NCBI GenBank assembly: GCA_014874265.1
Contig: JACWAM010000032.1
Span: 1 to 50,867, forward strand
Source of the DNA: Thermoleophilia bacterium
GTDB lineage: Bacteria; Actinomycetota; Thermoleophilia; BMS3ABIN01
DNA length: 50,867 nucleotides
Reading direction: 5' to 3'
In this document: piece after piece, positions 1 to 50,867 of the stretch
Layout: each line of letters begins with the position of its first letter
How positions within the stretch are numbered: position 1 is the first letter of the stretch
Position numbers and translations under genes: made by a program
The notes under the pieces: generated by a model
What the model was told of the DNA's origin: nothing
What the model saw: only the letters and a program-made list of their open reading frames with translations
The model's database searches: none

Positions 1-20
1 GCGCTCATTTCATCACCTCA
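1..20 (-). other. Start site of a leftward gene cut by the window edge
   Basis: On the minus strand an ATG at 6-8 is preceded by a near-perfect Shine-Dalgarno sequence (GAGGTGAT, plus-strand 12-19). Only two further codon starts are visible, so the product cannot be named. A matching promoter lies at 71-99, which makes a real start site likely. An ATG closer to the SD (11-13) is followed at once by a stop and is not a plausible start. Confidence 0.45.
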
Positions 21-70
21 ATTGTTTAGTTGTGACTCTTGCCGCTTTTTTTGTTTCAACAAGAAACAGA

Positions 71-99
71 ATTCTATATTAAAGCCTGTTATTGGTCAA
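71..99 (-). promoter_or_regulatory. Sigma-A-type promoter reading left
   Basis: The minus strand has TTGACC (94-99), a 17-bp spacer and TAGAAT (71-76). It would drive the gene that begins at position 8, with a leader of roughly 55 nt. The flanking sequence is AT-rich, unlike the GC-rich coding DNA of the window. Confidence 0.5.
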
Positions 100-900
100 T
101 ATATTTTTTAGAAGTGGCCTGGTTGGTTTCCCCTGCCTGCAGATGACGCACTATACCAAATAGATGGAAAGGAATTGGCAGTTATCCAGCCAAGCGGCCA
201 AGTTGGGGTGGATGACATCAATGAAAGTCCAAATAGAGTAATTTGCCAGATCCAGGAGTTCTTGTTGCCGTAGCGACTGCCCTGGGATTGTCAGGCTGGA
301 TACCCTTGCTGGCAGGCGCAGGGACATCGAAACGGGCACAAAGTGTAGTCACCGGTTTGGGCACTTCTTTGTCAACGTGTCTACCACGGGTTCCATTGAA
401 TCAGCCGAAGTCGAAATGGTTTGCACCACCCGCCGGGCCAGCTCGGGATGAAGCCGGCATACCCCTCTTTTATCGATCACGAAGTCTCGCGGCGTAAACG
501 TCTGCGACTTCACAAACTTAAGCACTTCACAGTCCACCTTTGGCCGGTAGTGAGATGGCCCGGTTACCCTAGATTACCTTCTTTTGGAGATAGCTTGGCT
601 GAGGGCCAGATGAAGCGCGTGCATTCAGTTGAGATTGAGGCTGAAGTTGAGTTAGTCTCGGAATTGTATTCAAAGCAATTTACCGCACGAACCAAAGAAC
701 TGCTTTCTGCTGCTTCCTGGAATTACTTTTCCGCAGTGAGGACAAAAGTTCATTTATTTAGTCATATTATGTCAGTTATTCGAAGTGTGAGAAAATCAGC
801 TTTGATATATTTGTTAAATTATCGTACGGCCATGGCGGCAAGCTGTCAATAATTGGTAAATGTTGCAAAGCCAGGAAAGCATTTTTAACAGAATTTCGAC
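100..900. other. Stretch without a recognisable gene
   Basis: About 800 bases with no convincing gene. The best candidate is a minus-strand frame open from 573 to 151 except for one in-frame TGA at 349-351. Its residues look protein-like but match no family I know, so it may be a decayed gene or chance. From about 560 to 900 the sequence becomes AT-rich and holds only short, poorly supported reading frames. Confidence 0.4.
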
Positions 901-911
901 AGGGATCGGAC

Positions 912-1820
912 ATGGATCAGCAACCAAGGATACGCAGTCGCCAGCAGCTTCTCTTAATTCTGGCTGCGTGCCTTGTATTATTGTCTGCGGGCGCCGTTTT
1001 CGCGCTGGTCAGAAGCGAGCCAGCGGGCAGTAAAGGAAGGCTGATTACCACAGGCCAACTGCAAGCGCCTGTAATTGAACAAACAGTTACTTCGTCAACA
1101 TTCGAGAAGATCGCACAGACGAAGACCCTGACAGTTTCGCAAACTGCTGATAAGAAACTGGCCGGAAAGATAATCTGCGTTGACCCCGGCCATGCTTCAA
1201 ATCCGGACCTGGGCATGGAGCCCATAGGTCCCGGCTCCTCACAGATGAAAGTGAAGGATCCAGGTGGAACCGCCGGCGTCGAGACTGGAATTGGCGAACG
1301 GGTTGTGACACTCGCCATCGCTGAGGACCTGAAGCCGCTCCTTGAAGCCAAAGGGGCAACGGTTGTCATGACCAGGGAGAGCGATACCTTCCAAGGCGGA
1401 AACATCGAGCGGTCTCAGATTGCCAATAATGCTCACGCTGACCTGTTTCTGAGAATACATGCCGACGGTTCGACTAACGAGTCTGAGCATGGCGCCAGTA
1501 CTTTATATCCCGCATTAATTTCCGGCTGGACTGACGGCATTTATGTCCAAAGCAAGAAAGCGGCACTGGCCGTTCAGGAAGCGTTGGTAGAAAATCTGGG
1601 AGTAAAAGATGACGGAATTGTCCAAAGAAGTGACATAACCGGTTTTAACTGGTCAAAAGTGCCGGCAATCCTGGTCGAGTGCGGATTTATGACAAATCCG
1701 GAAGAAGAGCAAAAACTTATCTCACAAGCTTATCAGCAAAAGGTGGCGGGGGCTTTATTATTGGGAGTTGAAAACTATTTTTTCTTGAGGGCCATACAGT
1801 TTGCCACATTGCCTTCATGA
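912..1820 (+). CDS. N-acetylmuramoyl-L-alanine amidase (Amidase_3)
   Basis: Zinc amidase that cleaves the bond between MurNAc and L-alanine in peptidoglycan, acting outside the membrane. Of 302 residues, 13-33 form a hydrophobic signal anchor, followed by a linker of about 50 residues and the catalytic domain from about 86. The expected zinc ligands are visible: His94 in DPGHA, Glu129 in GIGERVVTL and His183 in RIHADG; the catalytic Glu256 lies in VECGFMTN. L-A-A-C (17-20) resembles a lipobox, but the hydrophobic run continues past it, so a transmembrane anchor is more likely. There are no SH3 or peptidoglycan-binding repeats. The ATG has only a weak ribosome-binding site. The gene stands alone and converges on the PAS gene. 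Confidence 0.9.
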   Translation: MDQQPRIRSRQQLLLILAACLVLLSAGAVFALVRSEPAGSKGRLITTGQLQAPVIEQTVTSSTFEKIAQTKTLTVSQTADKKLAGKIICVDPGHASNPDLGMEPIGPGSSQMKVKDPGGTAGVETGIGERVVTLAIAEDLKPLLEAKGATVVMTRESDTFQGGNIERSQIANNAHADLFLRIHADGSTNESEHGASTLYPALISGWTDGIYVQSKKAALAVQEALVENLGVKDDGIVQRSDITGFNWSKVPAILVECGFMTNPEEEQKLISQAYQQKVAGALLLGVENYFFLRAIQFATLPS

Positions 1821-1826
1821 TCAATT

Positions 1827-2261
1827 TCAGGTTTTGATCAGCTCTTCCAGCAGCAGCCGGAATTTTTCTTCACTCCGTCTGAGCTCTTCCCCGGCATTTT
1901 TCTGTTCTGTGATATCAACGATCATGTGGAAGTAAATTCTCTCACCATCCGGCATGTAACTCCGGGTCGGATAAACAGCCGTCCTGATCCAGATTCCCTG
2001 TTTCTCATCAAAATGCTCGTGCTCGACTGCCGCGCCGGTTCCCACAGCTTCGGCCAGCGGGCAGCCGGGATAAACTTCATCTTCTTTCAGTTCATGAACG
2101 ACTTTAGGGCAGTATTTTCCCAGGATTTCATCCGGCTCGCGCTGCAGTCTGTTCCGCGTGGCTTCGTTGACCAGCAGGATGCGGTGGTTCCTGTCGATCA
2201 GCATGACGTAAAAGGGGAGAGAATCAAGAATGTCCAGAATGCCAATACCTGGGAAGCTCAT
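1827..2261 (-). CDS. Short single-PAS-domain protein
   Basis: PAS sensor domain of about 144 residues from the ATG at 2259-2261; a TTG at 2297 would add 12. The core reads as a typical PAS/PAC unit (DSLPFYVMLIDRNHRILLVN at the start, DITEQK at the end), with two cysteines in CPKVV...GCPL that are common in PAS domains of redox or ligand-sensing kinases. After the PAC motif comes a linker, RRSEEKFRLLLEEL, that usually leads into another PAS or a kinase domain, but the protein stops there. No output domain is present. It is either a stand-alone sensor partner or the remnant of a histidine kinase. It ends 6 bp from the convergent amidase gene. Confidence 0.7.
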   Translation of the reverse strand: MSFPGIGILDILDSLPFYVMLIDRNHRILLVNEATRNRLQREPDEILGKYCPKVVHELKEDEVYPGCPLAEAVGTGAAVEHEHFDEKQGIWIRTAVYPTRSYMPDGERIYFHMIVDITEQKNAGEELRRSEEKFRLLLEELIKT

Positions 2262-2381
2262 TGAGGCGCCTTTGAGGATTTTGGGATCGCCTTCCAACTT
2301 TATACTGCCTTGATGTTCATGCGTTCATACTAATGGTTTTCTGCTCGATTTCAAACCCGCGCATGAAGCATGAATCTTTTT

Positions 2382-2807
2382 TTAGCGGTTGCGCCTGATT
2401 ATGATATCTGTTTTCGGGAGCGGTATCAGCTCCCGCCGGTAACTCTTGTGAACTGCCTCAACTTCTTTTTGCCAGCGGTTGGTTGTTTCCCGAAGCTCGA
2501 CATTTAACTCGGTAATCTTTGCGTGCAGGGCCAGAATTTTGTTTTCCAGATCGAGCACTCGCTCGACCCCCGCCAGGTTCATGCCAATCTCGGTCAGCTC
2601 CTGAATCTTTTTGAGCCTCGCGATATCTTCCTGTGAGTAAAGCCTTGTATTTTTTGGCGTCCGGGCCGGCGCGATCAAGCCTTTCTGCTCATAGATTCTC
2701 AACGTTTGTGGATGCATGCCGGCCAGCTCCGCTGCAATGGAGATCATAAACAGGGCCTTTGTTTTTGGCCCCTTGTTTGGTTTTTTTGAACCGGCGTTTG
2801 ATATCAT
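2382..2807 (-). CDS. hspR: HspR, MerR-family heat-shock repressor
   Basis: DNA-binding repressor of the dnaK operon; in known cases DnaK acts as its co-repressor. The 141-residue protein has an N-terminal extension of about 20 residues, then a MerR-type helix-turn-helix (SIAAELAGMHPQTLRIYEQKGL) with the HspR signature HPQTLR, then a coiled coil (about 85-120). It starts directly after the dnaJ stop codon (TAA ATG), so it is the last gene of dnaK-grpE-dnaJ-hspR. The C-terminus is basic. This gene order is characteristic of Actinobacteria. Confidence 0.93.
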   Translation of the reverse strand: MISNAGSKKPNKGPKTKALFMISIAAELAGMHPQTLRIYEQKGLIAPARTPKNTRLYSQEDIARLKKIQELTEIGMNLAGVERVLDLENKILALHAKITELNVELRETTNRWQKEVEAVHKSYRRELIPLPKTDIIIRRNR

Positions 2808-3902
2808 TTATCCCGCCTTTAAGTCTGCGCGTGGATTGTCGCTGCCGAGGTGGGCGAATTTCTCCAGCGCCGCGGCTTGCTCCTTGCTCAGTTTTTCGGG
2901 AACAACAACATTGACCTTGACGAGCAGATCGCCCTTGCCGCTTCCATTCAGGCGCGGCGCTCCCTTTCCTTTGACGCGAAACGTCTTGCCGTTCTGCGTG
3001 CCTGAGGGAATTTTCAGTGAAATGCTGACGTCGCTGGTGGGGACTTCAACCTTGGCGCCCAAGGCCGCTTCTGTAAATTTTATCGGGACATTGATCATCA
3101 GGTCGTCACCGCGGCGATGAAAGAGCGGGCTGGGGGCAACCTGGACTTTTACGTACAAATCTCCCGCCGGACCCCCTTGCGGCGATGGTTGACCTTTTCC
3201 TTTGAGCCTGATCTTGCTGCCGTCCTTAACGCCAGCCGGAATCTTGACGGTGTATTTTTTTACGGCACGGCTCTGGCCGGCGCCGCCGCAGCGCGGGCAG
3301 GGGGTTTCGATGATGCTGCCCCGGCCGCCGCAGCGGGGGCACGGCTCGCTCAAGGCGAAAAAACCTTGATTTTGAGAAATGACTCCCCGGCCGCCACACT
3401 GGGGACAGGTTGCCGGAGCGGTACCGGGAGCAGCGCCGGCGCCATGGCAAACCGGACAGGTAACATCTTTGTCAACTGATATTTTTGTGGTAGCTCCTCG
3501 AAGCGCATCGTCAAATGAAAGGTTAAGCACGTAAGTGAGATCGGCTCCGCTGGCCGGCGGCCTCTGAGCGCCATAACCGCCGCCGCCGAACAGGTCGAAG
3601 ATGTTAAACCCGGTTCCGCCGCCGGCGCCGCTAAAGCCGCCGCGCCTGAGCCCCTCCTCAAATGCGGATGCGTCAAACCCGCCGGCGCCGCCTCCATAAA
3701 ATTGCTGCGGCCCGGCGTCGTATTGCTTGCGTTTTTCCGGATCGGATAGGACATCATATGCAGCCGAGATCTCTTTAAACTTGGCTTCGGCTTCCTTATT
3801 GTCGGGATTTGCGTCCGGATGGTACTGACGCGCCAGCTTGCGGTATGCCTTTTTGATCTCCGCCTGGTTCGCGGTTTTCGATACGCCTAAGGTTTCGTAC
3901 AA
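2808..3902 (-). CDS. dnaJ: DnaJ co-chaperone
   Basis: Hsp40 co-chaperone that stimulates the ATPase of DnaK and delivers unfolded clients. The J-domain has the HPD motif (RQYHPDANP), followed by a Gly/Phe-rich region, four CxxCxGxG zinc-finger repeats ([32 protein letters not shown]) and the C-terminal substrate-binding domain; 364 residues from the TTG at 3900-3902. The true start may be the in-frame CTG at 3909-3911: it gives the family-like N-terminus [10 protein letters not shown] and lies 10 nt after a GAGGAG ribosome-binding site, whereas the TTG lies 19 nt away. The gene follows grpE with almost no gap. Confidence 0.95.
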
Positions 3903-3912
3903 GTCTGCCAGC

Positions 3913-4503
3913 TTAGTTTTTCTCCTCTTCTTTTGCGACGATCACCCGGGCGGGCCGGACGACCTTTTCACCCAACTGGTAGCCTTTTTCCAGCACTTCC
4001 AGCACTGTGCCTTCTTCATGCTTTGCCGACGGCTGGCACAGGACCGCCTCATGCTGGTTTGGATCGAACGCCTGTCCATGGGCTTCTATCTCACACAGCC
4101 CGCGCTTTACTAGTACGCTGCGAAGCTGGTTGTAAACGAGTTCGACGCCATCGCTTAAGACGGCCTGATCGTGCTCAGCGGCGGCCTTCATCGCCCTCTC
4201 AAAATTATCGAGCACCGGCAGCAGGTCTTCGATCACTTCGGCAGCAGCCCGGTGACCCACCTGTTCCGATTCCCTGGCGATGCGTTTGCGAAAGTTGGCG
4301 AACTCGGCCTGCAGCCTCTTTAGCGAATCGAGATATTCGTCGCGCTCGCGGGCAAGCTCCGCCGCCGCCTCCTCTGACAGGGCGGTAAATTCCTGCCCGG
4401 AGGAGCCGGCTACGGTTGTTTCTGGTTGTGATTGTTCATTTTCATGGGGATCGGTCCTGCCGGCCCCACGGTTGTTTCTGTTCTGATCGGTCTGCTTGTC
4501 CAT
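3913..4503 (-). CDS. grpE: GrpE nucleotide-exchange factor
   Basis: Releases ADP from DnaK. I take the ATG at 4501-4503 ([10 protein letters not shown]), four bases after the dnaK stop, giving 196 residues; longer frames run into dnaK. An acidic, low-complexity N-terminus of about 45 residues precedes the long dimerisation helix ([20 protein letters not shown]) and the C-terminal beta domain ([32 protein letters not shown]). It is the second gene of the heat-shock operon. Confidence 0.95.
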
Positions 4504-4507
4504 ACCG

Positions 4508-6409
4508 TTACTTGTTCTTTTCATCTTCGTCGATGATCTCGTAGTCGGCATCTTCAACGACTTCCTCTTCGCCTTCGGAAGCACCCTGCGCACCAGTGGC
4601 GCCGGCAGCCTGCGACTGCTGGTACACCGCTTCGGCCAACTTGTGCGAGGCCTGCATTAGCGCCTCGGTCTTGGCCTTGATATCTTCCGCGTTGTCAGAC
4701 TCCATCGCTTTTTTGAGGTCGTCGGTTGCGATCCTGATGCCTTCCTTGGTGGCATCATTGACTTTATCGCCCATCTCCTTGATTGACTTTTCAGTGGAGT
4801 AGATCAGGTTTTCACCATTGTTGCGCGCTTCCACCAGTGCCCGCAGCCGACTGTCTTCTTCGGCGTGAGCTTCAGCATCTTTCATCATCTTGCTAATCTC
4901 GTCTTCGGCCAGCCCGCCGGCTCCAGTGATCTGGATCTTCTGTTCCTGGCCGGTGCCCAGGTCCTTGGCGGAGACGTGGACGATGCCATTGGCGTCGATG
5001 TCGAAAGTCACCTCGACCTGCGGGATGCCTCTCGGCGCGGGCGGAATGCCCATCAGCTGGAATTTGCCCAGCGTCTTGTTGTAGGCGGCCATCTCGCGCT
5101 CTCCCTGGAGCACGTGGATCTCAACGCTAGTCTGATTGTCATCAGCAGTGGAGAAGATCTCGCTCTTCTTGGTCGGGATCGTTGTATTGCGCTCGATCAG
5201 TTTTGTCATAACCCCGCCTTTTGTCTCAATGCCAAGTGACAGCGGCGTCACGTCGAGCAGCAGCACGTCCTTGACCTCACCGGCGAGCACTCCGCCCTGG
5301 ATAGCGGCGCCTACGGCGACAACCTCATCCGGATTGACACCTTTGTGCGGCTCCTTGCCGCTGATTTTCTGCACCAGTTCTTGCACCGACGGCATGCGAG
5401 TCATACCGCCGACGAGGATGATCTGGTCGATCTGGTCCGTGGTGATCCCGGCGTCCTTAATAGCCTGCCTCATGGGCGCCTCGGTCTTCTCGATCAGGTC
5501 TCCCGTGAGTTCGTTCAGCTTCGCCCGCGTTAGCGTCATCGTCAGATGTTTGGGACCACTCGCGTCAGCGGTTATGAAAGGGAGGTTGACATCGGTGGTC
5601 ATGGCGCTGGAAAGCTCGATCTTGGCTTTTTCCGCCGCCTCCACCAGGCGCTGAACGGCCATTTTGTCATCCCGCAGATCAATGCCTTGTTCTTTCTTGA
5701 ATTCGTCAGCCATCCAGTCTACGATTCTTTTGTCAAAGTCATCGCCGCCAAGATGGTTGTTGCCACTCGTCGCCTTGACCTCAAAAACGCCGTCGCCCAG
5801 CTCGAGAACAGAGACATCGAAGGTGCCGCCGCCGAGGTCGTAGACAAGAATAGTCTGATCGTGCTCTTTGTCAAGCCCGTAAGCCAGCGAAGCCGCAGTG
5901 GGCTCGTTAATGATCCGTTTTACTTCCAGACCCGCGATCCGGCCGGCGTCCTTGGTCGCCTGCCGCTGGGCATCTTCGAAGTAAGCGGGAACCGTGATAA
6001 CGGCTTCCGTTACCTTTTCACCCAGATATGCTTCCGCGTCGTTCTTTAGTTTCTGCAAGATCATCGCGGAAACCTCCTGTGGCTTGTAGGTTTTGCCGCC
6101 TGCCTGCACAACAACGTCGCCGCTGCCATCCTTATCAACTTTATACGAAACGGTTTTTTCTTCAGAGCGCACATCCGATTCCTTGCGGCCCATAAATCTC
6201 TTGATCGACGTGATCGTGTTCTCAGGATTGGTGACCGACTGCCGCTTGGCAACCGTGCCTACCAGCCGTTCGCCATCCTTGGTAAACGCCACAACCGAAG
6301 GCGTTGTCCGGCCGCCTTCAGCATTGGGCACTACCGTAGGCTCGCCACCTTCAAGAACCGCCACGCATGAATTAGTGGTTCCCAAGTCGATTCCGATGAC
6401 TTTTCCCAT
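4508..6409 (-). CDS. dnaK: DnaK, Hsp70 chaperone
   Basis: Full-length Hsp70 (633 residues) that folds and protects proteins in the cytoplasm by ATP-driven substrate binding. The ATPase domain shows [13 protein letters not shown] at the N-terminus, the phosphate-binding loop [13 protein letters not shown] and [10 protein letters not shown]; the substrate-binding domain starts with [11 protein letters not shown]. The C-terminus ends in the acidic tail [20 protein letters not shown]. An AGGAGG ribosome-binding site precedes the ATG. It is the first gene of dnaK-grpE-dnaJ-hspR, under the promoter at 6470-6498. Confidence 0.98.
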
Positions 6410-6469
6410 CTTTCTTCCTCCTGTTAGGTGTAAAAGATTAAAATAGCGTCACATTATTAGCGCATTGCC

Positions 6470-6499
6470 AGTATAAAATCTAAGTGTATCAATGTCAAG
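6470..6499 (-). promoter_or_regulatory. dnaK operon promoter with possible HAIR-like operator
   Basis: The minus strand carries an almost ideal sigma-A promoter: TTGACA (6493-6498), 17-bp spacer, TATACT (6470-6475), about 60 nt upstream of the dnaK ATG. Overlapping the -35 and spacer (6479-6499) is CTTGACA-N7-ACTTAGA, which matches 9 of 14 positions of the HspR operator consensus CTTGAGT-N7-ACTCAAG with exact spacing. The promoter call is strong, the operator weak. No CIRCE element is present. Confidence 0.75.
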
Positions 6500-6766
6500 T
6501 TTGTTTCCAGATCTGTGAGGCAAGCAATGACCGGCCTTTCGTGTTTAACCTGGGCCGGTGATTTGGCGGGCTTTATCATAAAATCCCCCAAAACTGCTTT
6601 TTAAAACTGGCAGAACAAAGCAGCGATATTTGCGGTCTGTCCTGCAGGAGCGCGCCTGCCCGTGACGCTTTGAATATAAGCAACCGTGTTTTAATAAGTT
6701 GCAAACTGATACTAGGATAAGATAGAGTTTTGCTCGTCAAGGACGACTATCATCCCGGAGAGATGT
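6500..6766. other. Divergent intergenic region between dnaK and rex
   Basis: Noncoding region carrying the dnaK promoter on one side and rex control on the other. A TAAGAT (6718-6723) could be a rex -10 box, but no well-spaced -35 is visible. GCAAC (6680-6684) and GTTGC (6698-6702) form a small inverted repeat; it does not match the usual Rex operator TTGTGAA-N4-TTCACAA, so Rex autoregulation is not shown. Confidence 0.35.
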
Positions 6767-7390
6767 ATGACAGAAGAACGGTTGCCATTTGGTGTCGCAG
6801 CCCGATTATCGCGTTATCTTCAGATCCTTACCCAGGCGAAAAAGTCCGGCAAGAGCAATATTTCTTCACGAATGCTGAGCGAATATTCCAACGTTAACCC
6901 GACGCAGATTCGGCGCGATCTGTCAGCCTTCGGCAAGTTTGGTAAAAGAGGAGTCGGCTATAACATTGATTACCTGACCGGGCGGATCAAGGAAATCCTG
7001 CACAATTCCGGTCAGCACAATCTGGCAGTTATGGGCAGCGGCAATCTCGGCACTGCCATCGCCAGCTCTCACGCGTTCGCAGATCACGGCTTCAACGTTG
7101 CCGCCTTGTTTGACGCTGCTCCCGGGAAAATCGGCAGTGTTGTCGGGAGCCTGACCGTGCAGCCCCTTAGCGAGGTTTCAGACACCGTTCAGGAGAAGGG
7201 AATTATCGTCGGCGTCCTCGCGGTTCCCCCGGAGGCGGCGCAGGCGGCCGCGAACATGCTGATGAAGGCGGGGGTGAGGATTATTTTCAATTACAGCGAA
7301 GCGCTTGTTGACGCGCCGCCGGGCGTCGCGGTCCATTCCATGAGCCCGGCCGGAGAGTTGCTTTACGCCCTCTATTTTTATTTGACCTAA
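6767..7390 (+). CDS. rex: Rex, redox-sensing transcriptional repressor
   Basis: Represses fermentation and respiration genes and leaves DNA when the NADH/NAD ratio rises. The 207-residue protein has the N-terminal winged helix (SRYLQILTQAKKSGKSNISSR cut at about residue 35, then NPTQIRRDLSAFGKFGKRGVGY) and a Rossmann domain with the dinucleotide motif GSGNLGTAIA at about residue 91 and the D(A)APGKIG segment. A CGGAGAG ribosome-binding site sits upstream of the ATG at 6767. It is a single-gene unit, and it suggests the host adjusts to changing NADH levels as anaerobes do. Confidence 0.95.
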   Translation: MTEERLPFGVAARLSRYLQILTQAKKSGKSNISSRMLSEYSNVNPTQIRRDLSAFGKFGKRGVGYNIDYLTGRIKEILHNSGQHNLAVMGSGNLGTAIASSHAFADHGFNVAALFDAAPGKIGSVVGSLTVQPLSEVSDTVQEKGIIVGVLAVPPEAAQAAANMLMKAGVRIIFNYSEALVDAPPGVAVHSMSPAGELLYALYFYLT

Positions 7391-7529
7391 CCAACTGGAT
7401 GTAATATAAAAAGTTTAGACGGGCATGAATCTCGAAAAAAGCGCCTGTATAAAGACGCTTTGATCACGGTTAAAAGCCGGCCGGTCGCGGACGCACGGGG
7501 CGCGGAAGCGATGAAGGACAAAGTTGCGG

Positions 7530-7748
7530 TTATCTCATCAGCTCCTGAAGGGATTTGTTTTGCAGGAGATAGCAGAAAAACTGAATGATCCGCTCGTCAG
7601 CTTCCAGTTGTTCAGGCGTTTTGTCAACGTAAAGCGCGGAGATTGGATCAAGTTGTGAACGGTGCTCGTCACAAAATTCTGAATCCAGGCCCTGCGAAAC
7701 CCACTTGCTACATCCCGCAGCCTTGCACTTGTTTAACTTCTTTTCCAT
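7530..7748 (-). CDS. Small zinc-finger-like hypothetical protein
   Basis: About 72 residues from the ATG at 7746-7748, which has AAGGA nine bases upstream. A longer frame to 7835 exists, but a perfect TATAAT (7824-7829, minus strand) lies inside that extension, so the short form with a leader of about 70 nt is more likely. The protein has C-x4-C-x11-C-x2-H (CKAAGC...CDEH), a probable metal site, and a helical C-terminus (ERIIQFFCYLLQNKSLQELM). Family not recognised. It is encoded opposite rex and pyk. Confidence 0.55.
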   Translation of the reverse strand: MEKKLNKCKAAGCSKWVSQGLDSEFCDEHRSQLDPISALYVDKTPEQLEADERIIQFFCYLLQNKSLQELMR

Positions 7749-7899
7749 CCCTATCAATCCTTGGGATTCGCCGGGCTGCAGCGTGTGGGTACCGCTAGCG
7801 AGCAAACCGAGTAAATCATAACTATTATAGGTCATTTTTACTGTATTTGAAAAGAGGTTATTTCATTCCTTAAGATGAGAAAACCAGGATGACATTATC

Positions 7900-9315
7900 A
7901 TGATAATGCGCCGGACAAAAATAGTCGCTACTCTTGGACCCGCCACCGAAGGGAAAAACCAGATTAAAAGCCTGGAAGAAGCAGGTGTTGACGCCATCAG
8001 GCTCAATTTCTCACACGGTAGCCACGAGGAATTTTCCAGGTTGCTGCCGCTGGTCCGGTCCGTGGCGGCTGAGGCGGGGCGGCCGATCGCCCTGATCGCA
8101 GACCTTCAGGGACCCAAGATCAGAGTGGGGGAGATGCCGCCGGCCGGCATCAAACTGGTACGCGGTCAGCAAGTCAGGGTGACGCCAAGCAGGGTGATCG
8201 GCTCGCGCGATACGATTCCGATAGCGTATGGCGGACTGGCTCAAATTATTGAAGCGGGCCGGCGCATTCTCCTTGATGACGGCCGCATCATCCTGAAGGT
8301 TCTGGAAATGCGGGACGGGGAGGCGGAATGCCGCGTCATTTCCGGCGGCACGCTGCTTTCGAAAAAGGGAGTAAATTTTCCGGGAGCCACGGTTCCCGAG
8401 CCGAGCCTGACTTCCAAAGACAGGCAGGATCTTGAATTTGCCCTGCGCGCCGGCGTTGATTACATTGCTCTTTCGTATGTGCGATCAGCTGGCGATATCG
8501 ACGAGTTGCGCCGACTGATTTCCCATCAGACCGACAGACAGGTCAAGATAATCGCCAAAATTGAAAAACGTGAGGCGATCCGGGAGATTAACTCAATCGT
8601 GGCGGCGGCGGACGCCGTCATGGTTGCCCGGGGGGACCTGGGAGTGGAAATCGCGCCGGAACGCGTTCCCTACTGGCAAAAGGAGATCATACACAGGGCC
8701 ACGGCGCAGGCGAAAATGGTCATTACGGCAACCCAGATGCTGGAATCGATGATCAACAGTCCAACCCCGACCAGAGCCGAAGCCAGCGACGTCGCCAATG
8801 CTGTCTATGACGGCACGGACGCGGTTATGCTCTCGGGCGAGACCGCGGTGGGGAAATATCCGGCCCGGGCGGTCGCGACCATGCACCGGATTGCCCGCAC
8901 GGTTGAGGCCTCCATATCCCGCGCCTCGATCATCGAAGGTGCGACAGGCTCCGTGACCAAAGCCATCAGCTCTGCCGCTTGCGAGCTGGCGGCAAATCTG
9001 AACGCGGCGGCAATCGTGACGCCGACTAGTTCCGGCCATACGGCGCTGGAGGTTGCCAAACACCGGCCGCAGGCGCCCATCGTCGCGATCAGCTCCGGCT
9101 TGGACGTCGTCAATCAGCTGGCGCTTGCATGGGGAGTGCAGCCGCATCTGATTTCGCCGGCGCGCGATACCGACGACATGTTTTCCAAAGCAATTACCGC
9201 CGCCGGCTACAGCGGCTTTGCCGCGCCCGGCCAGGTAATTGTGATTACGGCCGGGGTCAGGGTTAACGTGCCGGGAACCACCAACCTGATCAAGGTGCAA
9301 CAAATGGAGGAATGA
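7900..9315 (+). CDS. pyk: Pyruvate kinase
   Basis: Last glycolytic step: PEP plus ADP gives pyruvate and ATP. 471 residues from the ATG at 7900; an ATG at 7906 gives the more usual MRRTKIVATLGPA. Visible motifs are NFSHG, the active-site IAKIEKREAI and MVARGDLGVEI, and the signature ITATQMLESM..PTPTRAEASDVANAVYDGTDAVMLSGETAVGKYP region. The C-terminal regulatory domain is complete and there is no extra PEP-utiliser domain. It overlaps the longest divIC frame by ATGA and heads the pyk-divIC-DUF501-ppx block. Confidence 0.97.
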   Translation: MIMRRTKIVATLGPATEGKNQIKSLEEAGVDAIRLNFSHGSHEEFSRLLPLVRSVAAEAGRPIALIADLQGPKIRVGEMPPAGIKLVRGQQVRVTPSRVIGSRDTIPIAYGGLAQIIEAGRRILLDDGRIILKVLEMRDGEAECRVISGGTLLSKKGVNFPGATVPEPSLTSKDRQDLEFALRAGVDYIALSYVRSAGDIDELRRLISHQTDRQVKIIAKIEKREAIREINSIVAAADAVMVARGDLGVEIAPERVPYWQKEIIHRATAQAKMVITATQMLESMINSPTPTRAEASDVANAVYDGTDAVMLSGETAVGKYPARAVATMHRIARTVEASISRASIIEGATGSVTKAISSAACELAANLNAAAIVTPTSSGHTALEVAKHRPQAPIVAISSGLDVVNQLALAWGVQPHLISPARDTDDMFSKAITAAGYSGFAAPGQVIVITAGVRVNVPGTTNLIKVQQMEE

Positions 9316-9425
9316 GCGCCACTGGTGAAGGATTGCCGCCGCTGCCATCGAAGATATTCTTCATCGGAAATTCCCGCGCCAGAGCATGGCAGGGACAAAA
9401 CCGAGAGCTTAAGAGAGGAGCATGT

Positions 9426-9827
9426 TTGTCATCTAGAGCAGCTGCGGCGACGAGGGTGTCAAGGCCGCGCCGCCGGGGACTTTGGCGGCTGGGCATGCTC
9501 GGCATCATCCTGATTATCATGGCCGGCTACGTATCGCCGCTGAGGTCGATTTACGAAACCAGTCAGCAGATTAATCGAGAGCAGGCGGCCACTGCCGGGT
9601 TAAAGCAGCAGCACGACATGCTCGTGACAGAGCAGCACCGGCTTCAGGATAATACTTACGTCGAGCAGGTAGCCAGGCGCGACCTGGGGCTAGTCCTGCC
9701 CGGCGAACAGGCTTACGCGGTCAAGGACCTGAACAAAGGCGACCAGCCACAGAGTCCGCCGCCGGCGCCGCCGGGAAAATCCTGGCCGCGGAGGGCGCTC
9801 GACAGCGTGGAGTCATTGATTCCCTGA
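9426..9827 (+). CDS. DivIC/FtsB septum-formation initiator family protein
   Basis: Bitopic division protein of about 133 residues. I choose the TTG at 9426-9428 because GAGGAG lies five bases upstream; an ATG at 9312 (ATGA overlap with pyk) would add 38 residues of unlike composition. A basic N-terminus (VSRPRRRGLWR) leads into a transmembrane helix (LGMLGIILIIMAGYVSPL), a coiled coil (ETSQQINREQAATAGLKQQH) and the family pattern YVEQVARRDLGLVLPGEQAY, followed by a Pro-rich tail. In this family the protein works with FtsL/DivIB at the septum. Position before DUF501 and ppx is the usual actinobacterial order. Confidence 0.85.
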   Translation: MSSRAAAATRVSRPRRRGLWRLGMLGIILIIMAGYVSPLRSIYETSQQINREQAATAGLKQQHDMLVTEQHRLQDNTYVEQVARRDLGLVLPGEQAYAVKDLNKGDQPQSPPPAPPGKSWPRRALDSVESLIP

Positions 9828-10375
9828 AGGCGGGTTTTGCCATATCTTCTGATGTCCGGCTTAATGCCATCGTAGAATGGCAACTAGGTCGCCGCCCCGG
9901 GATTCCTTTTCGGGTCCGGGCGAGTTGTTGTTTTGGTTATCCGGCAGTCCTCTTAAATCAGACCTCTGATGCCGGCGGCAATCCCAATCCCAACCTGTAT
10001 TATCTGTGTTGCCCTTACCTCAGGCGCGGGCTGGCGCGCCTGGAAGACGCCGGCCTGACGCAAAGGCTGACAAGGCTGGCGGAGGCCGACCCGGAGGTGG
10101 CTGGATCGCTGGCAGAGGCGCAGAAAAATTTTCAAGCGGAATGGACGCGCCAGGCCGCGTCTACGGGGAGAAACGATCCGGGACCGGCTCCGCGAATCGC
10201 GGCCGCTGCGTCGGACATGTCAGTAAAGTGCCTGCACGCCCACTTTGCCTACTTTCTTGTGCATCCAGGTTACCTGCTAGGAAAAATAATTCTCGCCGGG
10301 CTGCCGGATGAGTGGTGTCCGGATGAGCGCTGCCAGGCTTCGCTCGCGCAAAATTCCATTGCGCCAAATGGCTAG
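9824..10375 (+). CDS. DUF501 family protein (no standard start codon)
   Basis: The frame reads through the family pattern IVEWQLGRRPGIPFRVRASC, CFGYPAV, LYYLCCPYLRRGLARLEDAG and, near the end, SDMSVKCLHAHFAYFLVHPG, all typical of DUF501; the function is unknown. About 183 residues if it starts at the CTG at 9824, which overlaps the divIC stop as CTGA and has GTGGAG about 11 nt upstream. No ATG, GTG or TTG exists at the right end of the frame, so the first in-frame ATG (10097) would remove half the domain. The conserved cysteines and histidines suggest metal binding. It overlaps the start of ppx by 8 bp. Confidence 0.8.
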   Translation: MKAGFAISSDVRLNAIVEWQLGRRPGIPFRVRASCCFGYPAVLLNQTSDAGGNPNPNLYYLCCPYLRRGLARLEDAGLTQRLTRLAEADPEVAGSLAEAQKNFQAEWTRQAASTGRNDPGPAPRIAAAASDMSVKCLHAHFAYFLVHPGYLLGKIILAGLPDEWCPDERCQASLAQNSIAPNG

Positions 10376-11297
10376 AGTGGCGGTCATCGATACCGGCACC
10401 AATTCGACGCGGCTGATCATCGCGGATGTGACGGACGGCTCCGTGCGGGACCTGCTGAAGCAAACTACTGTCACCCGGCTGGGGGAGGGCGTGGATGAGA
10501 CAGGGCGTCTGGGTAGCGGGGCCCGGCTGAGGGTGAGCGTTTGCGTGGCGGCTTATATGGAAGAAATCCGCCGCTTCAATGTTGATAATTCGATTATCAT
10601 TGCCACAAGCTCTGTCCGGGACGCCGCGGACGGGCCTGAATTTCTCGAGGATCTGGCCCGGCGATTTCACATGTCATACAAATTGCTGTCCGGACAGGAA
10701 GAAGCGGCGCTTGGTTTTCAGGGGGCGGCTCTCGGCCTTAAGGGCCCGCAGCGCCTGCTGCTGCTGGACGTTGGCGGCGGCAGCACGGAAATTGCTGCCG
10801 GAATGAGCGGCGGCGAGCCGGATTACAGCGTCAGCCTCGACCTGGGCTGCGTCCGCCTCACGGAGCGTTTTTTCCGGAGCGACCCGCCGGCAGATGATGA
10901 AATCAGCGCATCTTTACATTTCATCCGGAAAGTGTTTGACGAAAGTATGGACAGGAGCCGCGCCGGCGCCTTCGAAGCCGCGGTCGGCGTGGCCGGCACA
11001 GCGACGGCACTGGCAGCGATCGACCTCGGCTTAAAGGAATATGACCGCGACGCCGTCCACGGGCATACGATCTCCCGGAACAGGATTGACGGGATTTGCC
11101 TCTCCCTGAAGGCCAGGACCGCGGACCAGCGGGCCACGGCGTATTCGCTGGAGCCGGGGAGGGCGGACGTAATCGTAGCCGGCACCCTGATTGTTTTGCA
11201 GCTGATGGAGTGCTTCGACATTCATGCGTTGACAATTAGCGAAAGAGACATTCTTGAAGGCGCGGCGCGATGGTTTGGCCGGATCAAACAGGCGTAA
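10368..11297 (+). CDS. Ppx/GppA family phosphatase
   Basis: Exopolyphosphatase or guanosine-pentaphosphate phosphohydrolase of the ASKHA fold. About 309 residues from the ATG at 10368 (MARVAVIDTGTNSTRLI), which matches the family N-terminus; frames starting at 10308 add 20 unlike residues. Motifs: the N-terminal phosphate loop DTGTNSTRLIIADV, IATSSVRDA, the second phosphate loop LLDVGGGSTEIAAG and LDLGCVRLTERF. There is no C-terminal HD domain, so it is the short single-domain type common in Actinobacteria. It overlaps DUF501, indicating one transcript from pyk onward. Confidence 0.9.
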   Translation: MARVAVIDTGTNSTRLIIADVTDGSVRDLLKQTTVTRLGEGVDETGRLGSGARLRVSVCVAAYMEEIRRFNVDNSIIIATSSVRDAADGPEFLEDLARRFHMSYKLLSGQEEAALGFQGAALGLKGPQRLLLLDVGGGSTEIAAGMSGGEPDYSVSLDLGCVRLTERFFRSDPPADDEISASLHFIRKVFDESMDRSRAGAFEAAVGVAGTATALAAIDLGLKEYDRDAVHGHTISRNRIDGICLSLKARTADQRATAYSLEPGRADVIVAGTLIVLQLMECFDIHALTISERDILEGAARWFGRIKQA

Positions 11298-11320
11298 GGA
11301 GGGAAACATCGCAAATCGTG

Positions 11321-11406
11321 TGGTGCCCGAGGTGGGATTCGAACCCACACACCCAAAGGGCGAGGGATTTTAAGTCCCTTGTGTCTGCCAGTTCCACCAC
11401 TCGGGC
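11321..11406 (-). tRNA. tRNA-Leu, anticodon UAA
   Basis: An 86-nt tRNA with acceptor stem GCCCGAG/CTCGGGC, D-arm, anticodon stem AGGGA/TCCCT around the loop CTTAAAA (anticodon TAA), a long class-II variable arm and the T-arm GTGGG TTCGAAT CCCAC. CCA is encoded at the 3' end (plus-strand TGG at 11321-11323). The long variable arm and anticodon identify leucine. It stands between ppx and the stress operon. Confidence 0.95.
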
Positions 11407-11531
11407 AGTCGCGGTGCGAAACAACGCTTCATTATACTTGGAGGCTGCCGGAAAAAGCACCTTCTGCCCGAGGCAAGCCCCTCGTAGATTCCCCAATGAA
11501 TTGGTAATTGGTTGTTAAGAAGTGAACGCCT

Positions 11532-11936
11532 TCAGCCCTGGTTCTTGATGAGTAGCACGGTTGTGCCGCTCTCGCTTGTCTCCACATCCACCTTGTCCAT
11601 CAGGCTTCCCATGATCCCAAAGCCCAGTCCCTCGGAAGGCGGCGGCGGCAGCGGCATACCTTGCCCCTGGTCAAGCACCTCGACCAGGAAGCTTTCCGTT
11701 TCCAGATAGCAGCTGACCTCGATGACCTGCTCACGGTGGCCGTCAAGTTGGGCCGGATAGGCATGCCTGACCACGTTTGTGGCGGCCTCGGAAAGCGCAA
11801 CCTTGATGTCGGCGATGCTGTCTTCGCTGAAGCCGAGGTCCTGCGCTGCTGCCGAAACGACCAGCCTTACCAAGGAAAGATATTCTGCCTTTGCTGGCAC
11901 CACCAGGTTAATCACATTTGTATTGTCGGGAGTCAC
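11532..11936 (-). CDS. rsbW: RsbW-type anti-sigma factor kinase
   Basis: GHKL-fold serine kinase that binds and holds the sigma factor and is normally released by an anti-anti-sigma protein. The 134-residue protein has an intact N-box (ALSEAATNVVRHAY), G1 box (DQGQGM) and G2 box (GLGFGIM), so it should bind ATP. It starts with GTG at 11934-11936 behind GAGGTAATT. It is the last gene of the three-gene operon, 10 bp after the sigma-factor gene. No RsbV-like antagonist is encoded here. Confidence 0.9.
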   Translation of the reverse strand: MTPDNTNVINLVVPAKAEYLSLVRLVVSAAAQDLGFSEDSIADIKVALSEAATNVVRHAYPAQLDGHREQVIEVSCYLETESFLVEVLDQGQGMPLPPPPSEGLGFGIMGSLMDKVDVETSESGTTVLLIKNQG

Positions 11937-11946
11937 CTGAATTACC

Positions 11947-12711
11947 TCATATCTCTCTCGTTTTAAGGCTCTGCCTGAGAGTCTGCAGCGTCCTTCTCAG
12001 AAGCCTGGACACGTGCATCTGGGAGATCCCCAGCCGCTGGGCGATCTCAGTCTGGCTGCGTCCCTCGATGAACCGGAGGTAAAGCAGGTTCTGTTCTCTT
12101 GAGCTGAGCGCCGACATCGCCCCCGCAAGACTTAAACGCTCATCTAGTATTTTCAATGTCTTATCCTCGCCGCCAATAATATCCAGGAGCGAGAGGTCTC
12201 CTGCCTCAGACGAACTGGTGTTAAGTGAAGCGACAGAGACACTTTCGGCACCTTCCAGTCCTTCGATAACTTCTTCCTCGCTAAGCCCCATTTCCCTTGC
12301 AATATCCGGGACGCCCGGCGACCGGCCATGTTCCTGCGAAAATCTCTGAATCGCGCTGTTGAGTGCATGGCTTCGCTCCCGCAAACCACGCGGCAACCTG
12401 ATCGTTGATGCCCGGTCCCGGAAGTAGCGCTTCAGCTCGCCGACGATAGTTGGCACTGCATATGTAGTAAATTGCACATTTCTGCCCGGATCAAACCTGT
12501 CAATTGCCTTAAGCAAGCCCATTGAGGCCACTTGCACCAGGTCATCGAGGGGTTCGCCGCGATTGATGAACCGTCTCGCCAGCGAATGAGCCAGATCGAG
12601 GTGAGCGTTTACCAGCATCGATTTTATATCAGGATCGTGAGAATCCTGATATATACGAAACAGGGACTGGATCTCTGCCCGGCTCAGAGATTTATGCGGG
12701 CGGCGATGCAA
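11947..12711 (-). CDS. Sigma-B/F/G-family RNA polymerase sigma factor
   Basis: Alternative sigma factor, 254 residues, of the SigB/SigF general-stress group. Region 2 reads LVNAHLDLAHSLARRFINRG, DDLVQVASMGLLKAIDRFDP and FTTYAVPTIVGELKRYFRDR; region 3 covers LRERSHALNSAIQRFSQEHG; region 4 ends with the helix-turn-helix SQTEIAQRLGISQMHVSRLL. It starts with TTG at 12709-12711 behind GAGTGAT, six bases after the upstream stop. The neighbouring RsbW is its likely partner. Whether it controls stress survival or development cannot be read here. Confidence 0.93.
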   Translation of the reverse strand: MHRRPHKSLSRAEIQSLFRIYQDSHDPDIKSMLVNAHLDLAHSLARRFINRGEPLDDLVQVASMGLLKAIDRFDPGRNVQFTTYAVPTIVGELKRYFRDRASTIRLPRGLRERSHALNSAIQRFSQEHGRSPGVPDIAREMGLSEEEVIEGLEGAESVSVASLNTSSSEAGDLSLLDIIGGEDKTLKILDERLSLAGAMSALSSREQNLLYLRFIEGRSQTEIAQRLGISQMHVSRLLRRTLQTLRQSLKTREI

Positions 12712-12717
12712 ATTAAA

Positions 12718-13110
12718 TCACTCAGCTAGACTCTTGACAAGAATCACTTCATAACCGCCCCGAGGGTTTGGAATCTGCTCCATCCGGTCGGCAATTCTCT
12801 CCAGAATAAACCGGCTGTAATGGTTTATCTCGTTGTCTTTAAACAGGTCGTGCGAGATGCCTTCCGTAGCGACTTCTAGCTTTTCCGGGCCCAGGTTAAA
12901 GCGGATGCACAGCCGCCCCAGAGGGGGATTTTCGTCGGCAAGGAAGAGACGGAAAAGCTCATCAAGACCAGTCTGCAAATCGTCGGCCTGATCCAGGTTA
13001 AGACCTGTCTTGCTCGCCACCGCCGCAGTTGTCAAGCGGACGATTTTTGCCATGTTTTCCTCATGCGGCAGTTTCAGTCGAACAACATCGGTTGATTGCT
13101 CCTCGGTCAA
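12718..13110 (-). CDS. Degenerate RsbW-like regulator
   Basis: A 130-residue protein with the length and layout of RsbW-type GHKL regulators (VRLKLPHEENMAKIVRLTTA at the start; GGYEVILVKSL at the end) but lacking the ATP-binding signatures. Where the N-box should be, it reads GLDELFRLFL, and no DxGxG or GxG box follows. It may bind a partner protein without acting as a kinase. The start is TTG at 13108-13110, five bases after GGAGGTG. It is first in the operon, before the sigma factor and a normal RsbW. Confidence 0.7.
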   Translation of the reverse strand: MTEEQSTDVVRLKLPHEENMAKIVRLTTAAVASKTGLNLDQADDLQTGLDELFRLFLADENPPLGRLCIRFNLGPEKLEVATEGISHDLFKDNEINHYSRFILERIADRMEQIPNPRGGYEVILVKSLAE

Positions 13111-13136
13111 ATAGACACCTCCATCGCGGCTATTTT

Positions 13137-13161
13137 ATACCCATTATCCGGTAAATTAAAA
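13137..13161 (-). promoter_or_regulatory. Possible sigma-B-type promoter of the stress operon
   Basis: The minus strand shows GGGTAT (13137-13142) preceded at 15 bp by TTTT (13158-13161), close to the SigB/SigF pattern GTTT-N13-16-GGGTAT. It lies about 30 bases upstream of the first gene, consistent with self-activation by the encoded sigma factor. TATAAA overlaps it, so a sigma-A promoter cannot be excluded. Confidence 0.45.
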
Positions 13162-13303
13162 AATCGGTACCAGCCGGTGTGTTCCGAACCATGATCATGG
13201 GCATGCTATAATCTGAATTGTGATCGCGGTTGCTGCTGAATATGACCGTCACAGGTCTGGAATAACCGTTTGCCTGGAAGAAAATCAAGGAAAGCAGGAC
13301 ACG

Positions 13304-13582
13304 GTGACTAAAAAAACGGAAAAAGAACGCTGCCGGCTGCAAGAGGCACTGGGCATTGAGGCCTGGTGCTCGCGCGATAAATGCATTTACTGGCGGTTGC
13401 TGGACTCGCAGGATATTGATGTGAGCAACGTGCAGGGTTGCGGCCTTCATCATTACGGTGTTATTAATGATCTCGACAAAGCGACAGCCAATTGGCTTCT
13501 TTCGATGAAAAAGAGGCTGGAAAATACCACGCCGGAGTATGGTAAAGCAAGGGTTACGTTCCGCCGCCGCGAAGAAAAATAA
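13304..13582 (+). CDS. Small cysteine-containing hypothetical protein
   Basis: About 92 residues from the GTG at 13304-13306, preceded by AGGA. A GTG at 13220 opens the same frame and would add 28 residues; it lies 8 bases after a perfect TATAAT (13207-13212), so a leaderless start there is also possible. The core has WCSRDKCIYWRLLD and GCGLHHYGVI, so four Cys and two His that could bind a metal or cluster, and ends in a basic tail (FRRREEK). Family not recognised. It is divergent from the stress operon. Confidence 0.55.
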   Translation: MTKKTEKERCRLQEALGIEAWCSRDKCIYWRLLDSQDIDVSNVQGCGLHHYGVINDLDKATANWLLSMKKRLENTTPEYGKARVTFRRREEK

Positions 13583-13594
13583 AGCGGCGCCGCG

Positions 13595-13622
13595 TTTACC
13601 CGGGAAGTTTTCGGGTAAATTT
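13595..13622 (+). terminator. Stem-loop after the small Cys protein
   Basis: Perfect 8-bp stem TTTACCCG (13595-13602) / CGGGTAAA (13612-13619) with a 9-nt loop, followed by only a short T run. It sits 12 bases after the stop of the preceding gene and before the next one, so a weak intrinsic terminator is plausible. Confidence 0.45.
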
Positions 13623-13656
13623 GCTGGTATAAGATTAAAGCCTGTCGGTGGATTAA

Positions 13657-14199
13657 ATGAAGCTAATTGGTCGCAAAGTTGGTATCGTTGTTGGTCCCGG
13701 TTATGATGATGGCCAGGTGACTACGGTTTTCCGGCTGCTCCGCGGGATGGAGGCTGCTGTCGAGATAATTGGACCGGGGGAGACGATTCTACCCGCAATC
13801 ACCGGCATGCGGGGCACAGTGATCCGGCCGACGGTGCAGCTATCACGCGTTAGCGCCTCGGGCTTGGACGCGGTTATCGTTCCCGGGGGAAACTCAACCG
13901 CCAGCCTGCAGTCCGATGTCATGGCGCTGACCCTGCTAATTGAGATGGCAACGGCCGGAAAACCCATCGGCGGCATCAGCAACGGCGTGGCGGTGCTGGC
14001 TTCGGCGGGACTGGTTGCCGGCATGCGGGTGACTGGAGATCTTCGCATTAGAATGATGCTGAAAGAGAGCGACGCCACATTTCTGGATCAGGGTGTTGTC
14101 GTTGATCATAATCTGGTGACGTCGCAGTCTGAAGAAAATCTGCTGCATTTTGTCGACGCCATAGCTTTCCTGCTTGAGCCTGCTACTTCTTTGCGTTAG
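13657..14199 (+). CDS. DJ-1/PfpI-family protein lacking the usual cysteine
   Basis: A 180-residue class I glutamine-amidotransferase-like fold: AVIVPGGNST (about 72-81) and the nucleophile-elbow strand GKPIGGISNGVAVLASAGL. In this family the elbow normally reads (A)ICHG with the reactive cysteine; here it reads ISNG, with Ser108 and Asn109 in place of Cys-His. The fold should be kept, but cysteine-based deglycase, protease or chaperone redox chemistry would not. A substrate cannot be named. It lies alone between a stem-loop and the two-component genes. Confidence 0.75.
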   Translation: MKLIGRKVGIVVGPGYDDGQVTTVFRLLRGMEAAVEIIGPGETILPAITGMRGTVIRPTVQLSRVSASGLDAVIVPGGNSTASLQSDVMALTLLIEMATAGKPIGGISNGVAVLASAGLVAGMRVTGDLRIRMMLKESDATFLDQGVVVDHNLVTSQSEENLLHFVDAIAFLLEPATSLR

Positions 14200-14322
14200 C
14201 AACTTTCAGGAAACTTCCCGTAGTTTAATTTCCCGCAGCTACGTGCTTGGTGTATCCTGTTAATAGCGTTTTTTCAACTGCCGTTGGCATTGCCACGAAT
14301 TGCCTGCCGGGACAGGATCTTC

Positions 14323-15030
14323 ATGAACACCGCCAAGAGGACAATACTGGTAGTCGATGACGAATCCGCCGTCCGCAAGCTGGTCAAGACATACCTGGAG
14401 CGTGAGGGTTTTACCGTACTTGAAGCTGCCGACGGTTCTGCGGCTGTTAACCTTTCCCGCCGGGAGAAACCGGATCTGGTTATTCTTGATCTGATGCTGC
14501 CGGAAATAGACGGCCTGGAAGTTTGCCGGATTTTGAGGAGCGAGTCGGATGCTTTTGTGCTGATGTTGACGGCAAAAGCAGATGAATCCGACAAGCTGAC
14601 TGGACTCGGCCTGGGCGCGGATGATTACTTGACGAAGCCTTTTAGCCCGCGGGAACTGGTGGCGCGCGTACGGGCGATTCTGCGCAGGGGCGCCGGAGGG
14701 CCGGCAGGGACAAAAATTATCAACGCCGGTCCCGTCAGGGTTGACCGGATCAGACACGAAGCTGCTGTCGACGGCAAGCCGCTGGATTTGACGGCAAAAG
14801 AATTTGAGATCCTTCTGCAGCTACTCCGGCACCCGGGAATGGTTTATTCCAGGCAGCAACTGTTACAGCAAGTTTGGGGATATGACTTTTTCGGCGACGC
14901 GCGGGTGGTTGATGTGCACGTCGCCAAATTGAGAAAAAAAATAGAGGCTGATCCGGCAAATCCAAAATATATCAAAACAGTTCGGGGCATCGGCTACAAA
15001 CTGGTTACGGATGAAAGAAATGAGCGTTAA
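14323..15030 (+). CDS. OmpR/PhoB-family response regulator
   Basis: DNA-binding response regulator of 235 residues from the ATG at 14323, behind ACAGGATC; an upstream ATG at 14284 is less likely. The receiver domain has the acidic pair D12-D13, phosphoacceptor D56 (LVILDLMLPE), Thr in MLTAKADE and Lys105 in LTKPFSPRE. The C-terminal winged helix is of the OmpR type (LDLTAKEFEILLQLLRHPG, VVDVHVAKLRKKI, IKTVRGIGYKL). It overlaps the histidine kinase gene by 20 bp, so both are translated together. Its likely target is the repeat-containing promoter at 16147-16203. Confidence 0.93.
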   Translation: MNTAKRTILVVDDESAVRKLVKTYLEREGFTVLEAADGSAAVNLSRREKPDLVILDLMLPEIDGLEVCRILRSESDAFVLMLTAKADESDKLTGLGLGADDYLTKPFSPRELVARVRAILRRGAGGPAGTKIINAGPVRVDRIRHEAAVDGKPLDLTAKEFEILLQLLRHPGMVYSRQQLLQQVWGYDFFGDARVVDVHVAKLRKKIEADPANPKYIKTVRGIGYKLVTDERNER

Positions 15031-16141
15031 TCAGATTCAGATCAAATGGAAGCTTTTGGCAACCTTTCTTTTTGTCATCGCCGTTTGTGTTGCGGTGGCG
15101 TCCATTGTCACGAGAGAAATAACGATCAGAGTTTTTAATCAACATATGCTCGGTATGGGGCAATCAGGTATGAGCGGCATGATGAGCTCCGTCAGTGGCG
15201 ATGTGCAGCAATCGCTGGCGGCTGCGCTTAATGAGTCCCTTTTCTGGGGAGGCGCGGCCGCGGTGGCCGCTGCCCTGTTCCTGAGCTTTTTCATAGCCCG
15301 CCGAATAACAAGTCCGATTAAAAACATGGCCGGGGTTACCGAGCAGGTTGCCAGGGGCGATTACAGCCGGCGTGTCAACATCGCGTCCGGTGACGAGCTC
15401 GGCAGTCTGGCGGAGAGTCTGAACAGCATGGCGGCCAGCCTGGAGGAATCACAGAGGATGCGGCGGGATCTGATGGCGAACATCGCTCATGAGCTGCGCA
15501 CACCGCTAACCAGCATCTCCGGTTACATGGAAGGGTTTTCCGACGGCGTTATCGAGGCCACTCCCGCGGCCTTTGAGCTGGTTCGGGGCGAAGCAGCCAG
15601 GCTTAGCCGGCTTGTTGACGACCTCTCCCGGCTGTCCCGGGCCGAATCCGGCCAGGAGCTGTTTCATATTACCGGCCTGCCAGCCGGCCAGTTTATTGGC
15701 CGGATCGGTCAAAAACTCGCGCCGCAATATGGGGACAAGGGAGTCAACCTTGATATCGCCGTCGAGCCGGGCACTCCTCCGATGGCGGCAGACGCCGACA
15801 AAATGGATCAGGTGCTTGTCAATCTCCTTGACAACGCCCTCAGATACACAGAGCCGGGAGGAAGAGTCAGTTTGACTGCTTCGGGCGAGAACGGCCAGGT
15901 GGACATCCGCGTTGCCGACACCGGCATGGGAATATCCCGCGAGGACCTTGGTCATATTTTTGAGCGCTTTTATCGGGCGGACAAATCAAGGTCACGCGCC
16001 AAGGGGGGCAGCGGTATCGGCCTTACCATCGCCAAGCGGTACGTGGAGGCGATGGGGGGCGACATCTCCGTAGTAAGCAAGGAAGGCGGCGGTACCACCT
16101 TCAACGTCAAGATCCCATCCTCAAGCGCCCCCTCACATTAG
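15011..16141 (+). CDS. Sensor histidine kinase with a methionine-rich extracytoplasmic loop
   Basis: Membrane kinase of 376 residues (ATG 15011; 15020 also possible). TM1 about 14-34; a short outside loop about 35-77; TM2 about 78-97; HAMP; HisKA with His160 in IAHELRTPL; HATPase with LLDNALRYT, DTGMGI and GGSGIGLTI. The loop carries His45 and Met46, 49, 54, 57 and 58, a spacing rich in Met and Gly that resembles soft-metal (Cu(I)/Ag(I)) sites. The signal is therefore inferred to be a metal, but this is not shown. It is coupled to the response regulator and lies next to a secreted protein with the same GMMG motif. Confidence 0.9.
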   Translation: MKEMSVNQIQIKWKLLATFLFVIAVCVAVASIVTREITIRVFNQHMLGMGQSGMSGMMSSVSGDVQQSLAAALNESLFWGGAAAVAAALFLSFFIARRITSPIKNMAGVTEQVARGDYSRRVNIASGDELGSLAESLNSMAASLEESQRMRRDLMANIAHELRTPLTSISGYMEGFSDGVIEATPAAFELVRGEAARLSRLVDDLSRLSRAESGQELFHITGLPAGQFIGRIGQKLAPQYGDKGVNLDIAVEPGTPPMAADADKMDQVLVNLLDNALRYTEPGGRVSLTASGENGQVDIRVADTGMGISREDLGHIFERFYRADKSRSRAKGGSGIGLTIAKRYVEAMGGDISVVSKEGGGTTFNVKIPSSSAPSH

Positions 16142-16146
16142 ATAAT

Positions 16147-16203
16147 TTCTTCACAAATTCTTCATGAACAGGAAACGGTTCCTTCATTTTTAACGGCGAT
16201 AAT
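16147..16203 (+). promoter_or_regulatory. Phased direct repeats and promoter before the Met/Gly-rich gene
   Basis: TTCTTCA at 16147-16153 recurs 11 bp later at 16158-16164 and, with one change (TCCTTCA), 22 bp further at 16180-16186. Repeats on one helical face at 11-bp steps are typical of OmpR/PhoB-type regulators. GATAAT (16198-16203) is a good -10 box, with the third repeat sitting where the -35 would be, as expected for an activated promoter. An AAAGGAG ribosome-binding site follows before the ATG at 16279. Confidence 0.6.
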
Positions 16204-16278
16204 ACTGTTGAGAGTCGATTCTGTCCTCTGCCGGGATATCTCAAAGTTCAAATTCAACCGTTAAAAAAGGAGAAACCA

Positions 16279-16683
16279 ATGTCGAAAAGAACGATTACGT
16301 TGATTGGCGTGGCCGCAGTTGTGGCGATTTTCCTGGGGGCGGCGGCAGTGTATGCGGCCAGCAATCGCACCGGCGCCGGCTGGAGAATGATGGGATTCCG
16401 GGGGAGCGGTCAGCCACCCTGGTCACAAAGCGGTCAAGGTGACAGCAGCGGCTATTACGGTCCGGGCATGATGGGGAGCAACGGTTTTGGGCCGGGCCGG
16501 GGCGGTTACGGCCAGACAGGTCCTGGTGGCTACGGATCCGGCCCTGGGGGCGGATACGGACCGGGTATGATGGGCAGCGGCTCCATCAACCGGATGTTTA
16601 ACGCCATGCAAAGCGGTAGCTGGTCCCAGGCGTACCAGGCATGCCGTGATTATTTAGGCAGTTATAATCAAAACGTGCCTTAA
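16279..16683 (+). CDS. Secreted Met/Gly-rich protein
   Basis: A 134-residue exported protein of unknown family. Residues 1-26 are a signal peptide with a likely cut after AVYA. The mature part is dominated by Gly, Tyr, Pro and Met, with two copies of GPGMMGS (61-67 and 94-100) plus RMMGF, then a more ordinary C-terminal segment (SINRMFNAMQSGSWSQAYQA) holding one Cys. Clustered methionines suggest binding of a soft metal such as copper; this is inference. Its own promoter has phased repeats, it follows the two-component genes directly, and a strong terminator closes the unit at 16791. Confidence 0.7.
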   Translation: MSKRTITLIGVAAVVAIFLGAAAVYAASNRTGAGWRMMGFRGSGQPPWSQSGQGDSSGYYGPGMMGSNGFGPGRGGYGQTGPGGYGSGPGGGYGPGMMGSGSINRMFNAMQSGSWSQAYQACRDYLGSYNQNVP

Positions 16684-16790
16684 GCGCCTGCCATAAGCTG
16701 ATTTGCTGATCCGATCAGCTGATCCGTGAATCCGTGAAGTCCGGACGACACAGTATCCCTGGCCGGAGCAGCCAAATCTTGATGATGATT

Positions 16791-16826
16791 GCGCAAAAGA
16801 GGGTTCGCCGGAGCCCTCTTTTTGCG
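16791..16826 (+). terminator. Intrinsic terminator (bidirectional shape)
   Basis: Long stem GCGCAAAAGAGGG / CCCTCTTTTTGCG around a 9-10-nt loop. The A-rich 5' arm and T-rich 3' arm let it work in either direction. It ends the unit of the Met/Gly-rich protein and separates it from the exopolysaccharide block. Confidence 0.75.
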
Positions 16827-16898
16827 ATCAGCATATCCAGAACAGGAAGTCCAAAATTCATTAGCCGCATTATATTCTGACCAAAATGGTAATTAATT

Positions 16899-16926
16899 TT
16901 GATTTGGTTTGCGGTTGGGCTAAAAT
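16899..16926 (+). promoter_or_regulatory. Candidate promoter of the exopolysaccharide operon
   Basis: TTGATT (16899-16904), 16-bp spacer, TAAAAT (16921-16926), in an AT-rich stretch about 85 nt before the first gene of the block. The downstream leader contains the short repeat ATATCCAA twice (around 16974-16990). Confidence 0.4.
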
Positions 16927-17011
16927 TTAAATTACTAAAGCCGCTGCATTGGCGGTCGATGTTTGTCCGGAGAAATATCCAAATATCCAAACAGAAATCC
17001 CAGGATGGTGA

Positions 17012-17704
17012 ATGCTTTTGACACTGTCTGATGCAATAAAAGTTATCAGGCGCTATAAATGGCTGATTGTCGCCGCGACGGTACTGGCTGGCGGCTTTGG
17101 TTATCTTTCCAGCGCCCGCCAGACAAAAATTTATCAAGCATCGATTACGGTGCTGGTCGGACAGAACCAGGGGCTCGCGACCAATCTGGACCTGACCACC
17201 GCTTTGCAGGATATCGCCAACAGCATGAGCAAGATGATGACCTCGCGGACGGTGGCTGAGAAAGTGGTAGGCGATTTACACTTAGGTGAATCCCCGGATG
17301 CCGTCATGAGCAATCTCACCGCCGAACCGGTGCAGCAAACGCAGCTGATCAACGTCTCCTACACCGATCCCAATCCGCAAAAGGCGGCGCAGATTGCCAA
17401 CGGCGTCGGCAACGCCTTTGCCGAGCTGATCTCGAAAACCGAGTCATCCAGCAGCGGTCTGACGGCCCAGGTGTGGCAAGGAGCGACGGTCCCGAGCAGC
17501 AGCATCAAGCCAACCCCTACTAAAAACGGCATTCTGGCGGCTCTGCTGGGGCTGGCAATCGGAGTTGGCCTTGCTTTTGTGCTTGACCGTATGGATACGC
17601 GCTGGCGCTCCATGGACGAAGTCGAAGATCATCTTGGTTTGCCGATTCTGGGGATCATTCCTCAGATGACGCGCGAAACACTAGGCAACACACCCAGGTA
17701 CTAG
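17012..17704 (+). CDS. Wzz/YveK-type chain-length or kinase-activator protein
   Basis: A 230-residue membrane protein with a Wzz domain: TM1 at about 18-36, an outside region with DPNPQKAAQIANGVGNAFAEL, a Pro-containing stretch (ATVPSSSIKPTPTKN) and TM2 at about 170-190. It lacks a kinase domain, as in the split systems of Gram-positives where this protein activates a separate BY-kinase. The gene is followed two bases later by that kinase. The C-terminal cytoplasmic tail (WRSMDEVEDHLGLPILGIIP) matches the usual contact segment. It controls polysaccharide length or export. Confidence 0.88.
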   Translation: MLLTLSDAIKVIRRYKWLIVAATVLAGGFGYLSSARQTKIYQASITVLVGQNQGLATNLDLTTALQDIANSMSKMMTSRTVAEKVVGDLHLGESPDAVMSNLTAEPVQQTQLINVSYTDPNPQKAAQIANGVGNAFAELISKTESSSSGLTAQVWQGATVPSSSIKPTPTKNGILAALLGLAIGVGLAFVLDRMDTRWRSMDEVEDHLGLPILGIIPQMTRETLGNTPRY

Positions 17705-17706
17705 AC

Positions 17707-18465
17707 ATGGCAAAAGACGTGGCGAACGATAATCCAGTTAAAATTCCAGTGGTTGAAGAAGCACCACCAGTCAGACAAGATTACAACCTGTATGTAAAAC
17801 ATTATCCGCATTCTTCAGTGGCGGAGTCCTTTCGCATGCTCAGAACAAATCTGTTGCTGTCAAATATCGATCGCGGCATAAATTCGCTCGTCATCACCAG
17901 CGCCGACAGGGGAGAAGGAAAGTCCACCGTTTGCGCCAACCTTGCCGTGATCATGTCCCAGGCAGAAAAGCGGGTTCTCGTGCTTGATTGTGACTTGCGT
18001 CTTCCCAGTCAGCAGCAGCTCTTTGATCTTCGCAGCGACATTGGCTTGACAGAGCTGGTGGGAAGCTTCGATGAGGATAATAAGCCTTCATTCCCAGAGG
18101 AAATCATGCCCGGCCTGACGGTTGTCGGTAGCGGTCCGCCGCCGCCGAATCCATCTGAATTTCTGGGATCGAACCGGTTTCGAGCATTTCTGGACTACGC
18201 AATCAGTTCATTTGATACGGTGATTCTGGATGCCCCTCCGGTCGGACTCGTCACGGACGCGGCCGTCATATCCGCCATGGTGGACGGCACCATCATGGTT
18301 CTGGACGCCCAGGCGGGCCACCGCAATCTGGCTATCCGGGCAAAGACGGCGCTTGAGCAGGTTAACGCGAACATCATTGGTCTCGTTCTCAACAACGTCC
18401 GGCAGGAAAAGAGCCTTTACTCTTACGCTTATTACCGAGGCAATTATTCATTAAACCCTGAATAA
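17707..18465 (+). CDS. BY-kinase (CpsD/CapB type)
   Basis: Bacterial tyrosine kinase of 252 residues that phosphorylates itself and regulates polysaccharide assembly. Walker A SADRGEGKST (65-74), Walker A' VLVLDCDLR (90-98) and Walker B TVILDAPP are all present. The C-terminus carries a tyrosine cluster (LYSYAYYRGNYS), the usual autophosphorylation sites. It pairs with the upstream Wzz-like activator and probably with the PHP phosphatase at 21027. Confidence 0.92.
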   Translation: MAKDVANDNPVKIPVVEEAPPVRQDYNLYVKHYPHSSVAESFRMLRTNLLLSNIDRGINSLVITSADRGEGKSTVCANLAVIMSQAEKRVLVLDCDLRLPSQQQLFDLRSDIGLTELVGSFDEDNKPSFPEEIMPGLTVVGSGPPPPNPSEFLGSNRFRAFLDYAISSFDTVILDAPPVGLVTDAAVISAMVDGTIMVLDAQAGHRNLAIRAKTALEQVNANIIGLVLNNVRQEKSLYSYAYYRGNYSLNPE

Positions 18466-18699
18466 AGAGTTTCAATGCGGGTGATTGGGACCCTTCCAAT
18501 TTCCCGTTTGGCGCGTTAGAAACACCGGGCCGGGCCGCATCATGCAATTGGCGCTGCCGCCGTTAATGACAGAGCCCTCCTGGCGGACTTAAAAATTGGT
18601 AAGAATTTTTGGTTTTCCATGTCCGGCGGCTTGAGGCATTTGGCCGCGGTAATGATTTGGCCAAGTTTTCGAAGCATTATACGGGTCAAAGGGGAAGAA

Positions 18700-20124
18700 G
18701 TGTCGGGAAAAAGCAGTCTTACTCGCTGGGTGCGCAGCGCTGACATCCTGGCGGGGGCATTCCTCATTATTCTGGTTTATTTACTAGCAAATACTAGCAA
18801 GGATTTTGCCGCAGCCGGTCAGAACAGTCTTACTCACCTGGATGTGATGTTCTTTGTCGTTTATTCAGTCATGGCTCTTACCGGTATCGCCATTAATGGA
18901 GGTTACGCCAGCGGCAAGCGCTTTTCCCGGCTGGAGGATATCAGCGCTGTCCTGAAAAACTCCGCCGTTTCTTTCGTGCTGCTGGTGACAACCGCCTTCA
19001 TCCTCGAAGACTTTATCCTTTCTGACAACATTTTTTCCCGTCCGGCGATTTTGCTGTTTGCTTTTTCGTTTACCTTTGCTTTGATCGATATTCGCCTGGT
19101 GGCTCACGCTATTCAGGGTCATCAATTCGTTACCGGAGGATATCGCAAGAAAATGGTAATTATCGGAGCCGGAGCCGAGGGTGAGAAAGTCTACCGGCAC
19201 CTACAAGGCAAGAACTGGCTCGGAATCAAATGTCTCGGATTTGTTGACCAGCGCCGGGTTGTCTCTCCGGTCGGGGAAGCTCCGGTGCTGGGCCGGGTGG
19301 AAGACCTGCCCCGCCTGACTGCGGAGCAGGGGGTGGAAGAAGTCATCATAGCCCTGCCGCCCGAGGAACACGACCTGATGACCAAGATTGTCAATAATGG
19401 TATTCGCCGCAACGTGAAGGTTCGCCTGATTCCGGACGCCCTCACCTATCCCTACAGCAAGGTTGATATCAAGGAATATGACGGGTTGGCGTTGATTGAC
19501 GTCAAGACGCCCAGCCTGAATGCATTGCACCGCGGGATCAAGCGAATGATGGACGTTGGGATAGCGCTGGTGCTGCTTGTCTTTGATATGCCGATGTTTG
19601 CCATAATTACACTCATCATCAAGTTGACCTCACCGGGCCCTGTCATCTTCCGACAGACGAGAATTGGCAGGGACGGCAAGAGTTTTGAAATGATGAAGTT
19701 CCGTTCGATGGTGGCAGACGCTGACAAGCAGCGGCAAACCCTGGAGCGGCGCAATGAGGCCCACGGTCCCATCTTTAAAATTCGCGATGACCCCCGGATC
19801 ACGCCGTTTGGCCGCTTCATCAGGCGAACCAGCCTCGATGAACTGCCACAGATTTTCAACGTTATCAAAGGCGAGATGAGCATGGTCGGGCCCCGTCCGC
19901 CGTTGCCGGAAGAGGTTGGCCGCTACAAGGCGCACCATCTCAGGCGGCTGGCGGTGCGCCCGGGCGTCACCGGCCTCTGGCAGGTGAGCGGCCGGGACCG
20001 GCGCGATTTTGAGGAAATGGCGACCCTGGATCTATACTACATCGAGAACTGGTCCGGCTGGATGGATCTTAAGATCATTCTCAAGACAATCCCGGTGGTC
20101 TTGTCGCGCCGCGGCGCATATTAG
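18700..20124 (+). CDS. Polyprenyl glycosylphosphotransferase
   Basis: Membrane enzyme that moves a sugar phosphate from a nucleotide sugar to undecaprenyl phosphate, starting repeat-unit synthesis. About 474 residues from the GTG at 18700, behind AAAGGGG; a frame from ATG 18619 adds 27 residues without an SD. Four N-terminal TM helices, a Rossmann-like domain (KMVIIGAGAEGEKVYRHL), a fifth membrane segment and the bacterial sugar transferase domain (SPGPVIFRQTRIGRDGK, MKFRSMV, FGRFIRRTSLDELPQ, MSMVGPRPP, RPGVTGLWQVSGR). The sugar cannot be read from sequence. About 230 bp separate it from the kinase gene. Confidence 0.93.
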   Translation: MSGKSSLTRWVRSADILAGAFLIILVYLLANTSKDFAAAGQNSLTHLDVMFFVVYSVMALTGIAINGGYASGKRFSRLEDISAVLKNSAVSFVLLVTTAFILEDFILSDNIFSRPAILLFAFSFTFALIDIRLVAHAIQGHQFVTGGYRKKMVIIGAGAEGEKVYRHLQGKNWLGIKCLGFVDQRRVVSPVGEAPVLGRVEDLPRLTAEQGVEEVIIALPPEEHDLMTKIVNNGIRRNVKVRLIPDALTYPYSKVDIKEYDGLALIDVKTPSLNALHRGIKRMMDVGIALVLLVFDMPMFAIITLIIKLTSPGPVIFRQTRIGRDGKSFEMMKFRSMVADADKQRQTLERRNEAHGPIFKIRDDPRITPFGRFIRRTSLDELPQIFNVIKGEMSMVGPRPPLPEEVGRYKAHHLRRLAVRPGVTGLWQVSGRDRRDFEEMATLDLYYIENWSGWMDLKIILKTIPVVLSRRGAY

Positions 20125-20293
20125 GCAGATATTGGATGAGGTTGCTGGATATGGGATTAAAAAACAAACCGATCATCCCAATAAAGCTCAGGCAATCGCT
20201 TATTTCAGATTTAATCCAACGCCGCCATAATCAGTGGAGGACAGTTCGTCTCCGTTTAGGGTTAGCCGTTAACGGCGCCGCGCCGCAGGATGG

Positions 20294-20962
20294 TCAACTG
20301 GTGCGGACGGTCTCGGAGGAAATCTCGCCGGTAATAATCAACCGGTGTGAAGTATCCCAGATCGGGTCACAGGTAATCAGGGTTATCTCTTCTTTCCCGT
20401 GTGACTGGAGCACGCTGGTATCTTCCGGCTGGGTAATGTGCTTGTTTGAGACGGTGTACGTAAAGTTGGCATAAGGCGTATGGACAATTATCTGGTCGCC
20501 TTTTTGCAAATCGTCCAGATGCAGGAACGGGCCGCCGTAAAGCACCCGGTCGCCGGCAATCGGGAAGTTGCCTTCCATGCCCGGAAGCGGGGTTTTCTCC
20601 ATGTGGCCCGGTCCCTTGTGCAGATCGCTGTCGGATGATCCTTCCACTACGATATCGTCCACGCCGATTTTGGGAATCTCCAGCTGAGCTATGGTTTGAC
20701 CGTCCTGAAGATGTGATTGAAAGTTCTCCGCCAGGTTCATAATTTTATCCGCATCAGCGGCACCCTGCAATTTTTCCAGGGTTGTTTTGTCTTCAGACAG
20801 CACCGCCGCTGATTCCTGGGCATAATCTCCCCGCAGATTCCGCTGCGAGATGTAGCCGAGAATCCAGGTGGAGGGGATGTAAAGGAGAACGGCAAGACCT
20901 GCCAGAATCAACAGAATTCCCGCGATTTTATAGATGCGTTTTCTTTTTTTCTTCGGCGGCAT
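20294..20962 (-). CDS. Sortase family protein with altered catalytic histidine
   Basis: A 222-residue membrane-anchored sortase-fold protein: basic N-terminus, TM at about 12-30, a helical linker, then the sortase barrel (IAQLEIPKIGVDDIVVEG). The catalytic Cys198 is present in ITLITCDP and Arg207 in SHRLIITGE. The histidine, which in class D/E sortases lies in (I)AGHR, is replaced: the sequence reads IAGDR with Asp138. Sortases join proteins to the wall or to each other; with this change activity is uncertain. It is encoded opposite the polysaccharide genes. No LPxTG-type substrate is seen nearby. Confidence 0.82.
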   Translation of the reverse strand: MPPKKKRKRIYKIAGILLILAGLAVLLYIPSTWILGYISQRNLRGDYAQESAAVLSEDKTTLEKLQGAADADKIMNLAENFQSHLQDGQTIAQLEIPKIGVDDIVVEGSSDSDLHKGPGHMEKTPLPGMEGNFPIAGDRVLYGGPFLHLDDLQKGDQIIVHTPYANFTYTVSNKHITQPEDTSVLQSHGKEEITLITCDPIWDTSHRLIITGEISSETVRTS

Positions 20963-21026
20963 TTCTTTTGTTATCGCAAAGGATTGATTCTTAGCATAGT
21001 GGAGAAATACGCCATTCTCAAGAGAA

Positions 21027-21884
21027 TTGCTTCACCGGCGGGACCTGTGTAGTCTATGGTGCAGGCGCTTGTCAGGGTTAAAAAATGTCAGAATTTCCAT
21101 AAAATTGCCTGGTTTCATCGATACTCATTGCCATATTATACCCGCCGTTGACGACGGCTCGCCCGATGAACAAACAAGCATCGAGATGGGGATGATCGCG
21201 GCGGCCGACGGCATCTCCACCATTGTGGCGACTCCCCATATCACCGAAGGAGTATATGACGGCTCCGATCGCGATGAACAAATCAGCAGGCTGAAGCAGC
21301 GGTTTAGGGAGAACGACATTGACATCCAGCTGGTTCCGGGCGCCGAAGTGCCAATGAGCACCTGCATTTCGGCGGGGCGGGAGGCCCTGGAAAAGCTGGC
21401 GATTGGCGGCGGTCCTTACCTGCTGGTAGAAACGGGAGAAGCGACCCCCGAACAGATGGGCCAGGCAGCCTACAGCGTCAGACTTGCCGGTTTTTACCCC
21501 GTTTTTGCGCATCCGGAGCGCACCTTGCTCGCCCAGCGTCACCCGGATCAGCTGGCGGAGATCATCTCCCGGAATGAAGCCTGGGTGCAGGTAACGGTTG
21601 CGAGCATTGACGGACTGTTTGGCAAGTCGGTAAAAAAAACGTGGGAGCAGATGGCTAAAGCCGGCCTTGTCCATCTCATCGGCAGTGACGCCCATTCCGG
21701 CCGTGTCCGAGCGCCTCGTCTTTCCGGAAGCTACCAGGAGCTATGCAACCTCGTCGGCGAAAAAGCAGCCGGCATAATCATGCTGGAAAACCCGCAGCAG
21801 CTGCTTGCCGGAGAGAAGATGAGGAGCCCGGAGGCATTCGTGCAGCCTTCAAGCAGGAGCATCTGGTCCCGGCTGCGTCGATAG
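21027..21884 (+). CDS. CpsB/YwqE-type PHP tyrosine phosphatase
   Basis: Metal-dependent PHP-family phosphatase that removes phosphate from BY-kinase tyrosines. Motifs: FIDTHCHIIPAVDDGSPDEQTS (HxH metal site; cut here into known family blocks), ATPHITEGVY, PGAEV, FAHPERT and LIGSDAHSG. The start is uncertain: the frame opens with TTG at 21027, and TTG codons at 21072 and 21105 would give shorter forms nearer the usual length of about 255; none has a strong ribosome-binding site. It lies 64 bp from the divergent sortase gene and probably reverses the kinase at 17707. Confidence 0.87.
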   Translation: MLHRRDLCSLWCRRLSGLKNVRISIKLPGFIDTHCHIIPAVDDGSPDEQTSIEMGMIAAADGISTIVATPHITEGVYDGSDRDEQISRLKQRFRENDIDIQLVPGAEVPMSTCISAGREALEKLAIGGGPYLLVETGEATPEQMGQAAYSVRLAGFYPVFAHPERTLLAQRHPDQLAEIISRNEAWVQVTVASIDGLFGKSVKKTWEQMAKAGLVHLIGSDAHSGRVRAPRLSGSYQELCNLVGEKAAGIIMLENPQQLLAGEKMRSPEAFVQPSSRSIWSRLRR

Positions 21885-21970
21885 CTTCTTATTGCTAAAA
21901 CAAGCTCTTGATACTTAATTTTTCTCCGGTAAAACCGATAAAACTGCCGACAGACTATTTGGAGGCGGGC

Positions 21971-23437
21971 TTGAAACCATCCGGCCGAAAAAGCACATCT
22001 CTTGAACCCGGCGAACCGGAGAATCCCGGAGCCTATGAGCTGTCACATGAGAATTTCGAGCGCTTTCGCAAGCTGATCAAACAGGCTACTGGAATTTTTT
22101 TCAGTGGCGGCAAAGCCGAGGCGCTGAGGGAAGGTCTGGCCGAGAGGGCGGCCGCGAACGGCGCCGCTTCGCTCGACGAATATTACCGCCTGATTACGAC
22201 GCATCCGAAAAGGGAGATCGAGCTCAATCGGATGCTCGATTCCCTGTCAATAACGCAAACACGGTTCTTTCGGAATAAGCCTCAGTTTGATTGCCTGTGC
22301 CGTTACATCGTTCCGGAAATCATCGGACGCAAATCAGCGGGCTTCCGGACAATCCGGTGCTGGAGCGCCGGCTGCTCGACCGGACAGGAGGCTTACTCTG
22401 TTGCCATGTCGATCCTTGATGTCCTGCCAAATCCGGAAACCTGGATGATCGAGATTCTTGGCAGCGATCTTAACAAGCATGCGCTGGAGATTGCGCGGGC
22501 CGGCTGGTACCCGGAAGAGCATTTGACTGGCGTTGACCGTTTTCACCTGGAGCGGTATTTCCGCCCATATGACCGGGGGTACCAGGTGGTGGAGCCGGTG
22601 CGGCGGCTGGTTAAATTCACTCGTCACAATCTGGTCCGTGACGGGCTCCCACTTGATAACTTTGGTACATGTGACATAGTTTTTTGCCGGAATGTGATTG
22701 TCTTTTTTAATCACGAAACAGCCCGCTATGTGATAGATCACTTCTTCGATGTCCTTAATCCTGGCGGCTACCTTTTTCTCGGCCGCTCGGAAACCCTTTG
22801 GAAGATGTCGGCGAAATATTCCCTGGTCGAGATGGGTGACTCATTCATCTACCGCAAGCCGCTGCCCATGTCACTGAACGGCAGGCGGTTTATTCCCGAC
22901 CGGCGCGTCGATCGGTCGGAGTTGCCATCCTGGGTTGGCTACGACCGGCGGGCATGCGACATTGAACGCCGAAAGAAAGCGACGCAGCCGCTGTCCGATT
23001 CATGGCGGTTTCTGCAGACGACGGCGGCAGAGCAGGGGCAGGTCCTCAGTGACACGATGATCAAGATTGAGAAGTTGCTTGATCTAGGCGAATTTGACAA
23101 CGCCATCAAATCGCTTGAAGAGGTACTGAGAGATGACGGCAAAAACGCCGAAGCCAATTTTCTGCTTGGGCTTGCGCTGGAAAAAAGTAATCAGACTCCG
23201 GCGGCCATCAATGCTTACCGGCAGGCGATCGGGGCGCGCGGGGATATGGCCATCGCTCATTTTCACCTGGCCGGAGCTCTCGAGCGGGCCGGAGATTTAA
23301 AAAGCGCACGTGGCGAATACCACCAGGCAGCGGCTGTTTTACGTCAGAATCACTCCAGGGGAAAAAACGGAGCAATCGGGATTAATTCGCTGCTTGACCT
23401 TTGCGAGTGGAAGATCGAGAACCTGGGCGGATTGTAA
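21971..23437 (+). CDS. CheR-type methyltransferase with C-terminal TPRs
   Basis: S-adenosylmethionine-dependent methyltransferase of the CheR family, about 488 residues from the TTG at 21971, five bases after GGAGG. The N-terminal CheR helical domain (FERFRKLIKQATGIFF) leads to the catalytic domain with IRCWSAGCSTGQEAYSVAM (SAM site), LGSDLNKHALEIARAG and CDIVFCRNVIVFF. From about residue 365 the protein holds TPR-like helices (AEANFLLGLALEKSNQTPAA). Classic CheR methylates chemoreceptor glutamates; no chemoreceptor or che gene is present here, so it may serve another signalling array. It stands alone between cpsB and gatC. Confidence 0.88.
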   Translation: MKPSGRKSTSLEPGEPENPGAYELSHENFERFRKLIKQATGIFFSGGKAEALREGLAERAAANGAASLDEYYRLITTHPKREIELNRMLDSLSITQTRFFRNKPQFDCLCRYIVPEIIGRKSAGFRTIRCWSAGCSTGQEAYSVAMSILDVLPNPETWMIEILGSDLNKHALEIARAGWYPEEHLTGVDRFHLERYFRPYDRGYQVVEPVRRLVKFTRHNLVRDGLPLDNFGTCDIVFCRNVIVFFNHETARYVIDHFFDVLNPGGYLFLGRSETLWKMSAKYSLVEMGDSFIYRKPLPMSLNGRRFIPDRRVDRSELPSWVGYDRRACDIERRKKATQPLSDSWRFLQTTAAEQGQVLSDTMIKIEKLLDLGEFDNAIKSLEEVLRDDGKNAEANFLLGLALEKSNQTPAAINAYRQAIGARGDMAIAHFHLAGALERAGDLKSARGEYHQAAAVLRQNHSRGKNGAIGINSLLDLCEWKIENLGGL

Positions 23438-23440
23438 AAC

Positions 23441-23518
23441 CGGATTTTGGACCGTGGATACTGAACATTGCTTTAAGCCGCCGTGTTTTCGATTCTGCCA
23501 AAAACCAAAGTCCAGGAT
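23441..23518. repeat. Degenerate heptad repeats in inverted arrangement
   Basis: Noncoding DNA after cheR contains GGATTTTGGACCGTGGATACT (7-nt period, TGGANNN) at about 23441-23461 and, in the opposite sense, CCAAAAACCAAAGTCCAGGAT at about 23498-23517. The copies resemble the clearer 7-nt repeat at 50440-50472. It may be a small dispersed intergenic element. Confidence 0.35.
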
Positions 23519-23579
23519 TCTGCGCCCGGTGTGATAACATCTTCGTTTGAGCTCATACGATCCTGATTTGAGGAGCCCC

Positions 23580-23876
23580 TTGGTTTCGCACGACGACGTC
23601 AAGTATGTGGCGCGCCTGGCCCGGCTTAAACTTGCCGACGCAGAGCTGGAGCGCTATGCAGAGCAGCTGTCAGGAATACTCGATCATATTAACAAGATTG
23701 CCGAGCTGGATCTGGAAGAGGTCAAGCCAACCTCTCACGTTATCAGCATCACCAATGTCTTCCGTAAAGATGCAGTGCGGCCGTCGGCTCCCCCGGCCGC
23801 CGCACTTGACAACGGTCCTGAGATTGAATCGGGCGCATTCCGGGTGCCCCCGATTCTGGATACAGAAGAGCAATGA
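23580..23876 (+). CDS. gatC: Glutamyl/aspartyl-tRNA amidotransferase subunit C
   Basis: Small subunit that stabilises GatA in the complex making Gln-tRNA and Asn-tRNA. 98 residues from the TTG at 23580, five bases after GAGGAG (MVSHDDVKYVARLARLKLAD), the usual family start; a longer frame from 23547 is unlikely. The core EELERYAEQLSGILDHI-like helix and the C-terminal AFRVPPIL motif are present. The stop overlaps gatA as ATGA. Confidence 0.93.
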   Translation: MVSHDDVKYVARLARLKLADAELERYAEQLSGILDHINKIAELDLEEVKPTSHVISITNVFRKDAVRPSAPPAAALDNGPEIESGAFRVPPILDTEEQ

Positions 23877-25333
23877 CTGTCGCCGATCTGATTAAACTAA
23901 ACGCGCTTGAAGCGGCCGAGCGCCTCCAAAACGGCGATTTTTCCGCCATTGACCTGGTGGAGGCTTATCTCGGGCAGATCCGGCGTCATGATCCCGCCAT
24001 TTTTGCCTACTTGCGGGTCTCCGAAGAAAATGCCCGCCTGGAGGCCGAGGCCATCGACGCCGCCCCGGACAGGCCGCCGCTGGGCGGGCTGCCGACCGCC
24101 GTCAAGGACGTGCTGGTGACGGAGGGGATTGTCACCACCTGCGCTTCCCGCATGCTTGAGAATTACCGCCCCATCTATACCGCCACCTGCATCCGGCAAA
24201 TGAAACGCGCCGGAATGATTACTCTGGGTAAAACCAACATGGATGAGTTTGCCATGGGATCTTCGACAGAAAATTCAGCCTTCGGTCCCACGCATAATCC
24301 GTGGGATCTTGACCGCGTTCCCGGCGGTTCCAGCGGCGGATCAGCAGCGGCGGTGGCCGCCAGGGAAGCGCTCTGGGCGCTTGGCTCCGATACAGGCGGC
24401 TCGATCAGGCAGCCGGCCGCTTTTTGCGGCGTCGTGGGGCTAAAGCCGACTTATGGCAGCGTTTCCCGTTACGGCCTGGTGGCGTTCGCGTCGTCATTTG
24501 ATCAGGTAGGTCCGATTACCAGAACCGTAAACGACGCAGCGCTGATGTTGAGACATCTTGTGGGCAAGGATCCGCGTGACAGCACTTCCATCGAGCACCC
24601 GGAGGCAATCCGGGTCCCTGAAGACAGAGACCTTGCCGGTTTGAGAATCGGCGTCATCAAGGAGCTTGTTCGTGAGGGGATCGATGCCGGCGTTATGGCG
24701 GTTTTTGACAAAACAGTTAAAAAGATGGCAACCGCCGGCGCTGAGGTAGTTGAGTCAAGCCTGCCGCACGCCGGGTACGCGCTGCCTGCTTACTACATTC
24801 TGGCTCCCGCGGAAGCAAGCGCCAATCTGGCCCGTTTTGACGGCGTCCGCTACGGCCTCCGTGCCGGCGGCGCCGCCGGCATCACCGAGATGTACGAAAA
24901 TACGCGCAGCCTGGGGTTTGGCGATGAGGTCAAGCGCCGCATCATGCTAGGAACCTATGCTCTCTCATCCGGCTATTACGACGCTTATTACGGCCAGTCG
25001 CAAAAAGTGCGGACGCTGATCGTGGAGGATTTTCAGAAGGCGTTTGACTCTGCCGATCTGCTCATCTCGCCCACGGCGCCTACCACGGCTTTCCGGCTGG
25101 GAGAGAAGACCGGCGATCCGCTCACCATGTACATGTCAGACATCTGCACCATCCCGGTTAATCTCGCCGGACTGCCGGCAATCTCGATTCCAGCCGGCCT
25201 CTCGGAAGGGTTGCCGGTCGGCCTGCAGATTATCGGGCCCGCTTTCTCGGAAAACCGGCTGCTGGCTGCTGCCCGCGGCGCCGAACTGGCAATTGGCTTC
25301 GATGCGGCCCCGCCGCTGGGAGAAGGGTCATGA
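23873..25333 (+). CDS. gatA: Glutamyl/aspartyl-tRNA amidotransferase subunit A
   Basis: Amidase subunit that releases ammonia from glutamine. 486 residues with the Ser-cis-Ser-Lys triad: Lys78 (LPTAVKDV), the glycine/serine loop GGSSGGSAAA (151-160) and catalytic Ser177 (DTGGSIRQ). The first half has TLGKTNMDEFAMGSST, typical of true GatA rather than other amidases. It overlaps gatC and gatB by four bases each, so all three are made from one transcript. Confidence 0.97.
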   Translation: MTVADLIKLNALEAAERLQNGDFSAIDLVEAYLGQIRRHDPAIFAYLRVSEENARLEAEAIDAAPDRPPLGGLPTAVKDVLVTEGIVTTCASRMLENYRPIYTATCIRQMKRAGMITLGKTNMDEFAMGSSTENSAFGPTHNPWDLDRVPGGSSGGSAAAVAAREALWALGSDTGGSIRQPAAFCGVVGLKPTYGSVSRYGLVAFASSFDQVGPITRTVNDAALMLRHLVGKDPRDSTSIEHPEAIRVPEDRDLAGLRIGVIKELVREGIDAGVMAVFDKTVKKMATAGAEVVESSLPHAGYALPAYYILAPAEASANLARFDGVRYGLRAGGAAGITEMYENTRSLGFGDEVKRRIMLGTYALSSGYYDAYYGQSQKVRTLIVEDFQKAFDSADLLISPTAPTTAFRLGEKTGDPLTMYMSDICTIPVNLAGLPAISIPAGLSEGLPVGLQIIGPAFSENRLLAAARGAELAIGFDAAPPLGEGS

Positions 25334-26781
25334 CGGCCGGTTACGAAGCGGTCATCGGACTGGAAATCCATGTCGAGCTCTCAACCGAGAGCAAAATGTT
25401 TTGCGGCTGCCGCGTCGAGTTTGGCGGCGAGCCGAACACCCGCACCTGTCCGGTATGCGCCGCCCACCCCGGAGCTTTGCCGGTGATCAATGAAAAAGCC
25501 ATCGATTACCTGGCCAGAATTGCGCTGTCACTTGATTGTGATATTCCCCCGGGAAGCATCTTTCACCGGAAGAACTACTTTTATCCCGATCTTCCCAAGG
25601 GTTACCAGATTACCCAGTATGACCAGCCGTTTGCGATTGAAGGACACCTGGATGTCTCCGTTGATGAGAAGGATATCCGGGTGGGCATCGAGCGCGTTCA
25701 TATGGAAGAGGACACGGCCAAGAATATTCACGCCGGCGCCAGCGGCCGGATCGCCGGAGCGCTTTACTCGCTGATAGATTTCAACCGGTCCGGCACGCCG
25801 CTGGTGGAGATCGTCACCAAACCTGAAATTCATTCCCCTCAGTCCGCCCGGGCGTTTCTCAACAAGCTAAAAAATCTGCTCAAGTATCTGGAAGTCTCCG
25901 ACTGCAACATGGAGGAAGGCTCGCTTCGCTGCGATGCCAATGTATCGGTGCGGCCTGCCGGCAGCAGCAAGCTGGGAGTCAAGACAGAGCTGAAGAACAT
26001 GAACAGCTTCAAGCATCTGGAAAAAGGGCTGGCCCGGGAGATCGAGCGGCAGACAGAGTTGCTGGCAGCCGGTGAGCGCGTCGTCCAGCAGACGGTCCAT
26101 TTTGATTTTACCACCGGCGAGGTGACTCCGATGCGCTCAAAGGAGTTTGCCCACGATTACCGTTATTTTCCGGAACCGGATCTGGCGCCGATGCTGGCCA
26201 ACCGGAAATTTGTGGATAGAATTGCCGCATCGATGCCCGAGCTGCCGGATGCCCGGGCCGGCCGTTACCGGCGTGACTTTGGCCTGACGCCGTACAACGC
26301 TGAAGTAATGACATCTGACCGGAAGTTGTCTGACTTTTTTGAGGAATGTGTCAGCCATTTTAACGATCCGAAACTGGTCAGCAACTGGTTGATGGGAGAG
26401 CTGCTGGGCTATCTGAACGCGACCGGCGGCGAGCTGGCGGATTGCCTGGTGAAACCGGCGTCGCTGGCGGAGCTGCTTGGCATGATTGAATCAGGAAAGA
26501 TCAGCAACGCCGTCGGCAAGGAGGTCTTTGCCGAGATGTGTCGCAGCGGGAAAGAAGCTGCCGCCATCGTTGAGGCCAAAGGGCTGACGCAGATTTCCGA
26601 TACGGCGGAGCTGGAAGCGATGATCGATGCAGTCCTTGCGGAAAACCCCGAACAGGTGGCGCAGTACCGCGCCGGCAGGGAAAAGCTGCTCGGATTCTTT
26701 GTTGGCATGGTGATGAAAAAAACAAAGGGGCGCGCCAACCCGCAGGTTGTAAACACGTTAATGAAGGAAAAACTTTCGTGA
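25330..26781 (+). CDS. gatB: Glutamyl/aspartyl-tRNA amidotransferase subunit B
   Basis: Subunit that binds the misacylated tRNA and activates its side chain. 483 residues: EAVIGLEIHVELSTESKMFC, the zinc-type cysteines C..C in CRVEF and CPVCAAHPG, DLPKGYQITQYD, and the C-terminal YqeY-like helical tail ending in GRANPQVVNTLMKEKL. The stop codon overlaps the PEP carboxylase start (TGATG), an unusual neighbour that suggests one long operon. Confidence 0.97.
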   Translation: MTAGYEAVIGLEIHVELSTESKMFCGCRVEFGGEPNTRTCPVCAAHPGALPVINEKAIDYLARIALSLDCDIPPGSIFHRKNYFYPDLPKGYQITQYDQPFAIEGHLDVSVDEKDIRVGIERVHMEEDTAKNIHAGASGRIAGALYSLIDFNRSGTPLVEIVTKPEIHSPQSARAFLNKLKNLLKYLEVSDCNMEEGSLRCDANVSVRPAGSSKLGVKTELKNMNSFKHLEKGLAREIERQTELLAAGERVVQQTVHFDFTTGEVTPMRSKEFAHDYRYFPEPDLAPMLANRKFVDRIAASMPELPDARAGRYRRDFGLTPYNAEVMTSDRKLSDFFEECVSHFNDPKLVSNWLMGELLGYLNATGGELADCLVKPASLAELLGMIESGKISNAVGKEVFAEMCRSGKEAAAIVEAKGLTQISDTAELEAMIDAVLAENPEQVAQYRAGREKLLGFFVGMVMKKTKGRANPQVVNTLMKEKLS

Positions 26782-28391
26782 TGCCACCCGATTTTATCCC
26801 CGCAACCATGATGACGCAGCATCCCGACAGCGCCTCGCGTTACGTGCCTGTGCGCGACGAACCCCGGGAAGCGATCGACGCGCTTACCCCACAGCCGATC
26901 GGCCTTGGCCTGGAAGAGGTGATGGTCGATTATGAAGGAAAACTGACCCCGTATCATCAAACCGCGGAGATTTCGCTGGGCCTGAACGAGCGCGGCCAGG
27001 TTCCCGGGCGGGATGTGCTGGTAACGCCACGAATTCCCAGCGCCACCAAGGAGACGGCCTTTCACCAGTTGATGGCGCTCATGAGCGTTATCGAATCGAA
27101 CTTCCAGCTGACCATCGCCGGCGGCGGTGGCGCCATCAGCGAGGTAGTCGTGCCGATGGTGGAGACCGCGGCCGAACTGGTTGATGTCCGCCGGCGGATC
27201 CAGGATGTCATCGAGCTTGGACACAAGGAATTTGGGATCTCATCTGATCCGGACGCGGTCCAGGTAATCCCCTTGATTGAGGAGGTCCCCGAGCTGTTTG
27301 GCGCCGGCGCGATGCTCGGCCTCTATCTGACGGAAGCGTCGGCAGCCGGTTACGGGGTCAGCCGCCTGCGGGTGATGCTGGGCCGCAGCGATTCCGCCAT
27401 GGCCTACGGCCTGGTGCCGTCGGTTCTGGCGGTAAAGTCCGCCATCTCCGACTGCTACCTCCTGGGAAGGGAACGTGACATGCCGGTCTACCCAATCTTG
27501 GGCGGCGGCGCCCTGCCGTTCCGGGGTCATGTTGACCTGGCGAATTTCAACCAGCTTCTGGTTGACTTTGCCGGCGTGCGCACGGTGACTGTTCAGTCCG
27601 GGCTGCGCTACGATTTTGGCGGAGAAGTTTCCCAGCAAGTGGCGATCGAGGCTCATGATAAGTTGGCCGCCGCGGAGCCGCTAGCGTACACTGACGGGGA
27701 TCGACAGCGGATAACGGCGCTGGCGGGGCTGTTTACCGAGCCTTATCTGGAATCTTTTTCCGATTTGCTGCCGGCAGTGATCGCCATATCGGAGATCGTT
27801 CCCAGGCAGCGCGACCGTCTGGCAAGAAAGAGCGCCGTCGGCTACGCCCGGGCGGCCGCCGATCCCGCCAAGCTCGCTGAGCAAATCAGCGACGCTGCCA
27901 TCGCTTCCAGGTTAAAGGCAATAAACCCGCTCCGGGCGAAAAACCTGCCGCGGGCGATCAGTTTTACCGGCGCGCTTTACTCGATCGGACTGCCACCGGA
28001 ATTTATTGGCGCCGGCCGGGGCCTAGCCGCAGTCAGCCGCCTATACGGTGCCGACGGTGTTGACTTTTTGCTGAAAATTTATCCTGGTTTGCGGCAGGAT
28101 CTGGCAAAAGCCGGAAGATACCTCAACTTGAAAACGGCGGCCATGCATCTGCCGGACGGTTTAATATCGAACCTGATTGTTGACGTGGAAGAAGCCGGCG
28201 CCCGCCTTGACATTGCCGTCGGACCTGTGACCGCCGAAGATGAGCGTTATCATGTTCTGTTGGAAACGGTGCAGCCGATGCTGAAGCAGCTTGTCTCACA
28301 GGGTGGAGGCTGGCGCGCCGAGGCCGCCGACCAGAAACTGGTAACCGACTGGATCTGCCGCCTGGGGCGGCTGCGCGGTAGCCTCGGATAA
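26781..28391 (+). CDS. ppcA: Archaeal-type phosphoenolpyruvate carboxylase
   Basis: Makes oxaloacetate from PEP and bicarbonate. About 536 residues, half the length of the usual bacterial enzyme, and with the archaeal-type signature: MTQHPDSASRYVP near the N-terminus, GLEEVMVDYEGKLTPY, LGRSDSAMAYGLVPSVL and GGGALPFRGHVDLANF. The start is either GTG 26778 or ATG 26781; the latter overlaps the gatB stop by one base. This type is rare in bacteria. It immediately precedes the citrate/2-oxoglutarate operon, for which it would supply oxaloacetate. Confidence 0.9.
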   Translation: MPPDFIPATMMTQHPDSASRYVPVRDEPREAIDALTPQPIGLGLEEVMVDYEGKLTPYHQTAEISLGLNERGQVPGRDVLVTPRIPSATKETAFHQLMALMSVIESNFQLTIAGGGGAISEVVVPMVETAAELVDVRRRIQDVIELGHKEFGISSDPDAVQVIPLIEEVPELFGAGAMLGLYLTEASAAGYGVSRLRVMLGRSDSAMAYGLVPSVLAVKSAISDCYLLGRERDMPVYPILGGGALPFRGHVDLANFNQLLVDFAGVRTVTVQSGLRYDFGGEVSQQVAIEAHDKLAAAEPLAYTDGDRQRITALAGLFTEPYLESFSDLLPAVIAISEIVPRQRDRLARKSAVGYARAAADPAKLAEQISDAAIASRLKAINPLRAKNLPRAISFTGALYSIGLPPEFIGAGRGLAAVSRLYGADGVDFLLKIYPGLRQDLAKAGRYLNLKTAAMHLPDGLISNLIVDVEEAGARLDIAVGPVTAEDERYHVLLETVQPMLKQLVSQGGGWRAEAADQKLVTDWICRLGRLRGSLG

Positions 28392-28470
28392 TTTGAACGA
28401 GAGCCGCCGGCAGCCGGCCGCGGTCCGTTTACGAAACTGCTAAACTCCGGCCGGTTTTGTCGGAGCTGTT

Positions 28471-28515
28471 TTGCAGAGAAGTGCCGCTTAAGATATGATT
28501 ATGAATATAAGCGGC
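28471..28515 (+). promoter_or_regulatory. Promoter with an inverted repeat around the -10 box
   Basis: TTGCAG (28471-28476), 17-bp spacer, TATGAT (28494-28499). The -10 box is framed by a perfect inverted repeat, GCCGCTTA (28483-28490) and TAAGCGGC (28508-28515), 17 bp apart. A protein binding both halves would block polymerase and the start point near 28506. It is the only convincing promoter for the downstream four-gene pathway set. Confidence 0.6.
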
Positions 28516-28603
28516 ATCGTTGGATCCTCTGATGTTCCGCCGCTACCGGGAAAAGCAGCATTCGCAGAAATGTTGCCGGCCCGGTTTTTTCTCACTGAGA
28601 ATT

Positions 28604-29821
28604 ATGCCTGATTCCAAAAAGAAAAAACTGGATAGCTTTATCCTTGAAGGCGCGGCTCCTTTTCAGGATAAAAAAATCAAGATAGACGACACGACCTTGC
28701 GTGACGGCGAGCAGACGGCCGGCGTCGTCTTCGCCAACCAGGAAAAAGTGCGAATCGCCAAGCTGCTGGATGAGATCGGCGTGGATCAGATCGAAGTGGG
28801 CATCCCGGCCATGGGCGGCGATGAGAAAAAGACAATCAAGTACATTGCCGGCCTCGACCTTAACGCCAGCATTCTGGCCTGGAACCGAGCGGTCATCGAC
28901 GATATCAAACATTCGGTTGATTGTGGCGTCAACGCCGTGGCAATCTCGATGTCGGCCTCTGACATCCATATCGAGCACAAGCTGAAGAAGTCCCGGACAT
29001 GGGTGCTGGATCAGATCAAGGAATCGGTGGAGTTCGCCAAGCACCATGATTTTTATGTATCGGTAAACGCGGAGGACGCCTCCCGCGCCGATCTGGATTT
29101 TCTGGTCCGGTTTGCCCTGTCAGCGCGGGAATACGGCGCCGACCGGATCCGCTTTTGCGACACCGTTGGCATTCTTGATCCATTTGACACCTTTAACGTA
29201 ATCTCATTTCTTCGCAGCCGCGTTGACCTGGAAATAGAGATGCACACTCATAATGATTTCGGGATGGCAACCGCCAATGCTCTGGCGGGGATCAAGGCAG
29301 GAGCCATTTACGTGAATACGACGGTTAACGGGCTGGGGGAGAGGGCTGGCAATGCGGCGCTGGAGGAGGTGGCGATGGCGCTGAAATATATCTCCAAGCT
29401 CGACCTCGGACTCCATACGGAGCGGTTCCGGGAGCTGTCCGAGTATGTTGCCGGCGCGTCCTCCCGCACTATTCCCGTCTGGAAACCAATAGTGGGCGCC
29501 AACGTATTCGCGCATGAATCCGGCATCCACGCCGACGGCGTCATCAAGAACCCTCTCAACTACGAAGTTTTCAGCCCGGAAGAAGTTGGACTTGAGCGGC
29601 AACTGGTGATCGGGAAGCACTCAGGCGGAAAGTCGATTGAGATGAAGTTCAAGGAATTCGGAATCGAGCTAGCGCCGAAAGACAGCCGCGAGGTCCTCAG
29701 GCTGGCAAGAAAGCTGGCGGTGGAGCTCAAGCGCGGACTTTTTGACAAAGAGTTGATGAATATTTTTAAAGATTATCAAGACCACACAAAGGAGAGCGGC
29801 AAGGGCAGCTCTGGTGTCTAG
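28604..29821 (+). CDS. Re-citrate/homocitrate synthase family enzyme (NifV-like)
   Basis: Acyl-CoA-condensing enzyme of the DRE-TIM metallolyase family, about 405 residues from the ATG at 28604; a TTG at 28520 adds 28. Motifs: IDDTTLRDGEQTAGVVF, EVGIPAMGGDEKK, VSVNAEDASRADLDFL, the metal ligands in MHTHNDFGMATANAL, and VNGLGERAGNAALEEV with FAHESGIHADG. These resemble NifV homocitrate synthase, but no nif gene is here. With PEP carboxylase before it and isocitrate-type genes after it, condensation of oxaloacetate and acetyl-CoA to citrate (Re type) is the best fit; homocitrate from 2-oxoglutarate is the alternative. The C-terminal LeuA regulatory domain is absent. Confidence 0.8.
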   Translation: MPDSKKKKLDSFILEGAAPFQDKKIKIDDTTLRDGEQTAGVVFANQEKVRIAKLLDEIGVDQIEVGIPAMGGDEKKTIKYIAGLDLNASILAWNRAVIDDIKHSVDCGVNAVAISMSASDIHIEHKLKKSRTWVLDQIKESVEFAKHHDFYVSVNAEDASRADLDFLVRFALSAREYGADRIRFCDTVGILDPFDTFNVISFLRSRVDLEIEMHTHNDFGMATANALAGIKAGAIYVNTTVNGLGERAGNAALEEVAMALKYISKLDLGLHTERFRELSEYVAGASSRTIPVWKPIVGANVFAHESGIHADGVIKNPLNYEVFSPEEVGLERQLVIGKHSGGKSIEMKFKEFGIELAPKDSREVLRLARKLAVELKRGLFDKELMNIFKDYQDHTKESGKGSSGV

Positions 29822-31085
29822 CACCCTCGCGGAAAAGATAATTGCCGCTCACGTGGGCAGGGAAGTGGGGCCGGGGGAGATCGTTGTAACGCCGGTCGAT
29901 GTTGCCGCGCTGCAGGATGGCACCGGACCGCTGGCGCTGATGCAGCTGGAAGAACTGGGGCTGGTGCAGGCGCACAATCCGGCCAGGACCATCCTGTTTA
30001 TCGATCACGCCGCTCCCAGTCCCCGTAAAGAACTGTCGAACGCCCACGTTTCCCTCCGCCGGTTTGCGGCAAGAACGGGCACGGTTCTCTCGGAAATCAA
30101 CGAAGGCGTTTGCCATCAACGGCTGGTAGAAAGTTTCGCCTCCCCGGGCGACATCGTTATCGGCGCTGATTCGCATACCTGCACCTCGGGAGCTCTGGCG
30201 GCATTCGCCACCGGCATGGGTTCAACGGATGTCGGCCTCGGCATCGCCACCGGCAAGACGTGGCTCAAGGTGCCGGAAACGTTTAGGGTGGTGCTGAGCG
30301 GCAGCTTCCCGGCGGGCGTCTTCGCCAAGGATCTGATGCTGCATCTGATCGGCAGGATTGGCGCCGACGGCGCCACTTACATGGCGCTTGAATTTACCGG
30401 TCCGCTGGCGGCGGAGATGAGCATGCCGGAGCGGTTTACGCTGGCTAACATGGCCGTGGAGGCAGGAGCCAAGACAGGTTTGTTTGCTGCTGACGAAACA
30501 ACCCGCGTCTTCCTCGCCGGCCAGGGCCGGGAAGCGGATTACCGCCCGCTGACCTCGGATGACGGCGCCGCGTGCGCCCGCACCGTTGAGGTTGACGCCG
30601 GAGCGCTGGAGCCAACGGTGTCGGCTCCTCACACGGTTGACAATACGATGACAGTTGTTGACGCTGCCGGGACAAAAGTTGATCAGGTTTTCATCGGCAC
30701 CTGCACCAACGGGCGCCTCGAGGATCTCCGGATCGCCGCGGGTATTCTAGAAGGCCGTCACCGGCACCCGGTTACGCGGCTGATCGTGACGCCTGCTTCC
30801 CGTTCTGTCTACATCCAGGCAGCGCGCGAGGGGCTTCTGGGGGTATTTGCGGAAGCCGGCGCCACCGTCACCGGACCCGGCTGCGGCGCCTGCGTCGGCG
30901 TTCATGGCGGCATCCTCGGCGATGGTGAAGTGTGCGTCGCAACCCAGAATCGGAACTTTCAGGGGCGGATGGGCAATGCCGCCGGATTTATTTACCTCGC
31001 TTCGCCGGCAACGGCGGCGGCAACGGCGATTAAAGGCGAGATTGCCGATCCAAGAGAATTTATGGAAGACCAGGATAATCAATGA
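29814..31085 (+). CDS. Aconitase/homoaconitase-type hydratase, large subunit (LeuC type)
   Basis: Iron-sulfur hydro-lyase large subunit of 423 residues that isomerises a citrate-like acid through its aconitate form. Expected pieces are visible: FIDHAAPSPRKEL, VIGADSHTCTSGALAAFATGMGSTD, and the 4Fe-4S cysteines in IGTCTNGR and GPGCGACVG. It starts with GTG at 29814, overlapping the upstream gene by 8 bp, and overlaps the small subunit by ATGA. This fold also serves isopropylmalate isomerase; the small subunit's loop argues for a charged tricarboxylate substrate. Confidence 0.88.
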   Translation: MSSTLAEKIIAAHVGREVGPGEIVVTPVDVAALQDGTGPLALMQLEELGLVQAHNPARTILFIDHAAPSPRKELSNAHVSLRRFAARTGTVLSEINEGVCHQRLVESFASPGDIVIGADSHTCTSGALAAFATGMGSTDVGLGIATGKTWLKVPETFRVVLSGSFPAGVFAKDLMLHLIGRIGADGATYMALEFTGPLAAEMSMPERFTLANMAVEAGAKTGLFAADETTRVFLAGQGREADYRPLTSDDGAACARTVEVDAGALEPTVSAPHTVDNTMTVVDAAGTKVDQVFIGTCTNGRLEDLRIAAGILEGRHRHPVTRLIVTPASRSVYIQAAREGLLGVFAEAGATVTGPGCGACVGVHGGILGDGEVCVATQNRNFQGRMGNAAGFIYLASPATAAATAIKGEIADPREFMEDQDNQ

Positions 31086-31585
31086 TTTTTAGAGGCAAAG
31101 CATGGGTTTTCGGAGACAGCATCTCCACGGATCACATCGCGCCCGGCCGCTACTTTCATCTCCGGACAAACCTCCCGGAGCTGGCCAAGCACGTGCTCGA
31201 AGACGCCAGCCCGGATTTTGCCTCACAGATGCAACCGGGGGATTTCGTGGTCGCCGGACGCAACTTCGGCCTTGGCTCTAGCCGCGAGCATGCCCCTCGC
31301 ATCATTAAACTGGCAGGGGTTAGCGCTGTGCTGGCGCAATCTTTCGCGCGCATATTTTACCGGAACGCCATCAACGTCGGACTGCCGGTGTTGGAGCTCG
31401 ATACCGCCGGAATTTCCCAGGGCGACGAGCTGGAAGCCGACCTGGCCGCGGGGACCGTCCGCAATCTTACCGGTGGCGGGCAGCTCAGCTTTCAGCCGCT
31501 GCCACCGGTGATGGTCAAGATATTAAATGACGGCGGCATTGTGGAACACTTCCGGAAATATGGAGATTTCAATCTGGAGACCTGA
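31082..31585 (+). CDS. Aconitase/homoaconitase-type hydratase, small subunit (LeuD type)
   Basis: Swivel-domain subunit, 167 residues, completing the active site with 29814-31085. Residues 11-29 carry GDSISTDHIAPGRYFHLRT; the substrate-specificity loop ends in HLRT, like the YLRT of methanogen homoaconitase and unlike the YLVY of isopropylmalate isomerase. The Arg would bind an extra carboxylate, so citrate or homocitrate is more likely than isopropylmalate. The signature NFGLGSSREHAPRIIKLAGV is present. 112 bp separate it from the dehydrogenase gene. Confidence 0.88.
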   Translation: MIFRGKAWVFGDSISTDHIAPGRYFHLRTNLPELAKHVLEDASPDFASQMQPGDFVVAGRNFGLGSSREHAPRIIKLAGVSAVLAQSFARIFYRNAINVGLPVLELDTAGISQGDELEADLAAGTVRNLTGGGQLSFQPLPPVMVKILNDGGIVEHFRKYGDFNLET

Positions 31586-31697
31586 ATCTGTCGTAAAAGG
31601 CATAAAGCCAACCCTTCGAAAATATGATACTTTTATCTCCCTTTTTCGGGCGGTCCTAGTGGCCGCCGGTTATTTGTAAACAGCAAGTGAGAGGCAT

Positions 31698-32714
31698 ATG
31701 TCAGATTCTTATCAGGTTACGCTGATTCCCGGCGACGGCATCGGGCCGGAAATTACTGCCGCTGCCCGCAAGGTGGTTGACGCGAGCGGCGTCATCATCG
31801 ATTGGCAGGAAGTCATAGCCGGGTCGGAAGCGCTGGGGGAGTACGGCACCCCGCTTCCCGATCATGTTCTGCAGTCGATCCGCGAGACACGCATCGCCCT
31901 CAAAGGACCGGTGACAACGCCGGTCGGCGGCGGATTTCGCAGCGTCAACGTCGCTCTGAGGCAGTCGCTTGACTTGTATGTTAATCTGCGGCCTGCCGTA
32001 TCCATTCCGGGAGTAAAATCCCGCTATACCGGTATTGACCTCGTCATCGTCCGGGAGAACACCGAAGACCTGTATGCCGGCATCGAGCATATGGTGGGCC
32101 CGGATGCTGCCGAGAGCATTAAAATTATCACCCGGCGCGCTTCCGAGCGGGTGGTGAGGTTTGCCTTTGAATATGCCCGGCGGGAAAAGCGGCGCAAGGT
32201 AACGGCGGTCCACAAGGCCAACATCATGAAATGCAGCGACGGCCTGTTCCTGGAAGCGTCCCGCCACGTTGCTGAAGCCTACCCTGACATCGAATTTGAG
32301 GACCGGATCGTCGATAACATGTGCATGCAGCTGGTGCAAAAGCCGGAACTCTATGATGTCATGGTCCTGCCAAATCTGTATGGAGACATTGTCTCTGATT
32401 TGTGTGCCGGCCTGGTGGGCGGGCTGGGCGTCGCGCCCGGAGCCAATATCGGCGACGAGATAGCCGTCTTTGAACCGGTGCACGGCAGCGCCCCCAAGTA
32501 CGCCGGCAAGAACAAGGCCAACGCGACCGCGACCATTCTTTCAGCGGTGTTGATGCTGAAACACCTGGGTGAGACGGAAGCCGCCAACCGCATCATGGCG
32601 GCCGTCAGGAAAGTCATCGGGGAAGGGAACCAGGTAACTTACGATCTCGGCGGCAGCGCCGGCACGTCCGAGATGGCGGAGGCCATCGTCGCGGCGATGG
32701 CCTCGATGGCATAG
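31698..32714 (+). CDS. Isocitrate dehydrogenase-type beta-decarboxylating dehydrogenase
   Basis: Oxidises and decarboxylates isocitrate to 2-oxoglutarate. 338 residues of the IDH/IPMDH family. The substrate loop reads [12 protein letters not shown]: Ser82, Asn84 and Arg88 match the SxNxxLR motif of isocitrate dehydrogenases, unlike isopropylmalate or homoisocitrate enzymes. In the cofactor loop [14 protein letters not shown], Lys267-Tyr268 is the pair linked to NADP use in E. coli Icd, whereas Asp-Ile is usual for NAD; cofactor choice is thus unsure. GAGAGG precedes the ATG. It completes PEP to 2-oxoglutarate in this region. Confidence 0.87.
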
Positions 32715-32747
32715 GCGGTACGCGGCTTTTTAAGCCGGAGGAAACCC

Positions 32748-33497
32748 TCAGGAGCCGACCGCCGACAGCGGTTGGATGCTTTCCAGAATCGCTTTGATGT
32801 CCTGCCATTCCCAGCCGGTCCAGGTGCCGGTGGTCATGCTGTAATAAAGGTCCTGCTGCTTTCCGGAAGCATCCTTGTACGAACCTTTCCACACAACGAC
32901 GAAAGTTTCCGCCTTGCCAACTTCTGGAACCCGCACCGGCGCCCCGTTCGGAAGGTAAACCCTGGTCTGGTGCCAGTAGACCTGAAAATCAGTCCCGCCG
33001 ATATTGGTTTCAGTCAGGTAATAACCGGAAAGCGGCTGGCTGTTGGAGATGCTCTGATTAAAAGTTATCATGCGCGCCTGATTGCCGGGCTCGTAATAAC
33101 GATAACTGTAAAAGCCGGCCGGATCGTCCGGAGAGGAGGAGGCTCCGTAACCAACCAGATCGGGGTCCAGCTGCAGCCCGCCGGAAAGCTCGGTGGGAAC
33201 CATAACCGGATAAGGTACTTGCTTTTGCAGATCAATCAGCACTTTCATGTCGGCGGCATCCGGCACGCCGGTCGCGCTTCTTAGGTTGTCATCCAGGATG
33301 ATTCCGGCAGGAGCGGCCGGAGCTGTTGATGTTACCGCCGGGGACGTCACGGTTGTAGCGGCTGTTCTGATCGTGGCCTGATGCGCCGCGGTCGTTGACC
33401 CAGTCCCGCAACCGGAAGCAGCGATAATCGCAACCATCGTGATCAGGAATCCGAAAATGACCGCCGCCGTGCTATGACAGGAAAGTTTTTTCATCAC
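32748..33497 (-). CDS. Hypothetical lipoprotein
   Basis: A 249-residue exported protein with a lipobox at IAASGC (Cys30) after a hydrophobic signal segment, then a Thr/Ala-rich linker (about 35-65) and a folded domain beginning around 80 (DMKVLIDLQKQVPYPVMVP). The pattern PYPVMVPTELSGGLQ followed by aromatic-rich beta strands resembles small uncharacterised lipoproteins, but I do not recognise a family. The ending WEWQDIKAILESIQPL suggests a C-terminal helix. It converges on the isocitrate dehydrogenase gene. Confidence 0.75.
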   Translation of the reverse strand: MMKKLSCHSTAAVIFGFLITMVAIIAASGCGTGSTTAAHQATIRTAATTVTSPAVTSTAPAAPAGIILDDNLRSATGVPDAADMKVLIDLQKQVPYPVMVPTELSGGLQLDPDLVGYGASSSPDDPAGFYSYRYYEPGNQARMITFNQSISNSQPLSGYYLTETNIGGTDFQVYWHQTRVYLPNGAPVRVPEVGKAETFVVVWKGSYKDASGKQQDLYYSMTTGTWTGWEWQDIKAILESIQPLSAVGS

Positions 33498-33697
33498 ATG
33501 TTCGAGCTTAATTCAAGTATCTCTCAAGCGGGGACCACTTGTGTTCGCCGTCTGAATTTTCCAAATATAATAACAAACGATCATAGTGGCAATGAGATTT
33601 TCATCACCGGCCCGCCTGCTCCTTAAAAATGTCTTCCTGTTTGGCAACATTAAAATAAGCTGCAATTTGCGGGAAGTATGCCTTAAGCTGGTATTGA

Positions 33698-33958
33698 ATG
33701 ACTTCCTCTTTGACGCTAAGATTCAGTTTACCATTACCTACGGCAGAAGGAGGAGCTACGGTTTTAAGGACGAGAAACCCTAGGGTCCAGCAGAAACCAG
33801 CTGTAGAAGAAAGTCAGCCTTCTGTCACCGAAGTCTCCTGCGAATCCTGTTTCTTTGGCGTCAGCGATCTGTGCTCATTGCCAAAGGGAGAGGCCTGCAC
33901 CACATTCAGGCCGCAGTGGCTCGTGGCGGTGCGGTCCCGGTCAGACGCAGAGAATTAA
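33698..33958 (+). CDS. Possible small cysteine-rich protein
   Basis: An 86-residue frame whose C-terminal half has VSCESCFFGVSDLCSLPKGE and ends in ACTTFRP, four cysteines spaced C-x2-C-x7-C-x7-C, like a metal or cluster site. The first ATG (33698) has no ribosome-binding site; a strong AAGGAGGAG lies inside the frame at 33747-33755 and would point to a start near 33758, where only ACG or GTT is available. It may therefore be a small protein with an odd start. Nothing else is seen between the lipoprotein and uspA genes. Confidence 0.35.
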   Translation: MTSSLTLRFSLPLPTAEGGATVLRTRNPRVQQKPAVEESQPSVTEVSCESCFFGVSDLCSLPKGEACTTFRPQWLVAVRSRSDAEN

Positions 33959-33989
33959 CCGTAGCGATTTTCCGGACGCCATCCTTCTG

Positions 33990-34448
33990 TTAATCCTTAC
34001 CGGTTGATGAACCGGATTTCTCTGCTGTGCCGTGTTTGATCACAAGCACCGGGCAGCTGACTTTCTGGACAACCCTGTTGCCGACGCTTCCCAGCAACAG
34101 CCCCTTGAACTCACTTAATCCACGGCTTCCCAGAACCAGAAGATCGACTTTTTCCCTTTCAGCGATGTCGACGATCGCTGTGCTGATTGATTCGGGAGGG
34201 TAATCGATCTCGACCAAAGTGCGAACGTGCACCCCGCTCCCAGAAAACAAGTGCCTGGCATCCTGAAGGATTTGTTCGGCTACCTCTCTGTTGACGTCAT
34301 GCACATCTATATCAGCGCTACAGCCGGGACATACGTGCACGACCAGGGCCTCGCGGGTGCCCATTTTTTTTGCCATTTCCGACGCGTACCGAACAGCCGC
34401 GTCGGCGTTGTCAGAACCATCAGTCGCGATCATCATTTTATCGAACAC
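33990..34448 (-). CDS. Universal stress protein UspA family
   Basis: Cytoplasmic stress protein, 152 residues, single Usp domain: MMIATDGSDNADAAVRYA at the start and an ATP-binding loop of the type GSRGLSEFKGLLLGSVGNRV (G-x2-G-x9-GS) near the end. It begins with GTG at 34446-34448 after GGGGAT; an ATG four codons later is possible. The C-terminal tail is short and Ser/Lys-rich. Its upstream region contains a 35-bp tandem duplication. Role: survival under stress or starvation; the trigger is unknown. Confidence 0.9.
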   Translation of the reverse strand: MFDKMMIATDGSDNADAAVRYASEMAKKMGTREALVVHVCPGCSADIDVHDVNREVAEQILQDARHLFSGSGVHVRTLVEIDYPPESISTAIVDIAEREKVDLLVLGSRGLSEFKGLLLGSVGNRVVQKVSCPVLVIKHGTAEKSGSSTGKD

Positions 34449-34462
34449 GCGATCCCCCTGTA

Positions 34463-34536
34463 AAAAGATAAGAACTAATCAATATCTGAATGATATCAAA
34501 AGATAAGAACTAATCAATATCTGAATGATATCAAAA
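34463..34536. repeat. Perfect 35-bp tandem duplication before uspA
   Basis: The unit at 34463-34497 is repeated exactly at 34498-34532, and the next four bases start a third copy. Each copy contains ATATC-N5-GATAT, an inverted repeat that could be an operator. It lies within 90 bp upstream of the uspA start, so the copies would sit in or beside its promoter. Confidence 0.85.
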
Positions 34537-34643
34537 ATCATTAAATTGATCATTAAAAATGGTCACCGTCTGACAACCCAAACAATCTATTCCGGGAGAT
34601 AACTCGCAGCGAGGCCGGGCGAAAAGATGGGTAAGGGCATGAT

Positions 34644-34745
34644 AAAGCGGCCCTCATGGGTTAAAAAGCCGCCTTTGGGGAAGCTGCCGATGGCCGCTGC
34701 AACCGCGAAACAGGATAATAGACAGCGGCCAGCCGGAGACCAGGC
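34644..34745 (+). ncRNA. Structured noncoding segment with a B12-box-like motif (tentative)
   Basis: Two GC-rich hairpins follow each other on the plus strand: AAAGCGGC (34644-34651) with GCCGC-TTT (34668-34676), and a perfect 8-bp stem GGCCGCTG (34692-34699) with CAGCGGCC (34723-34730). Right after it comes AGCCGGAGACCAGGC (34731-34745), close to the cobalamin-riboswitch B12 box AGCCAGGAGACCTGCC, with GGGGAAG and GCAAC blocks upstream in the expected order. Other conserved parts of that riboswitch are missing, and no plus-strand gene follows. It could be a decayed or variant riboswitch, or only the hairpins at the ileS 3' side. Confidence 0.25.
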
Positions 34746-34797
34746 ATATCGAGCCAAGCTCCGCGTAAATTTGTCAATGAATCGTCTAATCGGCAAT

Positions 34798-37700
34798 TCA
34801 ACAACTCGAGCGTAAAATAGATACGGTCAATGATTCGCTGTTAATGTCGAAGTTCGCCGTATAAATCTTCTCGTCCGCCGGCGCTCCCGCAAAATTAAGC
34901 TCCCGGCACAGCGTCTCCGCCTGAAAAAATTCGGCGTGTTGCCGGACAACGTCTTCAAGTTCGCCGCTTCCGGAAACCCAGGCGGTAATGTTATCTTCGA
35001 TCTCAAAGCCGGCTTTCTTTCGCAGATTCTGAACCTTGTGCACCAGCTCGCGTGCCAGGCCTTCCCGGCGAAGAGGTTCCGTCATTCCGGTCTTGATGGC
35101 AACCGCATAACCGCCGCTTTGCTCGACGGCATAGCCTTCCCGCTCCACCTTTTCTATCAGGACGTCATCTTTCCAAAGCTGTTCATCCCGGCCATCGATC
35201 ATAATGACGATACCACCGTTTTCAATCAGCGCCAGCACTTCAGCCGGGTCGAGAGCGGCAATGGCGGCGTCAGCCTGAGGCCGGCGGGGGCCGAAGCGCG
35301 GCCCCAGCTTTTGCAGGTTCGGTTTAAGCTTCACATCGTAAAGCCGGTCAATATCGGAAACAAATCCCAGTTTTTTAACATTCAGTTCTTCCAGGATCAA
35401 ATGTTCCAGCCCAGCCAGCGCCGCCTGCTCCTCGTCACTGGCTACAGCGACGGCCTCCGCCAGCGGCTGTCTTGTTTTGACCGCCGCCTTGTTCCGGGCG
35501 GCGCGGCCGAGATTTACGATCCGGCGCACGAGATGCATGCGTTCGGACAGCTCGCTGAAAATTACGTCAGACTCGGGAAAATCGCAAAGATGTACGCTCA
35601 TCGGAGCGGCAGCGTCAACAGAGCAGACCAGGTTGCGGTAAATTTCATCTGAGATAAAAGGCGTGAACGGCGCCAGTAGCTTCGCGACCGTCACCAGGCA
35701 TTCGTGCAACGTGAGGTAGGCGCTGATTTTGTCCCGGTCCTCTTCACTCTTCCAGAAGCGCCGGCGGCTGCGTCGGACATACCAGTTGGAAAGGTCATCA
35801 ACGAATTCCTGGATTTCCCGGCCGCTCGCGGTGGCGTCATACCGCCTCAGGCAGTCTGTCACCCGGTTCACCAGCACCTCAAGGCTGCTGATGATCCAGC
35901 GGTCCATCAGCGGTCTCCTGTCCACCGGAATATCATGCGACAGCGGATTGAACCCGTCGATGTTCGCATAAACAGTAAAAAATGAATATGTATTCCACAG
36001 CGTCAGCAGGAATTTGCGCACCACCTCGTCAATTGCTTCCGGGAAGAACCGGCGCGGGTACCAGGGGGAACTGACCGTAAACAGATACCAGCGGAAAGCG
36101 TCGGCTCCCTGCCGGTCAAGCACCTGCCATGGCTCAACAACGTTGCCCCGGGATTTGCTCATCTTCTGTCCGTCGCGGTCGAGGATGTGTCCAAGGCAGA
36201 CGACGTTCTGATAGCTGCTGCCTGCCTTGAGGAACAATTCCAGATTTTCCTTGTCAGTTCCTTCGGCGTCAGCCGCATGATTAAGCAGGGTGCTCACAGC
36301 CATCAGGCTGTAAAACCAGCCGCGCGTCTGGTCGATCGCCTCACAGATGAAATTGGCGGGATAGTATGACTCCAGCAAAGTCTTGCTGTACGGATCTGAT
36401 GGATAGTGCCACTGGGCAAAAGGCATGCTACCGGAATCAAACCAGGCATCAATCACTTCCGGCTCCCTCGCCATCTCAGCGCCACACTGGGGACACTCGA
36501 GCTTCACGGCGTCGATGAAAGGCCGGTGCAGATCAAGGTCATCAGCGAGGGGTTCGGTTGACAACTCTCTTAACTCGTCGATGCCCCCCACGCAATGCTC
36601 ATGACCTTCCCGGCAGCGCCATACCGGCAGCGGCGTGCCCCAGTAGCGCTCGCGCGACAGAGCCCAATCGATGTTGTTTTCCAGCCAGTTGCCGAAACGG
36701 CCGCGCTTGATATGATCAGGATGCCAGGTGACGTCTTCATTTGCCGCCAGCAACTCCTGCCTGATCTCGGTGGTTTTAATGTACCAGCTCGCCTTGGCGT
36801 AGTAGATGAGCGCCGTATCGCACCGCCAGCAGTGCGGGTAGGAGTGCTCGTAGGGAACGTGCGCCATCAGCAGGTTCCGCTGCTCAAGTTCGAGGACAAT
36901 CTCCTCATTGGCGTCCCGGACAAACTGTCCCGCCCATGGCTTGACCCGGTCATCAAAACGGCCTTCCTCATTGACCGGATTGATCAACGGCAGGCCTTGC
37001 CGGCGCGCCACCATCATGTCATCGGCGCCAAAAGCAGGCGCGATATGAACGATGCCTGTTCCTTCTTCATCGGAAACAAAATCCGCTTCGACGATAAAGT
37101 AGGCCTTCTTATCAGGCCGAACAAAGTCATAGGGCGGGATATATGCGCGCCCCGCCAGCTCGGCGGCGGGAATCTCCCTGACGATCCGAGCCTCGTCTTT
37201 AAACAGCTTTGGAACAAGATCCAGCGCCATGATCAAACGCTGCCCCTTGTGTTCGATTTCCGCATAGGCAATATCAGGGCTGATGGCGGCGGCGACGTTG
37301 CTGATCAGCGTCCAGGGCGTCGTTGTCCAGACAAGCAAAGAGAGATCCGGATCGTCAACCAGCGGGAAGCGGATATAAACCGACGGATCTTCCACGGTCT
37401 TGTACCCCTGATCGACCTCATGGCTGGAAAGGGTGGTGCCGCAGCGGGCGCAGTAAGGCACAACCTTGTAATCGTAGTAAAGGAGGCGCCTGCCATTTAC
37501 ACCGCGCGTTTCCCAGATCTGCTTGAGCGCCCACCAGACGCTGTCGATATAGCCGTTGTCTAGCGTGTAGTAAGCGTCTTGAGTGTCGATCCAGAAGCCG
37601 ATCCGCTCGGTGAGCCGCTCCCAGTCCTCGAGGTAGCGGTAGATGCTCTCGCGGCAAAGGCGGTTAAATTTGGCGATGCCTATCTTCTCGATGTCCCGCT

Positions 37701-38043
37701 TGCCGCTGATCCCCAGCCGACGTTCCACCTCCAGCTCGACAGGCAGTCCGTGCGTATCCCAGCCGGCTTTGCGGGGCACATGGAAACCTTTCATGGTTTT
37801 AAAGCGGGGGAAGATGTCCTTAAAGATCCGCGAGAGCACGTGGTGTGAACCCGGCTTGCCGTTGGCCGTGGGCGGCCCTTCATAAAAAACAAACTCCTCG
37901 GCCCCCCGGCGCTGTTCGACGCTTTTTTGGAAAATGCCGTTTTCCTTCCAGAAGGCAAGGATTTCCGCCTCCATATCGGGAAAGCTGACCTGCGGCGATA
38001 CCGGTTTGTAAATATATCCTTTTTGGTTTTTGGCTTCGTCCAT
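34798..38043 (-). CDS. ileS: Isoleucyl-tRNA synthetase
   Basis: Charges tRNA-Ile. 1081 residues, of the longer eukaryote-like class (IleS2): the HIGH motif appears as GKPGSHHVLSR at about 62-72 and the KMSKS loop as GQKMSKSRGN. The editing domain (TTTPWTLISN) and the anticodon-binding and C-terminal domains are complete. In other bacteria IleS2 enzymes tend to be less sensitive to mupirocin; that is family knowledge, not shown here. The ATG at 38041-38043 has no clear ribosome-binding site and no T-box leader is seen upstream. Confidence 0.96.
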   Translation of the reverse strand: MDEAKNQKGYIYKPVSPQVSFPDMEAEILAFWKENGIFQKSVEQRRGAEEFVFYEGPPTANGKPGSHHVLSRIFKDIFPRFKTMKGFHVPRKAGWDTHGLPVELEVERRLGISGKRDIEKIGIAKFNRLCRESIYRYLEDWERLTERIGFWIDTQDAYYTLDNGYIDSVWWALKQIWETRGVNGRRLLYYDYKVVPYCARCGTTLSSHEVDQGYKTVEDPSVYIRFPLVDDPDLSLLVWTTTPWTLISNVAAAISPDIAYAEIEHKGQRLIMALDLVPKLFKDEARIVREIPAAELAGRAYIPPYDFVRPDKKAYFIVEADFVSDEEGTGIVHIAPAFGADDMMVARRQGLPLINPVNEEGRFDDRVKPWAGQFVRDANEEIVLELEQRNLLMAHVPYEHSYPHCWRCDTALIYYAKASWYIKTTEIRQELLAANEDVTWHPDHIKRGRFGNWLENNIDWALSRERYWGTPLPVWRCREGHEHCVGGIDELRELSTEPLADDLDLHRPFIDAVKLECPQCGAEMAREPEVIDAWFDSGSMPFAQWHYPSDPYSKTLLESYYPANFICEAIDQTRGWFYSLMAVSTLLNHAADAEGTDKENLELFLKAGSSYQNVVCLGHILDRDGQKMSKSRGNVVEPWQVLDRQGADAFRWYLFTVSSPWYPRRFFPEAIDEVVRKFLLTLWNTYSFFTVYANIDGFNPLSHDIPVDRRPLMDRWIISSLEVLVNRVTDCLRRYDATASGREIQEFVDDLSNWYVRRSRRRFWKSEEDRDKISAYLTLHECLVTVAKLLAPFTPFISDEIYRNLVCSVDAAAPMSVHLCDFPESDVIFSELSERMHLVRRIVNLGRAARNKAAVKTRQPLAEAVAVASDEEQAALAGLEHLILEELNVKKLGFVSDIDRLYDVKLKPNLQKLGPRFGPRRPQADAAIAALDPAEVLALIENGGIVIMIDGRDEQLWKDDVLIEKVEREGYAVEQSGGYAVAIKTGMTEPLRREGLARELVHKVQNLRKKAGFEIEDNITAWVSGSGELEDVVRQHAEFFQAETLCRELNFAGAPADEKIYTANFDINSESLTVSILRSSC

Positions 38044-38229
38044 TTCTGAAAATGAGCGTCGTTAATTCGACCCGGTCAATTTTTCCGGGGCCAAAGCAGA
38101 AAAAAGCCCGGCTGTGATGATTTTTTTGCGCCGAAGACACTACAATATACGAGGTTTAACGGTTTTTTTGCAACTTGGAGAATGGGGCGGAGGCAGGTAT
38201 CATTTTTCGGTAAGAAATTTGGAGTGCCT

Positions 38230-38700
38230 TTGAAATCGATAAATTCGAACGCCGTGTCGATTGCCGCTCTTGCCGTCCTGTCGATGGCGATTATTCTGCT
38301 GGCCCAAGCCCATGGCGGCTCCGGGAGCAGTCCGGCGCCGGTTGCCGTTGACACCGTAGCGGGGACGGCGGCGCTCCATTATACGCCGGTTGACGCACCC
38401 CATGCCGGTTTCATGAGTATTTTTGTTTATGATGCCCGCGGCGGCGTATCGTCATTTATGGTCGGCGGCAGAACCGGAGAATTTAAAGCGTTAAGTACTG
38501 GCATCAGCAACGCCAGGATGGTTGCCGGCGAGTCAGATCAGTCTGTGTCGGAGTTGCTTGTCTTCTCCTTCGGAGGGGATAATACGCTGGAGTTGCCGTA
38601 TTCGCAGACGCGCAATCTCTTTTTTCTTGACAGCCAAGCCTACCGGCCTTCTACTGACTTATCGCCGATTATTGATAGTATAGAAAAGAAATTGACATGA
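38230..38700 (+). CDS. Membrane-anchored hypothetical protein
   Basis: About 156 residues from the TTG at 38230, four bases after GGAGTG (MKSINSNAVSIAALAVLS); an ATG at 38182 adds 16 residues but its SD is too close. A single N-terminal membrane segment (about 9-27) precedes an outside or cytosolic domain with beta-rich pattern (TAALHYTPVDAPHAGFMSIF, VGGRTGEFKALSTGI). Family not recognised. Its stop overlaps the next gene (ATGA), so it is translated together with the PLP enzyme. Confidence 0.65.
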   Translation: MKSINSNAVSIAALAVLSMAIILLAQAHGGSGSSPAPVAVDTVAGTAALHYTPVDAPHAGFMSIFVYDARGGVSSFMVGGRTGEFKALSTGISNARMVAGESDQSVSELLVFSFGGDNTLELPYSQTRNLFFLDSQAYRPSTDLSPIIDSIEKKLT

Positions 38701-39845
38701 CGATTTATCTTGACAACGCCGCCAGTACCTGTCCCAAGCCGGAAGCAGTCATCAAAGCAGTTGATGACTGCCTCCGCAGCGCCTGCGCCAATCCGGGCCG
38801 GGGCGCTCACAGGGCGGCCGTCGCGGCGGCGCACATCATCTTTGGGACCAGGCAGAAGGCGGCGGCGCTGCTGGGCGTCAGTGACAGCGCCGATCTGGTT
38901 TTTACTTATAACGCCACTGATTCGCTAAATCTGGCTTTACACGGCTATCTTGGAAGCGGCGACCATGTGGTCACCTCGCCGGTGGAGCACAATGCGGTGC
39001 TGCGGCCGCTAAAAGCGATGGCATCCCGCGGCGTCAGAATCACATTCACGGCGGCGGACGCCGCCGGCAGGGTCAGTGCTGATGACGTTCTGAGCGCGCT
39101 GGAGCCGGGGACCAGGCTGGTGGCGCTGTCACATGCATCCAACGTCACCGGCGCAATTTTGCCGGTTGCGGAAATTGCTGCCGGGCTGGCGGAAAGAGGA
39201 GTGCCGCTTCTGGTTGACGCCGCTCAGAGCGCCGGCTCCCTGCCGCTGAATATGGCGGAACTGCCGGTTGGCATGCTGGCCTGCACCGGACACAAAGGCC
39301 TGTTGGGGCCGCAGGGCACAGGCCTTCTTTATATAGCCCCTGGCATTGATCTGATGACGGTCAGGCAGGGAGGCACCGGCACAAATTCAGAATCCGAGCA
39401 GGACGCCCTGGGCCGGCCTGACCGCTACGAATCAGGCACGTACAACACTCCCGGCATAGCGGGCCTCGGCGCCGCCATCGATTTTCTCGCCGCGGCGGGC
39501 GTTCACAATATGGCCGCCCACAAGGCGGCTTTAACCGCCAGGCTACACGAGGCGTTGACGAAAATAAACGGCGTTGCCGTTTATGGTCCCGGCCCTGGCG
39601 AGCCGCGGGCGCCGCTTGTTTCTTTTAATATCGCCGGGATGACCTCGGCTGAGGCAGCCGCCAGGCTTGACCGCGATTATGACATCGCTTCCCGGGCCGG
39701 ACTGCACTGTGCTCCGGGTGCGCACCTCCTGATGGGCACGCTGAAAACCGGCGCGGTCCGTCTCAGCATCGGGCCTTTTAACACTGAAGACGAGATTGAT
39801 GAAGCGGCGGCCGCGGTGAGCGCGATTGTCTCGTGGCAACCATAG
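38697..39845 (+). CDS. Cysteine-desulfurase-like aminotransferase class V
   Basis: PLP enzyme of 382 residues. YLDNAASTCPKP at the start, the PLP-binding EHNAVLRPL and DAAQSAG segments, Lys200 in CTGHKGLLGPQGTG that holds PLP, and Cys338 in RAGLHCAP that would carry the persulfide. The overall pattern, including RQGGTGTNSE, matches the stand-alone desulfurase-like group rather than IscS or SufS. It would release sulfur from cysteine (or selenium from selenocysteine). The gene overlaps the membrane protein before it; the MetE-like gene follows after 16 bases. Confidence 0.87.
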   Translation: MTIYLDNAASTCPKPEAVIKAVDDCLRSACANPGRGAHRAAVAAAHIIFGTRQKAAALLGVSDSADLVFTYNATDSLNLALHGYLGSGDHVVTSPVEHNAVLRPLKAMASRGVRITFTAADAAGRVSADDVLSALEPGTRLVALSHASNVTGAILPVAEIAAGLAERGVPLLVDAAQSAGSLPLNMAELPVGMLACTGHKGLLGPQGTGLLYIAPGIDLMTVRQGGTGTNSESEQDALGRPDRYESGTYNTPGIAGLGAAIDFLAAAGVHNMAAHKAALTARLHEALTKINGVAVYGPGPGEPRAPLVSFNIAGMTSAEAAARLDRDYDIASRAGLHCAPGAHLLMGTLKTGAVRLSIGPFNTEDEIDEAAAAVSAIVSWQP

Positions 39846-39861
39846 CAACAAGGAAATGACA

Positions 39862-40947
39862 ATGGCAAATACAGGGAAAAGCGAGGCCATGGATACTCGC
39901 AGGCCGCTGCCGGAATGCGCCTCGCTTGCGATCGGCAGCCTGCCATACACGGACGTCTCCGAGGCGATTGACCGCATGATAGAGTTTAACTCAATCTGTC
40001 CCGCTTGGCCGCAACTGCCTGCCATTGATTATCGGGAAGGGATGTATATCCAGTTCGCTGAGTGCATGCCGGCCGCCATCGTGGATGAGAACCGCCGGCG
40101 CGTGTGGTTCGACGTGGAAAGGGCGCCGGAGGAGATGGCGTCATTTTACGAGCGTCACTTTGCCCGCGAGCCGGGTCTATGCCGGATCTCACCCGATCAC
40201 GCCCGGGGGTTCGAGCCGTTTCTGGAAAGAATGCCCACTCCGGGCGCCCTCTTCATCAAGGGCCAGGTGACAGGCCCGGTGACCTTTGGCTTCACGGTTA
40301 CTGACGCGGAAAACAAGCCGGTCATTTATCATGAAGACCTGTTTGCCGCCATAGTTACGGCGCTTGCTTTAAAAGGCGGTTGGCAGGCCGGCCGTTTCCG
40401 CGAGCAGGCGCCGGATTTAACGCCTGTCATTTTTTTCGACGAGCCCTTTTTGACCCAGGTTGGCTCCGCGATCATCAGCCTGCCGGCAGAAAAGGTCACC
40501 GCCAGCCTCCGGGAATGTTATGAGCCGGTTACGGCGGTTGGGGGCCTTACCGGCACGCACGTCTGCGGCGGCACCGACTGGGGCCTGCTGGCGTCAACCG
40601 GCGTTGATATCATCCATTTCGACGCCGTGGATCATTTCCAGGAATTGCTTATCTACGGGCAGGAGCTGGCGCAGTTCCTCGAGCGCGGCGGCATGCTTGC
40701 TTGGGGCATTATTCCCACTGACGAGCGCTCTCTGGAAATGGGGCAGGGTGACGCCGTCAACGATCTGATTGCCGGGGCGGAAAGAGTAGCCCGGTTGGCG
40801 CCGCACGGGATCGACGTCCAGGAAGTGCTGAGGCGATCATTTGTCTCGCAGTCATGTGGGTTGGGCTCCAGATCTGCCGAGATTGCCGGGAGATGCCTGT
40901 CGCTGGCGGCGGAGGTTGCTGATGTTTTGCACAGTCAGATATGTTAA
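39862..40947 (+). CDS. Core MetE-like (UROD/MetE superfamily) protein
   Basis: A 361-residue TIM-barrel protein from the ATG at 39862, behind AAGGAA. It keeps the zinc ligands of cobalamin-independent methionine synthase, His233-x-Cys235 (GTHVCGG) and Cys332 (SQSCGLGS), with IIHFDAVDHF and WGIIPTDERS between them, but lacks the N-terminal half of MetE. Such core MetE proteins make methionine or transfer methyl groups in anaerobes, often from a corrinoid protein rather than methyl-folate; the donor here is unknown. Its neighbour is a desulfurase-like enzyme, pointing to sulfur or methyl metabolism. Confidence 0.8.
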   Translation: MANTGKSEAMDTRRPLPECASLAIGSLPYTDVSEAIDRMIEFNSICPAWPQLPAIDYREGMYIQFAECMPAAIVDENRRRVWFDVERAPEEMASFYERHFAREPGLCRISPDHARGFEPFLERMPTPGALFIKGQVTGPVTFGFTVTDAENKPVIYHEDLFAAIVTALALKGGWQAGRFREQAPDLTPVIFFDEPFLTQVGSAIISLPAEKVTASLRECYEPVTAVGGLTGTHVCGGTDWGLLASTGVDIIHFDAVDHFQELLIYGQELAQFLERGGMLAWGIIPTDERSLEMGQGDAVNDLIAGAERVARLAPHGIDVQEVLRRSFVSQSCGLGSRSAEIAGRCLSLAAEVADVLHSQIC

Positions 40948-40959
40948 GCTAAGTCACGG

Positions 40960-41457
40960 TTGTGGGATATTAACTTAAAGCCTTACCGGCGCAGGCAAGA
41001 CCACGTCTTTGCTGTTTTTTTATTGAATTACAATATTGGAAATTTCCTCTATAAGCCGTTCAACAAGCTCGCCGCGCAATTCATTAAGTATTGCATCGTT
41101 GGTGGCGTCGGCACCATTTTAAATGTCGTTATTTTCTGGCTGCTGATCACCGATGGGCATCTGCACTACGTGGCGGCGGCGACGATTTCTTTTTTTGTGG
41201 CTGTCACCAACAATTTTCTTTTAAACAAGTATTGGACGTTTAATAATCCTGGAGGAAGCGGATTTGGCCAGGGAGGCCGCTTTCTCGTCGTTAGTCTGAT
41301 AAGCTATTTTATCAACCTGCTGGTATTGCGCCTGCTTATTAATGATTTCAGCTTTATGCAGCATGAGGTTCTCGCGCAAATTATTGCCATCAGCTTTGTT
41401 ACCGTCCTGAACTTCATGGGCAACAAATTGTGGAGCTTCCGGCAACCGGCCTCCTAG
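40960..41457 (+). CDS. GtrA-family membrane protein
   Basis: Four-helix membrane protein of up to 165 residues in the GtrA family, which moves lipid-linked sugars or assists polysaccharide glycosylation. The GtrA pattern starts at KLAAQFIKYCIVGGVGTILN and includes NNFLLNKYWTF and FMGNKLWSF. The start (TTG 40960) lacks a good ribosome-binding site; a TTG at about 41023 is an alternative. It precedes two large glycosyltransferase-like genes and fits their role. Confidence 0.85.
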   Translation: MWDINLKPYRRRQDHVFAVFLLNYNIGNFLYKPFNKLAAQFIKYCIVGGVGTILNVVIFWLLITDGHLHYVAAATISFFVAVTNNFLLNKYWTFNNPGGSGFGQGGRFLVVSLISYFINLLVLRLLINDFSFMQHEVLAQIIAISFVTVLNFMGNKLWSFRQPAS

Positions 41458-41550
41458 CCTGTCACCCCGGCAATCAACGTTCATACAAATCAGGCAGGTG
41501 CCCGCGCGGTCACTGTTGGCTCCTTATGACTTTAGGCAGGTTCTGTTCCG

Positions 41551-43590
41551 ATGGTGCGCACCCTTTCTTTGACATTATTTGCGCTTGCCGCCGCTTGCCT
41601 CTGGCAAGGATTCGCCCGCGAGGAAACGGCTTATGCCCAAGGAGCCTTTGGCCATCTGCCTTATCCTGCGGCCTATTCCGGCTCGCGGGACCAGAGCGCC
41701 CCTGCCGGCGGGCTGTTTGCCTCTGACCCGCGGCTCAGTGAAGGGGAGGCGGAGCACGCCGCCGCCGCTGACTCATCCGTCGCCGCTGTTCTTTTAAAAC
41801 ACCCGGAGCTGGAGCAGCATGCCAGTTTCGACGTGCGCACCCGCACCTGGCAGATCACCTGGACTCATCCGATTAACGGCCGCATATTCATAACCGCCAC
41901 CGTCGACGATAACAGCGGCGCCGTGGTGTCGCGCAATATCATCGCTGAAGCTTACTTTGACACCTTGCCTATTCTTACGGAAAGCGAAGCAAGGGATCTC
42001 GCAAAAAAACAGGAGAAAGTCAAAGATGAACTTAGGGACCATCCACATGCCGAGCCGAGCGCTTCCCTGGGGAAGGATTCTGTCTGGACAGTCAGCTTTT
42101 ATGACGGCTCCGATGAGATCGCCAGGGTGCTGATCGATGATAACGCCGGCAACATAAAAGAGGTAATGACCGGGCCGCAGGTAGCCTGGCAGATGGCCCG
42201 CGGCTACCCGGGAGCTTTTGGCCGGATCATTAATGAGCCCTACGTCTGGCTGCCGCTGTGCCTGCTCTTTCTGGCGCCGTTCTTCGATGTGCGCCGGCCG
42301 TTTAAGCTGCTGAACCTGGACCTTCTGGTACTGCTGTCGTTCACCGTCTCTCATTATTTCTTTAACGAGGGTGAGATCTTTAAGTCAGTGCCGCTGGCCT
42401 ACCCGCCGCTCGCATACCTGTTCATCCGTCTTGTCTGGATCGCGGTTCGCAAAGCTCCCGGCATGAAACGTCAGCAGACGGGCATGACCTTCTTTGTCAG
42501 GGACGGCGTCCTGTCGGCCAAACCGGCGGCTCCCGCGACGCCGGAGCTTGGAGAACGGGAAGCTGCCGCCCATGTGCGCCTGAACTTCTCCCCGAAAATA
42601 GTTCTTGCCTTGCTGGTGGCGCTGATGATCTTTCGGATTACGATCAATGTCGCCGACTCCAATGTAGTCGATGTCGGCTACTCCGGAGTCATTGGCGCCT
42701 ACCGCATCCTGCATAACCAAACACCATACGGACATATGTCAAAAGACGATCAAAACGGAGACACTTATGGTCCGTTCAATTATCTTGCCTACGTACCCTT
42801 TGTGGCGCTGTTGCATTGGTCCGGCAGTTGGGACGACCTGCCGGCGGCGCATGCCACCGCTGTCTTTTTCGACTTGGCTGCCATCGTGGGCATGTTTTTC
42901 GCCGGCCGGAGCCTCGGCGGGGAGAGCGCCGGCAACCGCCTCGGTCTGGCCTTTGCCTATGCCTGGACAGCTTTTCCTTACACCGATTTTGTGCTTAATT
43001 GTAACGTCAATGACGGTGTCGTGGCCGCCTTTCTTATCTGGGGATTTGTGTTCATCAGGAGGGCGCCGGTGTCGGGACTCCTGCTGGGGCTAGCCACCCA
43101 GGTGAAGTTCTTTCCGGCAATCGTGGCGCCGCTATGGGCCTCCTTTCCCGACGCCTGGAAAGGCTGGCGCCGCCGTACCAAGTTTATCCTGCTGTTGCTG
43201 GCCGGAATCGCCATCGTCATGCCGGTTGTGTTTCTCGGAGGCGGCACGCTGCGAACATTTTTAGACCGGTCTATCATCTGGCAGTTCGGCAGAAACTCCC
43301 CGTTCAGCATCTGGGGACAGCACCCCGGACTTGCAGGAGCTCAGAGAGTAGGGCAGTATGTCCTGATTGCGCTGGCTGTTCTGATCTACTTCTGGCCCCG
43401 GCGTAAAACGCGGACCCAGATTGCCGCCGGATCGGCGGCTCTCGTGGTTGGATTTCAGATATTGTTGACACACTGGTTTTATCTTTACATACCGTGGTTT
43501 TTCCCGCTGGCGCTGATCGCATTCCTGATGATTTCCGGGCGCAAGAGAGCCGGCCAGTACGCAAGGAGCATTGCTGCGCCGTCTCTTTGA
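41551..43590 (+). CDS. PepSY-like and GT87-like polytopic membrane protein
   Basis: A 679-residue protein. Residues 1-29 are a signal peptide; the next 170 residues hold two PepSY-like repeats (RTWQITWTHPINGRIFITAT and DSVWTVSFYDGSDEIARVLI), each ending in VDD/IDDNxG. From about residue 210 come ten or so membrane helices; the segment with HNQTPYGHMSKDDQNGDTYG, NYLAYVPF and FFPAIVAPLWASFP resembles GT87-type mannosyltransferases that use lipid-linked sugars. The role is inferred as transfer of a sugar outside the membrane. It overlaps the next gene by about 20 bp. Confidence 0.7.
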   Translation: MVRTLSLTLFALAAACLWQGFAREETAYAQGAFGHLPYPAAYSGSRDQSAPAGGLFASDPRLSEGEAEHAAAADSSVAAVLLKHPELEQHASFDVRTRTWQITWTHPINGRIFITATVDDNSGAVVSRNIIAEAYFDTLPILTESEARDLAKKQEKVKDELRDHPHAEPSASLGKDSVWTVSFYDGSDEIARVLIDDNAGNIKEVMTGPQVAWQMARGYPGAFGRIINEPYVWLPLCLLFLAPFFDVRRPFKLLNLDLLVLLSFTVSHYFFNEGEIFKSVPLAYPPLAYLFIRLVWIAVRKAPGMKRQQTGMTFFVRDGVLSAKPAAPATPELGEREAAAHVRLNFSPKIVLALLVALMIFRITINVADSNVVDVGYSGVIGAYRILHNQTPYGHMSKDDQNGDTYGPFNYLAYVPFVALLHWSGSWDDLPAAHATAVFFDLAAIVGMFFAGRSLGGESAGNRLGLAFAYAWTAFPYTDFVLNCNVNDGVVAAFLIWGFVFIRRAPVSGLLLGLATQVKFFPAIVAPLWASFPDAWKGWRRRTKFILLLLAGIAIVMPVVFLGGGTLRTFLDRSIIWQFGRNSPFSIWGQHPGLAGAQRVGQYVLIALAVLIYFWPRRKTRTQIAAGSAALVVGFQILLTHWFYLYIPWFFPLALIAFLMISGRKRAGQYARSIAAPSL

Positions 43591-44878
43591 CAAAATCAAT
43601 GAGCTGCCGCCGGAACAGCAGCGCTGGCTGATCGCGGGGGCGTTTATTGCCGGCCAGGCGTTCATCTGGTTTGTCCTTTTTGAGACTCTCTGGTACGGGG
43701 ACAGGTCTATCTCCGACCTGCCGGTTTATTACACTTATGCCGGCCGCATGGCCCAGGGGATGATGCCCTACCGCGATTTTGCCCTCGAGTATCCTCCGGT
43801 GGCGATGTTTTTGTTCTCGCTGCCCAGATTTATTTCCGGCCCTCCATATGACACCTTTGTGAAGCTGTTTGAAATTGAGATGTTCGCTTTTAATTGTGGC
43901 ATCACGGTCCTGCTTTCAATTGCCGCCTGGAAGATGTGGCGAAGCCTGAAGAAACTCGCGGGGGTGCTGGGTGTTTATACTTTTTTCCTGCTGGCTCTCG
44001 GCTCAATCGTGGAGCTTCGCTTCGATCTCGCGGCGGCATTTATCATCCTGGCAAGCATCGTCTGTTTTATTACTGACCGCTACCTGTTTGCCTGGCTGCT
44101 GATTGGAATCGGCTTTATGACAAAAGAGGTACCGGCGCTGCTGGCACCGCTGTTTCTGATCATTCACTGGCGCCGGCGGCAGCTGGGGGAGTTGTGGATG
44201 GGGCCACTGGCGGCGGCGCTGGCCGCCCTGATTGTTTCGCTGCCGTTTCTTCTCGCGTCGCCGGTGGGGCTGGCAAACGCCTTTCTTTATCACGTGGAGC
44301 GGCCGCTGCAAATAGAGAGCAGCTGGTCCTCGCCTTTGCTGCTGGCGGGACGGTTCGGCAATTTTTCACTCAGAATCATGAACGCTTACGGTTCGCACAA
44401 CGTCTATTCTTCTTTGTCAAATACATTCGTAACGCTGTCCACGCCCGTTACCGCGGTCCTGCTCATCGGCGGCTACATCTTGTTTTACCGGTGGGGCGAC
44501 AGCGGGGGAGAGGACCGGGAAGGCTTGGCCGGCGGCTGGGGCGACTCACAACTGCCTCGTTTTGCCGCGGTGGCGGTGGGCGCGTTTATCTTTGCCGGCA
44601 AGGTATTCTCGCCGCAGTTCCTTATCTGGGTCATCCCGCTGGTGTCGCTGGTTCAGGGAGCTGGCCGCCGCTGGGTGATCGGCTTGTTCGCCGGCGTCCT
44701 GATCCTGACCCAGATTGAATTTCCGTTCAATTACTGGCGCCTGCTTGAGTTAAACGCCGCCGTCGTCTCTCTGGTTTCTTTCCGGAATATATTGCTGGGG
44801 ACGACCCTGGCGTTCACGCTGGTGTCACTGGTCAAGAAAGCCAGGGGGCGTGAAAGTGGGGGGCGCACATATCCGTGA
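43571..44878 (+). CDS. GT87-like polytopic glycosyltransferase
   Basis: A 435-residue integral membrane protein with about ten helices; DLPVYYTYAGRMAQGMMPYRDF and EYPPVAMFLFSLPRF match the acidic first loop of GT87/DUF2029-type glycosyltransferases. TTG at 43571 is only two bases after AAGGAG; CTG at 43574 would be spaced better. It overlaps the preceding relative, so the pair is probably expressed together, maybe as two arms of one glycan pathway. The sugar and acceptor are unknown. Confidence 0.75.
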   Translation: MLRRLFDKINELPPEQQRWLIAGAFIAGQAFIWFVLFETLWYGDRSISDLPVYYTYAGRMAQGMMPYRDFALEYPPVAMFLFSLPRFISGPPYDTFVKLFEIEMFAFNCGITVLLSIAAWKMWRSLKKLAGVLGVYTFFLLALGSIVELRFDLAAAFIILASIVCFITDRYLFAWLLIGIGFMTKEVPALLAPLFLIIHWRRRQLGELWMGPLAAALAALIVSLPFLLASPVGLANAFLYHVERPLQIESSWSSPLLLAGRFGNFSLRIMNAYGSHNVYSSLSNTFVTLSTPVTAVLLIGGYILFYRWGDSGGEDREGLAGGWGDSQLPRFAAVAVGAFIFAGKVFSPQFLIWVIPLVSLVQGAGRRWVIGLFAGVLILTQIEFPFNYWRLLELNAAVVSLVSFRNILLGTTLAFTLVSLVKKARGRESGGRTYP

Positions 44879-44904
44879 CCGGCGGGCAGGGCTTCAGCGA
44901 AGTC

Positions 44905-45678
44905 TTATTCGCTGATACAAATGCGCCGGATCGCTGTCGCCCGGCCGTCATCACCGGCATCAATCAGCACCCCTTCGATGCGCACATCGCCTTCGGCAAC
45001 CTCGAACCGGACCGGCATCTGCGTCAGAAAGCGGTTCAGGATTATCTCCTTGTCAACCCCGATTACGGAATCGTGCGGTCCGGACATGCCGGCATCCGTT
45101 ATATACGCTGTCCCTCCCGGGAGGATGGTTTCATCGGCCGTTTGCACATGCGTGTGCGTTCCAATCACCGCCGTGACTTTACCGTCAAGGTAGTAGCCGA
45201 GCGCCACCTTCTCGCTGGTTGCTTCGGCGTGCATGTCAACCAGTATGTGAACGATGTCGCCGGGTATGGCCGCCAGCACATCGTCGATTACCTGGAATGC
45301 TCCCCGGGGAGCCCCCATGTACAGGCTGCCCATCAGGTTGATCACCGCCAAGCGGGTTCCGCCCCGACCGGACACTGTCCAGCCTCGCCCGGGATTGCCG
45401 GAAAGATAATTTTCCGGCCTGATAATCCTGTTTGAGCTCGACAGAAGCGGAAAAACGTCTTTTTGCCGCCAGATGTGATTGCCGGTGGTTATGACGTCAA
45501 CCCCACCCGAAAGCAGCTTTTCGGCGATATTTTTAGTGATGCCGGCGCCGCTGGCGGCGTTCTCTCCGTTGGCGACGACAAAGCCGGCGCCCAGCTCTTC
45601 CCGCAATACCGGCAGTTTGTCAAGGACCAGATTGCGCCCCGGTTTTCCAAAAATGTCGCTGATGAAAAGTATTTTCAT
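44905..45678 (-). CDS. YmdB-family metallophosphoesterase
   Basis: Dimetal phosphodiesterase of 257 residues, similar to YmdB of Bacillus, which cleaves 2',3'-cyclic nucleotides and influences RNA turnover and biofilm genes. Metal-binding motifs: LFISDIFGKPGR, VVANGENAASG, TTGNHIW, VDMHAEATSEK and VIGTHTHVQTAD. It is usually next to rny (RNase Y), which is not seen here. Encoded opposite the glycosyltransferase genes and divergent from galE by about 70 bp. Confidence 0.92.
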   Translation of the reverse strand: MKILFISDIFGKPGRNLVLDKLPVLREELGAGFVVANGENAASGAGITKNIAEKLLSGGVDVITTGNHIWRQKDVFPLLSSSNRIIRPENYLSGNPGRGWTVSGRGGTRLAVINLMGSLYMGAPRGAFQVIDDVLAAIPGDIVHILVDMHAEATSEKVALGYYLDGKVTAVIGTHTHVQTADETILPGGTAYITDAGMSGPHDSVIGVDKEIILNRFLTQMPVRFEVAEGDVRIEGVLIDAGDDGRATAIRRICISE

Positions 45679-45747
45679 TTGCCGAGTATAACAAAGAGGT
45701 AAGGCCGATTTCGCCTTGAGGGCCGCACTCCTGTATCATTTCCAGCC

Positions 45748-46722
45748 ATGAAGATCATGATTACCGGCGGAGCCGGCTATATCGGCAGCGTGCTTACTGA
45801 AAGATGTCTGGCAGCGGGCCACCAGGTCACTGTTTTTGACAACCTGTCCACCGGTCACCGCGAAGCGGTCCATCCGGAAGCCCTGTTAATAACAGGAGAT
45901 GTCGGCGATCGGACCGGGGCGGCCGCGGCGCTGAAAGAATCCGGAGCGGAAGCGGTCATTCACATGGCCGGATTTATCGAAGCCGGCGAATCGATGTCCG
46001 ATCCAGGCAAATATTTTCGCAACAATGCCTGCCGGCCGCTTGAGCTGCTCGAGGCCATGCGGGAAACCGGCACAGGCCGGATTTTGTTTTCGTCGACGGC
46101 GGCAATCTTTGGCGACCCCCAGACAGAGATCATCGAGGAAGATCATCCGAAGCATCCCGCCAATGCCTACGGGCAATCAAAGCTTTTTTTCGAGCAGATG
46201 CTGGACTGGTATGATTCCATTCACGGGATCAAACATGCGGCGCTCAGGTACTTTAATGCCGCCGGGGCATCGCCGAAGAGGGGGGAAGATCACCATCCGG
46301 AGACGCATCTGATTCCGCTCGTGCTCAAGACAGCGCTGGGCCAGCTGGATGGTGTCGAAATCTATGGCGCCGATTATCCAACGCGCGACGGCACCTGTAT
46401 CCGCGACTATATCCATGTCGAGGACCTTGCCGACGCGCATCTGCTTGCCATGGAAAGCCTGAATAATTCAAGCCTCCACTTCAATCTGGGAAACGGCAGG
46501 GGATATTCCGTCCGTGAGGTAATCAATGCCGCCCGCCGTATTAGCGGGCGAAAGATTGACGCCTGGGAAGCGGCGCGCCGCCCGGGTGATCCGGCAGTCT
46601 TGGTGGCTGGATCGGAGAAGATCGTCGGCGAGCTCGGCTGGCGCCGCCGTCATCCCGATATCGCCGACATTATCGCCAGTGCCTGGGAATGGCACCACCA
46701 TCATCCGCAGGGCTACCGGTAG
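45748..46722 (+). CDS. galE: UDP-glucose 4-epimerase
   Basis: Interconverts UDP-glucose and UDP-galactose using NAD. 324 residues: GGAGYIGS (7-14) for NAD, SSTAAIFGDP and the catalytic Tyr-x3-Lys in NAYGQSKLFFE, then YFNAAGA, GTCIRDYIHVEDLADAH and YSVREVINA. A related epimerase substrate (for example UDP-GalNAc) is possible. It probably supplies sugars for the neighbouring surface glycan genes. Confidence 0.93.
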   Translation: MKIMITGGAGYIGSVLTERCLAAGHQVTVFDNLSTGHREAVHPEALLITGDVGDRTGAAAALKESGAEAVIHMAGFIEAGESMSDPGKYFRNNACRPLELLEAMRETGTGRILFSSTAAIFGDPQTEIIEEDHPKHPANAYGQSKLFFEQMLDWYDSIHGIKHAALRYFNAAGASPKRGEDHHPETHLIPLVLKTALGQLDGVEIYGADYPTRDGTCIRDYIHVEDLADAHLLAMESLNNSSLHFNLGNGRGYSVREVINAARRISGRKIDAWEAARRPGDPAVLVAGSEKIVGELGWRRRHPDIADIIASAWEWHHHHPQGYR

Positions 46723-46794
46723 CACCGGCCAAACTAAAAAATTTTCCCAAACCTATTAATCGTTTTATCACCCTGAGCCGCTTTGGCGGCGAGT

Positions 46795-46846
46795 AAACAA
46801 AAAAAATGAAATCCTTCGACGGTTCCGGAGCGCCGAAGGATTTCAT
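46795..46846 (-). terminator. Strong intrinsic terminator
   Basis: Perfect 13-bp stem ATGAAATCCTTCG (46806-46818) / CGAAGGATTTCAT (46834-46846). On the minus strand it is followed by a run of seven T, so it ends the small secreted peptide gene at 46901; on the plus strand, after galE, the T-run is weak. Confidence 0.8.
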
Positions 46847-46900
46847 TCTTCTGACAGCTTTCTTACAAGCCATGGAAATCAACAAATAACTGGCCGATGA

Positions 46901-47086
46901 TCAATCGTCACACTCGTCATCACCAACGCGATGGTGACCATGCTCATACTCACAATTGGAGCTGCGGTGATCCCCGCCGTTTCGGTGGCCATCGTCACTG
47001 CGCTCGTGAGCAAAGGCGACGGCGCCAAAAGCCAAAGTTGTGGTCGCCGCCAGCCAGATGCTGGCGATAATTGCCCACTTTCTCAT
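46901..47086 (-). CDS. Tiny secreted His/Asp/Cys peptide (copy 1)
   Basis: A 61-residue exported peptide with a clear signal sequence (MRKWAIIASIWLAATTTLAF then GAVAFA, cut after about 26) and an excellent AGGAGGTGA ribosome-binding site. The mature peptide is rich in His, Asp and Arg, with two cysteines, ending in DDECDD. It resembles a metal-binding or signalling peptide. It is a paralogue of the peptide at 47628-47783: the signal peptides align (MRK[WF]AI[IL]AS[IV]WL) and both end in CDD. Family not recognised. A strong terminator follows. Confidence 0.75.
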   Translation of the reverse strand: MRKWAIIASIWLAATTTLAFGAVAFAHERSDDGHRNGGDHRSSNCEYEHGHHRVGDDECDD

Positions 47087-47627
47087 GATTTCACCTCCTG
47101 TTTATCTCATCCTTCTCTCTTAAAAACCCGACTGGAAAACCCGTTTATGAGGCTAGCAAATAATAACGGGGTCCGTCAAGAAGGCGAACCCCGTCTGTTC
47201 ACTTTTAAAGTGATAAAGCCTGCAGCGGCTGCCTTGCTTTTTCCCTTATTCCCGATATCCGGATGAGAAAACCGGCAGGCGCAGCATAGAAATGAGCTAT
47301 TCATGAGCTATTCAATTTGATCGGACAAATACTGACCTAAAGAAACAATTTGGGTTGCTCTTAAGATCAGCCATCACCCGACACGCGAAAGCATCATTGA
47401 AACTCAGGCGGGAAAAAGAAAGGGATTCGAACGGCAGGCTCCGGAGCCAGACGGGATAAGCAACTTGCCTGTTACGGAACAGAACCCGATCAGGGCCTTT
47501 TCACTCTGCTCCTCTTACCCTCATATCCGAATTGGAACCCTAAAACCACCCGAACGTGGAACGCGAACTTTATTCATGCTGAGTTTTTGCTGGGGATTCG
47601 CTCTCGCCACGATCACGATCCTTTTTG
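47087..47627. other. Noncoding region between the two peptide genes
   Basis: About 540 bases without a convincing gene. It holds a hairpin ACGGGGT (47166-47172)/ACCCCGT (47188-47194), a 15-bp perfect palindrome TCACTTT-T-AAAGTGA (47199-47213) and a possible weak promoter for copy 1 on the minus strand (TTGACG at 47174-47179, 18-bp spacer, TAGCCT at 47150-47155). An 11-bp direct repeat, ATGAGCTATTC, occurs twice in tandem around 47292-47313. No tRNA or known riboswitch is seen. Confidence 0.45.
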
Positions 47628-47783
47628 CTAGTCGTCGCAATTGCGGTGGCAATATTCATGACCACCACTGCCGCCACCGTGATCACCGCCCCCGCCGCCG
47701 TGATCGGCGAATGCAACAGCGCTGAAGCCGAGGCTAACGGTGCAGACCAGCCAGACAGACGCTAAAATGGCAAACTTCCTCAA
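47628..47783 (-). CDS. Tiny secreted Gly/His/Cys peptide (copy 2)
   Basis: A 51-residue peptide starting at TTG (47781-47783), five bases after a perfect GGAGGTGA (47789-47796). The signal sequence MRKFAILASVWLVCTVSLGF continues SAVAFA, with cleavage expected after about 26. The mature part is Gly-rich with HD/HGGG pairs (ADHGGGGGDHGGGSGGHEYC) and ends in CHRNCDD, so two Cys and four His that could bind metal. It is paralogous to copy 1 at 46901 and has its own promoter. Confidence 0.75.
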   Translation of the reverse strand: MRKFAILASVWLVCTVSLGFSAVAFADHGGGGGDHGGGSGGHEYCHRNCDD

Positions 47784-47847
47784 ACTGTTCACCTCCTTGA
47801 AAGACTCCCGGGTTTAAGGGCCTAGCTTCCGGCCCCAATGTGGATTT

Positions 47848-47876
47848 ACAATAGCATAACGGTATATATTGTTCAA
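47848..47876 (-). promoter_or_regulatory. Promoter of peptide copy 2
   Basis: The minus strand shows TTGAAC (47871-47876), 17-bp spacer and TATTGT (47848-47853), about 65 bases before the TTG start of copy 2. It is back to back with the start of the O-antigen-ligase-like gene. Confidence 0.5.
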
Positions 47877-47896
47877 TCAATCACAAGCAATAAAAG

Positions 47897-49963
47897 ATGC
47901 TAACTATGTCAGTTTTTGAAGAACGGGTGAACTGGCTTTCCTGGACCGCAACTGCCGGTGTTTTGGCGGTTTTCCTTTATGCCGCTTCCTTTGACGGCGC
48001 CTTTTTTACGCGGGAGATTTTTTTAGCGGCGACGGGAGTCCTGGCCATCCTGGGAATGGCCCTTTTAATCAATTGGGACCGGATTGAGATACCTTCAGGG
48101 TCCGGAGCGCCGATGATTGCCCTTTTTGGCATCGCCGCCTGGACGCTGGCCACGACCCTGTGGTCGATCGCGCCAAATCTGTCGCTTGCTGAGTTTGGCC
48201 GCATCTCAATTTATCTGGCTGTTTTCGTTGCGATCCTGACAGGCCCCCCCGGCCGGAAGGCGGTTTACATTACCGTTTCACTTTTTGTGGCGTTTGTGAC
48301 CGGGCTGGCCTTGTTTGCCTTGATGGCGAAGATCAGCCCGGCGCTATCGCAATCATACCTGTATTCCGGCGGCCGCCTGATGGGAAGCGTCGGTTACTGG
48401 AACGGGCTGGCGGCGCTGATGATAATGGCCATCCTTCCTTCTGTCTGGCTGGCCTCCAGCCGTTCGGTTCCCTGGCTCGGGCGCCTGGCGGCGACTCTGT
48501 CGCTGACAATTTCGGGCCTGGCCCTTTTCTTTACCCTGTCACGCGGCGGTCTGCTCGTCGGCGCCGGAGCAATCACGCTTTACCTCGTTCTTAACCGGGA
48601 GCGGCTGGGAGCCCTTGCTTCACTCCTGTCGGCGTTCATCCCGGGCGGGATTTTCGCCTGGTACGCCTCAACGTCGCTCCCGACGCTACAAATTGCCGCC
48701 ACCGGCGACCGGATCAGCGCTGCCGACGGCCACCGCTTCGCCACCGGCCTCGCAGCCGTGCTAGTCGCCGCTTTGGCGATGAAGAGCGCGTCGCTGCTCT
48801 TGCCGACAAGCCTGCCCCGGACACGAAAAACAGTGCTGCTTGCCGGAACCGTCATTGGTCTAGCCGCCCTGGTTGTGGCTGGCGGCGTATTAATTGAAAG
48901 GCAACATATTGTCAATAAACTGCATAGCCTGCAATCAGAAACGTCAGCTCCGGTCTACGATTACAACCAGAAACAAATAGATGCCCAGGGGGTAGCACGC
49001 CTTGCGTCAACCTCAAACAACCGGCTGGAGTTCTGGCGGATCGGACTGACAAACTTCCAGAATCACCCGCTGACCGGCACCGGCGGCGGCACATTCCGGT
49101 TTCCGGACGCCCAGCTTCGCTCCATCCTCGGGGGAGCACGCGATCCTCACTCCATCTGGGTCCGCTTTCTCTCCGACCAGGGAATTATCGGCTTCGGGCT
49201 GCTGCTTATCTTTCTCGGCTCGCTGGCCTGGTTGCTCGCCCGTCAGGTGTTTGCAAACAAGGGGCTTTTTCGGGACAGCCTGTTCCTGGCGCTCGTAATC
49301 GCCTGCCTGGCCTGGCTGGCAGATTCCAGCTTTGAATGGAACTGGGCCCTCCCGGCTGTCGCCATTCCGTTCTTCCTGCTGGCGGCGCTGGCGCTGCGCC
49401 TGGGAAGCGCAGGAGAATCAGGGACTGCCGGGCCGGAGGCCGGCGCACCCGGGCACCGCGTTGCCGTCCTGCCGGACAGCATCTACCTGGCAAGCTGGCT
49501 GAAGTGGGCCATCGTGGCCGCGTCGATGACGCTCACTATTGCCTTTCTCCTCCTCCTCTTTAGCGACGTTGTTGCCCAGCGCGCCAGCGCCCAGCTGACT
49601 GAAGGTCATCTCAGCGCCGCCAGGTCCGCGGCTGAAACAGCGCACAGGTTAAATTATCTCGATCCGGGACCTATGGTTACGCTCTCGGGAATATCGGAGA
49701 AGGAGGGCGATTTTACCGCTGCCCGCGACTATATGGAACGGGCGCTTCACCGCGAGCCGCAGGATTCCGCGCTCGAAGAAGACCTGGCCCTGATTGAGTT
49801 TTACGATCTGAAAAAAACCGGCCAGGGACTAATCGACTACAACAAGGCTGTTAACCTCGATCCGCAATACGAACCGCTTCATATCCAGTTTCAAAGGATG
49901 TACGCGGACAACTTGAAGTATGACAGGACCGGCATTATGCCCGCGAAACCGCAGCCCGCGTGA
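47897..49963 (+). CDS. O-antigen ligase/polymerase-like membrane protein with TPRs
   Basis: A 688-residue protein with about 12 membrane helices and the Wzy_C/WaaL-type pattern SRGGLLVGAGAITLYLV ... NNRLEFWRIGLTNFQNHPLTGTGGGTF cut at the family motif, followed by a large outside loop with HSIWVRFLSDQGIIGFGLLL. After the last helix (about 545-565) come TPR-like repeats (EGDFTAARDYMERALHREPQ). Such proteins ligate or polymerise lipid-linked oligosaccharides; the exact reaction is not readable. Start ATG 47897 lacks a strong ribosome-binding site; ATG 47906 is equally possible. Confidence 0.83.
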   Translation: MLTMSVFEERVNWLSWTATAGVLAVFLYAASFDGAFFTREIFLAATGVLAILGMALLINWDRIEIPSGSGAPMIALFGIAAWTLATTLWSIAPNLSLAEFGRISIYLAVFVAILTGPPGRKAVYITVSLFVAFVTGLALFALMAKISPALSQSYLYSGGRLMGSVGYWNGLAALMIMAILPSVWLASSRSVPWLGRLAATLSLTISGLALFFTLSRGGLLVGAGAITLYLVLNRERLGALASLLSAFIPGGIFAWYASTSLPTLQIAATGDRISAADGHRFATGLAAVLVAALAMKSASLLLPTSLPRTRKTVLLAGTVIGLAALVVAGGVLIERQHIVNKLHSLQSETSAPVYDYNQKQIDAQGVARLASTSNNRLEFWRIGLTNFQNHPLTGTGGGTFRFPDAQLRSILGGARDPHSIWVRFLSDQGIIGFGLLLIFLGSLAWLLARQVFANKGLFRDSLFLALVIACLAWLADSSFEWNWALPAVAIPFFLLAALALRLGSAGESGTAGPEAGAPGHRVAVLPDSIYLASWLKWAIVAASMTLTIAFLLLLFSDVVAQRASAQLTEGHLSAARSAAETAHRLNYLDPGPMVTLSGISEKEGDFTAARDYMERALHREPQDSALEEDLALIEFYDLKKTGQGLIDYNKAVNLDPQYEPLHIQFQRMYADNLKYDRTGIMPAKPQPA

Positions 49964-50035
49964 GAGTGATAGGTCTCCCTAAAATCGGACTTACAGATCT
50001 GGCCCTCAAATCCCATCCGCTGCATTTGGTGGTGT

Positions 50036-50359
50036 TTACTTTCCGTAGCCCATGGCCTGAGCCAGCCGGTAATGCTTCCGCGACAGCGTCTCATCGCCGA
50101 GTTTCTCCGCGCACCGGGCCAGACAGTGGTGGGCATAATCATTTGCCGGATAAAGATCAAGCACGGCCAAAAACTCATTGGCGGCCCGGCGGTAGCGGCC
50201 GGAATTGTAATAAGCCCTGCCCAGCGCTTCCCGGATAGAAGTGCGACCGGGCTCGCGGCGGCGGGCTCTCTCCAGGACAACCGCGGCCTGGGCCGGATTT
50301 CGGGTATTTAGCAATGAAAGCCCCCGCTGGTAAAGATCGAAGATGCTTTCGCCAACCAT
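50036..50359 (-). CDS. Small TPR protein
   Basis: A 107-residue protein made almost wholly of tetratricopeptide repeats (about three): DLYQRGLSLLNTRNPAQAAV, REALGRAYYNSGRYRRAANE and HHCLARCAEKLGDETLSRKH. Such proteins serve as adaptors; no partner is evident. A strong AAGGAGG precedes the ATG. It is convergent with the ligase-like gene, which also ends in TPR-like repeats, and divergent from serS. Confidence 0.85.
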   Translation of the reverse strand: MVGESIFDLYQRGLSLLNTRNPAQAAVVLERARRREPGRTSIREALGRAYYNSGRYRRAANEFLAVLDLYPANDYAHHCLARCAEKLGDETLSRKHYRLAQAMGYGK

Positions 50360-50439
50360 GATAAATTCCTCCTTAAGTCAGATTTATATAATAATACGGC
50401 AACATCAAATTTTGAAAAGAACTGGACAGGTTGCTCTAA

Positions 50440-50472
50440 TCCAATGTCCAACGTCCAAAATCCGAAATCCGG
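50440..50472. repeat. Seven-base repeat array
   Basis: Five units with a 7-nt period: TCCAATG, TCCAACG, TCCAAAA, TCCGAAA and TCCGG. The array sits between the TPR gene and serS and resembles the degenerate copies at 23441-23518. It does not look like coding DNA. Confidence 0.6.
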
Positions 50473-50550
50473 CTTCATCCTCTTAAACAGACGAAACAAT
50501 TCCGATACACTACGCGGGATATCCGCAAACCTTTTCTGCAAGGGGAATTG

Positions 50551-50867
50551 ATGCTGGACATTAAACGCCTTCGAAGGGAACCGGAGCTGATCAGGCAGGC
50601 GCTGATGCGGCGCGGCATCGAAGCGCCTCTCGATGAGTTCGTCGAGCTGGATAAAAAACGCCGGGAGGTGATCGCTGAGGCGGAAAAAAAGAAAGCCCTG
50701 AGAAACAGCGTCTCGGATAAGATTGCCGCGCTGAAGCGAAAAGGCGAGCCTGCCGTGCCAGAGATCGAGTCAATGAAAAAAGTTGGGGAGGAGATCAAGA
50801 CTCTCGATATTCTTGAACGGGACATCGAGGATCAGCTGAATGACATCGTTCTCGAGCTTCCCAATAC
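50551..50867 (+). CDS. serS: Seryl-tRNA synthetase, N-terminal part (cut by the window edge)
   Basis: First 105 codons of the enzyme that charges tRNA-Ser. MLDIKRLRREPELIRQALMR, the Leu/Lys-rich helices (DEFVELDKKRREVIAEAEKK) and the segment VGEEIKTLDILERDIEDQLN match the N-terminal long coiled-coil arm that grips tRNA-Ser, ending in VLELPN just before the catalytic domain. AGGGGA lies four bases upstream of the ATG. The frame stays open to the window end. Confidence 0.93.
   Translation, partial: MLDIKRLRREPELIRQALMRRGIEAPLDEFVELDKKRREVIAEAEKKKALRNSVSDKIAALKRKGEPAVPEIESMKKVGEEIKTLDILERDIEDQLNDIVLELPN

Follow-up and report, generated by a model that had tools for sequence, protein, structure and literature searches.

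The window, i.e., the whole 50.9-kb stretch of DNA analyzed, carries two small genes on the minus strand, A and B, which lie between galE and the gene of a membrane protein (Table 1). Both open reading frames were found exactly where the original prediction had placed them. The translation of A is MRKWAIIASIWLAATTTLAFGAVAFAHERSDDGHRNGGDHRSSNCEYEHGHHRVGDDECDD and that of B is (TTG)RKFAILASVWLVCTVSLGFSAVAFADHGGGGGDHGGGSGGHEYCHRNCDD, and the two sequences match each other with E = 3.8e-8. An alternative GTG start of B at position 47792 falls within the Shine-Dalgarno sequence, and TTG is therefore the right start codon. TTG starts are common to several members of the family described below, each time with a similar Shine-Dalgarno sequence, and the start position is kept in orthologs and paralogs of A and B. 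Regarding the neighbors proposed earlier, galE was borne out, and the "polysaccharide ligase-like" gene could be refined to a member of the Wzy_C O-antigen ligase family with a TPR tail. Its Wzy_C domain scored above the cutoff (PF04932, E = 7e-14); for the TPR region (residues 599 to 631), TPR_14 and TPR_2 gave weak matches below their cutoffs and CTPR proteins matched at E 2e-4.

Table 1. Features of the peptide locus (positions in the window)
Feature	Position	Strand	Remarks
galE	45748..46722	+	Convergent neighbor of A; TIGR01179 above cutoff
Terminator of A	46799..46848	-	20-pair hairpin followed by T-run; -26 kcal/mol, z -6.5
Peptide A gene	46901..47086	-	ATG, 61 aa; signal sequence and 35-residue His/Asp-rich tail; in the ORF list
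Shine-Dalgarno sequence AGGAGGTGA of A	47091..47099	-	One of only two in the window
Promoter-like TTGACG-18-TAGCCT of A	47150..47179	-	63 nt before start codon; same position in genomes G005 and G004
Hairpin ACGGGGTTCGCC..GGACCCCGT	47166..47194	-	z -4.2; overlaps -35 of A
Noncoding element, about 60 nt	47509..47567	-	Directly 3' of B; conserved; single copy per genome
Peptide B gene	47628..47783	-	TTG, 51 aa; signal sequence and 25-residue Gly/His/Asp tail
Shine-Dalgarno sequence AGGAGGTGA of B	47789..47797	-	One of only two in the window
Promoter-like TTGAAC-17-TATTGT of B	47848..47876	-	TGC before -10; 64 nt before start codon
Wzy_C (O-antigen ligase family) membrane protein, C-terminal TPR	47897..49963	+	Divergent from B

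The strong Shine-Dalgarno sites claimed for the pair are indeed perfect, and the nine bases AGGAGGTGA occur on both strands of the window only in these two copies, one per peptide start codon. Promoter-like hexamers end 60 to 70 nt ahead of the start in most family members, including equivalents of the B promoter in G005, G004, G010, G013, and G015, and none were found for the copies of the C13 and D types. The terminator hairpin of A is kept in G005; it is nearly symmetrical and may also serve galE. The hairpin between the two genes is probably the terminator of the B transcript. As it overlaps the -35 region of the A promoter, read-through from B and expression of A may interfere with each other. 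A and B are ordinary monocistronic genes and not chance open reading frames.

The noncoding element downstream of B was found in exactly the six peptide-carrying genomes, in one copy each. It contains short repeats of the GTTCG type and shows 64 to 80% identity across genera. No stable or covarying RNA fold was found for it (z-scores +0.2 to +1.9), and an Rfam scan of the intergenic DNA gave nothing above chance. It was rejected as a coding sequence, since no frame is conserved and the frames are broken by indels.

The peptides were searched for in the genome that holds the window (G000) and in 59 related genomes, which yielded a pair in G005 with 90% identity to A and 87% to B. Against these orthologs, dN/dS was 0.18 for A and 0.11 for B, and pooling four ortholog pairs between G000 and G005 resulted in a dN/dS of 0.13 (dS 0.37, dN 0.048, Fisher p = 7e-15), which indicates strong purifying selection. 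Of the two outcomes named in advance as speaking against the genes, no homologs in sister genomes and a noncoding substitution pattern, neither was found: homologs were recovered by both peptide and profile searches, and the pattern is that of coding DNA. Although A and B are short, missing from most of the class and without a known family, it is hardly credible that they are chance open reading frames or functionless decayed remnants, as the pooled dN/dS refutes this and as conservation across genera (E about 1e-13) and the conserved starts, promoters, and terminators argue against it. The sequence evidence shows that A and B are real genes under selection, with signal sequences and expression signals, and the proposed family of small secreted peptides is real.

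At least 15 members of this peptide family were found, distributed over six genomes from two genera; both genera belong to a single actinobacterial family that is uncultured. The profile search recovered full-length members in 6 of 19 genomes of that family (2 of 7 genera), and no members outside these six genomes in a sample of 399 genomes of the class. No relatives were found on viral contigs, and no family of Pfam or NCBIfam matches the peptides. The B type is the one present in all six genomes; G004 has three copies, G010, G013, and G015 have one each, and G000 and G005 contain extra ones. Named contigs with members stem from metagenome-assembled actinobacteria (isolates FK_Sedi_B_Bin.151, FK3.bin172, and SKS1.bin55). 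In the D-type paralog of G000 (contig C16, L042:5000-5213), the A-run after the start codon is one base shorter than in G005, and the frame broken at its start reflects either an assembly error or a recent inactivation. The family of A and B is new and restricted to this lineage; its general kind, that of small secreted peptides, is a known one. Families so small escape routine annotation, above all when they use TTG starts.

In an alignment of the 15 members, the signal pattern noticed in A and B proved to be a Sec-type signal (RK-x-AI-x-A-x-x-WL...A-V-A-F/L-[AG]) shared with ten further members (12/15). Read from the sequences, it comprises a basic MRK, a 20-residue hydrophobic core, and AFA or AFG before D/H. 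The three D-type members have a different signal followed by AVPHYWGSS, with a tail of the same kind. Structure prediction showed a helix at residues 3 to 25 (the signal) only, the remainder being without secondary structure. An N-terminus like the peptide signals (MRKIAI..A..VLS..FILAFSATAFA, E down to 2e-6), together with a similar Shine-Dalgarno sequence, was also observed in a multiheme CxxCH cytochrome-like protein of about 280 aa in seven genomes of the family (L050:4828-5664, L051, L052, L053, L054, L055, and L056).

The tails are 22 to 45 residues long and rich in His, Asp, and Gly. Their sole invariant residue is the Tyr of an [E/Q]Y motif (15/15), and no conserved Ser or Thr was found in the mature tails of the 15 aligned members. 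The cysteines stressed by the original prediction are less conserved than this Tyr, which it did not mention. The two-cysteine C-terminus holds for 13 members, with a variable spacing of 3 to 13 residues; in G004_A and G004_D both Cys are missing, with Ser, Gly, or His at those places, and these two copies are still His-rich (8 and 5 His). The CDD ending of A and B is common in genus g1, but it is not a constant of the family, as other members end in CEH, CEEHH, CGGD, GGDD, or GND.

Metal binding, surface modification, and signaling had been considered as possible functions, and sequence cannot settle between them. Metal binding gains a compositional and one contextual argument, and the strict co-occurrence of peptide and ligase adds weight to surface modification. 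As for signaling, no receptor, export-protease, or regulator partner was found.

We favor the reading that A and B are secreted metal-binding peptides, and judge its chance to be about even. We infer cleavage, disorder, metal binding, and its purpose as follows. After Sec export, the signal of about 26 residues would be cleaved off, and the acidic His/Asp/Gly-rich tail, which is probably disordered, would be set free at or outside the membrane. The tail could then act as a soft multidentate ligand for Zn2+ or similar ions, with His, Asp/Glu, and mostly a pair of Cys placed around the invariant Tyr, and may serve metal buffering or delivery at the cell surface. The mature parts are consistent with this in their average composition (16% His, 23% Asp+Glu, 22% Gly, and 7% hydrophobic residues). 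The variable Cys spacing fits a flexible ligand set, and the Cys-free, His-rich G004_A and G004_D are easier to reconcile with ligands that can replace one another than with a disulfide being essential.

Additionally, the D-type paralog of G000 and G005 lies divergent from a Fur-family regulator gene and genes for ZnuA, an ABC ATPase, and an ABC-3 permease. Two tandem near-palindromes upstream of this Fur-znuABC-like operon, TGCAACTAAGTTGC and TGCAACTTGGGTGC (L042:4850-4930), are conserved in G005 and are a candidate metal-regulator operator. Sites like TGCAACTAAGTTGC were found in the znu intergenic region only and not upstream of A, B, or the C13 copy; A and B have no upstream Zur operator. 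In evolutionary terms, the znu linkage counts as one case. It has been lost in G004, whose D-type ortholog has other neighbors, and a stronger link was rejected for this reason. With the G004 copy elsewhere and the near-palindromes missing upstream of A, B, and C13, the zinc link is therefore only a hint. Further, no metal-binding family model matches, the tails of G013 and G015 have only 4 His, and metal binding leaves the invariant Tyr unexplained. If the tail does bind metal, it would be a minimal secreted metal buffer of an uncultured actinobacterial lineage.

Among the rival readings, the most interesting one, which also accounts best for the invariant Tyr and the ligase linkage, is possible, though we think it rather unlikely: the peptides would be dedicated acceptors, and the neighboring Wzy_C+TPR ligase would act as an O-oligosaccharyltransferase that puts a glycan on the Tyr, giving secreted or surface-held glycopeptides. 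The B-type peptide is flanked in every case by galE on one side and, on the other, by a Wzy_C+TPR membrane protein in divergent orientation. Peptide and ligase ortholog (at least 43% identity) occur together in 6 of the 19 family genomes and are both absent in 13, and the same division holds for B, the 60-nt element, and the ligase beside galE, which are present or absent as one unit. Where the contig permits checking, galE runs straight to the next conserved genes in peptide-free genomes. In a tree of neighboring genes, presence and absence are intermixed within both genera, implying that the whole unit was acquired or lost en bloc on several occasions, in concordant events. This is suggestive, but linkage alone could explain it, since neighboring genes get lost together even without a functional link, and co-occurrence with the ligase is no proof of a functional tie.

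Glycosylation of the Tyr is also in line with G004_C, which lacks Ser and Thr altogether, and with WsfB of Paenibacillus alvei. This protein shares the layout of Wzy_C and C-terminal TPR, is located with galE, and is the transferase predicted to form a Gal-to-Tyr linkage (PMC2943079). It is common for the acceptors of specific O-OTases to be encoded nearby (PMC12645811). On the other side, the extra copies of the C13 and D types are located elsewhere, and galE is not diagnostic, as it remains at the locus where the peptides are absent. Ligase homologs outside the family (about 30% identity) have no such peptide alongside, and no convincing small signal-peptide ORFs were found beside ligase homologs in other families. 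The ligase could equally join polysaccharide, and its AlphaFold model (mean pLDDT 45) is too poor for a comparison of folds. Glycosylation is compatible with metal binding, and both readings can hold.

Somewhat more doubtful still is a complete two-gene system in which the Wzy_C+TPR oligosaccharyltransferase would glycosylate the invariant Tyr of a dedicated secreted peptide of about 25 residues. A peptide of that size would, to our knowledge, be the smallest natural O-glycosylation acceptor known. With such a genetically minimal tyrosine-glycosylation pair of a tiny acceptor and its enzyme, tyrosine O-glycosylation in bacteria, which has been little explored, would become open to direct tests. 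The peptide family is moderately interesting, and would be more so if the link to the ligase is functional.

We consider it improbable that the tail acts as a signal or bacteriocin-like molecule in the form of a small secreted peptide with a disulfide loop (a CEYxxGxLVC hairpin in genus g6). The Cys pair of most members, the sequences CEYEHGKLVC and CEYRRGRLVC, which could form such a hairpin, and the several diverged copies per genome are in its favor. However, a model with a strict disulfide or zinc finger was rejected in view of the variable Cys spacing and the loss of Cys from two copies. In addition, the locus showed no gene for a dedicated exporter, maturase, immunity protein, or receptor, and PhrA-like matches are weak (E 0.003).

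Among known systems, mini_HHHH proteins (NCBIfam NF040554) resemble the peptides in being His-rich and about 45 aa long with an N-terminal hydrophobic stretch. A was rejected as a member, as it matches weakly (E 0.11, 12.8 bits versus a 40-bit cutoff), and we know of no link of mini_HHHH proteins to a conserved Tyr. The exported His-rich paralog beside the Fur-znuABC-like operon is reminiscent of the periplasmic zinc-handling proteins ZinT and AztD, which are folded proteins of about 190 to 340 aa encoded with zinc transporters; no sequence similarity of the peptides to ZinT or AztD was found.

As with the pilin-specific O-OTases (TfpO/PilO, TfpM, and PglS), the candidate acceptor is encoded beside a Wzy_C protein. 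Their acceptors, in contrast, are type IV pilins that carry the modification on Ser/Thr, and the peptide next to the ligase does not belong to the pilins, as it has no Pfam match. The ligase was rejected as a TfpM-type OTase (E 2.5e-4, 20 bits versus a 600-bit cutoff). Also among the closest known systems is that of WsfB, tyrosine O-glycosylation of the S-layer protein SpaA. Here the candidate acceptor is a 22- to 45-residue peptide and not an S-layer protein. As in that system, the neighboring gene encodes a Wzy_C protein with C-terminal TPR, galE lies close, and the conserved acceptor hydroxyl would be that of a Tyr, the invariant residue of the peptides.
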